Assembly (NCBI GenBank): GCA_900618425.1
Contig: UZAN01039879.1
Location: 39,274-103,273, forward strand
Reading direction: 5' to 3'
DNA: 64,000 nucleotides
Source of the DNA: Echinostoma caproni
Taxonomy: Eukaryota; Platyhelminthes; Trematoda; Plagiorchiida; Echinostomatidae
The translations under genes and the position numbers were made by a program. A model generated the notes under the pieces. The model was not told the DNA's origin. It was given only the letters and a program-made list of their open reading frames with translations, and searched no databases. This document shows, one piece after another, positions 1-64,000 of the stretch (its first letter is position 1; each line of letters opens with the position of its first letter).

Positions 1-57
1 TCCTTGAGATCGAATCCCATCGTACATAATTGCGTTCCAATCCTCACCGGTCAAGAT
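1..57 (-). CDS. Cav2: Cav2 exon: domain II selectivity filter (cut by window edge)
   Basis: This is 19 codons, [19 protein letters not shown], read from the acceptor CACACGCAG at 58-66. The Glu in TGEDW is the domain II filter residue. The exon continues beyond base 1, where the rest of domain II (S6) and the II-III linker should follow. Confidence 0.95.
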
Positions 58-3000
58 CTGCGTGTGAGGTAAAACGTTAAAACGATGAAAGAAACAAAAA
101 GACGTTTAGTAGCTAGAGTGGTAACGGATACAACAACCAGCATATTCATAACTCTTATTTCAAATCAACCCTTGGAGAATTTGATACACAAACTGTTCTA
201 CCCGGTTGGCACCTCAAAAGAAAAGTGGATACTTATTAGCGCTAATATACTATCTAAAGTAAATTAAAATTCTTAATTTAACCCGTTCATTCGTATTTAA
301 AGGTCTTAGAAATATAAACAAGCGAATGGAGAATGCTAGTGATTCAATACCCTAACAAACAAATTTTAAACATCAGAAGGATACGTATTGTGCGTGAAAT
401 CAAGCGGTATGAATTAGAAGAACATGTGTTTTACTTGGAGGTCAAATTGATGGTTGAATACATGATTCTTGGATCCAAAACAAAACGTTACTTCCACAAA
501 GATTGGACCTACTCAAAAAGGGAAATTCACGAAACGAATCAGAATAGAGCGGTTTCAGTAAAGTCTTTCTACATGAGGCAGAAACAACTTAGCCAGTTCA
601 AATAAGAGAACCGATAAAGTTATTCATAAAGTAAAAATCACTTGGCTTTGCAAGGTGGAGAATGGCTAAATCGGTAAAAATCCTTGTATATGAAATCATT
701 TGAATTTTTCGGTCAGGTTAAGTGAAACTGATTAACGGTACACACTAGATCCTTAGTCTTCTGATTAATCATTTCGCTGTGTCTGAAGCATCACATATGT
801 TGGTTACTTGAAGAAGACAGTTAAATAACCTGATGTTAGAACAGATTCCACTGGGTTCAGTGTGAGGTTGCTGAGAAAATTCTGTCCACTCCAAACCAGT
901 GTCCCAGGAACCATCAAACAACTACGTATGAGATAACACTCCTGTATGATCTAACGACATGCCTGAATATATCTACAGAATTCTAAAATCGAAAACCCTA
1001 TGTCGTTGACAGGGCAACAATGAGACATTATGTGTGACTCACTAAACAACTAGAACACCTGTACCTTGACGATAAGAAAACAGACAATGGATTTTCCACA
1101 TTTAGAAGATGACTACTTCAATGACTGTCAGTAGTCAACTTAGGGAAAGCACCACTGTAGCGCGGATGTAGGGTTTTTGCGCGCACTTCATTTGTCACCT
1201 ATTGGCACATTAAAAGTGAACGTTTATAAAGCAAATTAATATAATTCAGAGGCGATTGCAGAGAGAAGCGTTTACATCTATCTGCTTACTCAGATGTTAA
1301 GGAGTTAAGTTAAGTTAGCACTAGACCAGTCGCAATTTTCAAACGCAATAGATCAGCCAAATAAACAGTTGTACCTCATTCTTTGAATGACCGGTGTCAC
1401 TATCAACAACAATGTCATACTGTCTGATGTTAGAGAAAAAATGTCAAAGTGGACAGAATAATCGGATGAACGCTTATTCCGTTCACTGTTATATGATCGT
1501 TTCAAGTTTGTTTTCTTTGGTAAAACTCTGCCTTCATTGCTTTTTTCCGAAGATTACACCGTGAGGTAAAGAACAGTGATTCTTTTACTTTGTTAGCATG
1601 CATCGTAGTGAATTATCCAGAAGGAATTTCACTAGTTTTGTTCACTGCGCGAACAGCTGAATTTTATCACTATCTGTCCCCTAAGATCGGGAAAACCCAA
1701 CATTTATTGTATCAGCTACGAAGTGAAAGAGGAACTTACATAAAATACATCAGAAGCACTTAAGACCCCTTCATGCTAACGAAACGTAATCCTGACCAGA
1801 TTTTTGTTGATATTTACGGCAAATGTGATGTTAAGGTAACTCAAAGGGGGTCAATTTTTTGTAATAAGTAGCAAACGTATATATGCCAGAGAATGTATTC
1901 CGTAGTTTGGTGACCCATTTATTTGTATTAGCAGGGGAATCTAAAACATAGTCTAGCTGCAAGAGGAACTCAGCTCTCGACCAGTGCTCAAATGTCAACA
2001 TTTTGAAAAATTGCCCATGCTTACTACGTTCTAATATTTCAACTTGCGTACGAACGTCTTCATCAACAAAACGTTCTGGTTTTCTTGCTCTTGTCTATCA
2101 CACTTTAAGCCTCATCATTCCAAATTTTCACGTATCAGATACACCGACGATGAAGTTCCCAGTATTCATGCACCAACAACATCTGTTTTCAAACTTTGAA
2201 AACATTGGGAGGAAACTGACGCATTACTGAAATTACAGACAAGCTGTCAGTTGGATCTTTGATAGGAATACATTGGGAATAAGACTAGATGGATGTTTAG
2301 TTTTCATTTATTCCAGTCATCCGAAAATGTGTGAAAGCTAGAAACATTTTAGGGAGGCAGCAGTAAAAATGCTATAGCGTTATCGCTGCCGTCGGCTGTC
2401 CAAAACTATTTCATTGTTCACTCAATTGTAATTACCGCAAAGGCCTTGGTTAACGTGCCCCAATAGTTCAACTGTAAAGGTGAGGACAGTTCTCATGTGA
2501 TATGCCTGAAAAAGCTAAGCCCATTTCCTAGCCCTGAAATGCATAGGTGAAGAGCGCTCGCAATTAGGCAATGGCTTCAAACAAAACACGCTGATCGAAT
2601 TGGTCCACACAGCTGCGTGGGTAACATTCATACCCGGATGGAGGAATCGTCACAGATTCCATGGTAAGTTGGCAATATACCATATAAGTGCAGATAATGC
2701 TTGATAGTATGGAAATCATGGACAGGCTGTCATGTACAAAGTAACCATTACTGAATAGGATATAATGGGGTATTGTTGGCATGCGCAACGAACGTACGAT
2801 CAAAATGCTGGCCAGAAGGGATTATAAGAGGCTCCATTAGATGGATGCTTGGAAAGTGATACGCAGAATGTCCGTGTAAATGAACACGAACTACTAGTAT
2901 TTCCCACTTGTAACCGAATACCCAATGAAATACCTCATTACTACAAGGATGCATCACTAGAGTAGTCATATAAGTTACTTCATTTCCTAGAGTGATGCTT

Positions 3001-6000
3001 GAAAAATAAAATAAAAAGGTTGACTTGATTTTTGCACACGGATTTTAGGTTTCAGCACAGTACACATTTTTAATTACTCGTTGTGTTTTCTCCGCCGTTG
3101 TTGCAGGACAAATAAACTTAGCTGTAGAGAATGATTACCAAAGTCAATAATCACGAAATATTTTCAATCATTGCTGCTATTAATATTATTAGTTGTTAGT
3201 TGTAGAATTGTCAGAATGTTTAGTAGCATGAATATTAACGTTCTATCACAACGTGTCAGGTTTGATCCTTTTTTTCAAGGTTCCAATTCGAATCAATCAT
3301 AAGACTGCAGATAGTCTTAGTGCTTTCAATTGCTGTGAAGGTCATCACATCGATTTGAGCTGTGTGACGACGGGATTGATCTAATTTGCGGTTGATTGTG
3401 AGGCTTTCTTCTGTTAATCGACATATTGCTCATATTGGTTACTAAACGTTTCGCAGAAACAATCCCGCTACTGAGGTTGGTTCTTGAATAACTTAACAAA
3501 AGATGTGCTTACCTGAAACACAGTGAGTAACGCTTTCACAAACGTGTCGAAGTTTTGACCGGGTTTTCCATCGTCGAAATTAAACCTAAAATAACACAAA
3601 TGATCATTGATGAATCACGAAGGTGTCAGATTTTTTCAAGTACGCATAAAGGACCGTATAGTGCTGCTAATTGTCTATTATCGGTTTTTTCCATTAACTT
3701 CTGATAATCGTAACTAAATGGACTTGGATTGGTAATTTTGGTTGACAAATTGGTACTGTGCTCCTGGACCGGATTTCGAATCGCGGACCAATCGATTAAA
3801 ACACCCAACTGAAGAGCCCTAATAAGAGCAAAACCCAACTCTGATGCTTATAGGATAAACTTAGAAACGGGCAAAAATAACGACCTGCTTGATTACTGGC
3901 TGAGCGAGAAGAAAGGTCTATCTGAACTTAAAAGAAAGAAATATATCATAACACTGTATGATGTACGTCCGGGAAGATCACGATGCATCTCAACATGGTA
4001 CATACTGCAGAGGTATATACGGCACAATAAAACAGATTAAGGTAAAATGAGATTCGTGCCTTCATGGTAAGACCAAGCTAAGAGGAATACCTTCGATATC
4101 ATGTTAACTCAGCCAACAATATCGTACTTGGGGGATGTGCTCGAGTAATTTATCTTTACTTTATGCTGTCCGTGTATTTTCATGAACTATTAAAGCCGAA
4201 TACGTATTTGTGGCGTTTGTTCGTTCGCGGTTGCCACAATAAACGGTGCTTGTTACGGCTACCCGCCATTACTTCATTTTCTCAACCACGGATGGGATTT
4301 CGATTAGAGTCACGGCGTGTTCTATCAAAACAAAGCAGCCTTGTGGTGATCACAAATATCCGCGTTTTCCATTAGGAGCGTGGTAACCCCATGGTGCATT
4401 CGAGTGAGAAATTACGGGCACTGCTCCGAATAACAAGATTTGTGCTTCAACTTCGTCTGACACGCAACATAAACTCCCTTAAGGTGAGTTTCTTGATGCA
4501 AGATTCATCCGATCCTACTTAGAATTTCCCTATAACCAGGGAGCGGGAGGCGGATTATAAACAAACTTCGTCACTCAGGCGCTATGACTCTCAAGTTAGA
4601 CATATAACGTAAATGAGATTTTCGCCACGCATAGAAAATCGAAAATCAGTATCGGGTACCTTGGAACAATATTTCGGTGGTCCGCAACCGCCCATCTTTT
4701 CCTGCTAGTTGAATGAAGTTTGTGGTCTTTACACGTATAAGATGAACAGGAAAAAAAATTCCTGCGTAGCACTGCGAATTCTCGTTTGCCCAACCAGACA
4801 AGCAATTTACTAAGATTGCGTGAAGAGCATAAATTTATCGCGGTTGCCCTTTTATTGACGTAATTGATATTTTCAGATTTCGTTAATTTCGGTCTAATGT
4901 ATGTATTTCACCGGAACGCCGGTTTCAGGCGGCTAGACTAAGAACCAGCATGAATAAGTGAAAGCATCCCGATTAGAGACAAGACAATTGACATACAATG
5001 AAAACTAATGCAGATATATTACGTATTTAGATTCGATGACAGAATATCCTGATTTCTATATTCTTGAGCACTGCCTCCATCGCTATTCTGCAGTATATGT
5101 GCTGCATTGTTAATGCGTAGTGTTTAGTATCCTACAAAGTAAATATCGTACTACACGAAAGGATTCGGAACTAGGATCACTTGAGCCGACGATGTAGTGA
5201 GTGACACAAATTGATGATCGAATTTAATTAGAAGCACGAAGTCAACAGGATCAAGTTTCAACTGGGCCATTTAGGCAGGTTAACCAGATTACAAGTTTTT
5301 CCATCTTTAAAAAATATTGTTTTATTTTTGCCATACTAATATGAAAACGTTTTAAGTGTACGTGAAAATAAATGAAAAGTACAATTTTCTTCAGATATCT
5401 TCCATACTTATCTAGGTATATTCCTACGCTCAATATTCAAATGGGAGTCAGATGCGAATGCTTCAGATGCTAATTATTTCTGAGCATTTGATAGAAAAAC
5501 AAATAACAATATCGCTGAAAATGGACAACAATACGGACAAAGATTGAAAGTCTCAATGATAACAAGTAAAACTGTTCATCTTAATATCCTTCTATCAATT
5601 TTTGAATGTAGTATTATAGTAGTCATTTGGTGATAAAATACCGTGTTTACCTTTAATTTTATAATTGCTTGCTATCAGTGCTGTGGGGTAGACAATATTG
5701 AGTTGAACTAACCATTCTTCAGACGTTATCTTCACATACAATTATTGGTTCATCCGTCGTTTGGTTGATGGGATGAAATTGACGTTGTGCGTTCAAATGG
5801 AATCTGAGGGATGATGAGTCTAAATCAATGTTCAGGTTTATTTTCGAATCAACGAGGAATTTATCTCGTTGTTGTTAACCCCATTCCCTGTTGTTTCCCT
5901 TTGTTATCAATCCTATCTCTGAGTGGTGTGACGAAGGTTTTCATCGATTAGTCAGTACTTTTATCTGTTCGGAAAACGATACACTTTGAGAATTCGGAGA

Positions 6001-9000
6001 TGAGATGCATACACCATCGAATGTACCGCTTATGAGATCGCTCACAGTCCCATAGTTAGACTTGATAGTTCGAACTGCGGTTTTAGATGTGGATATTGCA
6101 CTGTTTTCTATTGCCGAAAGTCATCGAAAAGGTCATCAGTGCGGTTATTTGCTGACGTGAGGAATTGAAATATTTGGTGCTTATATTCACACAGTTAATG
6201 AAATGCAGCACATCTGTGCGTTTATGTTCACTGCTTTTTTGAAGACAAATTAAGTCCAATGCTTTCTGTGCGGAAACTTGTAAACAAAACGCTGAAACGT
6301 GAATGTCATCAACTTGAGAAAATAGCCATAAATGAAGACGAAATAGTGACGGCAAAACTATGAGAAGTTAGCAAAAATGTATCTGGTCGCCGACTGATCC
6401 GGGGAATGCTTTTGATTGAAAACCCAGTAAAATTATGCAAAAGGTAAACAAAAATAGTCCTCTATCTGAATGCTAATATTGCCCATACAAAATAGGATCC
6501 AACTGATAAGCGCAATGCTAGATACCTGTGGTGTAGTAACTTAAACCACTGTCACTGGCATGCTCTGCTAGCCAGTTTTCATTTCCTTCTTACTAATTCT
6601 TTGCAAAGATGCGTTTCTTTCTAACAATCCAATGAGCAATGAGGCAATAGTGCGCAAAATTTATTTCAAATCTGAGGAATCTACCTTGTTCGAACAGCAT
6701 TTCCGAATTACATATTTGGAATAGTAACGCAAACCAACGAACTTAGTATTCAGACTCTTCCTCTCGACGAAGCGATATTTGATTCGACTCAAAGTTAAAG
6801 AGAGATTGGTTAACGCAGAGACGATTGAATGTGACAGAATGTGTCCACGGGAATATTCTCGTGACTTACTCTCCTCCGAACAGTTGCATTCCGAGCAGGG
6901 CAAAGATGAGCATGAACAGGAAGAGCAGAAATAGCAAACTGAGAATGCTACGCATTGCGTTCAATAGGGAAAGGACCAGGTTTCTTAGTGAAGCCCAATA
7001 TCTGTGAAATAAACAAAAAGAGCGAAAAAAACATTATGGTGCACTGATTGATCGTTAGAATTTCCAGCAGCTTGATAAAAAGCGATGAATGGAAATGAAC
7101 AGTAAATAGACGAATTTCACGAGAATTTTTTCCGGTCACTTGCCATTCGTTCGATGATGGACCGGAATGTAGAAACGCCCACATATCACAGGACATCGTG
7201 TGTGGTATATGAACAGTTATTACAGACCGCCGTGAGGGATCAATTACGCTTTTAATTGATAGGGATTACCCATATTTGACTGTTGAAGAAAATGTAATCT
7301 GCTAAGATGCACATGCTATTGTATATATTTCTATTTATGCGCTGCAGACCACGCAAAATCGGATAAGGGCCTAGTTTTTATTATAGACCCAGTAACTCTA
7401 ATAACCCAAGACTGTGTGCCAAGCCTCTATGATATAACATTATTTCTCAACCAGCAAACGGACAGTAAACGTGACCCAGGTTCATAGTTCGCTTGATGCA
7501 TCCAACTTTTCTCTTATTCCGATTAAACAGGAGACTATGATTTGCAACACCACTAGCCATTTTGCACCATGACACGAGTGTAACACTCTATAGACCACTG
7601 ATTAGATGAAACAATCAACCTGTCAATGTCGTTGCTCTTTTCATTCAGCGGGGGTTGTCAGCGCGTAACGTTTCTTTTCCTTAATTTGGATGTGTAATTG
7701 TTGGCGGTCGAAATAAATCTGGAATATTATATGTATACTCAACTGGGATATATAATTTTTATTGGATCCAATCAACCTAGAACTTTACTTAATTGACAAG
7801 CGTTCTCATTAGAATGTAAATTATCCAAGTAGAAAAATGAAATAATTAGTTTGTTACCTGAATTCGATGAGAGTACACCAGCGGCAGGTTCCATCTTTAA
7901 TGTCAAGGTAGATTTGACAGTGTGTCCACTGGTATAATAAAAGTCTCATAATCAAAGATGATCCTCCAAAGTGACTCCTCAATCGCGCACACACACTGAT
8001 CACCCACCGCCACAATCAACGGAGACAACTAACTTAAATCACCTTGATTCATCATCAATGAGCGCCCCCGGCGGCAAACATGAAACCCACAAACAACCTT
8101 TGCATTTATAGCCTGAATTTCAAGGATGAAGATTCCGAGTTCGGCTCCAAAAGAAAAGGGGCTGATTGTTCCCTATGGCAACACCGATTCACGGGGTATC
8201 ACGATGTCGGAAACCGTTGCAATTAGTAAAATAAAANTAAAATTTCCTAGGTGTGTAAAAAGGACGAACAGTCACGTGTTCATTGATTTCGATTGTTGAA
8301 AGGTGGGAACTTGTGATCCTATTGTGTTAGTGTGTGTGTGTATGTGATCAATTAGTTGTCAAACCATTTGAGCTATTGTTTTCTGCCTTAGTGAACCAGT
8401 GGAAATACTGCTAAGTCTGACTTTGCATGCATGTGGCAGTTCAGTGCTTTTGTCTCCACATCTAAACTTAATCTACCAGAAAGGTAAATCCAAGCTGGCA
8501 GATAAGTTTTGGGTGATTCATCCAAATATTGATACTAAAAATATTGAAAATACTGTACCAGCATGAGGGTATGTATCGGTTGTGTCACCAGATGTGGGGC
8601 TGGATGGAAATTATAGGGTCCACGGTTTACAGGGGTGGCATAATGGTTGATTTTCATTGTGATTGAATACGGATACTAACCATATAACTGACTGAGGTGC
8701 ATTGGTGCAGTAACATCAAGGCCAGTTTATTTTATTTATTTATTTATATTTTATCAAGAAGGCAAAATTCAATCGGTGACCGCGGAAAAGTTCATCGGAG
8801 AAGAGGACTAAACCTCCTGGCTATTCCTACTGAGCGATGTCAATTCTTAAAATGGATGGGTTAAAGAACACTGAGGCTTATTTAAGTACACAGGCATTCA
8901 CAAGCCTGAGCGTCTGGACGGTTCATGTATGTCGTTTCACATTGGGAAATTGAAGAACACAGAGAACGCGTGCGGAAATAGTAATATGATCTTACTTTCC

Positions 9001-12000
9001 CTATTATGCGTTCTACGTTAGCCCTTTGATTGAATGCCTCCTCCATACTAAAAATTATATATTTGCATATTCAGTCGAAAAAGTAAAAAGTGAATAACAT
9101 ATACACATGATATATGAATGAACAGAGCAAGAGAGGAGGGGATCTTATAATCAATGCCGAGGGAGATGATGCGTGAAATTGTGAGATGTTAATTTCAGTT
9201 AGAACTAGAAAATGGTGTTGAATTTTTAGAATGGCATCAAGTGTGTTGATCCGGGCTATCGAGATGACGCCTACCCTGGAGCGGTGCGTTACAATTTCTG
9301 GACAAGTGCGATTGATCAACCTTCACGGGTGATGTCAACAAAACGTGTACGTGTCACTGCTTCTGACTTCAAGCTATAGGCAGATCGTATCAGCCAATCA
9401 GAGACTGTGCGGCCTAGACAGAAACAGAATCATGGGAGCAATATTGGAACGCGATTGGTAAAAGCCCGGATAACCAATGAGCCTACTTTGTACATATTAT
9501 TTAATCCCCTTGTTTCTTCTAATAAGCGAACTACCATTCCTGTGACCTTTTCCTCACATCTCAGTTACTTGGGATATTGCGTGCTAGTGCCAGTGCGGTC
9601 CAGTGCTTATGTGATCCAGTCCGTGATTTGTTTTTCCTTGATTTGTATTCCATGATTTCCACTTGCGTGATTCGTATTCCGAGTTCAATGCGTGTACTAC
9701 TACTGCAATAATTACAACAGTGTAAAATCAATGAGGACAGACGAGTTATTAATCTACATGTAGTGGATCTTGTAGGCATTAGGTCTTTGTAAACATAAAG
9801 GTGCTACATTCTGTTTTCGGTCAACTAATTTCAGCAATAACAAATTCAGGATATGATCAATTGAAATTCGTCACTAGTCCCAGCTAATATTGAATCATAG
9901 ATTTATTTTCAATTAATGCCTTTTAATCTACTACCGCAATTGGCTGGTCGTAGATATGATCACAACCAACAAAACTTCTAACGTTTTTAAATGAGCTTAG
10001 TTGTTCACAACAGCAATCCCGAAGAATTTCGAGAGGTATTGTAGTGTTGAATGAATGTTCATCGGCTAGTATACGCTTTCATAGACCTAAAACGGAATTA
10101 GGCTCTCAATAACTTTGATCGATTGTTAGCTTCTTGTCTAGTTGTTAAATTTTGGTTCGAATGAGCGAAGTTAAACGTTAAACCAGCTTTAAAGCAATTA
10201 CACCAGAGCATAAAAATTTATGAAACCTTCCGGTGTCGATTCAAGGATAACAACTTTCAAACTAGTCATCCAAGCATACCCGAAAATTTGATATGTTGAC
10301 CAGAGAAATATACCTTGTTTCAGATTGAAGATGAACAAATAGTGTTACCGAATCGATATACGGTTTGAAACTGACCTGGTAATTTTAAATATTCTTAGCA
10401 ATCGAATGCTGCGCAGCGCGGAAAATCCAAATGAATCCGAGGGGTAGAAAATTTGCCAGATAATTTCGAACAAGCTGGCAATCACAACCTGGGGGATAGA
10501 AAACACGAAACGGAATCTATTGGGAGAGTTTATTCAACGATGTTACGGAATAGGAAAGACGTAGAACTCACATGAAGCAATACACAACGATCACTGTAAC
10601 TGAATAAGGATAAAAAATTATTTACAATACAAAAATAGATACTTTACTTATAGCCGAATCGTTTGATCAAGTCGTACAAGGTTAAAATCAACGAAAAATT
10701 GCTTTATCACCTGATAAGTAGTTTGACTGTCCATCACTTACCATAAAATCAAAAATATTGAAGGATGATTGAAAATAAAGCACGCCTCCGAGGCCATAGA
10801 TTTTCAGAACCATTTCACACATAAAAAGGGCGAGGAAGACAAATTCTGTGTAGGCTGTGGTTTAGAAAGGAAAAGTAAAATGAGAGAGCGTTTGGGGGAG
10901 GACAGAGAGAGAGAGAGAAAGAACGCAGTTGATAAGACTGATTATGTCGATAGTCAATAGATAAAATGAAAAAAACTATCAAATTGATGGAAACCCTTTT
11001 GTGTAATGGCAAATGAGGAAATGAAATGTCAACGATTGAGATCTATGGTATGAATCAACGCAAGCTAAAATTTGACCCGATTTGACCCGGTTAATCAATA
11101 ACTTCTACCTAGCACAGTGCTTCGCTTCCCTTTGCCCAGATAGTTATCGTCCGTATCAATCTGTGTTAATTCTGTCTTGTGCTCAGTCCCTCAACATTTG
11201 TGTATGCATTTTGTGAGCTGAAAAACCGATTCACATTCTTTATCCAACCTCCATGATATTACTCTGAATGCCCTTGTAAATGGGAAAACAAGCACTGAAA
11301 GGATGCGATATTTGGGGTTTGAGAAGGGCTTTCCCTAACCACATGTGATGTGGCCTTAAAATTGTTCTCGTCACACCCGCAGATGAGTGGTTTGACTTCC
11401 GACTGTGCTTGTCTGCTCAGACTTATTTAGTGCCGATAACCTAGGGAACTCAAGTTCTCATGTTCCGAGATTTCTATCGTGAGAATAGATGCCAGCATGT
11501 CACAGTGTTGCCTTCCAAGCCACAGGTCTCATGGCACTTGAATGCATACGGACATCACAACAGAGATAGTTAGTTGGATCCCGCACGCATAATCCATCAA
11601 CCTCACGTTTGACAGTTGCTTATGTTTTTAAAGAAGGTTATGTGAACTGTTCATATGATTGTTGTTTAAAATAATGCAAACCAAAATAATGGCTAGTAAG
11701 GTTTTCATGAATAGTACAAAAAAATCATGACACTTCCCCGTTCATAAATAATCTATTCCCCAGTGATTTGACTCAGTGGTTTGGGGAGTTGGACAATTAA
11801 ATTTGCGAAACTGAGGTTTTGAATAGAACTAGTCGGGATTATTGAATGGAATAGAAATACAATAATTAATCAAAGTCAATTATGTTCATAAATTACTTCC
11901 ATACAAAGAAGTGAACAACATAAAAAGTGCTCCGCAACGATTGTAACACGCGGGTTTTCCGAGAGACCCTATTGGAAGTTTGTCATCTGGTGATTCTGTC

Positions 12001-15000
12001 TCTCAGGGACACTGTAAATAAGCATACATGTGCGAAACGACGATAGCCTAATCGACAAATCCTCACTGCGCTATACAGAATAACGTTGACCGTCGGGCTA
12101 CTCTTGGCTGAGAGCGGTTTCAATTTAGACTTAAGGAAGCTGCTCCCTTTTGTTTGCATAATCGCAGCAAACATCAAAGAATGATATTTTAGAGGTATTA
12201 ACTGTCTATCCTCCCTAACAAACACATTCTGCATGATCAGGAGAGTATGACTTGGGCCAACATCAGTATAAGCCAATCACGCAGCCACATACACACACGG
12301 CTAAACGTACTCAATCAAAAGACTTAACCGTAATTTTTTTAACTTCAGATGAATCCGCCGATTTCAGCTGAGCAATTCGACAACAGTACGTGATTCGGAG
12401 TGCCTTATTGTGTACATCCGGGGACAGAAACTCTTACGCAATAAGCATTTATAGGTTGGTATTACGCTGTCAAGAAACAAAGTAGCCGATCTGAGTTAGG
12501 AAGAGAAATTCGGTGACTGTGTTATACATCTAAGTCCAGGGAACAAATGAGGAGTAAATGAATGATTCAAAGACACTTCGGATTTGTTTCATTTCAAGCC
12601 CAACGCACCAATAATTATGCTGGTGCTACCCAATGCACAGCAAACGCCATCCGACTGTACAAAAGATCCCACACGTATGAGAAATGATACAACGAAGCTG
12701 AGTGACTAAAGAAGAAGCTGTACGTAACAGATCATTATCACTGACAGTGTGAATAGCTTACGACATTAAATTGGAGAGGTACAGTGAGAAAAACCAATTT
12801 TCGCCAGGCAGCAGATGAGTGCATATTCGGTTCTAATATTCAGGTAGAACGGTTCTGATGCCTTTTCATCATCTTTTGAAAGGTTTTTTCTATATGAGAG
12901 ATATATAGGCAAGTCCGTTCGGTTCCGAACAAGTGATGAAATTGAATAGAAACATCAGCGCGATGGCATTTGCTAAGTGGTTTTTTGGGGGTCCAAACTG
13001 AAGTCACTCATGTAATGATTCATCCCAACAATCATGCATGAGAATGATGACCAATTTGTCGATTTACTTTGATATGGTTTGCTTTCATACCCGAACGGCT
13101 GAGGTAAACTGCCACCCGGTTTGTTCATACTCCTCTCAAGCTAAGAAAATAATTGGTCAAGGGCAACACATTCATTGGAAGGGGGGGGGTGATGAATAGT
13201 CAAACCCTGCCTCAACCAAACTCTTATGCTCCGTGAGTAACTCACTCAGAAGTACTTCTGTTTGATCATGGTTGGATCAGTTCATTCTGACTGGGCACAT
13301 ATGATGACAGCCTCGGTTCAATAGGCAAGAAACAACAGTTACTTTGCGCGAAACCCAATGGAATATGATTGTGGGATTCATTGAAAGTTATAATGGATTC
13401 TCTCAAAGCTGGACAGGTACTCAGTGATAGTAAGAATAGTCGATCAAGCTCGGTCAAGAACTGTAAGAGAATTTCTAGAAGCTTAGTACACTCAATGAAC
13501 AGACACATAAAACTGGATCACGTGTACACGCCAATGCAACTCAAGGATCAAATAACGCAATAATAGGTTGCGTCAGGACTCGAGGATTGAATGAAAACCG
13601 CAACGCAGACGGGGGATCAACCTGCCTTGTCCGTTCGCACATGTTCAGCAGCGAACCAAGTTGAAAACGAGCATAAACAGGGAAAAAACAGCCGCTGAAG
13701 AACTGTACATAGGGGGGGGGGTGAAATACCATAACCTAGCAAGCAATGAGGATGTTAACTCGGCTGTTGATGAATCTTTTGTGAACAAATTGTCAAGCTC
13801 TACGAACAGGCGTAAATGGAAATAACCATTTGTTACCGAATATTATAAAAACGCAACAGCGGCGAGAATATAGAGGGATTCGTTCTCTCGCTCTGTTTAT
13901 CTCCTGATTTACTTGGTCAAATTCAATTGCGAGTCTTTAAAATTCCCCTATAATTTTTATAATTTCATTCTGAGGCTTTTCGATGGCAACATTAGTAACA
14001 AATCGGAGGGTAAAGGAGAATGTATCAGACAAAGTAACAGACTCAAAAGTATGCACCAAGATCATGTACATATGCACCACACTTACACAAAAATTCAGTC
14101 AACCAACTCGGTTGACCGTAGAATTCGACCGAGACGCATAAGGTATTTAACAAGACGAGGACTACGACGGCGATGTAAAACTTTTGTGATTTGACTAATC
14201 GCCGAATCACGAATCTGAAACAAATAGAAATGAGTGAAAAACTGAGTACAAGAAACTGATTCGGACAAGGAAGTTTGAAACAAATAAAAGTGATCATAAG
14301 TTGAACAAAACGAGATTTTCACTCAAACGCTGATAGGCACACAGGGGAACTGTTCAACGGAGTTTCATAGAACCACTGAAATGTTTCGATAAGCATCTCA
14401 TGCTTCTCCAATATTACCGGGACTGTTCTGTTCTCATGCGAGAGTGACAGTGTCCTGCAATTACCGGTGAAGGCTCTAAATGGGCAGTATGAAAAATGCG
14501 TAACCTGAAATCCGCTAGACTGTGAGATAAATCAATTCAACCAAACCAAAGCAGACTACCTCAACAGTCTATAATGGAACTACGATACCTTTCATCCTGA
14601 AATTCCAGTGCGGCATTTATCGAAGTGAATATCGAAACTTTGGTCCGCCTTCCCTTATGTGGGTACTATCATGAGTAGCAATAATTCAGCCCTGTCACAC
14701 TCAATCGATAGCGGATACACAACTGCCTCGGCAACCCCATTCAAGGTTTTGGTGGAAGAGCGTTTAAGCCGAACTAAATAATTAAGCAAGAGTTTTTTCG
14801 CACAGAGGACACGATAACCCCCGGTATCATGAAACCTGAATTATGCAAGTGCTAAAACTTGCTGCACACTTTGGTGTAACCGTGGTAACGAGAAACGGTG
14901 GAACATTTCTTTCTCAACTCGTTTGACTCGAAAGACCATTCACGGATTCATCCTTATTTGGTTTCCCAAAATTACCCCATTTCAAAGTGTCCCAGGTGTG

Positions 15001-18000
15001 GTGGTTTCTGCAAAACCGTGTCATCTCTAGCGGTTTAGTCCTGTGCTCCTTTGTCCCGGTACGGAACATTTAAGAAGATGGTTTTAACCAACTCCGAACA
15101 GCACTGTCTATTCGGTGATCTATTGAATTTCACATTTTTGCTGTTCACGGGTACAAAAACCAGTGGCTTTTACTTTATTGTCAAGATATGAATCGAAGAC
15201 GGAGGTCGTTTACTCTCACACTAAGCAGAAGCCAAGAGCATACCTTTTTAATTTCTTCCCTTGATATATAGACGAATTTTGCGAGGCACCAGAGCTAAGT
15301 TTTCCGCATTACTTGAACTAAATTTACTATGACGATGAGCGTATTTACAATACAGTAATTATTTTGTCAAAAGTCTAACAGTGGCTTGTAATGTAAATTG
15401 ATTTGACTAATTTACGGATAATTTCCTTATTTTACACGTGAAGGCTAAACTCTAATTCAGTTCCATTTCTGGGGGCTAAGGCTTAAGTCGCTTCAATCTC
15501 ACAAACTTTTTTATTATCTGATTTGATGCGGTCAACAAGGCCATGTAATAATGATTTTATTGTACCACAAAACTTTGGTGTATGATTGAAATTCACAATT
15601 AGTTTGCATGTAACAGCAAGGAGATTTTCACTGATCGATCATTTGAGGATTTCAAAATGCAGTTTGTCACTACTTTTCATCACGTATTTTCAGTTGCTGA
15701 CACTATCTTTTGAAAAGTTCGATACTACTCAGCGGTACCCATCGCATACGAAGGGAAAGAAACGCAAACCACGGAGCTCAGACATTCCGAACCACTGTTT
15801 ATTTCTTGCTGTATAGAACGATATGGATATGCTTATCGATCTCCGGGAAATTCAAAACGTTACGGTCACAACATAATCCCTGTTGCTTAGCTAATCCACG
15901 GATGGAACTATTTTTTGCTAGATTATTATGAGCGGATAATCCATCTCTCCGGAGCAGGATCGCCTCCAAGGAACACCATTCGGTCAAAAAATACTGTATT
16001 TGACTATACTTTTATTTTATGGAAAGAGAACTTTATTTAAAAAGTGAAGTACACATAATGTGAGTAGCAAATCAGACTACATTTGTTTGACAGTGGAGTC
16101 CAAATTGAAGCCAACAAATATTAATGTAAATTAATATTCACACTGATTACCTTCCGATAATAGAACACTGGTCAAGTTTAACAGATCGCATTGCATTGTG
16201 ATTAAGAAGAATGAGTCACATATCATTTCGTAATAGCTATCGGTGTTGTCTTCCTAAGTCGGAACGAGAAAACGCCACTGAGATGTGAGCACTGGCTTGT
16301 CGAACTTGTATCTAGGGGAGGCGATTCATGAAACAGGAATTTCTTTCTCGGCGATTTTACGAATGAAATAAAATACCCGGTCTGTTGCTTGATTACGCAG
16401 CCTGCTGAATTGTCACACCACCGTTATTTGCGCGCTTGCGATTTGACGAATGATGGTTCAGATGGACGGAGTAAAAAAACGTGATCCAGACAACATGCTC
16501 ATCGGTCCCATGTGGTTGAGACCGTTGGTCAAAAAAATCTCATCCTTTGGTTGACTGTACCGATGCATTCTCATGTAACCAGATTCTGTCAAGTTTTCCA
16601 TAGGAGGTTCAATACCACAAGAAAGATACAGTGAGCGAGAATGTGTTATCGATCAAAACAACCAGACGGACGTGAATCCGGTGATCAGATCAATACAAGC
16701 CGGCTAGCTATATAGAGGTAAGCACATGCGAAAATGTATGCAGCTCTTTCGGTTCAAGTCATGTGACGGAATATTGACTAGCTCGGCAAGCACTGTTTTA
16801 GTCCGGATGTGTACCATTTCCCTCAAAAAAATCGGTTCGCTCGTTTTCTCTGCACGCAAACACTATGTGTGTGTTTGCCCATCGATCGATGATGTATTTG
16901 TACACTACCAACAATGCATTTTTTGTTTCCGATTTTTGATAAGCTTCCTACCGCCGGGGAATGACCAGGCGATTCAGTCAAGTCTATGGTAGGATCATTA
17001 CAAACATTCTTCTCAACCCAGGAGATACATCCACTGAGTGGCACTGAATTCCATCAGCAGTGAGACTGAAAAAGTCAAGCTAGTTTCACATTTCTTTAGC
17101 ATCATTTTCACTCGATACGTTTAACAGACGATCAATCACGACAAATTCCCACCTCTGTCAAACACAAAATGCATAGAGGGAGACAAAGTAGCTACTTCAT
17201 TTTCATTCGCATAGAAACTGGAACAGACGTCTCACACGACTTTCAAGTCTTAATGTTCGATCATGTATGATTGCTAAATCGACTACAGCGACCGGATGTG
17301 TACACGGTATCCTTGGGGTTAATACAAATACCCATCGTTTGGTTCCAAATGTAATAAAATACTCAAACATTTTCGGTTCTGTCATCTTTTGCGTTGTACA
17401 TTTGACCATGCGCACTAGCATGCTTCAAGGGCTTCGTGAAATATACTGTTATTATTATTATTATTATTATTGTGTACAGCCTTGGTCACGCTTAGTCAAG
17501 AAGGATGCTGCAACTGATACAATAATGTGTTTTTCTCCACACAATGTTGGCTTTCAATTTGTTCTTCTCATAAACAGTATAAGCAACCGAACACCCTACC
17601 AACCATTAGTGATTTCTAATATTTATGCGTATCTGTTATGAATGATCTATGTGACTGTTGTACTGGCATTTCTACATTTGTCAGTCGTTTCCTATATTAA
17701 AAGATCGGTGTAAGTGTAGGGGAAGCTGATCAGCCATGCAAAAGACAACCCGCTGTCCAATCTTTTTACCTTTCCACGCGGAGTCCTCGTTCTTGGTTTT
17801 TATTCGTATGACTGTTAGCTTCAGACGCGGGTTGCTTTTTTCTTCTTTATGTATGTGTATTGGAGTGAAATAGTGGATTGGTTAAATCCTTAACGTTAAC
17901 GCAACGTTTTGTTCTCACAGGCTCATCTATCAATAGTTAGATGATTTTTCGCTTGAAAGAAAACAAACCAAAGTCTTGTTTTGCCTCCGAAATCCTCTGT

Positions 18001-21000
18001 ATGGTCGTTGGTGAGTGTCTAGGGTTGCGGCTGGTTACCCTTCCCTTGCACCCCGCGAAATGCTCCCATACGACCAAGTGTCTCTACTGAGGAAGTCCTA
18101 CTCAGTGCCTTCTCGTGGCGGAGGTGTTTTCGCACCAAAATGAGAAGACGAAAAGCCGATATCTGGGGCTGTAACCGGGTTGGTGAACCGCCCGCAGTTG
18201 ACCTAGGGGAGTTGGTTAAAAAGCCTGATTCCAAACCAAACCAAGAGGAGGCCTACGAACCACACCTACACCTTTCCGGTTGTGGCACTGGTCACCGGCT
18301 CAATTGGGCAACGAGTTGTATTGGGCACCTTGGAAGTTTGACCCCGTCCGAAAGGCGTATGATCCGATGAACTAGACACCGGCTCTCAATGGATTGCGGT
18401 TTTTGTACACCGCCCCGCTACCGTGCGGGCAGGCTTTGGTTAACCAAAGACTCCGGTTGTGGATTCCCCAAGGAAATTCTTCTGCCTTGGCCTGGGAAAC
18501 CTGGCAGTATTCGGCCCACTTGCAATTCGTGGAGCTGTTCTGGTTTTATGAAGATTATTGTGTGCCACACAGTCTGGCATCAGTTGTGTGTGAAATATAT
18601 ATATGCTTGTTTTGCGCCGCTTGAAGGAGCACTTTTGGGTCGTTGAGACTTTTGAGTTTAACACATCTTTAAAGGTATTGCATGACCACGCGTGTAACTC
18701 ATGGCGTATGAGAAATTAAACTGTATTTTAGGGGAAGAAGAAAACCGGTACTACTACCTTCAAACATCTAGACCAGTCTTTATATAACTATGAAAACCAT
18801 ATAATATGACGAAACTATTTAAAGCAGTTATTTGTCTGCGAACTACAGCTGTTTGCATGATGTTTCTAATTGAAAGGTCACAAAAACAAAGGTGTCAAGC
18901 AAATTGCATCGAATAATCAACTAAAGTAAAAATAATTACAATTCACCTATGTAAATGGATTTTGTGGATTCAAGGAACCGTAAGTAATCATCAAGACTGT
19001 CTGAGATAATGCAAACCGAATTCTCCGATTTTAAGTTACTGACAAAATAGTTGACAGAAAATGCCTCCAACCACGCGATTCAGTTCAATTCGATTTGTAC
19101 AACCATTAACCATACACTTCCGGGCATCGGTTACGCTTGCTGTATTTTGGCTATTCATTTGGATGAAGTACCCGGAGAAAGACAGGAAGATTGAGAGAAG
19201 AGTGGAAGAGAAAATGAAGAATTTCATAGGACAAAGGTTTACGACACTCAGCCATATCAGTGTCTCTCTCTATACATTAACATGATCCCGGGGTCCTCAT
19301 CCAGAGGGACTGACACGACCTATGTGACCGAGCCTCCTGGTTAGGGGTTTCATACTCTTTTTCTATGCCTTACTTTGCTCAACCTTGGCTTCCCCCCCCC
19401 ACACTGGCTACCTCGGAATATATCATGCATCATAGCAACGTATTAGGTGATATGCGTAACACATGCTCCAACTAACGTAATCTATGGAGGTCGACCACTC
19501 GCTCCAGTGGGCGACCGATCAAACACACAACTCGTCGAAGAATATGCCACCTATCCGTTGATATACTTTCTTTACCAATTTTTTCTTCCTCCATGAATGG
19601 AATAATTGGTAACCTCCTGAACACGAGTTAAATTTGAACCTCTTTTGATTCATATTTAATTATCTTCAGTATTTTCCTGTGCAATGGATTTTCACTAAAT
19701 GTTTCCTGCTAAACGTCCTTCTCTTTACGAATCAATCAACTGCTGATATTTTATTGTTTGGGCGTATACCAAGTTGATCTTTCATGAACTAGCCATGTGT
19801 ACCATTTATTTGCACTATATGAATACTAATGGCATCAATATGCTCTACGAATTCTAAATACATGAGACAGTCTACTTGTTAAAACAATATGGATGACCAG
19901 TCTGTGGGAGCTAAAGGACAGTTAGAAAATCTTTTTCTCCCAAAAATCGATAAAAGGTAAGCAAATGAAATGTGAGTCGTTCTATTTACGTTTGTCACCA
20001 ACTCTGTTGGGCAAACTACTGTACTGGATGATGTTACATGGAAACCATCAGATACAGCATAAAAATTAGAGACTACCTCATAGATAATGATACTGCTTAA
20101 TTTTCTTCTGAGGTTTGCAGTTCGGCTTGAAAAAACCCCGGGGGTTTTCAACGCGGTCAATGTTCGTATCGTTGTTTCACTCTTCTGAGCATTTGACAGC
20201 ATTGATCGGGCGAAGAAATAGTATGCAAAACACAGAGTACTGTGGTCCTAGGGTGCCATTCATATTATATATGATAGACATCACCGCTACTCTCAGTTAC
20301 TGATCGATAAATGCGCTTCTATTCATTTAAAATAATTATTTTTTCAAATCTGCAACATTCAATACATGTACTGCTTGCGGATTACGGCAACCACGATTTC
20401 CTTCAGCATACCATGAGTGCATCACAATAAGGATTACCATTTAATTTCAGGATTATAATCATGCATTGATTTCTCTTATATTTAACGTGGGTCGATAGTT
20501 TTCAACAACCCCAAAAAATGCAGCATCAGTCAGAATCTATAGTTGTGTATGTTTGTGCTCATAACAATTGTTTGATGTAATCGCCTGTGATTTTTTCTAA
20601 CAACAGCCTTTCAAATTTCAGTATGGTAGTAAGGCAGAGACCTCTGTGATGAGAAACGTTTCACATGTTGTGACCAAGTTGGAGTAATTGCGTTCCACGC
20701 AATCCCTTCTTATTTCAAGTTGTTCAAATAAAAATTTACATGACGAAATTCACGAGCATAAAAGCTGCCGATCGAACCGGTAAATCTTCACTTGAGTGTT
20801 CTCTTTTGTTGAGAAAAACTTACTAGTCTAGTTTTCATAAGAACAGACTTTTTACAAGATATTCATGCGTTGCCAACAGTTAGTACATAAACAAAAACGA
20901 TCATTTGGTTGAACAATGTCTAACACCATCCTGTGTTTTCATTCACCCTACTTTAACACAATACATTGGTAACAGTACAGTGAGTTTTCATCTCTTTATC

Positions 21001-24000
21001 TTTCTCATGTTGCTGAATCATAACCCGTAAAAGCAATTGCTCCTTGGGAAATGTTATTAATGTTTGCAAATAAAACTTCGTACTGACTGGCTCGAAAATA
21101 GAGGACGATAGGTTATAAATTGATGAGTTTTCAAATTGAAACAATGTACATTGCTTGAATCTTGTCGATAATTAATAATTCACTTATGTATATTTGCGCG
21201 TTGCAATCATTTTACACTTGAGTTAAAATTTTTTCATGTTTTACAATTTATGACAATGATGTATTCTGTCTGATATATGATCGTTATGGCTTATTCCTGT
21301 GACACCTACTCAGAATCGAATCGTCACCGACCGAGACTTAAGAGGGGAACAGTCAATCGAAACAAATTTAAAAGAATTGACAATTACTTTGGATAGTTAA
21401 TTAACTTATGCTCCTTGAAGTCCTATCGCTAGAGCTTCGTGGTGTTAGTCAAAAATAATATTTAGAATGATGGGAACAGACAATTATTTCAGTCAGCACA
21501 TTTTCTATGCATTTACAAATTTACAAGTGGCTATACAAAGGTAGGATTAACATGTGGTTATCACCATGCTGGGCATCAAAAAAGTATAATTAAATTACTT
21601 CATGAATAATATTAGGCAGAACTATTGAAAAAGCTCTTTCCAGTCCCTCAGTAACACCAGATCTGACCCGTACATCCCATGTTTAGGTTACATATCAAAA
21701 CTTACCGAAATCGCTTTTGACATTTGAAGAATCTTCCGGTTCCGGGTAGTCGGAATCGTCGCTTGTCCTTCAGTTCTGTTTACCGTTTGAGTGTCATAGT
21801 ATTCCGTTGCACAGGGACCAGATAAGTTTATGTTTGATAATCGATCGCGAGGAGGAAAGAAGAGTTGGGATATCGAGAAAAAAACAATTATATAGGATTG
21901 CTGCATATATACATATGCATATGAAGAAATGGTGTCTGTTTTTAAAACAGCAGATTTGATAGTAGCACAGTATTAAACCAAGCAGTGATAGGACGAAAAT
22001 TTCATTATGGACCGCTCTCAACGAGCATCATGTAAATTTTGTGTTGCTATATGTATTCAGAGCGAAATATCTCTCATAAATCAACAAGAGTTTGCACGCG
22101 TATAGAATTCGAGAAACTGAGAGATGAATAAATTACGCAATCAAATAAGTAGTAATTCAATACTTGGGACTAGCTTTTAAAATGATACGTACAAAATACC
22201 TTGCATGAGGCACTTGTTCAGAGTATGGTTGACAAAGTTCTTAGTGTTCCTATATTTTTGGCTTTTACATATTCTTAAACTGCCATTCAAGTCAGCTCTC
22301 TGTGTGTGTGAGGTCTGTGATTCAGAAAATCAGCTGTTGTCCATCCCATTTTGACGTGTAATCTTGCGCCTTCGAGGAACCACAATCCAACAGACTCACG
22401 CTCTATGGATTGCAGCGATACGCAACATGTGTACTTCAAAGCAACCAAATATTCCCGCAGTAATTTGTACGGTTAAACAGGTTCACTTCACCTAGATTCA
22501 TCTTCTCTGGCTGTCAGTTTGAGACGGGATGAATTTGTCTAAACAATGTGAAGTGCTTTACTGTGGTATGCTAACGCATTTACAAAAGATAGTTTTTGAA
22601 AAAGAGAAGCAGTGAATGTGCGTACTATCCCTGGGTGAAAAGTCATTTCCTCCATCATCCCCCCAACGAAAATTGGATCGATTAGACTAGAAATGTGACG
22701 ATATCATCGAATGGACATTAGGGTGCTAGATGTAGGAAGCCGAAAACTGGTGTTGAATAACAACGGCTGTAATGAGTAAGATCGGCCAACTGATTGTTCT
22801 CACGATCAGTGTCGTCGGATTTCACGTATAAGGTTGACGTTCTATGCGTTATCCTGACTCATTAACTAATTAACTGTAGTAACCATTTGAGAGTATTTGA
22901 TCATCCATTGTGATTCAGGTAGGTTTATTCTGCCAGCTTTTAAGTTTTATGCGAAGCGCACGAGAACTGATAAATGATGAGTAAAGTGGATGGGGTATCT
23001 CATTATTAATACGGCCGTTTAAACAACATTTTTTGGTGCAGACCATCAAACAAAGCTGGTTAGCGGGCGGTCCCTAAAAAAATGGTATCTAAAATTCTGA
23101 AGCAAATTACTCGTTGATCAATGACCTTTGAAGGCCCGTCCAATACCTTGGGTCACTGGTGAGATTATCAGGTGAGATGCTTTCATCACAGGCCTGTACT
23201 GCACAAAAATTCACTGGTATCTTTATTCCTCTGTACTTGCAATCGACGCATTTTGTGTTGTTTTTGATAATAAGGTTTTCAACTTTTTTCGGAGGGATAT
23301 TCCAGATCTAAATTTTGTGTGATTTGAAAAATTCATCTGCTATTGCTATTTCATATTCAAACGCCTCTTTACACCCTAGTTTGCTGACTTCATGTATGAA
23401 CATCGTCCTCCGAAATATGTGGCGTAAGTCTACTTTGAACGCTCCAGTGTGACTATTCCGATGGATCTTTCTTAGGTGTCAACTGAACGACGAGNNNNNN
23501 NNNNNNNNNNNNNNNNNNNNNNNNNNNNNNNNNNNNNNNNNNNNNNNNNNNNNNNNNNNNNNNNNNNNNNNNNNNNNNNNNNNNNNNNNNNNNNNNNNNN
23601 NNNNNNNNNNNNNNNNNNNNNNNNNNNNNNNNNNNNNNNNNNNNNNNNNNNNNNNNNNNNNNNNNNNNNNNNNNNNNNNNNNNNNNNNNNNNNNNNNNNN
23701 NNNNNNNNNNNNNNNNNNNNNNNNNNNNNNNNNNNNNNNNNNNNNNNNNNNNNNNNNNNNNNNNNNNNNNNNNNNNNNNNNNNNNNNNNNNNNNNNNNNN
23801 NNNNNNNNNNNNNNNNNNNNNNNNNNNNNNNNNNNNNNNNNNNNNNNNNNNNNNNNNNNNNNNNNNNNNNNNNNNNNNNNNNNNNNNNNNNNNNNNNNNN
23901 NNNNNNNNNNNNNNNNNNNNNNNNNNNNNNNNNNNNNNNNCGCCAATTTCCTTAAGGCTACTAGGTTGGTTGGTCGTTTTGCTAATTGCCGGTTTATGCT

Positions 24001-27000
24001 GAAACTAGGTTTTTAAGTATGCGGTAACTAAGGAATAAGTGAAAAAATTCACATACGCATCCTGTGTTACGATGGAGAAAAACAACTAAAAGTAAACCCT
24101 AGTGAACGGGTGTGTGCACATAGACAGGGACAACCAAATGAGTGTCACATCAACTTTTAGCAGTGAGATCACCAGAATCTAATGAAAGCCGACAAAACTG
24201 GGTCCAAACATTTTACAGAAAAGAAACCATCATCTCAGTTTTGCAGAGACAGTTTCTATCACGTAAAAATGAAAAATAGCCCTCTTTTCATAAATGCATC
24301 CATCGTTTGTGATTCAATAAAATGAATCTCCGCTAAAAACACCAAAGGTCTGGTTGGGATATGCGCCACAGAAGACCCCCCCCCCCCCCNTGTCACACGT
24401 GTTAAGTAAGAATGCGTTTGCTGCTGAATCAGCGGAATCATTGTCAAAGTCTGTCGAATGTTAGTATGTGTGGATCACAAATTCTATGCATTGTGGATGT
24501 CCCATCTTGAAGAATTCGTTTAATCTCCTAACGATAGTGACTAAATAATGAAGTAAATTTTTGTTCTAACGTGCATGAAACGAAACTAGTTTTTCACTTT
24601 TTGTAACGATATTAGACAAAAACTACATATGTATCGACATATGGTGCAACCGATGTTTCTTACCAGCATATTACTTAATTAAACCCAGAATCTCGTCAGC
24701 ACCAGGTTCATACAAATTTGTGAAAGTGGAGTGAGTTGAAAAACAGCAAGAACATCTATTTATGGTTGAATAGTAAGCGCAACTAACCGGCTTCAAAGTT
24801 TTCCAATTCCGCTGCAATAGCTTGTTTTTCCGCATCGTTTGACCGTCTTCGCAGCTTCTCAGCCCGTTTCCGAGCTAAAGTGGTACATATGTACCAGGAT
24901 AGAAAACAAGTAGGAAACAAAAAGCATTAAATCAATGTTCCCAGGGGGTAATAATAAACTGAAAACGCCATAAATTGAAAAAATATCACTTAATGTGTGT
25001 AATTCACCGAAAAAATTATAACTTTACTCCCAATCCTATTGTTCTTTCAGTGTTTTAGTTGATCACCAAAACAAAATTCAATTACTTCACGGGCTGTCAA
25101 AATTTGACATAATTCCAGTTTCATAAATGAACTCAACTGAAAAGTTTCAAATGTGTAGAAAAACTGGTCATAATCATTTTGTACGTCAGTTGAATGTTTC
25201 AGATACTGACACAATGGAATCAAAGACAGACAATATACCAATCGGAGCAATAAATAAAGGGACGACAAATAATTGACAAACACTTTCTGCAAATCGGCCA
25301 TTTCTTATTCGAATATCCGTTGCTTAGTGCGTTTCATTTTGCATAGCTATTAAAGCTGTTTACGTTAATCTGCGATGAGCGTCTCGGAGGGCATGTTTTT
25401 ATAATGAAATCAATAACGACAGTGTTAGTGGATTTGAGAACCGGTCATGTTTTTGAGAACTTCCATCTTCTGAATAATCCCAAGTGTAAAGATAACATAA
25501 ACATAATAAAGGCGAAGTAATAAACGGGATATTGAAGTCAAGTTGTACGGTGGGAAAGTTAAAAATGCTAAATACCTATCCTGAGGTAAGTTGTGAGATG
25601 AGCCTAATCAAAATTGGAATCGATATACAGATGTTGGTCAAACTCGTGCAACAACACTCTCATTTCGGAAATAAATTTCAGTCTCCAATATCACACTTGT
25701 ATATTGATGACTATGGGAAAACTGTATTAACTACTGATCTTATCTCTTCTATCACCGTTTGAATCTGCGCGACCTTGAGTGTTACGATAAAATTTGTAGT
25801 CGTTGAAATGAAGAAGGGCAAATGGAACATGGACGAGATGAAAGTACAATACCTGTATGAAGTCTATGAGTCATTTCAATAAATAAACTTTAGTTATGTT
25901 TTCTGCTTTGACTTTGTTATTTTGCAACTGATGCACCGGCAACCATTGTCAAAATCGAGAATTGGTACATTTAATAGTATATAGCTAAGAAAAGCATAAC
26001 CATAAGTGGGTATTATATCTGAAATGTTCCGATTGATGTGGGGTAATATCATATTCAATCTCGTGAATGAGGCTGGAAATACGAAGTATTGAGAAGAAAA
26101 AGTGTGATGAAAGTCAAGACGTTGTGCGAGATTGGTTAATACCTGTATGTACTTGAAAGTTGTCCTAAATTTCGCAAAATTTGCCCTACTAACTTCCAGA
26201 AACCGTTGGATATTTATTCGACTTAAGCAATCAGAAAATGAGGGAAACATCATTGTAATCGGAAGAGAGGCGTGGTGATATGCACAGTCAGATTTTGAAA
26301 ATATCGACAACCCCTTTGTAAAATTTGAATATGAGAATCCATGTTACTCAGGCATATGTTGTACATGGCTAACGCTATGAAATGGAAGAGGCTGTTTTGG
26401 CTTTGTAGCTGTCATGACAAAATGCATGCAGTGTACGCGCGTGAAGACTGTTTATGTCTCATCTCGGATTCAATGTAGTACTTCACTTTTAAATAATACT
26501 TTATAAGGTAGATTTAGGTTAATTTCCCAATCCAACAGATGAGAATAGCTCGCTTCATGTTGAAGGTTGAAGGACCATTGCTTTTTAAAATATACTCATG
26601 CAGTTCTTTGTAATAAGACCAGATTTAGAAAATTTTATGTAAATAAATTGTTTTTAATTAAAATTGCATGTCATTAAGACAAACAAATAGATCTTGTTCG
26701 TTTTCTCTTTCTCTCACACGGTGGCATCTACTCAATTATTTTGTCTCTCCTTATATTATTTATATATGTATTCATCAGGAGAAAGTGATATAATAAATAG
26801 CGAGGGCTGATTACATGCGAATGTGTTGACTGTTAGGACTTACCGCAATCAATGGTGGCACGTTATTTGCATTGCTGAAACTAATTACATCAACCCAAAT
26901 CTGGTGACTTAGAAATAGCTATCTCGGCAAAACTGAATTCTTTCGAAAGCGACAACATACCACACATCCCGTCAATGGGAGATGCACCATTTATCTATAT

Positions 27001-30000
27001 ATCTTCCTTTGTAAAATTCCTGATTGCTCCGTTCCTATATAGTGAAAGCTATCGACCTCGGTAGAGAGATAAATCAATTTATGTGTGAGTTGTGTGTTCA
27101 CTGTTCCTCTACGGCTGTTCGTAAAATACGAAAAAAAACCAAAACCATAAATCAGTGTTAGCTCGTCAATGATGCCTGTCATTACACCCATTTCCATCTC
27201 ACACTCGAGTGGAAAGCTGAGGGCCGGGTAGGGGGGAGTTATAAAAGTACTTGACCTTGACGGTTCGCTTTTCTCACCGTGAACGTTTTGTCGTGGAATG
27301 AGTGCACTTCGCATTCCTCAAACTGTTATACCCGGAATGCATTTACGATCTCACCGAGGTCCATCACTCGTAATAATTTACTCACTTTGTGAGCAAAAAA
27401 TGGAATATTTTCTAGTGCATGTAGTTCCGTTCGTTTTGATTTTTGCACGCCTCTGCCGACGGGGAGTTATTTTCAACTGCGAGCAGATTTTATCAAAGTA
27501 GTATCCATCACCTCGATGCTTTCTGAAGTAGTGTGATCTATCAACAGCGGAATTTGGAGGTATACCTTGCACTGTGAAATCCCATTGAACGTAGCGCTGA
27601 ACAATCACCCTGTGTTCATTCGGAAGTACGNCTGCAAGGGCTTGTCCATTACACGCATATACACGGGAGCAAACGAGAACAGTAGCCACGTTGAAGGGTA
27701 GAATATTGATCAGCATTTAGTATAGTATAGTCGATATACAAAATTCTCCATCTATCGTCAGTTTTGAGTGAGTGAAAGTGAGCAGGAAAATGGGACAAAT
27801 TGGCTTCTTGAATACTTCTTCACTTACTTATATATATATATATACTTATTTCGGACTGTGATGTAATCATCTAACTTTTATTTCCTTAGTGTGATGCTTT
27901 GCCACAGTTTTCTAGACTGTCCGTTACACGTCAATCGGAAACCTTTGCGGTTACAATGATATCCAATTATTCCAACTATTGCAAAATGAGAAAAGAAATA
28001 TTTCAGGAGAGGGGCAGAGCATTGAGGTTTCACCTTTTATCTTTTACAAAAGCATCATAAACTAAACAGTCCGATAAACCTATCGGAGAAAATCCCTTGA
28101 ACCGATGAAGTGAGTAAACAAATCGATGGGCCACGGTTGAGCCTAGCCCAGAGAAAAAAGATCGCTTAACCGGATCAGGCACAAAAGAGGTGTGACCGAA
28201 AATCCATAATAACGGGCCGGATGTGGACGAGTGAACACCACGTTAGATACGCTCTACTGAAATGTTCAACCAGTACCTGGGTTCCGTTTTGAACCTAATT
28301 AACGTTTTTCCAGTGGTCTTGAATACGAGAGGTGGAAAGATGATTACCTTGGAAGCACAAGAGACCAGGTGCATGGTGGGAAACCAAACCAGAGTAGATG
28401 AATACACAATGAAACGGAAGGTATTGGGATTTAAAGGGGACTGATGCCTTATGAAATTACCGTTAGGCTGTTGGGCAAAGTCGATCCAAAGACAGAAATA
28501 AAAATTATCAAGTGACAACTAGTCCCGCAAAATTTGTGAAAAAGTCATCAGTTTTCCTGGGATTCCAATACATCCATGAACCACGACGACTCCTTTGTAC
28601 GCGGTACGCTGTATCAGCAAAGTCAAGGGATAAAAATAAATGCCCTGTCTGATAGTTCCACGTTTAATCACAAGTTTTATTTGTGAAGTTAGTCAAAATA
28701 AACGGATTTTGGGCATTGCAGTTCACCTGTTGAATGCTTAGTAGAACCTTTGTCACACAACGAAATAAGAAGCTTTGTGCTTGGGTTTGTATCCTATCGA
28801 GGTTCGCGAAAAGTTTGCAACAGTGAATGGGAATAATATCGGTCATGTTTTGTAAACTATCCATATTCGTGAGTAATATCGGAGAAGCTTGATCGGACGC
28901 AGGTATTGGACTGTCCATTCGGTGTGGTAAATGCACAGAAAGGTGAAAGAAAAACGCGATTTTGTTGATCTTGAACTTATGAAGAAAACTACGACGAAAA
29001 TTGTCTGAGGTTGGTGAGACTTAAATTACTACCGCGAAACCGATGACAGTGGAGATCATACTACATGGCATGTGAGGTGACACAACTTTCAAGACTTATA
29101 CAGTTGTCAAATCTTCAAAGAAAGTCGAAATACATAAATCACAATGATGGTTAGAGGGATGATCAGTTTGAAAGGTGTTTGAAACTTAAAATAAAGAAGA
29201 AAGGACGTGATACAGTGTGTAAACTGTTGGGGAGTCGAGTTTGGTCAGTTGTATTATTCATTGTGCGTTTTTCACTCTGAGAGTACGAAAAGAGCGCAAA
29301 ATAGAATGTTTTTAGACCTTTATTGAGTGATGGGATCCAGACAAACTGGGTCAGTGAAGAAGGGTGGATTAATTGCTGAACCGAGATGAAAACTTGTAAC
29401 TTATTTGCAACAAGCTCTTCCCATGAAGAATTTGAAAAGAGAACCCTGTATAGCAACACTGCACGGTTGATTTCCCGGACGATTTGGTCGCATCTCAACT
29501 GGCAGCTACTGCAGACAAATACAATGTTTATCTAATGTTTGGGATACCCGTCTCCAACCCCGGGTAAATAATCCCCATCTTTGTATTCCAGCTCAAACGT
29601 AATCTATCAATTCCATTGTGGGCCCGGAGAAATTTACATAGGCAGAACCAAAAGGTGCTAAAATACATTCCGAATTGGGTTCAACTCGAGGTTGCCATGT
29701 TAATTTCCACACAGCTCGTAAAGGCTGTGTTCACAAAACACCAAACTCATCGATTGTCAAGCGCTTGCTGATGACGCAAAACCTCGTTGATCGCGAGGAC
29801 GCATTTCGAGTAATGTTTGCTAATTATAACGTCAGAATGCTTATGATCACTGAGGCGATTGCAATCAACCGATGCAACCCGATTCTGTGTCAACAAAAGG
29901 GACTTGTTCATTACTTTGACTTTACCTTCATAACGCTCCCCCCATTTAAACTTGTTTACTTCGTAATCCATTCCAAAGCCCTATATAAATATTGTATTTG

Positions 30001-33000
30001 TCTGCAGTAGGCGCCAGTTGAGATACAGCGAAATCTTCCAGGACATAAATCGTGCAATACTGCCTTCTCTTTTCAAGTTCAGCGTATTTGTCTTTTTCAT
30101 TGAAGAGTGGAATAAACAAATGTTTTCAGAACTGTTACAGCGGCTAATGAACTCGTGGAAACCTCATATAGGTGGTTGAATAAATTTCTTCATTGTTTTA
30201 AATTTTTCGTAATTAGGCTCATGTGCTTATAAATTTTGTGGGACTAAAATATAAGTCCACGAAAAGAAAGAAGAGCAGTTCTTTCAATTGATCATGAAAA
30301 TTCTCAGAGTGACCACTAAAAAACTGTAATGGAAGGATTATTTATTGAATAGAATAGCTGATATGGCAAAACAGTTATGGATATCTATGGGAAAAGTATA
30401 ACGTTTCTGTGAGTTACGGAAATCCCAACGACCATTTATTTAGCAATGGCCTTTGAAATACTCCTCAGTGATGAGTAACAGACGTCGATGCTGATTTTGC
30501 AGTGTTTACCTTTTCAAATTCAATAGAAACCCCCGCCATTTCACTTGGGTCCTTTGTAACTTAAAGTAAATCCCACTAATGGCATTCTACTGGGGAATAG
30601 ACAGAGCGAATATTGCTTCACTGGTCACACGTCACCGATTGAACCGGGTCTATCAAACCTCTGCCCGGTCAGAACGAAATGATTTATACATAGACAAACA
30701 AAAATACGTTTTAGTGAGTTACCGAGAATGAAAGGTTCGATAGGCTGGGTTAACCTGATCATCGCCTCCATCCACCCCCGCCACACTCGGGAACAATATA
30801 ACCTTGACCATTCATCCAATGAGCCTCAGACGAGAATGAACGAACCCAGCTCTGATTGACCTCGGGCGGTCGGGTAAGGAAGCGATTCACGTGGAGATGG
30901 ATCGATAACTCGGTTATCATGCTCAGGCGTGAAAGTGGCCATAATTCATTGGGTTTACTCTAGTTCACTCTAGCAGTAAATTTCTTCGAGTCAAAGTTTC
31001 CCCCGAATAACACTGTTTCTTTTGAACCAAATCCAATTCCCTACATTTTCTGGCACACTTGACAATATACCGCATCAGGCACTTACAAATATACAAGGTG
31101 ATCATGGTACAGATGTCTGATTGGCCGATTAGAGCTCAGTTAGTAACGATGGCAGGATGAGCAAACAGAGCAAACGAATATGACAAGGCTAATGATAGTT
31201 GTTGGTGGGTCGTGAGAACGTATAGGTCAAATGGACAATGTTCGAGAGGTGAGCAGATTTTACGTACATTTGTAGTGTGCAACACATTGGAAATACGACC
31301 AGGCGACAATCAAAACGTATTGCTGAGCCCTGTCCTGCGGTCCTCTACAAAGGAACGGTTAGATGTATTCGCAGCTCGGTTCTCGGTCATCTCGTCAATA
31401 GCGGGGCATTTTGTGAACAAATTGAATGCATTCAAAGTATTCACATTATACCCCGGAGATATTCCAAATGGGATAGGAAGGTGGCTTTTAACCACGGCCG
31501 AGGCGATCGCAATTCGCATTTTCAATCCAGAATTATGCAAGCAAAGAAACTGGTCCAGACACTGTTGTTGCCCTGGCCTGGACAGCGGATTCATTGTGCA
31601 TTAAACAAAGCATCAGCCCTCGCACCCCCTCACCAACCCCCTTTCCTCATCGTCATCGTCAACCTCAATCTTAAGAACTTATTATTTTGTTTTTGTCTCT
31701 AATGTCCCTTTCTGATTATATCACTTACTATGCATGACCTATAGTTTCTGCCGTATATTACGTAACTTCATCCCGCTCTCTCGTCTTAGCTCACAATCTT
31801 CATTTACTCTGCTCATTTCTCGAACGTTGTCCATTTGACCTGTAAGTTCTCACTACCTACCAACAACTATCATTAGCCTTGTCATATTCGTTTGCTCTGT
31901 TTGCTCACCCTGCCATCGTTACTAACTGAGCTCTAATCGGCCAATCAGACATCTGTACTATGATCACCCTTTATATGTGAATAACTGATGCGATAAATCG
32001 GAAAGAAATTTTTTCGCGAATAACGTTTTCTACGTCGTTTATGGGACTATTTTACGGTTTGACAATATACATAAAAATAGAGTAGAATTTCATCTGAAGA
32101 ACAAGATCAAATTTTAACTGAATCACTAAAAAAAATTGCATTTTTTCTCTACACTTACCGAATTGATTGTTGCATTATGTCAAAAAAGGCAGTAGCAACA
32201 ACGTGCAACCTACGGCTTTACTTATCGGTTCTTATTCTTATTCATCCTCATCCTCGTCACACGTCTTCATCTATGCTGTTCTTACATTTCAGCGGGCGAA
32301 ACACGGGGTTATCAGAAAACCCTAAAGATCCTTCAAATGGTGATAGGTACCGGGTATCGCATGGGGTGTTTAGTTGAAATCGGTGCAGTGTTCTACTCAC
32401 AGCTTCCCTAATGTTGATTCGTGACTTTCGCCTGCTTGAGGAAAAATTGCCTCCACGGAGGAATTCTAGAAGAATCCCGAAGATATGGTAAATAGGGTGA
32501 TAAATTATGCAACAAGGATGAGAATCTATACAATGAAGTTTAATGACAAAAGGAGAAGCTTTAGATGACATGTTGAGGCTATTGGCATTGTGGCAAAAGG
32601 CAATAGCCGATCCATAACTAGCAGAAAAAATGATAGCTAGTGAATTCTTTCAGAATTTGACCTTGTTATTCAGGTTAACTAGTGTTTATTCTTTCACTGT
32701 AACATCGTAATGTATATTGCTAATTGGGCCTTTCGAAGATCGTCAAGGAGTAGTTGAGCGTTTGTTGTGCAAGCATTTGAAGTGAACTCGAAACTAAAAC
32801 GTACGTGTCATGAGTCTGTCACCTTTTGGATATAGCCAGACAACTGGCGGATCGGGACAGGAAAGGTAAGACGTATTGGCAAAGCCTTATTAGTCTGTGC
32901 TTGTGTCAATGTGTGTCAAGAACGGGAGCAAAAGTCAGTCAGGGGATTATCAATCTATCTGGTAGGACGAGAAACTGATTGTTGCCGTGGGACGCGATCT

Positions 33001-36000
33001 CAATTGGGGGGTTGGTTGAGATATCGCTTGGTTATCTTATGACTGTTTGACTTTATGTTAAAACTCCATCTCAATGTTACAGAATTCCTACAAACAAGTC
33101 CATTTCCTTCCATATCCATCCATGATTGCCTTGCTGACTTTTGCACTTATTTCTAGCATGTCCACAAACTCTACCACAAATAATCACATTAGTTCATTAA
33201 ATCAGTTTCCGGTAATCGTGAAAAACTAGATACCTGATATTAAGCAGATCTAAATCACCAATTACCATTCACCTGAAATTAAGAATATGTTACATCCTAG
33301 TTACAATAAAAGGAGTCCCATTAGATAGCTTTCCGATTGGAAAGGTAGAAAATAACGTCTGCTTGATCAAAATATTGAACAATCATTCAATGCAATCATT
33401 TTCTAGGATTGAGTAAAGTGTACCCACACGTTTTCCAAACTTTGAGGATAATAGAAAATGGTTGAAACTATTTCTAGTGATAATTTTCACTGAACCCCTC
33501 ATTTAGGTTATTGCTCCCATTTCTTGCTCCGTCAGGAATGTCCTTGGGTTGCAAAGCATTGATTGCGCACCGATAAATTTGCCCAACGTCATTAACCCGA
33601 CGTCTAATGTCACCAGAAAATTTTCGCACCTACACTTCAACCCACCTCAAATGCATCCTATCCCCACACAAACAGTAGTGTAGTTCTCGTCAAATAGGGT
33701 TATCTGCTTAGACAAACACCGGCACTAATAGTGGATATCTGATAAAAAGTGGCCTAGCTAACTAATCTACACAGTTTATACGAGACCGTTCACCTGTTCC
33801 TGTTAGTGAGGTGCTTGAATTTGTTACGGCATAGGTACTTTTGTCTGGCCCCTTGCAAAAGCGTCCATACACGGACACAGGCACAACAATCAATGAGGGG
33901 ACGAGGTTGAATGCATTATCGAGAACACGAGAAAGGGGCAATGCTGGAGTGGCGAGAGCTGCTATGGGTGGCGTCCATGATTGGCCAGACAGTGGAGAAC
34001 GCGAGAACGAGGGATCGTGTGCGCGCATGTGTGTGTGTGTGTGTGCGTGCGATGCAGAGCGCGACAATGAGACAATGAGGAAGAGTGAATTAGGTGAACC
34101 ACAAACACCTGGGAGCATAAATCCTTCAAATGTTTCAGGATCAGAAAAAAGGCACATGTGAACTAGTGCGCATTATTCACGTGTGAGTGGACGAGCAACC
34201 GACGATGACCATCAACAAACCTCGATCACGGGGCATAATATACCATGCCACCCGTATGGATGCGAGTGTATGATCCGAAGTGGAACCAAGTTCGGTAGAA
34301 AAAGATTCAATTATCGATTAGGGTGCAGTAGGTTATTTCACCCTTCTGAGGAAATGACACTCACGGGATATACCGGCAGCTACGAAGACGGGTAAGGATT
34401 ACAAATGGTTCGGTTCTACAGAACAGGAAATGTTTATCAAAGTGCTTATGCAAAATTTTGAGCATCAGTTATTTTTGTTAGAATTGTTAGCCAAAAGAGT
34501 TGGTTTTAATCTTGGATGAATACATGGTTTAGCCCTTTGGCAACTAACCTATAGCTCCGGATATGTTCTCTATACCACATTGGCTGCAACTTGTTTACAC
34601 CACGTTGTGTGACTGAAACGTGATTCCTCACAACTTTAATTTGTCCTACTGCCTCACGTTGTGTAGGAAAAATGTGTACCGTGAGATGTGGTATCGTGTC
34701 CAAGATGAAGTCAACACACGATTCGATTTCTCAGTTGGTTTGAGCTCAACATTTACGTGATAAAACGGGATCGAATTAGGGGGAAATTCACCGAACACAG
34801 ACGGATAGTTTAAATGTAGTTAAAACCATTTGCTTTAGAGCTAAAGTGTAATTGGTCAACAGTGAATATTTGTTTATCCCCTTGCAATATCCCGACTGTA
34901 ACCTTGGGGCCGAAATTTGAAACATTCTCGCATGTCCCACGGTCAATGTTCAATACTTTGAGAAAATGGCTACTTAATTTCAAATTGTATTTAATTGAGC
35001 CCAATCACCCATTTATTTAATTGAGTTTCTAATAACTATGTCGTTTGATTGCTTGTTTTTGTGGAGGCTGATAACGTCTACTTGATCGATGTTTCAGTGC
35101 CGTTGAGACTCATCAGATGTGCACAATTTGTTTCTTTACCGGAAATATAAAAGAAAACCGTTGGGTTTGGACACGCTACTCCAGAGTACTTATAGATTTT
35201 CAGTACATGGATACAATTACCGAACGTGCTGACAATAAGCTGTGCAAAGTATGAGAACAAAACGCTGATATTCGATGAAAAAACGCACCTTTTATAATAC
35301 GAAGTTTCTCTGCAAATGAAGTTTGTTCCTCGGCCAAGATAACCTCCTCTGCAAAGAATAGACACGAATCAGATGTACACGGGATAGGACAATTGATAAC
35401 AGGCATACTGTTGTTTTTCTTGAAAAGGCTAATAACTAGTAAATAGTGTACGGAATTCTAAGACTTTGAAGCTGTACCAAAACACAGTGAATGAAACAAA
35501 GTATACACAAGAATAAAAAAAATCAATAATTAAACATTATTTGTATAATTCTAAAATGGTAGATGTAACTGACTGCGATACATAACAGAAAACTGTTTAA
35601 TATTGAAACCAACTCTGTGTTAGTCTACCATGAGTGGGAACCAATGGGGATCAGTTAAGTCACGATTTTGTGGGACAAATTATTACGAAGGAATTTCGTT
35701 GTGTGAAAGTTCTGTCCAGTGTATGCTGAATGAAACCAAACCTATTTTGATACGAAACCTTAAATTATAAATCTGCGCAAGCTCTCATTCCCATCTGATT
35801 GATGTAATGCAATCAAGTTGAAACAATCATGGAGACCAACTCTATAGTAAAGCACTTTGTTGATATTTGGCCAAAAGTGAACAACACTGAAACAGAGGCT
35901 TATCTATACTGAGATTTGGTTTTAGGTTGCGGGTTCACAAATTTTTCTATGATTGCTACTTGTGTTTAAAGACTTGAGTCTATGTACACGGTTTAAGTTT

Positions 36001-39000
36001 TTTCAGGGGCACACATAGCACATGGTCTGTGTGGTAAAACCTCTATCCAGGTATAATGAATAATAATGAATCATTGGACGTGATTCGCTTATAAGAATGA
36101 AGGGTATGATCTTTTGATTGTCTATTTCGCTGCTCAGTACGAATGTGAAGAAATCCAGTTCCATGGGATTCATCATCAAGTTCTAAGATCGGAATACATT
36201 TTCCCTGTTATTGGGTCGCAACGTGGGCAACCAAATAGATTAAGGCACGTATCTTGGAATTTAAATATATTTACGTTTCTAGGAGGTCAGTTTAATAAAA
36301 TTCAATGTTTTCTATTTTGTTCAGCAATAACCTCTTAAGCCTGGTTGAGAAGTGGAGACAATCGGTAAGACTCCCCTAAACCGTTCGATGATGCACGTAT
36401 GATGATACGCACATGACTCGTCCACCTTTGAGTTTGATCCCATTACAAATGTTTCATGCAAATGTGATTGTAAAGACCTGAAAATGAATTCACCGTAACC
36501 ATAGGCGTTCTTGGTGAAAAACTTCTGAATGTGAAAAGTAACAGAATTCCAGTTTGGGTCGACCGCAGATGAAAAACATTGGTTTTGCTATAAGAAGCAA
36601 TTTATTTGGAGGAAAAAGTGCTTTCATAAGCAGCTTCATGTTATTCGTAAAATCTTTTACCTCGTTTACACTTATTCCCGATGCTAAAACGTTTTATACG
36701 AGATTTCGTAATTAAAGTGCTATTGGTTTGCTTTAGAATAAATTGATAAACTCTCTGCAACTTTGAAGTCCACCCAGTTCTTTACAAAACGATTAAACTG
36801 TAATGGTTTGTCCAGTTTACAGTACAAATTTCATAGTCCCTGAATTCCCGTTCATCCAGGTTCGACTCTGATCAAGTGGCAGATTTTAGTTCATTCTATT
36901 TGAAAATGATAGACTGTTTAAAACCGTGAACAGTAGCGTGTATTGCGATGTATGGATCACGTGACTTAACCGGATTCTGGTACTCACTGTATTGTAGCGC
37001 TATCCATAATTAATATTGTCTGTTTCTAAGCAACTAAAATTTGGATTATATTAAGTGGAGAGGCAAAAGTCTGTGACAGCCATGATTTCAACTACCCAGT
37101 TTACCATCTTATCGTAAATCCGGTAGAACACTGCTGTTCGCTTAGTGATTGTGTGAAGTCATTCATCCATGTATCACGTGATGAAGAGCGTAGAGTTTGT
37201 GTAATCGGTTTACTCACAAGAAGCCATGATCTAGTCACAAATTACGCAAGACGTACTGAGTATTGTTGTCCAACCAAAACACCTGGTTCACAAAAGTCGA
37301 CAACTAAAGGAGATGAAATTTTTCTATGAAACCACTTTCACTGGTATACTATTGTTTGCCCGGCAATTGAAGCTACGCTTGCTAAACTGTAATTCATTTC
37401 CCCACTTTCTCATCGGCAAGAGCGTTTAGACAATCTATTTCGTTTTGATTTTCAGTGTCGGTCTACTCTGAGAATTGTTAAAATTATGCATGTAACTTCG
37501 ATGCCGTGTTCATTCCTGACCTTACGTATTAGCTGTGCTGTTGAAGTCACGGTCGATCTCTGTTCTGAAAATCGGTTTAACTTGTGCGGTAATCAACAAG
37601 ATCATGCACTTGATCGATCCGGCCGCGCCCGCGCCCGCGCCCTCGATCGATGCCAATCGGCTTAAAGTTTCATACGCGCTCAACCCATGATCCAATCATC
37701 AACGTATTACCCTTCGGTCCGGAATATAGAATAACAGTTAGGGCTAAATACTCGTGCGGGTGTTTTGTTTGTTACAGACATCACCCTTGTATACAATTGC
37801 CACCCGGCCAATTAAGCACACCTTTTCAACAGTGATATCGAATAAAGTGTCTTCACGTGTTTCGGATAGATCAAACTAACCGGCTTTCTGAATCCAATCT
37901 AAATATCCGTTCAATTCCCGATCTGATTGTTGCTGCCGACGCAGTTTGAGAAACGCCCGTCGTTTTTCCACACGTTCCCTTTCCTTTGCAAATTCACTGT
38001 TTGGAAAAATGCAAATACAGTAGACGATATACATGATGTGTGTGGATCGAAAATAAACAATGAATAGTCCGCAATAAATAATCGGCAGACGTCACTGTGG
38101 CACAATTAGAAAATACACGTGTATAGAAATGAATAGTATTCTAATCGAACTAAGCGCTATCAGTTTCTTTAAGCACCACACATATCGCGACAGAACAACA
38201 ATCATTTGTACGCATGTGGTGCATGATGAGAACAGAACACTGCGAATCGAGTTCTTAACGTTACTTAGAAATGGTAATACAATACAGCATGTATAATACG
38301 TTCCAGATGGAGGTTTTCGCGGAAGAGAGAGATCAATTTAGAATCTCGTAACTTTACAGACTTTGTGAAAACACACCGCTATTGGTACATAATTACCACC
38401 CGCACTGTAATTTGAGATTTCAGTAGAACCAAATAGTAGCAGGTCCGGCTGCATAAGTCCACCACGGGGACTTTTGAGCATACAGAAGGAATGGTGTGTA
38501 CGAGAGTGAATGCCAGCGGCTTCATCAGACGCTCTCGGAGGTAATCGATGTTGGACGATATGATGGTAACGGGGACCATAATTCCCATGGTTGTTTCAAA
38601 TTGGGTAGAAAAAGTTGATTCTGAACTCTCCTTATCATGCTATCCCGGTGGTTGGCACATTTACTAGCCCCGACAAGAAAGATAATGATTCAATCTGGCA
38701 TTCAAAACATTCGACCTCTTCGACGTCTCATCAACGCCACATCAGCGATCGGCACGTGATGTTGCTGAACATCATCACGCCGGTCTTCAAATGTTTTGTA
38801 CATGTACACCAAAAACAAACATACTGACACATATCTGTGAACAGATGACCTTAACCAGTTGTAGACTCTATTTGCATTTCAACTTAGGTAAGGGAATTTA
38901 CCATTAAACTAGAAAGCTTTCAGTAGGTCGATATGGGAACCTTAGTTACTGGCATTCACCTGTCAAAAAAGAATATTTTACTCGATACACATATTATAGA

Positions 39001-42000
39001 ATGTGTACTGTATAACCAACATCGGCATGGAATTTCGCACGCGGTCTACTCCACAAGGATTTGTGCAAATATATAGAATCAATTCATTGTTAAATATTGA
39101 ATTTTTATCTGACTCGGCTTCATCATCGGCCAATGGTAGATAAATCAGAAGGAAATCTAGAATACACAGGTTATTATATTTCATAGTCCCTTGCTATCCA
39201 GAAGTCATAAAAAAATCCTTCGATGTTTTATTGTCAGTGAGCATTCTGTACACAAACGACCGTTGTTGATGATGTCCGAACTAGGCGGAGCATCTTCACA
39301 TGAAGAGGATCCTCGAAGCGCTTAATTGGTTGCGTGATACGATGGACTCCACAGAGGAATCAAAGCAGGGAAATATTTTTTAACTTTCTTCATCATTCAC
39401 GAATCACACATTGGCAACGAGTGGGATCAAAGAACTGTCGTTTACCATCATTTAGGTTTCAGTCAGTCACGCACCCAACTGGATCCCTTTTCCATCCAAG
39501 AGTTTGTNCCAATTTTACAGCCATTTTATCCAATAATTTGCTACGAGTAAACCATATTGACTACAGGACCAGGTGCCTGTCCGATCGCATGTTTGAGCAT
39601 CATCCTACACGATTGATAATTGAAGCCAATAATTCACTTTAAAGTGTATTCCTTTTACTCAAGTTGGACACCAATTAAACGGTGAAAACCGAGTGATACA
39701 GTGTATCACTACATTGTTTCACAGTATTTATAAACTAGTCATTATCGCGCTACTCTCTCATCTTTTGATGATCGACTGGCTTTTCCTGACCGCCGTCTAC
39801 TTCTCAACAAATCCAAAAAGCTGGATCCTTAGGGTTAATATTCAAACGGTTTATGTTCTATGGTTAAAATCCATCGAGTTTCGGGGACACAAAAAAGATA
39901 AGAATAAAATGATCACTAATAATAAACGTTACAGTTTTAGCTTTGCATAGATATATTTATTGTTTTAGAGGTGGCGCTCGCTGATTTAGGTATGCTTGTC
40001 ACGACCTTCCCTATGTTAATGCTTGATAAAATTAGGATCAAAAAACTATTATGAACTACTATTGGTTTAAGCAAAATTATTTGACTCCCTCTCGGTTACC
40101 TTCAATCGAATAATGAGAGATATGAGCACAAAATGAAATTTTCCCATGCATTTAATTATTATTCACCCCTATGAACTTTGACAAATGCTTCCTTCCTGCT
40201 CCTTGGTATCATCCTGAACGGCAGTTTGACGGATAGTAACATGAATTTCGGGGTTCAGAAGTGATTGACTGTTTCTGTCGAAAACCATCAACACACTGTC
40301 TCCTTGTTTCTGCTTCTCTTGCTATCTTTTACACCTTTTACTGTGTCCAATTTACATCGATCATTTGTCTCGGTTCAGTTACGGAGCGAAACTCTATCAG
40401 TGAGACAAAAAATCACCCCAGTGTACGCTCGCTGAATGGTTTCCTCGCTTCCGAAACACGTTACTTTGGGAAACGTGGACATTCAGCCGTGAAACTTCCC
40501 CAACCCCGTCGCCTCATTTGTATTCTTAACAGACTTTTCAGTGATAAACGTTTGAGTAAATTCTGAAATCAAAAACTGGTTCATATTGACAGATTACGCA
40601 CACGGAGTTGTCCGGGAATAGTCATCTCTATCGGTATAGAGTGCAGTCTGCATCTAAAATAGCTTTTAAACCAGGAATAAATGGCTTTTGAATTTGTGTG
40701 TGCACTGGACTGGTAGTTCCACGTGCTCTGATGTCTCCCTCGTCCTTTTGTAAAAGCTTATCGAGAGGGTCAATGGAATGGAGAACTTCAGGAATCAGAC
40801 GGTCGATCTTGACCATGTAATCTGTTGGTGTTTATGAATTCGAAATCCGTGAAGCAACACATCGTTGAGTCGAATTTTGTTTATATTGACAAGTACATAG
40901 AACATGACCCTCATTTCAACACGCATTGTCCGAAGCTACACAATATTTTACCAACTACCCGTGTACATAAGGAAACTGAATGTATAAGACGTGTCGATTT
41001 AGCTGAGTTCATCTGAAACAATTTTTGATCAACCCGATTATCGAACTCAAAGTGGGAACGAGTGAACAATACATTCTTGTCCTCAATTTTTGGTTGAGTA
41101 GAAAACGTTCATCTTAGCCTTTGTGGAAAGCATGTTTTATTAGCCTTAATGCTGAAACCTATTCAGAAATAGCATCATTTCTGGATAGAAGTTTAAGGCG
41201 CACCAGCATTTTGGTTCACCCTTATCTGTTACAGGTGAAATTATGTATAAAACAACGGTGCCCATTACAGTCAGTAGTTGCACGTAGTTTATGTGCAATC
41301 CAGTGCGATTCACATATAAAGTTCTTATAATGATTACGTAATTTGGCACATATGTTGACCGATTCAAACAAAATTGATAATTCTCTTCAAATATCTGAAA
41401 TAATGAACCTCTTCCGTTTAGACAAAGATACTTGAGGACAAATCCCTAGGTATAGTGATCAATACAGACTACAAAGAAATTACAATCTGATTATTAAGAA
41501 ACTCTGCTGAAAACATTTATTCATCATTTGTGGCAGTTTAAAAATTCCCTTTTTATCAGTAACTAAATTTACATTGCTCAGTCCCCGTCAATCATTATAA
41601 CTGATAATTGTTCTCTTGTATTGTACTTCTGATGTGCTTGCTATCCTATCTGACCGCTCAAGGAACATCTTAAAGTGAAGTTGAGACATTCAACTCACGC
41701 ATTGAGACCCTCCAAAATATCCTTTAACTCGCGTTTCCCCGAAGCTTCTCAGTAATATTACACACATTCACGATTATCTTCTTGCATGATACGTACTCCG
41801 AGCAGCCTCAGTTGCCAATGCAGCCTTAGAGTGTCATGAATAATGCTGTAAAACCGTCGTATTCGATTGCCTGGTCTTGCTTTCAATCCTCAGCAACGTC
41901 AGTGATGAACCATGAGTATACAAATATCACCCACTATAGTCAGTTCCACTGGGATAGATTCAACAATTCGGCTGAAGTAAAAACTGAATTATTTTTCCGG

Positions 42001-45000
42001 ATATTACTTAAATGATCTTTCACAACCCTTTGAATTGTTTGTGATTGAAACAATAGTGATTGAAATAGTGTCCTTATCCGTTAGAATTCCGTCCTTTCAT
42101 AGGTCTCGAGATTGCAGAACCCCAATGGTTGGTAAAGCAAAATATAAACAAATNNNNNNNNNNNNNNNNNNNNNNNNNNNNNNNNNNNNNNNNNNNNNNN
42201 NNNNNNNNNNNNNNNNNNNNNNNNNNNNNNNNNNNNNNNNNNNNNNNNNNNNNNNNNNNNNNNNNNNNNNNNNNNNNNNNNNNNNNNNNNNNNNNNNNNN
42301 NNNNNNNNNNNNNNNNNNNNNNNNNNNNNNNNNNNNNNNNNNNNNNNNNNNNNNNNNNNNNNNNNNNNNNNNNNNNNNNNNNNNNNNNNNNNNNNNNNNN
42401 NNNNNNNNNNNNNNNNNNNNNNNNNNNNNNNNNNNNNNNNNNNNNNNNNNNNNNNNNNNNNNNNNNNNNNNNNNNNNNNNNNNNNNNNNNNNNNNNNNNN
42501 NNNNNNNNNNNNNNNNNNNNNNNNNNNNNNNNNNNNNNNNNNNNNNNNNNNNNNNNNNNNNNNNNNNNNNNNNNNNNNNNNNNNNNNNNNNNNNNNNNNN
42601 NNNNNNNNNNNNNNNNNNNNNNNNNNNNNNNNNNNNNNNNNNNNNNNNNNNNNNNNNNNNNNNNNNNNNNNNNNNNNNNNNNNNNNNNNNNNNNNNNNNN
42701 NNNNNNNNNNNNNNNNNNNNNNNNNNNNNNNNNNNNNNNNNNNNNNNNNNNNNNNNNNNNNNNNNNNNNNNNNNNNNNNNNNNNNNNNNNNNNNNNNNNN
42801 NNNNNNNNNNNNNNNNNNNNNNNNNNNNNNNNNNNNNNNNNNNNNNNNNNNNNNNNNNNNNNNNNNNNNNNNNNNNNNNNNNNNNNNNNNNNNNNNNNNN
42901 NNNNNNNNNNNNNNNNNNNNNNNNNNNNNNNNNNNNNNNNNNNNNNNNNNNNNNNNNNNNNNNNNNNNNNNNNNNNNNNNGATGCTGCTTAAGTGGTGGT
43001 AGAGAATCACCACAGGATTATCAGTTGTGGAACGACGCGCCATGTGAGAAATTAGGAACGGAAAAAGTTCAATCGATGATGACACTGGGTCCACGTTTGA
43101 CTCATCTAAGATCAAAAATTGAACTTGTCATGAGTACAGACTACAGTACCGTCTAACATAGGCCAACGCAAAACTCTTCTTGGAATTTTACTAACTGCTT
43201 TTTGTTTGTTGAACGATCTTGTTAACTACGGCTGAGATAGAATTCCACAGGGGAGAAAACACTATGAAAAAATACTTTTTTAATGTTTATAAAAGTTGTT
43301 CAATATATCTTCTATCCTGCTGCTTGCATGGCGAAATACGGTGAAGATGGTTTTATTCCATCTTTTGAATAGTAGCAATTGAAGTACTTTCGCACTGCGC
43401 GACGATGCTCTGCTTTAGCTCCTCGATCGATTTGATCCTTCTTCCACCTCATTTCAAAGAACGTGAATATGTATGGTTAACACATAAAGTACGCAATCTA
43501 ACCGGGCATACATACTGCTCTGATAAGGAACGACGACAAGAACGCCACTGCTCTCGGTTGGAGGCCATTTCCTCCAGTATCTCCAACCAACTAGTTACAG
43601 AGTCTCCTGAACCCCAGACTGGAGGACGGGAAACGCCTATCCTATCTAATCACTCTGTTTATGTATTCATGCCTCGTCGCCACGTCATCTGTTAACCCCC
43701 GTGTGTTGTTCTACTGCTCAGAGTGGTGACTGCAAATAAGGTGCGGTGCAGTAGACGACAGCTGGACGTGCGCAATAAATGTCTCAAGCAGAGAAGTTTT
43801 CTAGTCTGAATTCAATGTCATAACGAATTTTCTACCAATTCATCTCAACATACTCGACGGATTACCCGATTGTTGCTAAAGGGATCGCACAACCGAACCT
43901 GAACCAATCTGTGCTAAATGAATTATACATAGTCAGTGGAAGACTTCAAGTGGATGAATATGTTTCACGCGCAAATTTAGGGTTTGGCAACTGTAAAGCA
44001 GGAATGACCGCATAGTGGAGTAATAAACGCGAACGTTCAGTTTGAAGAAAACGTCACCTTGGTATTAAAAGTCTTCAGTCCTATATACGCCGCTCATGCC
44101 TAGGAAATGTGTGTGGTTTGTTTGGCACTGGCTGGATATCGATACGTGTGAAATGCAAAAATGTATGAGGTTACTTCCTTTGTTATGCTACCGTCATTTT
44201 TCACGCAATTAATTATTATTAATTATTAATTAATTAATTCCATTGTACATGGTTCTTTACCATTAATCATCAGAGTCGGGATAGAAGACATCCAGTCTTG
44301 TCTCGTTATTTTACACCTTCAACGTGTTTTGAAAGCCTCGTGGACGGCAACAGCAACATAAAATATATCCCACACAAAGTTCAATGAAGATGACAGCCAT
44401 ACCAAGACCCACAAACGGAAATAATACAATCTACATGTCAATGACTGACATATTCCTAAATACGCTGATTGTCCACAGTTGTGCAGGAAATAAGCCGTCC
44501 GCGGGGTAGCTTACGTGTTAGTGTCTTTAAGAATGCACGTCTTTCAATATCATATACAGAAAGAACTAACTATAACGTTGCATGTCGTGTTTCGTAGACA
44601 GCATTAGTAAACATTGTTCCCATATCACTGCTAACAGTAATCTTGTTTGAACCCACGGAGATCAATTTTGCATTTCTGGATAGCGGCGTTGAAGCAGACT
44701 AAGTTGGTATCACTGCTTAATTTGTGACTTTCTGTGTGTTCCGTGACAGAGTGTTGATAGTGAATTACTTCGTTCGATAACGAAGACGTTTGACATCATC
44801 CGCCATTTTAGATTACTACAACGCTGTCTGTCCTCTGGATTAATTAAGGTTTTTGCTTTTCTAAATGGAAACGAACATGTTGACTCTCAAAGTATGGTAT
44901 CTAGTATGTTTGAAAACTGGTTGAGATGTTTTCAACTACAGTAGGAAAATAGTTTCTGAAGGTTTTTGACCCACAAATATCAACAACGTCTAGGCAAAGG

Positions 45001-48000
45001 GGGAGCGTTTATCGGACTTAATACGTTAAAAGTATTCAAAAGGAGTTGGTCGGATAAAAATGGATGAAAACCGCATAATTGCCGTATGATCTATTGTGTA
45101 CCTTTTCAATCATTTGTTTTCATTAGTTGGACGAATGTCAGGCATCAATAACCTATTTCGGTGTTTAAGGGAAGCATGAAGGTAGGAAGTTGAGCTCTTT
45201 ATTGGGAATCCCAGATACAATGTCTTCATTGTTTGTTACTCCTATCATAAAACTTATTGCAGTGGTCTAACAACATATAGACCCATTCGCACTCTTCATT
45301 TACACTTTGAATAATACCATGCTCAGGCTGTTCAGCATATATATATATACCTCATTTCGTTTTTCTCCATTTTCTCAAAAAGCGCTCGTCCACTTCCGAC
45401 CGTGTATCGATTCAATCAGCACAACCCGGGGTGACCACAGCCCTAATTTGTGGACAACCCTCGGTGGACAAGGCTCCAATTTACCGGAGAAACAGACATA
45501 AGAGCGTGAATTGTTTCGTTTTCGTGTTGTATTAAATTAGGGAAATACTATTTTTGTCCCTGCTCCATGGTTTGGCTCGATCAGAGTGATCTGTTTACTA
45601 CTAATCAGGCAAGGAACGTTAATGAAAAATTTGAATATACAGAAAACACCGGATTTGGGTTTACACACTTCCCGGACCCACTGTTTGTAAATTTGAAGTT
45701 TACCAGTAAAAGTGTGAAGCTTGATTTTATTCCCTCATTTTGCAAAACAATATGAAAAGCAGTTACCACCCTATCTCATAGCGAAATTGAAAAGTTGAGT
45801 CTGATAAAAGAATGTCTTTTTGATAAAATTTTGATATTTTTTTATTTGTTTGAAGAAGTTCAAACTCGTGCTTTTATGTTGTAATCTGTCCTTCCACGAA
45901 GCTTTTTGCAATGTTCACCAGCTGTGACTTATCACCTAATATGTGATATGAATATTAGATCAATCACCTGAAAAACGTTCTTATTTTGCTAAATCTCAGG
46001 TACTGGTATGATAGTCCACACTCTTCGGGAAGTTCCTTACTATAAAACCAATAATTGGTGTCTGTCAATTTCAGTTTTACTGCCTGTAAGCGATGATAAC
46101 AGGTGAAGCGCTTCAGCCTAGTCTGTCAGAGTTGTGTGACATTGAAAGCCTTCATCAAATGTGAAAGATTTGCGCTGGTAAAAACATCCATATTTTCCCA
46201 GCAGCTATTTCCTTGAATGCTTCTCAGCTGACATTTCAAACAGAACCGTAGACATACCGAACCTCTTCTTGACATCGAACATTTGAATACAATTATCAAC
46301 ACTGTTTTCATAGAACAAAAACTATGAGTCAGGATTTAATTTCTTTTGCTTAGTGTTGTGTATGTCGCTCACCATCACTGTAAATTACTTTCACAAAAAG
46401 AAAATATCATAAATGCGGATTAGAATAAAATAACTAATCCTAGTAGAGAAATGTAGAAAATAAAACGCATAAACGGTCAAGTCAACAATGTGAATTTTCT
46501 CACCATTAAAACACTCAGTAAGTCAAAATTGTGTTTTCGTTCCGAGTAACCGTACACACATTTCCGAAGTGGGCTGATGCTAGGTACTACAGTGCCTCAA
46601 TTTGGTCATGACAAGGCAAACTGTAACAGATGTCCCAATTACATACAAAGCATCATTTTTTCAATTATTTAGTGAACGAGTCATTCGGTAAGACCAGAGT
46701 CCTCCTTTACAGGGGGTACTTCTCCGCTGAAGCGACCGGAATCCAACCATTTTCATCCGAATTGGGTAAACAAAAGAGCTATATTTATTCTGGCGTCGAG
46801 CCAACCCCTACTAATACTACTATCACCACACCCCCAGCTCCAAATGGCTACACAAAGGGAACACAAACATACAGCCAATTGGTATGACTCTCAATCACCG
46901 TCCCCTTAGTACCTAATAAACTTCCGAATAATTACTAATCTCTTTTCAACCAGTATCAAATTTTATATGTACTGGCATGGGTATGAGTCGTTCCCAAACA
47001 CGTTCAACCTTAGACATTGATTTTCGTGATACAATAAATAGTCTCTGCGATTGGTGATGATAAATCGTTTTTTCACAGGTAAATGGGTGTAACGGGGAGT
47101 TTTGTGATATAAACGTGGTAATCGTGCTTAGCATTATATTCAAATGCAACTTACACGAAAATCGTATAGACTAATGATATAAGACAAATATCACGGTTTG
47201 CTAAAAATTATGCAAGCACTTACTTGTTCCATCCAGTAATTTATGTTTAGTCTATCAAAGGGTTCTCAGCGACTTTATATTAGTTTTCAATCTTTGCATT
47301 GCAAATGTTATTATGATTATCATCATCACAAAAAAGTACCGCTAGAAAGCAGCCTTCTTTGATATGTCCGTAACCGAGGAATTGAAAATATCCACTATTT
47401 TTCTTTGTTCAACGGCGCACACTCAATAGGGTTATATCTGCGTTTGTGGTTTAACTACAATGTACACGCTGATGCTGACCACTTCAGAAATAAAAAGCCT
47501 TTACTGACTTATACGCATAGTGGAACTGATTAAGAGCAGGATTATCAGTCCATTCCAAACTGATGGGGTTTTTCCCAAGTTCGAGAATGTGGATTAGAGA
47601 AAAACTACAATAATACTGGCAACAGCCTACGAGAGATGTGCCTGAAACCAAAGTCAGTAGCATTATTTTTATGTTTCTGCAGCGGATACCGTCGTTTTAC
47701 CAACCTTCAAATAGTGCATTGTTGTACGCAAAGGAAAGTCAATTCATCGTAACTGCGGTGTCGGATCTCCGTCACGGTTGTCGGTTCCGTTTTGCTATAT
47801 TTTCTTGGGATTTTGTTACTGACAAAATTGTCGAAGCAAACATAAATATATGAGAATTTTGATCAATTTGAATGTGGAAGAGATGAAAACGGCTATGTAG
47901 TCAATTGAATCGCCATAGGGTTTTAAAAATCATGTCAATTTTTATCAAAATTTTCTTGAGAGTTAATACACCGTGCTAATTTTCATTGAAGAATGAAGTT

Positions 48001-51000
48001 TTAAAACGGATCAGGCTACCAAAAGGTGCAAACTAACATGACCAGAACAAGAGATTTATCCAATAACTTGATAATATTCGACGCTTATATAAGCAAGTTA
48101 TGATTGTACTAAAACATAGACATCAGCCCTGTTGCAAACTTTACAAACGTATTCTCAGTGTTAACCTATTAAGGTACGTTTCTATTTGGGTAAAAGTTAT
48201 TGATTAGCCAACCTTTCGATTTTAACCTCATTATGTGTCCTTGGTTTTTCATAGATGACAACTCATGTCGGTTTTGGCTAGATCGATACGTGTTTTGAGT
48301 CAGTGAAGCAGTTTGGCAGTTCCGCTGATACTATTTCACTAGTTAATGTCTTACCAGTTTATCTGACATTTAAAAATTCCACTGTATTGATGCAGTATTT
48401 GCTTATCTGGTGAGGCGGATGTTTGATCAGTTGAGTCAATAGACAGAATGTCATAAACGGAATTTCTTTAATGAAATGAGTTAGACCACCTATTCAAAAC
48501 TATTTTCAGTTCAGTTCTGCAATTTTATGAGTGTGAATATTTTGATCATAGACTAAATCTTCGCAACTTAAAACGTAATGATTGATTCCGTAACCCAAAT
48601 AAGCCACTTTCCGATCTGTCAGTTTGATTTACTAACCGTTTTCAGGTTTATCATGACCAAAACATTTAGTGTTTGTTTGTTGTGGTGATCGTACAACCGC
48701 GTTTCAAGGTCATCTGCTAATTGTGGTTCGGTGCTCGCCAACCTCATTCGGTTAAATTGAAAAATAGATAAACGATACCTTGAGTTAATCGTGCTTTTCA
48801 ACATTTCGTCCGTTGGTAATTTTCGTCCATTTCTGTCTCAGCACTTTATTTCGTTCACATTCATTTGACAAAGCGAAAGAAACGTGTGGTGATCTTATTT
48901 GAAGATGATTGAATTGATCAGACCAGAATAAATTTATCCTTCACTACATGACGTCAGACTTTGGAAAAGCCATAAATATGAGTCAGCAAAAGCTGTATCA
49001 ACGTGATCTCACGATTTGGATTGCGTTTTTGTTACACAATGTTTAGCCGAAGTGGATTCAGATCAAAGTGTGAACGCTGAATACATTCAATGCGTACATA
49101 CCCACTTAGTACACCGAGAACCAGATTGATTAGAAGGAAGGCGCCGATCACAATGAGTGGAATGAAGTATATCACGTTGACACGCGGACCATAGGCACGG
49201 TTTGTCTACACAATGAGACAGGGAGGTGAACAAAGGAGAAAACAGCAGGGATTTAAATAACACAGCAATATATATCCCATATGGTTCGAAAGAAAGACGA
49301 AAAATAAATTTTAAACAACTTAATAAATGATGAAACGGATTACATGCAGCGAAATTATGGTACAAGGAGAATTCGGCTGTTGTTTGCATTATCGAGGACA
49401 ACTCACTTATACGAGAGACCATAATGGGTGGTCTTATGTGAGTCAGAACCATTGACTACTCCAGCATTTTTTCACTTGTACCTGATTTTTGTTGGCACTG
49501 TGAATCGAATTCTCAGAATTACAAACAGCGCGCTCCTGTAAACTGACTGACGTATTCTTTCTGGCCAGACCAAAAGCTTTTTCAATGTGCTATTTTGATC
49601 ATGAAATGCAGTATTCACGTAATTTTAGATATCGAAATAGGTGTTCTCATGTCGAAAATAAACAATGCTGGTTGCGATATTCATAAATGAGTAGCTACTT
49701 AGCCACTTTGTATCAAAATATGGAACCTGAGCGTTTTGAACCCCCGAAGTTAGTATGTTTCAAGCCCTCGCTCTTCAGTTCCTGAACAAATAAGCGGCTT
49801 CTTAGTTGGCAATTTTTGTCACAATCATTGTCTTTTGTCACATTAATAGACTGATCTTTTGGGATGATAAAAGCCAAGTCTGCTTTCATCTAACTGAGCA
49901 AATTTTTCATAGTAACACGTACTGCTTTATTGCTATCAGTAGTGGTGGAATTGGCATTGGCGGTCCGTTCGGTTCGGTTCACCATATGTCATAGGCTTCC
50001 ACCAGGGCGCCAATGCCCGAGATTCTACTACTGTTGTCACCCACAAAGTCTATTGCTGGTGAATGTCTGACGTTAAGCTCAATAATATATAAAGTATATT
50101 GATAATAATTAATATATTAGGGCTAATCCAAGCTTGCTACTCTAAAATTGATTGAGCCATTCGCACAAGGTGATTATCGTCGGCCGTGTATCTCAGGCGT
50201 AAGGATTTGAAGTCCTAACCCGGAGGTTCACTGTTCGAGTCGTGACAAGAGTACGCACTGCCGCCGAGTCCCCAATAGGACGAAACAGCCGTCCATTGCT
50301 CTTTGTCGATTACCACAAACATTTCCATTGCATATATTTGTGTATTTTATGATCTGTTTTCCACCTAACTGAATCTGTTTGGTGATTTCATCAGATTTCC
50401 GTGTTGGAGTGCTACTTTCCACTGATGAAAATGTGGATGGTATTGTGATATTGTGTCTTATTCCACGGAAAAGCGGAACACAATTCATAATTTATTTCAC
50501 AATTAGAGTAAATTCATTTGCTTCTTTTCCCATTAACAGTCAAGGACGTAGTTCAACTTACCATATAAAGCACATCAGTCCAACCTTCCAGTGTTATACA
50601 TTGAAATACAGTGAGCATGGCATAGCCGATATTGTCGAAACTAGTGATACCGTAATTGGGACCCTCCCAATATCCTTTACACGTGTAGTTGGGAGGGCAA
50701 GAGAAGGCACCAACCGGTCGTGTACTGGAATCTTTGGGCTGACAAGGGATCAGACCGGGCGCGTCAGGAATGGACGAAGGCAGTTCTGTGGGGTTGTCTG
50801 TGTGAGCCAGACATCAAGAGATATAAGCCAAAGAAGTGAATAAAAACTGCTGATGGAATTTTGCATGAAAACTATAAACGAAACACGCATGTTAGTCAGT
50901 GTGAGTGAAAAAATAAGTTGATGATCCCAAATCATAAAATGTTTACAAGTTATCATACCTATTACCTGGAATTGTTTGGTTTCGTTCGCTTGCTCTTTCA

Positions 51001-54000
51001 AATAAGTCCCTTCGGACGACTGCTTTCAACAGTTGTAATGAAAATACAACCATATTATATTTGAAAGTCTATGTTGTCACTGCTGGCCACATTCTACTCC
51101 TTGTTGGCACACACGCCTATTACCTTTATTTGTAGTGTCCTATACCATAATTTGTCTGACTCTTAACAGTCAGGAAACTGGTCTTCATAAAAGTAAATCA
51201 GAATCTGTTCATATAAATCAAAGTTTAGCCACAATCCGTGGTGCTATTCAAAGACGTAGCAGTTTTGCTTTTCAAGCGATCTATTTAGCAAAAGTCAACT
51301 ATGTAAGTCGAGAGCCTCTTGCTGTTTTTCAATCCTATCTACAAACAATATAATTGCCTCACCTTCACCCCCTCACTCCTCAGACAGCCCTCAGTTTATC
51401 AGCGACTAGTGATGCATTCCAAAGGTAAATGACCAGATAGCAAAGGAGGATGCCAGTTCACAAAATAGCACGATGCTTAGTTATAACGTAATCCATGGAG
51501 CTAAAGTGTTCCGTTCGAAAACTGCATCCAAACGTAAATTGAGCAAAATATCTGTTTGGCATAGATATTTTTTTTAATTGATTTTCTTTCCTATTATACG
51601 AAGTTCTCTCTGAATCTAAGAGCGAGAAAGCGAACCTGGGTAGGTGGTGATCTCGAACCTCGCTTCGTCATGTACAGACTTCCGGGGATTCCATTCCGTA
51701 ATAATGATTATTCACTGGCTATTTATGAATTCACTGGTATTGGAATATGATAAATTGATGTTCTCACGGCGCACAGAATTTCAAGAAATTGACATGATTT
51801 TGAAGTCTTTTTGATTACTGGCAATCAGGTTCACGAATTGGATCACCGAGCCCAAACCCAATTCGGGCAGCAGAATGTGATCTCTGTGACCAGATTACTT
51901 TCCCTGTAAGAAAAGTTAGATAATTTGAAACAATAAGACTCTTTCATCATTGAAGCATTATAGATGCTTAGAAAAAAAAACGGAAGATTATTACTTGCTA
52001 CACAGACGACAAATTCACTCCACATAAGTGTTTTTTATTGATACTTTATTATTATTATTATTATTATCATTATTCATTATTACTTTTTTCTGGTTTTCAC
52101 TTGTTTGCGAAAATTGTCACCCATACCATTTTCACTTTGTCTCTCTCTCTGTGTACGTTTTCGTCTCAACTTTCGTAGCTCAAATTAGCCACTAATAACA
52201 AATATCCGGCAGGAGCTCTGGAATCGGCTCAAGACAAAATTGGGCAAGACAAACAAAACAAAAACTAACGAGGGCGTTAGTCGGATCCGTGTTTTCATGA
52301 CTGACACTCGCGCATATGATCGTTCAATGTGATTGAGTGTAAGTGTATAGCCACATATAATATCTCGGTGACGGTGAGTCACTCACCTTCTCGGAAACAG
52401 GTCACATGAAATACGCCCGAGTAGAATTCCAGTCCAACGATGGCAAAAATGAGGATAGCGAACAAAACTAAAATACCGATTTGTAACAATGGGGCCATTG
52501 CTTTCAGTATGGACGTCAAAACGACCTGTAGACCTGAGGACAGATTGCAGAGTAAGAGCGAGAATGAGTTATTTGGAAACGATAACTGACATCCATTTTG
52601 TACGGTAGAGAAAAGTACTGAAGAAATTACGGAATGGAATTCGCGATAGCACATAGAATGATACTATTTTCAGGAGCTGATGAGCGGAACTGACTGAACA
52701 TTCGGTCGGAAAAGATTCAGTTCATCTGACTTTATTATGTTACAGTGTTTCGCACAAAGTGTTTCATTATGCTTGTAATTCACTTCCGTTTTCTGATAGT
52801 GGTCAATTCCAGCACGGTCGCTGTTTGCTCTAATGAGCAACTCTTGTCTTTTGGGAAAATTGGTAACTTCCTGAAATATTTTAATGTCTGAAGAAGATCA
52901 TAAGCAATCGACGGCCGGGCAACTGAAGTTTCAATTGAAACCGGTGACTACAACACCCGAAGATATTGCGGGGAAAGAATGAATACCTTTCCGAAACACC
53001 TTTTCCTCAATTTGCTAATTTCAATACCAATGAGTGTTTTTATTTCTGACTGAACCTTCGAAAAGCAGCTGTTGATATCGATCAGACTATAAGGCCATTT
53101 GAAATAGCTGGAATTCTACGCTGAATCTTGGTTAACTCGGGTGCAAAATGAATCTTGGGCATAAGCAGCGAAAATAATTAGTTCGACGTACACGCATAAG
53201 AACTGTGAAATATTTAAATTTTTACATGGACAGATAGTGAAATAGGTGTCGTTCATCCGAAAGCCTCTTTTAAAATTAAAGTTCCGCTCGAATCACAGAA
53301 ACTTCAATAAATCGTCACTGATGAATTCACAAAACAAGGATATCACGATTTCAGTTGAAGCTGAAATGATGGAAAACTACATTTTTAAAGGTTTTGAAAT
53401 ACAATGTCTACTGAGAGTTTATGAAGATTTCTTTCTGCCGTACTTTGTTTGGAGTAGCTTAGTATGATCTGTATAATGTTTTGCCAATACAAAGAACACC
53501 AGAACTGAACAGCTATCATATGTGCACCTAAATTCTTGATAGTAACTGGTGCTGGAGAAACTAATGATAGATTTGTTTTTCATTTGAAACGGGCGTTTTC
53601 TGATTAGTTAATTGATCAAAACAAAGCCGGTCCATGGGAATAACCGTTTGGTGTTATTCTGACAAATTTAGTTAGCCATTTATCGGTCAGTTCAATTTTT
53701 TGCGTCGAATAAAGTTTCATTTTTCTTCACAGTTTTTCTAGCATTTTGGGCAAGATCAAATTATATTCGCGTTAAGTAAATACGTATTTGATTATCAACA
53801 GATGTGAAAAACGACAGACCATTGGAAAAGAATGCCCAAAGCTTTTGCTTTCTCTATGATTGAAATAGCATCATTCATCTGGTGTCTCTTGGAAGAAATG
53901 TACAGTAAACTCACTAGAAGATGGCGTTTACTCCACTTGAGTTATAGGAAGAGTTTGGTTGATGAAAGAAGCTCAAATAAATTTGCACATGCAATGTAAG

Positions 54001-55774
54001 GACTGACGTTCTTTGAATAGATTTGAGATCATAGCATAGAACTGTGATCTATTAGCACACATAGGCATTGCTATTTCAAATTCCAGAATAAACTTACATA
54101 ACATTAGAACAGAAATCCGAAGACGAACCACTGTTTTCGGATGATCCATAATCCAGTCTTCACAGATCATATAAGCGTTTGTTATCAGTGAGAGAAGCTT
54201 TCAGTACAGACCACCATCGGAACAGATTCAGGACGTGCGCCTTGTCTGTCTACCTGTTCTATGAGATGCGACATCTTGAATAAATGTCTGAATTGTGCAG
54301 TGAAGCGGACCTACAATACAGCCCGGTCCCCGTGCGTGTTATCAGGCTTGTTGATAATCCGAATCAGCCGCAAATATAATCTGCTTACGTTGGCCAATTG
54401 GATGATTATCTACTCATTCATGTGCGTTTGCAGTTTAACGTACACTGACCGTACGACAAGGAAAGTGTCCCAACGGATGAACGAATACTGCCCACAATGG
54501 TCAAGACAAGGAGAACAAGGGAGCACAGGAGGTGCCACTCTCGGTCGTCTAGCGGATACAGCCCAGCACATTCGACTAGAATGCGCGTTCAGGGTTACCT
54601 ATCGTGTGAACCCAAGCTCTCTAGCCACCTCACGAGAACTCTACTTATAAATGCGACTGGTTCAAGCGCTCCACTAATCTTAGTCCCAAATTCATCACCA
54701 ACATCACCACCACCACCAACATCACGAATACTCCAATCCCAATCGATCTAACTCAGACATAGACACATAAAACTCACTCTTCGCTTCTGCCCATCGCGAA
54801 TGATCATTCAGCCCAGCATAGTCCCACTGACAACGAATACTTATGCTGTACAGACAGGATTATGAATGATCTTAAAACAATTGCTCACCTTCGAACTTTC
54901 GTCCTTGCATTATTATTTAGTTGTGTGAAATGTTTATCTAATATTTGCAAAATAAAGTAACGTTATCAACTTGCACTGCCAGCAAAATTATTTTTGGCGG
55001 TATAATTAAGGTGCATTTAAGAAATTACTTGATTACACTCACAGATATCTGTCAAGCTTGAAATATTCGGTACCTTTACCATATTTGGGCATAACGAAAA
55101 CATCTTGCGAGATGTCAACATTTATTTTTATTTCCTTAGCTGATACAAAGTAAAACAACCTTGGATTTGAACAACAACAACAACGCTTTTATAACTATAG
55201 TGATTCGACGGAAAAATGTCACGCAGAGGGAAAGTCAAATCCGGAGTTATTCTCACGATAATTTAACTGATTGTGTGGGAAACGTTTGTACACAACTTAT
55301 GTTCAGAGTTTACCGTTTGTAAGTAGTTGAGGAACCAACCTCTGCAAAAAAGATTCCCTATGCTTCCTTTAATTCCAGTAAAATCGTTTAACCTCTCCCT
55401 CCGATGTACTCACATGCTTCACCGTCGCGCGTATTGCAGTCAACCGTATACGTCCCATTGACTGTACAATTTTATTTATTCTGTTTAGTCCCTGAGATTT
55501 GTAACTTTACGATGGACTGTGAGTCATGCTAAATAATTGTTGTTCAGGATGTTTCAGAACGGACCGTACAGCTACACAATGACGTACACGCTCATTCCGG
55601 GACGAGGCTGTTTATTCAATCATGCGAATTTTCTTGATTGCACACAGTCATTCGATTTCACGAATTGACTTACTTGGCACACCAGATACCAATTTGAGCG
55701 GTCGTAACACGCGAACTGCACGCAGCGTGCGCAAATTCACGCCACTTCCACTGGTCATGAACATGGTGAGGAAG
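1..55774 (-). CDS. Cav2: Voltage-gated calcium channel alpha-1 subunit, Cav2 class (14 exons, partial at both ends)
   Basis: This is the pore-forming subunit of a high-voltage-activated calcium channel of the plasma membrane. The family admits Ca2+ on depolarisation; Cav2 members drive transmitter release. Joining exons 55674-55774, 52387-52533, 50562-50797, 49102-49205, 37881-37996, 35289-35348, 24788-24874, 21706-21775, 14087-14214, 10742-10854, 10376-10488, 6870-7001, 3513-3585 and 1-57 gives one open frame with matching phase at every junction. It covers domain I S4 to S6, the I-II linker and domain II S1 to the pore. The filter glutamates are present in both pores (TLEGWTD in I, LTGEDWN in II). 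Cav2 rather than Cav1 is supported by LEFYSG after IS5, an Arg in the AID (QQSDR, where L-type channels have QQLEE) and YWASLRNLV after IIS4. Introns are 253 bp to 11.1 kb. IS1-S3 and the N-terminus lie outside or were missed. No frameshift or stop was seen. Whether it matches flatworm Cav2A or Cav2B is undecided. Confidence 0.93.
58..3512 (-). other. Cav2 intron within the domain II pore loop
   Basis: Non-coding between two confident exons. Short AT-rich open frames occur on both strands, but none shows family motifs or paired splice sites. No repeat was recognised. Confidence 0.8.
3513..3585 (-). CDS. Cav2: Cav2 exon: domain II pore loop, first half
   Basis: This is 24 full codons: [15 protein letters not shown], then VKALLTVFQ. 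The sequence FNFxDGxPxxNFDTF and the ending TVFQ at phase 0 are diagnostic of the domain II S5-P region. The next exon opens with ILTGEDW. The acceptor is ATTTTAG and the donor GTAAGC. Confidence 0.95.
3586..6869 (-). other. Cav2 intron
   Basis: No coding exon or named repeat was recognised. The stretch at about 4160-4380 is less AT-rich than its surroundings and could be old repeat sequence. This could not be shown by eye. Confidence 0.75.
6870..7001 (-). CDS. Cav2: Cav2 exon: domain II S4-S5 linker and S5
   Basis: This is 43 full codons: [19 protein letters not shown], then the S5 helix [18 protein letters not shown], then [15 protein letters not shown] is the Cav2 form; L-type channels have YWNSLSNLV. 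The acceptor is TTCACAG and the donor GTAAGT. The trailing GA is completed to Glu by the next exon. Confidence 0.96.
7002..10375 (-). other. Cav2 intron with candidate solo LTR
   Basis: Holds a TTTA-rich simple stretch (8727-8752), a TG-rich stretch near 8330-8345, one ambiguous base (8237) and the candidate LTR at 9333-9719, described separately. No exon was recognised. Confidence 0.75.
9333..9719 (+). mobile_element. Candidate solo LTR of an LTR retrotransposon
   Basis: A 387 bp block begins TGTC and ends ACAACA, the TG...CA form of LTRs. In between, on the plus strand, lie two CCAAT-type motifs (CAGCCAATCAG near 9398 and ACCAATGAG near 9472) and an AT-rich TATA-like stretch (9492-9502), the order of a promoter region. 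The flanking four bases are GTGA on the left and GTGT on the right, an imperfect match for a target duplication. No internal gag or pol sequence adjoins it. The boundaries are a judgement by eye. Confidence 0.38.
10376..10488 (-). CDS. Cav2: Cav2 exon: domain II S3 end and voltage sensor S4
   Basis: This is 37 full codons: [11 protein letters not shown] (end of S3), [10 protein letters not shown] (short S3-S4 loop), then [16 protein letters not shown], the domain II S4 with Arg/Lys every third residue. The acceptor CCCCAG is strong and the donor is GTCAGT. The last bases AG join an A in the next exon to give Arg before YWASL. The intron to the previous exon is only 253 bp, by far the shortest here. 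Confidence 0.95.
10742..10854 (-). CDS. Cav2: Cav2 exon: domain II S2 and start of S3
   Basis: This is 37 full codons: [20 protein letters not shown] for S2, then [17 protein letters not shown] leading into S3. The family pattern (Y-A-E-F-I-F-L-G-L-F-M, then MYGLG, then FNxFD) is followed closely. The acceptor CCACAG was chosen over an ACACAG nine bases further in, because it keeps both the frame and the family residue spacing. The donor is GTAAGT at phase 0. Confidence 0.94.
10855..14086 (-). other. Cav2 intron
   Basis: Contains a GA microsatellite (10903-10918) and two poly-G tracts, 9 G at 13181-13189 and 10 G at 13712-13721. A short tandem of TTTGACCCG lies near 11071-11089. No exon was recognised. 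Confidence 0.75.
10903..10918. repeat. GA microsatellite
   Basis: Eight AG units. In the transcript sense this is a CT-rich run about 50 bases upstream of the IIS2 exon acceptor, so it could add to the pyrimidine tract. Confidence 0.85.
14087..14214 (-). CDS. Cav2: Cav2 exon: domain II S1
   Basis: This is 42 full codons. [18 protein letters not shown] is followed by [16 protein letters not shown] and PSWLTEFL. It closely follows family IIS1, with the NTLCV core and the QPxWL turn after the helix. The acceptor is TTTCAG and the donor GTAAGT. One trailing T joins CC in the next exon to make Ser. Confidence 0.95.
17448..17471. repeat. ATT microsatellite
   Basis: Eight ATT units in a row. Confidence 0.9.
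18006..18665 (+). repeat. GC-rich dispersed-repeat candidate, family unknown
   Basis: Base composition changes sharply to GC-rich at about 18006 and returns to AT-rich at about 18665. The block is open over much of its length on the plus strand (frames at 18140-18370 and 18389-18646, 76 and 85 residues, in different frames), with a shadow frame on the minus strand. It ends near a short TA run and an AT-rich tail. This looks like an inserted, decayed retroelement end rather than a gene. No catalytic domain was recognised, so the family and strand are uncertain. Confidence 0.42.
21706..21775 (-). CDS. Cav2: Cav2 exon (probable): end of I-II linker before domain II S1
   Basis: The probable exon encodes [19 protein letters not shown] and then KRF. 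It ends in CG, which with the first base of exon 14087-14214 makes Arg, giving [14 protein letters not shown], the usual lead into domain II S1. The donor GTAAGT is strong. The acceptor (AAACAG) has a poor pyrimidine tract. It was chosen because it is the AG that both follows the in-frame stop upstream and matches the phase of the preceding known exon. The start, or the presence of one more exon between, remains open. Confidence 0.66.
23495..23940. other. Assembly gap (446 N)
   Basis: A run of unknown bases. Open frames that cross it are artefacts of the N run. Confidence 0.99.
24376..24390. repeat. Poly-C tract
   Basis: Fourteen C followed by an ambiguous base, so the true length is uncertain. 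Confidence 0.9.
24788..24874 (-). CDS. Cav2: Cav2 exon: I-II linker, basic/acidic helix-prone segment
   Basis: This is 28 full codons: [17 protein letters not shown], then [11 protein letters not shown]. The strongly charged, helix-prone composition fits the Cav2 I-II linker. The phase fits the 35289-35348 exon exactly, with G|CT giving Ala at the junction. The acceptor is CTTTAG and the donor GTTAGT. The assignment rests on phase, composition and position; this part of the linker is poorly conserved between phyla. Confidence 0.82.
27829..27844. repeat. TA microsatellite
   Basis: Eight TA units. Confidence 0.9.
29427..29532 (+). repeat. Left arm of inverted repeat around the older Penelope-like fragment
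   Basis: Reading inwards, this arm matches the reverse complement of 29985-30080. Shared blocks include TTGAAAAGAGAA, CTGCACG/TTGCACG, TCTCAACTGGC and CTACTGCAGACAAATACAAT. The arms are diverged but collinear for about 100 bp. Confidence 0.75.
29585..29965 (+). pseudogene. Penelope-like retroelement, GIY-YIG endonuclease end, decayed
   Basis: Three consecutive frames together give the C-terminal domain of a Penelope-like element (PLE). The first (29590-29658) contains [17 protein letters not shown], with the cysteine knuckle and the Y-I-G signature. A stop follows, then IPNWV in a second frame. The third frame, from about 29743, contains [20 protein letters not shown], then [20 protein letters not shown]. 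In PLEs the EAxAI...P.LC.QK stretch carries the endonuclease glutamate. At least one stop and two frameshifts show it is dead. No reverse transcriptase part was found upstream, so the copy is 5'-truncated. It lies antisense to the host gene. Confidence 0.82.
29985..30080 (-). repeat. Right arm of inverted repeat around the older Penelope-like fragment
   Basis: This is the reverse-complement partner of 29427-29532. About 450 bp, holding the endonuclease remnant, lie between the arms. Confidence 0.75.
31095..31257 (+). repeat. Left arm of long inverted repeat (Penelope-like element)
   Basis: About 163 bp match the reverse complement of 31808-31973, with roughly nine bases in ten identical by eye and one single-base indel. 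Weaker similarity continues outwards to about 31073, including GCATCAG. Such flanking copies in inverted orientation are known for Penelope elements, where they are called pseudo-LTRs. Confidence 0.88.
31245..31585 (+). pseudogene. Penelope-like retroelement, GIY-YIG endonuclease end, frameshifted
   Basis: Two plus-strand frames alternate. One reads [40 protein letters not shown] and later [13 protein letters not shown]. The other supplies [13 protein letters not shown] and [19 protein letters not shown] between them. Together they follow the PLE GIY-YIG domain: (Y)IGxTTRRL, R at the helix, SSxxxHLVxxGH, AFK, EAIAI, PxLCxQ and the terminal LxLPW. Frameshifts and an in-frame stop near 31271 inactivate it. 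A short untranslated tail follows, then the right repeat arm. This copy looks younger than the one at 29.6 kb, because its arms are far better preserved. Confidence 0.86.
31808..31973 (-). repeat. Right arm of long inverted repeat (Penelope-like element)
   Basis: This is the reverse-complement partner of 31095-31257. The whole unit from arm to arm is about 880 bp. Weaker matching continues to about 31992. Confidence 0.88.
33840..34160. other. CpG-rich patch with TG microsatellite (34028-34045)
   Basis: Locally GC- and CpG-rich sequence that is open on both strands (131 and 106 residues), with the TG repeat inside both frames. Composition alone explains the open frames. It may be repeat sequence; no family was recognised. 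Confidence 0.35.
35289..35348 (-). CDS. Cav2: Cav2 exon: I-II linker, downstream of the AID
   Basis: This 60 bp exon encodes [19 protein letters not shown] with split codons at both ends. It continues the previous exon as [10 protein letters not shown], the normal sequence after the AID in Cav2 channels. The acceptor TTCTTTGCAG is strong. The donor is GTGCGT. The following intron of 10.4 kb holds the two Penelope-like fragments. Confidence 0.92.
35349..37880 (-). other. Cav2 intron between the two AID exons
   Basis: No second exon was recognised. Contains the short GC-only block at 37621-37642. Confidence 0.75.
37611..37650. repeat. GC-only hexamer tandem flanked by GATCGAT
   Basis: A run of CGCGCC/CGCCCG units (37621-37642) lies in AT-rich intron sequence, with the palindrome GATCGAT(C/G) on both sides, about 230 bases upstream, in plus coordinates, of the AID exon. 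Confidence 0.7.
37881..37996 (-). CDS. Cav2: Cav2 exon: start of I-II linker with beta-subunit binding site (AID)
   Basis: The exon reads [20 protein letters not shown] and then the alpha-interaction domain [17 protein letters not shown]. The Glu after it is completed in the next exon. The family AID consensus is QQxExxLxGYxxWIxxxE; every anchor residue is present except the first Glu, which is Asp here. Tyr and Trp, which contact the cytoplasmic beta subunit, are intact. The same stretch overlaps the Gbeta-gamma motif QxxER, here QQSDR. The acceptor is AAACAG and the donor GTTAGT. Confidence 0.96.
42154..42980. other. Assembly gap (827 N)
   Basis: A run of unknown bases inside the intron between IS6 and the AID exon. 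Exon phases on both sides already match. Confidence 0.99.
44207..44239. repeat. AT-only TTAA/ATTA repeat
   Basis: About 33 bases made only of A and T, in TTAAT and ATTATT units. Much of it is self-complementary. Confidence 0.85.
49102..49205 (-). CDS. Cav2: Cav2 exon: domain I S6 pore-lining helix
   Basis: The exon reads [10 protein letters not shown], then the S6 helix [20 protein letters not shown], then GVLS. The end of S6 is the strongly conserved NLVLGVLSG, where S6 passes into the cytoplasmic I-II linker. The acceptor is GTGTAG and the donor GTATGT. The last two bases (GG) join a T in the next exon to make Gly. The following 11.1 kb intron contains the larger assembly gap. Confidence 0.95.
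50121..50330 (+). mobile_element. tRNA-like SINE/retrozyme-type repeat, copy 1
   Basis: About 210 bp, collinear with the copies at 58.8 and 59.6 kb. It has a box A-like stretch (50187-50203, GTATCTCAGGCGTAAG) and a box B-like TGTTCGAGTCG (50232-50242), as in a tRNA-derived polymerase III promoter. A hammerhead-ribozyme remnant follows. About 65 bp upstream of box A are also shared between copies. It lies antisense to the calcium-channel transcript. Confidence 0.75.
50251..50300 (+). ncRNA. Decayed type I hammerhead ribozyme, copy 1
   Basis: Stem I 5' strand GCACTG, then CCGCCGA in place of the conserved CTGATGA, stem-loop II (GTCC...GGAC) intact, GAAAC intact, then AGCCGTC before the stem I 3' strand, here CATTGC. 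The altered catalytic box should abolish cleavage. It is identified by alignment with the other two copies. Confidence 0.68.
50562..50797 (-). CDS. Cav2: Cav2 exon: domain I extracellular turret, pore helices and selectivity filter
   Basis: This is 78 full codons. The first part is the extracellular S5-P loop, with Cys residues in LIPCQ, AFSC and YTCKG, followed by [12 protein letters not shown]. The pore helix and filter read [19 protein letters not shown]. The Glu in TLEGW is the domain I member of the four-residue EEEE Ca2+ filter. The acceptor CTCACACAG gives a G|AC Asp codon with the previous exon. The donor is GTAAGT directly after LYM (phase 0). Confidence 0.96.
50798..52386 (-). other. 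Cav2 intron
   Basis: Contains an ATT microsatellite (52047-52070). No repeat family or additional exon was recognised. Confidence 0.8.
52047..52070. repeat. ATT microsatellite
   Basis: Seven to eight ATT units, then a degenerate continuation. Confidence 0.88.
52387..52533 (-). CDS. Cav2: Cav2 exon: domain I S4-S5 linker and S5
   Basis: This is 48 full codons plus split ends. It reads [17 protein letters not shown], then the hydrophobic S5 helix ([19 protein letters not shown]), then [12 protein letters not shown]. The LEFYSG form after S5 is typical of Cav2; L-type channels have LELFMG. The acceptor CCTCAG and donor GTGAGT are clear. The Cys in VTCF is the first of the conserved extracellular cysteines of the domain I turret. 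Confidence 0.96.
52534..55673 (-). other. Cav2 intron
   Basis: A less AT-rich patch at about 54430-54770 includes a short CAC/AAC repeat (54694-54726) and an open frame to 54650 on the plus strand. It may be old repeat sequence, but no domain was recognised. Confidence 0.75.
55674..55774 (-). CDS. Cav2: Cav2 exon: domain I end of S3 / voltage sensor S4
   Basis: The exon reads [12 protein letters not shown] and then the S4 helix [18 protein letters not shown], with gating charges (R/K) at every third position. This is the near-invariant domain I S4 of Cav1/Cav2 channels. The acceptor is TTTAACAG and the donor GTAAGT. The exon starts with the last base of a split codon and ends with one base of the Ser codon completed by the next exon. 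It is the most upstream exon recognised. The preceding S1-S3 exons, expected to its right, were not found. Confidence 0.95.
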
Positions 55775-58700
55775 CTGTTAAAGATAAAGTATCAGGAATA
55801 AAAGTTATTCAGCTTGCTAGCGTACATTAACACATTTTGGATTATGCCTAAAACCAGAGAAAGTGAAAGAGTGTGGAAGTAGTAGTGACAAGGAGAAAAA
55901 AATGCCATGATTAAGACAAGTCTACAAATACAAACAAATTCAAAATCGTTTCATATGCACCAATTATTCCTCAGTAGGGGCATGTTTTCCTTTTAATTTT
56001 CAGTAAGACCCCATCATGCACTGTACAATTGATTGCTGTCAGGCCACGTTTTGTACAAGCAACCACAATGGTAGGGGATTTCCATGCGTTGTTGACGTAC
56101 AGCACAATGTTAAACACCAATGCGGGATGTCAAATGACTAGAGTACTGAGTCAATAAACCGCATTGCGCAGGTTCGAATTCCATAAAGTTCTCAGAGGAC
56201 GTTATATGAACGTGGCATATCACTCAGTTGCCAAGTTCTTCTACTCCACAAAACCACATAAATTTAATTTGTCGTGAAAGTCCTCCGATTCCTGGCCGTA
56301 AAAGCATAGACTCGTTAGGCTGTTAATCATTTAAATTAGAGGATTTATCCGTGTTGAGAGCACGTCTGCCAGAAAGAATGACCGAGTGGGTGGATGAGGG
56401 TGATCTGACAAAGATGCCGAAACAAACGAAAGGTGAAACGCAGGAACCCACACTGACTACTGCTGAATTGTGGGTGTTCGAAGCCGAGCACAAGCTTGTC
56501 AATACTCACGCGAGCTTGTCAACGAGCATGCAANCGAGTCGTTGGGTCTGAAATTCCCTTTTTCCACTCTCGTACGTCGCCATTTACACAGACACACAGA
56601 GCGATACACAGAGAGAGAGAAAGTGGGAGAGAATTACTCCCAATCGATGCGAACAACAATGTTGCTACAGGCAGTTCCGGAATCGATGAGGGATAAACGG
56701 TGGTTTAGGAGCACGTTGGCAATTGTTTTGAACAGATACCCCCGGAAGTTTGTATAGATGTGTGTGTGTGAATGAGCAGGTACGGTGTGACCTGCAGTCA
56801 TGTCATCCGCATACGAAGAGTTCAGTACAATTTACGCTAAAAATAAATCTGCGGTTGTATCGGTGTAAAATAATGCATTGATATATCTAACAAAAATGGG
56901 CAGATCGAAAAATTTGTTTACTTGTTTACATTTCAGGATCCCTTAACTTCACTGGAACGCACTGCAACGCATCGGAACTCAGAAAACGTTTAGCGATTTA
57001 ATTATTAAATTGCTTTTGGTATTTCAGGTGTGAACCAATTCAATTTTCCAACATGAATGGTGATGGAATTAAGTTTCCTCTGTAAGATGGAGTGTTCTAG
57101 TTTCGTTATAACTGAATTCCACATTTTCGATCAATTCTCAGTCGGTAACTTCCCCTCTCCTCTATGAATTGAATTTCACAGTTATCTATCACTACACATG
57201 AAGCAAAACACTTTTCCTTTATCAGATAAATGTTCCTCCATGAGCTACGATGATAAAAAATATGGGTAAAAGACCGAATCCTTGAGGATAAATCGATAGC
57301 AGTGGTCTGATAGAAGTAGAGTAACTTCGACGGATCACAAACACATAAAATATCACCTCAGGTGATAAAAAAATTCATGAACACATTTATCTTATTGGCG
57401 AATCTTTAATATAAATAATCGAGTTGTCAGGACTCTTTATAAGAAAGAAAATGTTGTTCAACATGTGTGACAGAATGAGCACATCAAATATGCTTGAATT
57501 CTGTTCACTGTCGAATAGGAATAATCGACCATAACAGTAAACGGAATAGTGTGAAGTCAATCAGTTCTGCTGAAATGGTTTGTGAACACATATGCAACGA
57601 TTTAAATCCGAAATGTGCACTTGTGTAGCAATAAATAGTTTGGGAAGACACAGGTAAGAATGGCTTCTGAAGCTGATAACTACATCACCTCGTTACTCCC
57701 AAGATAAAACGGGTGCTTCATTTATATCCAAATGAACTAGGACTTTATTTTCAGAGTGGTACAGAAACTTCATATTTCTGATTCAATCTTAGCCGCGTAG
57801 GAACGGATTTTTGTGTACTCGCTCTGTGACCGGATCTTTTCCTCAACACACATCCACAGTTTGTTCACAATTCACCCATATGATTAATTTTTCCCCAAAC
57901 CCAAGTATCCCATGGGAAATCTATAAACTGTTACGTTTGGCATGGAAATTGACATTGACTGAGTATCCCAGCCCAGAATTTTTCTGTTTGTAAAAATACA
58001 GTAGAAGAATTTCCTTCGTTCTGTTAATCATGGATCACCAGAAACTGGAACTGTTGTAGAATCATTGTCCATTGCGTTTTCTACCAAGCCCCAAAGAAAA
58101 AGCCCAATGAAAACGAGAATCTCAAATCCGTTTATTTGTGTGATTGGGTTACTAGATTGTGGGTATGCGCGATCTGAAACCGTTAACCTTCAGATGATTT
58201 TTTTAATACACAAAAAGCACCAGTTTTCACAGTCTATCTTTTTAATGTCAGTCGGCCGTGTACTCTTTCAGTGGACATTTTGTTTTCTCATTACCATTTA
58301 TATCTCATCTCTGTATCCATGTTTTCTCTACACGGTTCACGGAACGTTTTAATAACTGTAATTTTAACAACTATAGTGCAGCCACGTCGATGGTAATCAA
58401 CCGGAATCCAGATGAAGCGCGTTCAATAAAATTATTTTGGTAACTGAAGCATTTTGTTTATCTCCGAAAACATCTAGGTATATTCTATCAAATTCAAGTC
58501 TTCCGTGAGTACATAGACGCTTTGACGCACTCTGGAAACTGATCGGTGATGTTATGAGCAGTTTAATCTTATCTCGCTTGGTTAGCTTACAGCTTAGTTC
58601 ATACAACTGATGATTCCTCACAAAGTTGAAAGGATTTTTGTTATTTAGACGGTTAATGCTTATTCGGCTTTTCACAGGCACTAAAGACTGTTGATAATCC

Positions 58701-58804
58701 TGGGAGATCGTTAATTTCCTACCAGTTGATTACATTTAAATGTGATGGAGTGAAAACCACACCCATGATCATCAAAAGTGTCTAGTCCCTGCGAAAAACC
58801 AAAT

Positions 58805-59012
58805 AGGCTCATCCAAACATGCAGCTTCTAAATTGATGGAGTTATTCGCACACGGTGATCACCATCTTCCGTGTAGCTCAGGAGTAAGGGTTTGAAGTCC
58901 TAAACCGCGGTTCGAGTCATGGCAGGGACACAAAAAGTACGCACTGCTGTAGAGTCCCAAACAGAACGAAACAGCTATCCATTACTCTTTTTCGGTTATC
59001 ACAAATATTTCC
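58805..59012 (+). mobile_element. tRNA-like SINE/retrozyme-type repeat, copy 2
   Basis: The best-preserved promoter part of the three copies. Box A-like GTGTAGCTCAGGAGTAAG lies near 58871-58888. An anticodon-arm-like hairpin (GTTT/AAAC) follows. Box B GGTTCGAGTCA lies at 58909-58919, with a canonical seven-base T-loop TTCGAGT. The hammerhead remnant comes next. The start is shared with the copy at 50121 (GGCT.ATCCAA). Confidence 0.8.
58938..58988 (+). ncRNA. Decayed type I hammerhead ribozyme, copy 2
   Basis: Stem I 5' strand GCACTG, catalytic box CTGTAGA (consensus CTGATGA), stem-loop II GTCCCAAACAGAAC with one mismatch, GAAAC intact, then AGCTATC and CATTAC. It has lost the catalytic box and much of stem I, so it is very probably inactive. 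Confidence 0.72.
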
Positions 59013-59589
59013 ATCGCAGTGCTTTTTGTTGTTGTTTGTGGGGCATCGTTTGATAAAACTTTGCTGCACTCCGCACATGAATTTAGTTTGTCAACCAAAC
59101 GGAATTTTCATTACTCCCAACTTCAAAGACGCAAATTAACGCTGGTTACGCTATTTTCCAGCAAATGTTTTCGGGGACAAAACGTATGCTGTTGATGTGT
59201 TGATGTAGCTCTATCAGCACCAACCACTCAAACAAAGCACAATAAAATGCGACCCATCAGAGATATCTGTATTCCCAGAACGCAAAACCCCTTGAAAATT
59301 GTGTTATAGTTAATAGGAACTCGGGACCAGTTAATTTAAATCATCCGTTGTTTTTTAACAATTAAAACTCAACACGTGGATCCTAATGTTACTTAGGATG
59401 ACAGTTTCATATCCCAACATGAATGTCAACAGTTCGAATCCAAGCAAGAACAATACTATTCATATAATCGACAAGACAACTATTTGGTACTCTTTATCGA
59501 TCAATGTATGCAAAATCGCCTCGTAGATAAATACACAGAATCGTGTTTAAAAGGTAATTGCTTACCAAATGCGACGAAAATCTTTTTGC

Positions 59590-59773
59590 TGAACAACAAA
59601 GCGCACTGAACAGCTTTTCCGTCCTGTTTGGGACTCATCAGGAGTGCGTACTTTTTGGGTCCCCGTCAGGACCATAGAACGGCAAATCTTCGGGTTGGGA
59701 CGTCAAATCCTAACTCTGAGCTACACGGTCGACAGTCATCACCTCGTGTGAATGACCCCATCAATTTAGAAGG
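59590..59773 (-). mobile_element. tRNA-like SINE/retrozyme-type repeat, copy 3 (opposite strand)
   Basis: Read on the minus strand this follows copy 2 from CTTCTAAATTGATGG through box A (GTGTAGCTCAGAGTTAG) to the hammerhead. Box B is badly decayed (GCCGTTCTATGG). The copy faces copy 2 about 580 bp away, so the pair forms a long inverted repeat. Confidence 0.78.
59601..59651 (-). ncRNA. Hammerhead ribozyme remnant with intact CTGATGA, copy 3
   Basis: Minus-strand order: GCACTC, CTGATGA (intact), GTCCCAAACAGGAC (stem-loop II with a perfect four-pair stem), GGAAAA (consensus CGAAAC), GCTGTT, then CAGTGC, which pairs with the stem I 5' strand except at the pair next to the core. Of the three copies this is nearest the consensus, but the altered GAAAC box should still impair cleavage. 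Confidence 0.78.
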
Positions 59774-62700
59774 TAAATATTTCAATTAACCCGTTTGGTG
59801 CCTGTAAAAAACGGAATGGACTAATCTAAACATTCATCGTCTAAATTCTCTTTTTTTCTACTGACCGAGCCGGGGATTCTGTTTCAAAACGGTTCACCAC
59901 CAGCCGAGATGAAAGTTTCCGGAAGCAGGGAAGTTGTCACCCATGCGCAAACAAATAACCGAATTCCATAAACAGGAGTGAAGGTGAATTCAGTCCAAAC
60001 CGAGTTGCAAGAAGCAGTCCACAACACGTTATAAATCCATGACAAAATGTTTAGTGAAAACATACAGAGAAACATCTTAGTTTCTATTAGGGATTCTGCA
60101 CTCAGAAGTAATCCTCGAAAAAATGCATGAAAGCCCCGTTCTAATATTCTACAGATTAGTAAATTTAGGGAATCATTTACGCTATTTATGGTTACAAGAT
60201 GAATCTTATTGTTACGTTCTGACTAAACACAAGGAAGAAGCGTGTTTTATCTAACAACAAGAGTACTCTCAAAAGACATCTCGGATCTTGATAAATGTTT
60301 GTTTATTGATTAGTTTGAACAAGATCTTTCAAGGATTTCGAGTCATCATATATTTATATTCTTCGCTGTCTTTACAAATCCAAATATTTCACTACTTTTT
60401 AAACTTTTGCTCCATTTTCTCTATTCCAACATTAGATGCTTGAAGTAAGGAGAAATATTTAGCTTTGCATATATTTGCTTATCAAAATCAAAGAGTGGTG
60501 GATACAAACACGACAAAAATGCCTCAAAATTATGAAAAGGATCTCGTCAAGTACTTTATAAAAGATGTACTCCAAGCTATAGAAAACGTGGTCAGTCAAT
60601 AACAATTTTGTGTAGGCCAAACCGCACTGGTAAGACCTTGTGGGCTCAATGAGGTCAAACCATAATCATATAATCAAAATGGGATACTTTTGTATAATAA
60701 ATGTTTCACTTTCATGGTTTTATCCCCTCCCGGTAACAATAGCGGATCCATGAATCGATCGAAACCGCGCATTTCCTATATGCTTGCTCACACACAGGCT
60801 GATTCATTGATTAGCTATTGGTGGATTCAGTGATGCCCACGCCATATGGACCTATCATTCTCGCTCTCAATAATGATTTTCTACGTTCACTCTAAGCCTC
60901 CTGATCCCGCTTTTTATTCTACCAGATCTCATAAAAATAGCCAATAACTTTTATTCTGGGAAAATTCTGAAAAGTGACAATATCGTCCAATTAAAAATGT
61001 TAACCATCTTACGAAAACTGTCTGTAGAACAGACGATTCTGGAAAGGCAAAAGCTTTGCTAATTCCGGATATTTTCTTCTGCACATGATTTAATAATTTC
61101 CCGAGGCTTAGCGTGCTAGGAATTCGGAAATTCTCGGTTATTCTTCAAATGGCGAAGAATGTAGTTTTTTTCTTTCACTAGTAGTGTGAGCTTAGTTACC
61201 GCGTTCTTTGCTAATGGATAATCACTCTTTCCTTTACCAATTTTAAGTCAATATTAAATTTGAATAAAACTAGTAACACAATGTGAGCAGGATTGATTTT
61301 GGCCATCAATTTCACATGTTCTCAATCAGCTGTGTACGCACATTAAATAGGTCGAATTTTATAAGAAGAATACCATATATGGACATTTACATAGAAAAAC
61401 ATGGGTTCAGGCAAAAAGTACTGGGTTGTTGAATCATTAAAACAGTCATTTGGGTATCGGTGCACGAGAAGGAGGATGGGATAATGACTAAAAAGATTCA
61501 GAAAAAGGGAATGTTACCCTAGAAACAGTTACGTAATAGAAAACGATTACTGGAAAAATATTTAATTACTGAAAAAAACAGTGTGGTTGACATTTTTGAG
61601 GTTAATAGAAAATTCGCACGGCTTTCAGATTCACGTACCGAAAGTGGAGAAATTAAATTAAATTATCCAAACTGAGGGATAGTTAAAATGTAGGGTGAAA
61701 TTTTTGGCCGTAGGTTACAGGAAGACATTTGAATGACCCAGTTGCTATCACATTTCCTTTAGGAACCAGTGTTTTCCAGAAAAACCTTCAGTTGATTTTT
61801 AGTATTCACTTAGGCTAATGATATCTTCCGTTAACTCCATCTGAGGAATATGAACGTTTTAACGTTCACTCGGTGAATTGTAGTTGTTCCGAGGTCTCGC
61901 GAACATCACTAGGGTTTTGGAATACGTTCAGTGGATTGAATCACTCTGCTAACCGGTTCGCATGGCTTCCGTAGAAGAGATGAAGAAATAAGGTGATAAA
62001 ATCGAACATTACATATAGAATAACTGATCGTTGATGTGCTGGTTTTTCGCTTCATTACTTTCATTATTTAACCCCGTTCAGTTTCAGATTAACCGTCCAC
62101 ATTTACTTATCTTGTGACTACAGAGATTCTCGAATGACCTGCCATTTTTGCACTAACTCCCGCGATTTCACGAGACCACTTTTGCCTCGCATGAGTACAC
62201 GTTCTCCCCTAATGTGTAATCCTTTCATTACAGTTTCTGTTTTATTTGGTCTAAACACACTAGATGGACAGTTTAAGTGGTATATATTGGCTTAACATAA
62301 ACCCATCGATGGGACAGTATAACTAAATTAGACGAGCTGAGATTAGCCTTGATGAAGCGCAGAATGCTCTCGAAGGAAAGCTAACGCCTTACATAATCCT
62401 GCACTACTCTATTAACCTACATGTTAAAAAATGTGGACGTTCAATCTAGCCTAGGGACCTTGCGGTCGACGCAGAAAATCTATTTCTCGGTGGCCTGGGT
62501 CATTTGACTCCGTTTGTTTGAACAGTAACCTCTCTGTCCTCATTTGCAACCCATCTGATACCACCTATCGTCCCCATTTGTGCAGTTCACCCGAATTGCA
62601 CAAGCTGGTAGCATTCGCATTCCAAAACCTGATTATTTCATTTGTATATACATTCTTTCCAGTACTCGACTTCAAGCTTTTACGTTTTCTTCAAGTGCAG

Positions 62701-64000
62701 CTGCAGTGTATCGTACAGTGGACAAAAGAAAAATCGAATAAATACTGGTTTTGACCAGTATGCGGAGCTGAATGAAGCAATTGTGTTATGTAACCATTGC
62801 TTGAGCCTTTGACAAATCAGACATAATATATACGCTGTAAAGAAGTCACATGCCTCTGCATAAGCCTCACTGGTCTAAAACGTATCAAGGAAGATGAAGG
62901 AGAGCATCTTTTTATTCCCACTGGAACGATGACAATTAGAGTTTCAAATAGAAATTCTGCAAGCACAAAAACTTGATTCAGATGTAATCTCCATGATCTC
63001 AGTGCATAAGACAGCACTGTACGTCTCTTGTACGTTCATATCCTGAGGTATACAATTCCTCTAAAATGCTTGCACCTACTAATTTAAATTGAAGTTTACC
63101 TAATTGTCTTGTCTGACACGCGATCAATCATGAACTGTCAAAACACAACGCTTTTCGGTAAATCAATCAGAACGCTGCATTGTCCACTGCTCCTATGAAG
63201 TTCTACCCGTTTAATTTTTCTCCTTCTTTTGTGATTCAGAAAGTGGCTGCTTCCTACACACAAATGCCGAGCTTGATAATCTTTTCAACTGAAATAAGTC
63301 AACAATATCTGTACTATTATCCACGTATATAACACACATATAACTTAAGTGTAACACAATGTTTAAAATTAAAGAGTTATTTTGGTGGCATTACTCAGTG
63401 AATACTACGAATGGTCATTATACAAAGCTATACATTGAATTATATATACACCAAGTATGACATCAAGGTGTACCCTCCATATGACTAGTTATTCAAGTGA
63501 AACAACCACGAAGTCGATGCTCGTTTAAAACTATCGCAGTCTTTCCAGTAGGTTGGTATATCTAGGAACATTTAACAGGAGCAATCTCTAATTGTGTCCA
63601 CCAAGCACACATGCATAGTGGTATCTAATCAGACAAATAGCCATCTCTTTATAACTGTGTTTGAGTTTGTCTCATGTGTTCATAGTGAACATTCAATTCG
63701 TCTGATGTATGCAAATATAAACAATAATGATAAGGTTTTCTCTTGTAATAAAACACTCATATTCATCGACATAAACACCCGAGTGGACCATTGGTTTCTG
63801 ATGTTTCCGTCCGTTTTAACGTCTTTTAATTGCCTCATTATAATGTGCTTTTTCGCTTTTTGTTGACGCACTGTAGTTATGTGGTTGCTGAATATTCACC
63901 TTTCGAGGTGCATAAGACGAATCTTTGACATGACTTGACTACCGTAAACATCTACCAAGTTTCGTTTCCATTCAAAGCACCTGTTGGAAGTGTAAAATAT

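Follow-up and report, generated by a model that had tools for sequence, protein, structure and literature searches.

The window analysed here, a stretch of 64,000 nucleotides of Echinostoma caproni DNA, holds three copies of one repeat, which have about 200-230 bp in common at 72-76% identity and each of which carries a type I hammerhead ribozyme with a decayed core. The original prediction had placed hammerheads at these three spots, and this was borne out: copies 1 and 2 narrowly pass the gathering score of the Rfam model RF00163 (Hammerhead_1), which is 34 bits, while copy 3 falls below it (2/3 window copies passing), and a core pattern allowing up to three mismatches matches three times in the window, always at the hammerhead spots, against a mean of 0.01 in 100 shuffles. 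The features are listed below, T1 and T2 being the two sites, defined later, at which arms of the repeat end.

35057..35173, minus strand: probable relative of the repeat, far older, in which a hammerhead-like core can be made out (nhmmer 16.6 bits, E 1.1e-4)
50120..50333, plus strand: copy 1, a single arm ending at T1, unit positions 82-303 (BLAST arms)
50255..50299, plus strand: type I hammerhead of copy 1, core decayed (RF00163 34.7 bits, E 6.6e-5)
58633..58642, plus strand: possible left target-site duplication of copy 2, GATTTTTGTT (by eye)
58643..59020, arms on both strands: copy 2, one two-armed head-to-head insertion (BLAST arms, ends extended by eye)
58643..58749, minus strand: inverted arm of copy 2, ending at T2; unit ~294-320 plus 1-110, with a small deletion
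58747..59020, plus strand: main arm of copy 2, ending at T1; unit ~24-305
58874..58884, plus strand: A-box-like element TAGCTCAGGAG of copy 2, tRNA-like head (pattern search)
58909..58918, plus strand: B-box-like element GGTTCGAGTC of copy 2 (pattern search)
58941..58985, plus strand: type I hammerhead of copy 2, core decayed (RF00163 34.1 bits, E 1e-4)
59021..59030, plus strand: possible right target-site duplication of copy 2, GCTTTTTGTT
59567..59846, arms on both strands: copy 3, a second head-to-head two-armed insertion (BLAST arms and end reading)
59567..59799, minus strand: arm of copy 3 ending at T1, carrying the hammerhead
59603..59647, minus strand: type I hammerhead of copy 3, core decayed (RF00163 29.4 bits, E 0.0036, whole-window scan)
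59796..59846, plus strand: inverted arm of copy 3 ending at T2 (...CGTCTAAAT)

Copies 2 and 3 belong to larger, two-armed insertions. BLAST delimits the arms of copy 2 at 58662-58698 and 58701-58749 (minus) and 58747-59018 (plus), and its outer ends were set by eye, with ATTTAGACGG at 58643 and CCATCGCAGT reaching 59020; the possible duplication flanking it, also spotted by eye, is 9/10 identical and has an automatic score of merely 5.0. The arms of copy 3 (BLAST 59799-59570, minus, and 59796-59847, plus) have their ends put at 59567 and 59846, with no clear target-site duplication (automatic score 2.5), and no inverted partner arm was found for copy 1. The older relative at 35057..35173 scores 16.6 bits against a best of 7.0 bits among 40 shuffled windows, and has no RF00163 match.

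As had been proposed, each window ribozyme has suffered changes to its core or cleavage triplet, the positions differing in part between copies, and in none of the three are core, stem II and triplet all intact. The consensus, described as that of a textbook hammerhead, is indeed of type I, but at two core positions the three copies show three different bases and so provide no majority. The tRNA-like character ascribed to the family likewise holds in part: A and B boxes are present, but no tRNA is called in the window copies (ARAGORN, 0 genes; Rfam tRNA model RF00005, no match), and a reading of them as tRNA genes was dropped. The single A-box/B-box pair in the window, that of copy 2, compares with a mean of 0.27 over 30 resampled windows and is weak evidence alone.

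Other inverted pairs lie in the window. A 193-bp inverted repeat (31065-31257 and 31808-31998, 90% identical, 550 bp apart) is perhaps another fold-back or two-armed insertion; a second, of ~107 bp, lies at 29428-29534 and 29982-30080 (77% identical), and a diverged inverted pair of a dispersed repeat at 13014-13325 and 30635-30950 (64% identical). Runs of N mark assembly gaps at ~23.5-24.0 kb and ~42.1-43.0 kb, the whole window having 1278 N.

The hammerhead repeat in the E. caproni genome

A search of the source genome (12,689 contigs, 426,516,399 bases) with the Rfam model gave 66,429 first-look candidates; 74 of them were scored, and 74/74 lay above the cut-off. The same search was positive in 0/14 control genomes. 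The exact pattern GCACTG-CTGANGA-GTCC-N6-GGAC-GAAAC-AGC, which leaves out the cleavage triplet, occurs in 294 genomic copies (159 + 135), the reversed pattern in none, and an exact hammerhead pattern was found in 0 viral contigs. All of the top 20 Rfam loci have an intact core and match the profile of the window family (20/20 in each case), and five of these 20 contain CUGACGAGUCCCAAAUAGGACGAAAC, which is the same as the Rfam consensus line; stem III of RF00163 is a short helix without a loop. Intact genomic copies read CUGACGA at the catalytic box, less often CUGAUGA. Across 120 instances, core, stem II and triplet were intact together in 22/52 of the similarity-selected, 51/65 of the Rfam-selected and 0/3 of the window ribozymes. 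The stem I pair GCACTG/CAGTGC is the commonest (39/81 readable instances), and one instance has changed on both sides with pairing kept (GCATTG/CAATGC). On this sequence evidence the hammerheads of the repeat are confirmed as real, and the genome-wide copies uphold the catalytic boxes and stem I pairing of the original prediction; because both persist intact across the genome, an active ancestor of the window copies, as had been suggested, is very likely.

Alignments that run beyond the ribozyme show that the repeat unit continues into itself after 320 bp (subfamily A) or 321 bp (subfamily B). On this unit the A box lies at 150, the B box at 193 and the ribozyme start at 225, with the cut after 263; the consensus of 22 aligned members includes A and B boxes GTAGCTCA and GCGGTTCGAGTCC, several members being without one of them. 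By these features the repeat is a non-coding SINE of ~320 nt, Sm-alpha-like or retrozyme-like, with a type I hammerhead. It falls within the 170-400 nt expected of a retrozyme unit and has the internal A and B boxes of an SM-alpha-type SINE, although a recognisable tRNA (tRNA-Gln in S. mansoni) was not found in the window copies. It is too short to be an autonomous Penelope-like element (PLE), as 320 nt cannot hold both RVT_1 (205 positions) and GIY-YIG (78 positions).

Two-armed insertions and their ends

Beyond anything in the earlier prediction, most sampled copies are head-to-head, two-armed insertions, whose ends resemble that of a Penelope-like element. We collected 90 loci and removed four that repeated a place already present (L029, which coincides with the window, and L045, L052 and L053, which coincide with L028, L026 and L019), leaving 86 distinct loci plus the window; L051, L055 and L061 are distinct young copies and were counted. 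Arms within 40 bp of one another were grouped into one cluster, and, the loci having been chosen by similarity, the proportions are those of the sample and not genome-wide rates. Sixty-two of the 95 clusters are head-to-head, 32 have a single orientation and one (L059) is complex, with two successive head-to-head pairs; the 32, window copy 1 included, are counter-evidence to a two-armed rule. A head-to-head composite is present in 28/36 similarity-selected loci and 32/50 Rfam-selected loci, as well as in the window.

The 3' ends of the arms fall at two sites: T1 (arm end within unit 285-321 or 1-8; CATCGCATTTAAAT or CATCGCACTAAAAT) and T2 (arm end within 78-120; ...CTAAAT). The outer ends of a composite were one T1 and one T2 in 55/62 cases, never T1 with T1 or T2 with T2, and were untyped in 7/62. 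We conclude that same-end pairs were not missed through typing or through loss of palindromes, since synthetic composites (20 per end combination, same-end pairs included) were typed correctly in 80/80 cases and long overlaps are tolerated, the arms overlapping by at least 100 nt in 23/62 composites. In predicted folds of both subfamilies, T1 and T2 lie within or border hairpin loops. Read inward, many outer ends spell ATTTA, resembling tiny inverted repeats, and no poly-A or simple-repeat tail was visible among 33 T1 and 34 T2 ends.

A target-site duplication score of at least 8 was reached by 29/62 composites, against 1/244 mismatched flank pairs, with a duplication length of 11-13 bp in 24 of these 29; because the duplicated sequences differ between loci, the composites are separate insertions. 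The inner junctions overlap by 2-4 nt in 28/62 composites, as in microhomology joining. The junction coordinates of the two arms lie within 30 nt of each other in 17/62 composites, random re-pairing giving a mean of 16.0, so that they are unrelated, and in 30/62 the shorter arm has at least 20 unit positions that are missing from the longer.

The arms also carry information on their template. The ribozyme cut site is crossed by 55/57 T1 arms and 22/60 T2 arms, and 0/60 T2 and 2/57 T1 arms start within 261-280, the 20-nt bin containing the cut. The templates were therefore mostly uncut, or religated, at the ribozyme site, and a linear monomer cleaved by the hammerhead is disfavoured as template by the same counts (55/57 T1 arms across the cut, 0/60 T2 arms starting in its bin). 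Head-to-tail copying beyond one unit, as expected of a retrozyme, was found: 15/117 typed arms exceed one unit (320 nt), so that at least some templates were circular or longer than a unit, and five runs, each with two complete hammerheads, might in principle set a unit free. The longest run in one direction in the sample is 546 nt, or 1.7 units, and no long tandem arrays were met there.

A Penelope-like element with a comparable end

A search of the genome for GIY-YIG domains gave five places. One of them, L106, has both an RVT_1 (E 4e-13) and a GIY-YIG domain and is thus a Penelope-like element; L104 and L107 hold related GIY-YIG fragments. Among 42 protein matches of a PLE fragment, the 12th was a protein of Clonorchis sinensis, with 40% identity over half of the fragment. 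An inverted repeat of the L106 tail stands at the opposite end of its insertion, and a search with this tail (465 candidates, 40 of them scored) returned 45 matches, only five having a head-to-head pair within the tail searched. We read eight PLE places, namely these five, chosen because they are paired, and three other good matches. In L109-L112 one arm ends at a site P1 (tail 219-226) and the other at P2 (281-284), and in L113 the arms end at tail 222 and 248; the second arm of L116 leaves the stretch, and L114 and L115 have one arm each. Duplications score 7.5-11.8 in 4/6 PLE composites (L106, L109, L111 and L112), against a maximum of 6.4 in 30 mismatched pairs, and none was found in the other two tested (L110 and L113). 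P1 lies in a hairpin loop in the predicted fold.

We compared the last 48 nt before P1 with the ends of the repeat, anchored at the end and with the last 6 nt fixed in the shuffles. Equally good matches arose in 0 of 3000 shuffles for T1 of subfamily A, 4 for T1 of subfamily B, 1 for T2 of B and 64 for T2 of A. When the P1 tail was slid along unit A, its best end, 309, was T1; on unit B positions 308 and 310 did best, with 110 (T2) among the top five. GGCTAATCCAAACATTC, 17 nt long, is identical between the PLE and T2 of subfamily B. P2 showed no resemblance to T1 or T2 in the end-anchored comparison. For the end of the L104 lineage, 928, 361, 76 and 16 of 2000 shuffles were as good, the T1 match (928 and 361) being poor. 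Head-to-head arms, duplications and PLE-like ends, as expected of a repeat moved by a PLE, are thus all found. The ends resemble one another less in the case of T2 of subfamily A and in that of the L104 lineage, and the resemblance was measured against PLE tails only (the L106 and L104 lineages).

Some observations on ribozymes and passengers at the PLE loci may be recorded here. No Rfam hammerhead was found up to E 1 in L104, L106, L107 or L108, and five partial Rfam matches at first taken for PLE ribozymes turned out to be the same SINE. By eye, a hammerhead-like stretch, GGCCTTCCAAGAGGGTCGAAACGTCG and variants, lies upstream of P1 (L106:2120-2150, and in L109-L112), which we presume to be akin to the minimal hammerheads of PLEs. 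In one alignment it is matched to unit ~1-45 of the repeat (part of which lies in window 58747-58770), which may be a second, decayed module of ribozyme plus start site. After the PLE, at L106:2462-2738, stands a pair of a second, different tRNA-like SINE, head-to-head and forming a palindrome 83% identical (RF00005 46.1 bits at 2576-2495, minus, and 48.8 bits at 2624-2705, plus); the same machinery may carry it as a further passenger.

Mobilisation of the repeat and its relatives

We propose, with a probability of about three in four, that this ribozyme SINE is moved by Penelope machinery that primes on both strands of the target, probably from a circular RNA. Where a transcript holds hammerheads in tandem, these would cut it into single units, which would then be ligated to form circles. 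The PLE protein, presumably acting in trans, would then recognise two hairpins on the repeat RNA, T1, ending ...UUUAAAU or CUAAAAU some 46 nt past the ribozyme cut, and T2, which ends ...CUAAAU and follows T1 on the unit at a distance of about 120 nt. Both hairpins resemble P1, the PLE's own end. Both target strands would be cut, ~12 bp apart as the duplications suggest, one DNA 3' end priming at T1 and the other at T2, and a head-to-head junction of the two cDNAs, frequently through microhomology of 2-4 nt, would leave a two-armed insertion flanked by a duplication. Reverse transcription for more than one round of the unit could restore loci with two hammerheads.

It is also conceivable, though we find it doubtful, that two-site, both-strand insertion by a PLE uses linear multimers, with no circle needed and the hammerhead incidental. 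Insertion by a PLE in vitro was reported from unprocessed RNA, with hammerhead mutants without effect on insertion (PMC11167929, in the portion available); the arms of the repeat cross an uncut ribozyme site; and the PLE itself, presumably copied from linear mRNA, obeys a similar two-site rule, so that the T1/T2 rule alone is no proof of a circle. We nevertheless favour a circular template on the sampled sequences, because these loci hold at most 1.7 units in one direction (546 nt in the longest run) and cannot yield long multimers, and linear copying merely shortens runs where a circle lengthens them. The intact core of 294 exact copies also speaks against an incidental hammerhead, although recent descent may explain it.

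That the repeat is an ordinary SINE of Sm-alpha type, mobilised by a LINE (for example RTE or CR1), with its inverted arms made by occasional twin priming as in L1, seems improbable to us. The tRNA-like boxes, small size and short duplications would suit any SINE, and in S. haematobium 2/16 hammerhead-like small-RNA clusters overlap RTE-BovB annotation, according to the accessible part of PMC5993326. Twin priming should, however, leave a variable second priming point, and the other fixed site was used in 55/55 fully typed composites; 62/95 clusters are inverted, the 33 T1 and 34 T2 ends have no poly-A or simple-repeat tail, and the end-anchored likeness is to a PLE tail, PLE tails being the only ones compared. 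More improbable still is an origin of the inverted arms from a single nascent strand that primes itself or snaps back. Such an origin is put forward for rotifer PLEs in the available text of PMC3846280, which gives palindromes at inverted junctions and a head-to-head order. The 17/62 composites with junction coordinates within 30 nt might seem to agree with it, but that number equals random re-pairing (mean 16.0), the 30/62 shorter arms holding at least 20 positions that the longer arm lacks are no plain copies, and both outer ends lie on fixed sites; self-priming is disfavoured for the repeat by its uncorrelated junctions and arm content. Finally, we see next to no chance that the repeat is a DNA transposon or a satellite with a fortuitous likeness to hammerheads. 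Many of its outer ends do read ATTTA inward, like tiny inverted repeats, but variable inner junctions, runs that wrap round the unit, duplications mostly of 11-13 bp and 74/74 scored Rfam matches above the cut-off speak against this, and we consider it excluded on these grounds.

The nearest named elements are SM-alpha and Sj-alpha of schistosomes, which are described as SINE-like, tRNA-related, of high copy number and endowed with a type I hammerhead with a very short stem III, the S. mansoni SM-alpha member W36.2_W001 being 335 bp long (available parts of PMC2770079 and PMC8490949). The E. caproni repeat shares with them its SINE-like and tRNA-related nature, hammerhead type and high copy number, and differs in the letters of stems I and III and in a unit of 320/321 bp, this likeness being judged from the ribozyme and from descriptions. 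The portions of those two papers available to us describe no head-to-head build for SM-alpha, whereas the E. caproni repeat is mostly head-to-head in the sample. Metazoan non-LTR retrozymes, as presented in the accessible text of Cervera and de la Pena 2020 (PMC7229834), have type I hammerheads in units of 170-400 nt, runs that extend beyond one unit and target-site duplications which, when present, exceed 4 bp; PLEs were proposed there as their mobiliser on account of shared hammerheads, tandem copies and co-occurrence. The affinity to Sm-alpha and to metazoan retrozymes that had been noted earlier therefore agrees with our results in size, hammerhead type and runs beyond one unit. The retrozymes of that account, however, are direct tandem repeats, from dimers to large multimers, and here, in the sample, direct runs stay below 1.8 units and most copies are inverted pairs. 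A review (PMC7761336, in the part available) holds that retrozyme repeats have no motif that betrays an autonomous partner; on the present sequences, T1 and T2 may be such a motif in a retrozyme-like repeat. The same part of that review describes minimal hammerheads of PLEs without a proper helix III, and cites a title according to which helix-III-poor variants cleave as dimers.

Rotifer PLEs, in the accessible account (PMC3846280), have inverted head-to-head pLTRs, duplications of 8-10 bp in the cases given and an optional one-arm tail, and their inverted build is attributed there to self-priming. The purified anole PLE is reported to cut and extend both strands, starting at two adjacent internal stem-loop sites, its tail being the stretch between the two start sites (available sections of PMC11167929). 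Head-to-head arms, duplications and two internal sites are thus common to PLEs and the repeat, but the repeat is too short to encode reverse transcriptase and endonuclease and appears to borrow the start hairpins, which are spaced ~120 nt apart on its unit as against ~62 nt between P1 and P2 on the local PLE. Taken singly, both the PLE architecture and the ribozyme SINE have been described before; the apparent insertion of a ribozyme SINE in the manner of a PLE, from sites like a PLE end, is new as far as we searched the literature, a search in which we found no report of head-to-head retrozyme insertions or of a start motif shared by retrozymes and PLEs, and which subscription papers mostly lay outside.

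Hammerhead repeats are widespread in animal genomes, and their mobilising enzyme has so far been a guess; a link of such repeats to PLEs had been suspected, without sequence evidence. In the present case three features, namely where the insertions end, their two-armed shape and their duplications, all indicate a PLE of the same genome, and the T1/T2 signature can be searched for in any genome that bears retrozymes. For this ribozyme repeat, our findings argue against self-priming as the source of inversion, and they provide a genomic counterpart to the two-strand extension from two internal RNA sites that a PLE performs in vitro (as given in the available part of PMC11167929). We suggest more broadly, as a conjecture whose odds we take to be even, that metazoan hammerhead retrozymes are parasites of PLEs, their RNA circle bearing two PLE start hairpins that would each prime one strand of the target, and that the same priming may be normal for PLEs themselves, with inverted insertions as its regular product.
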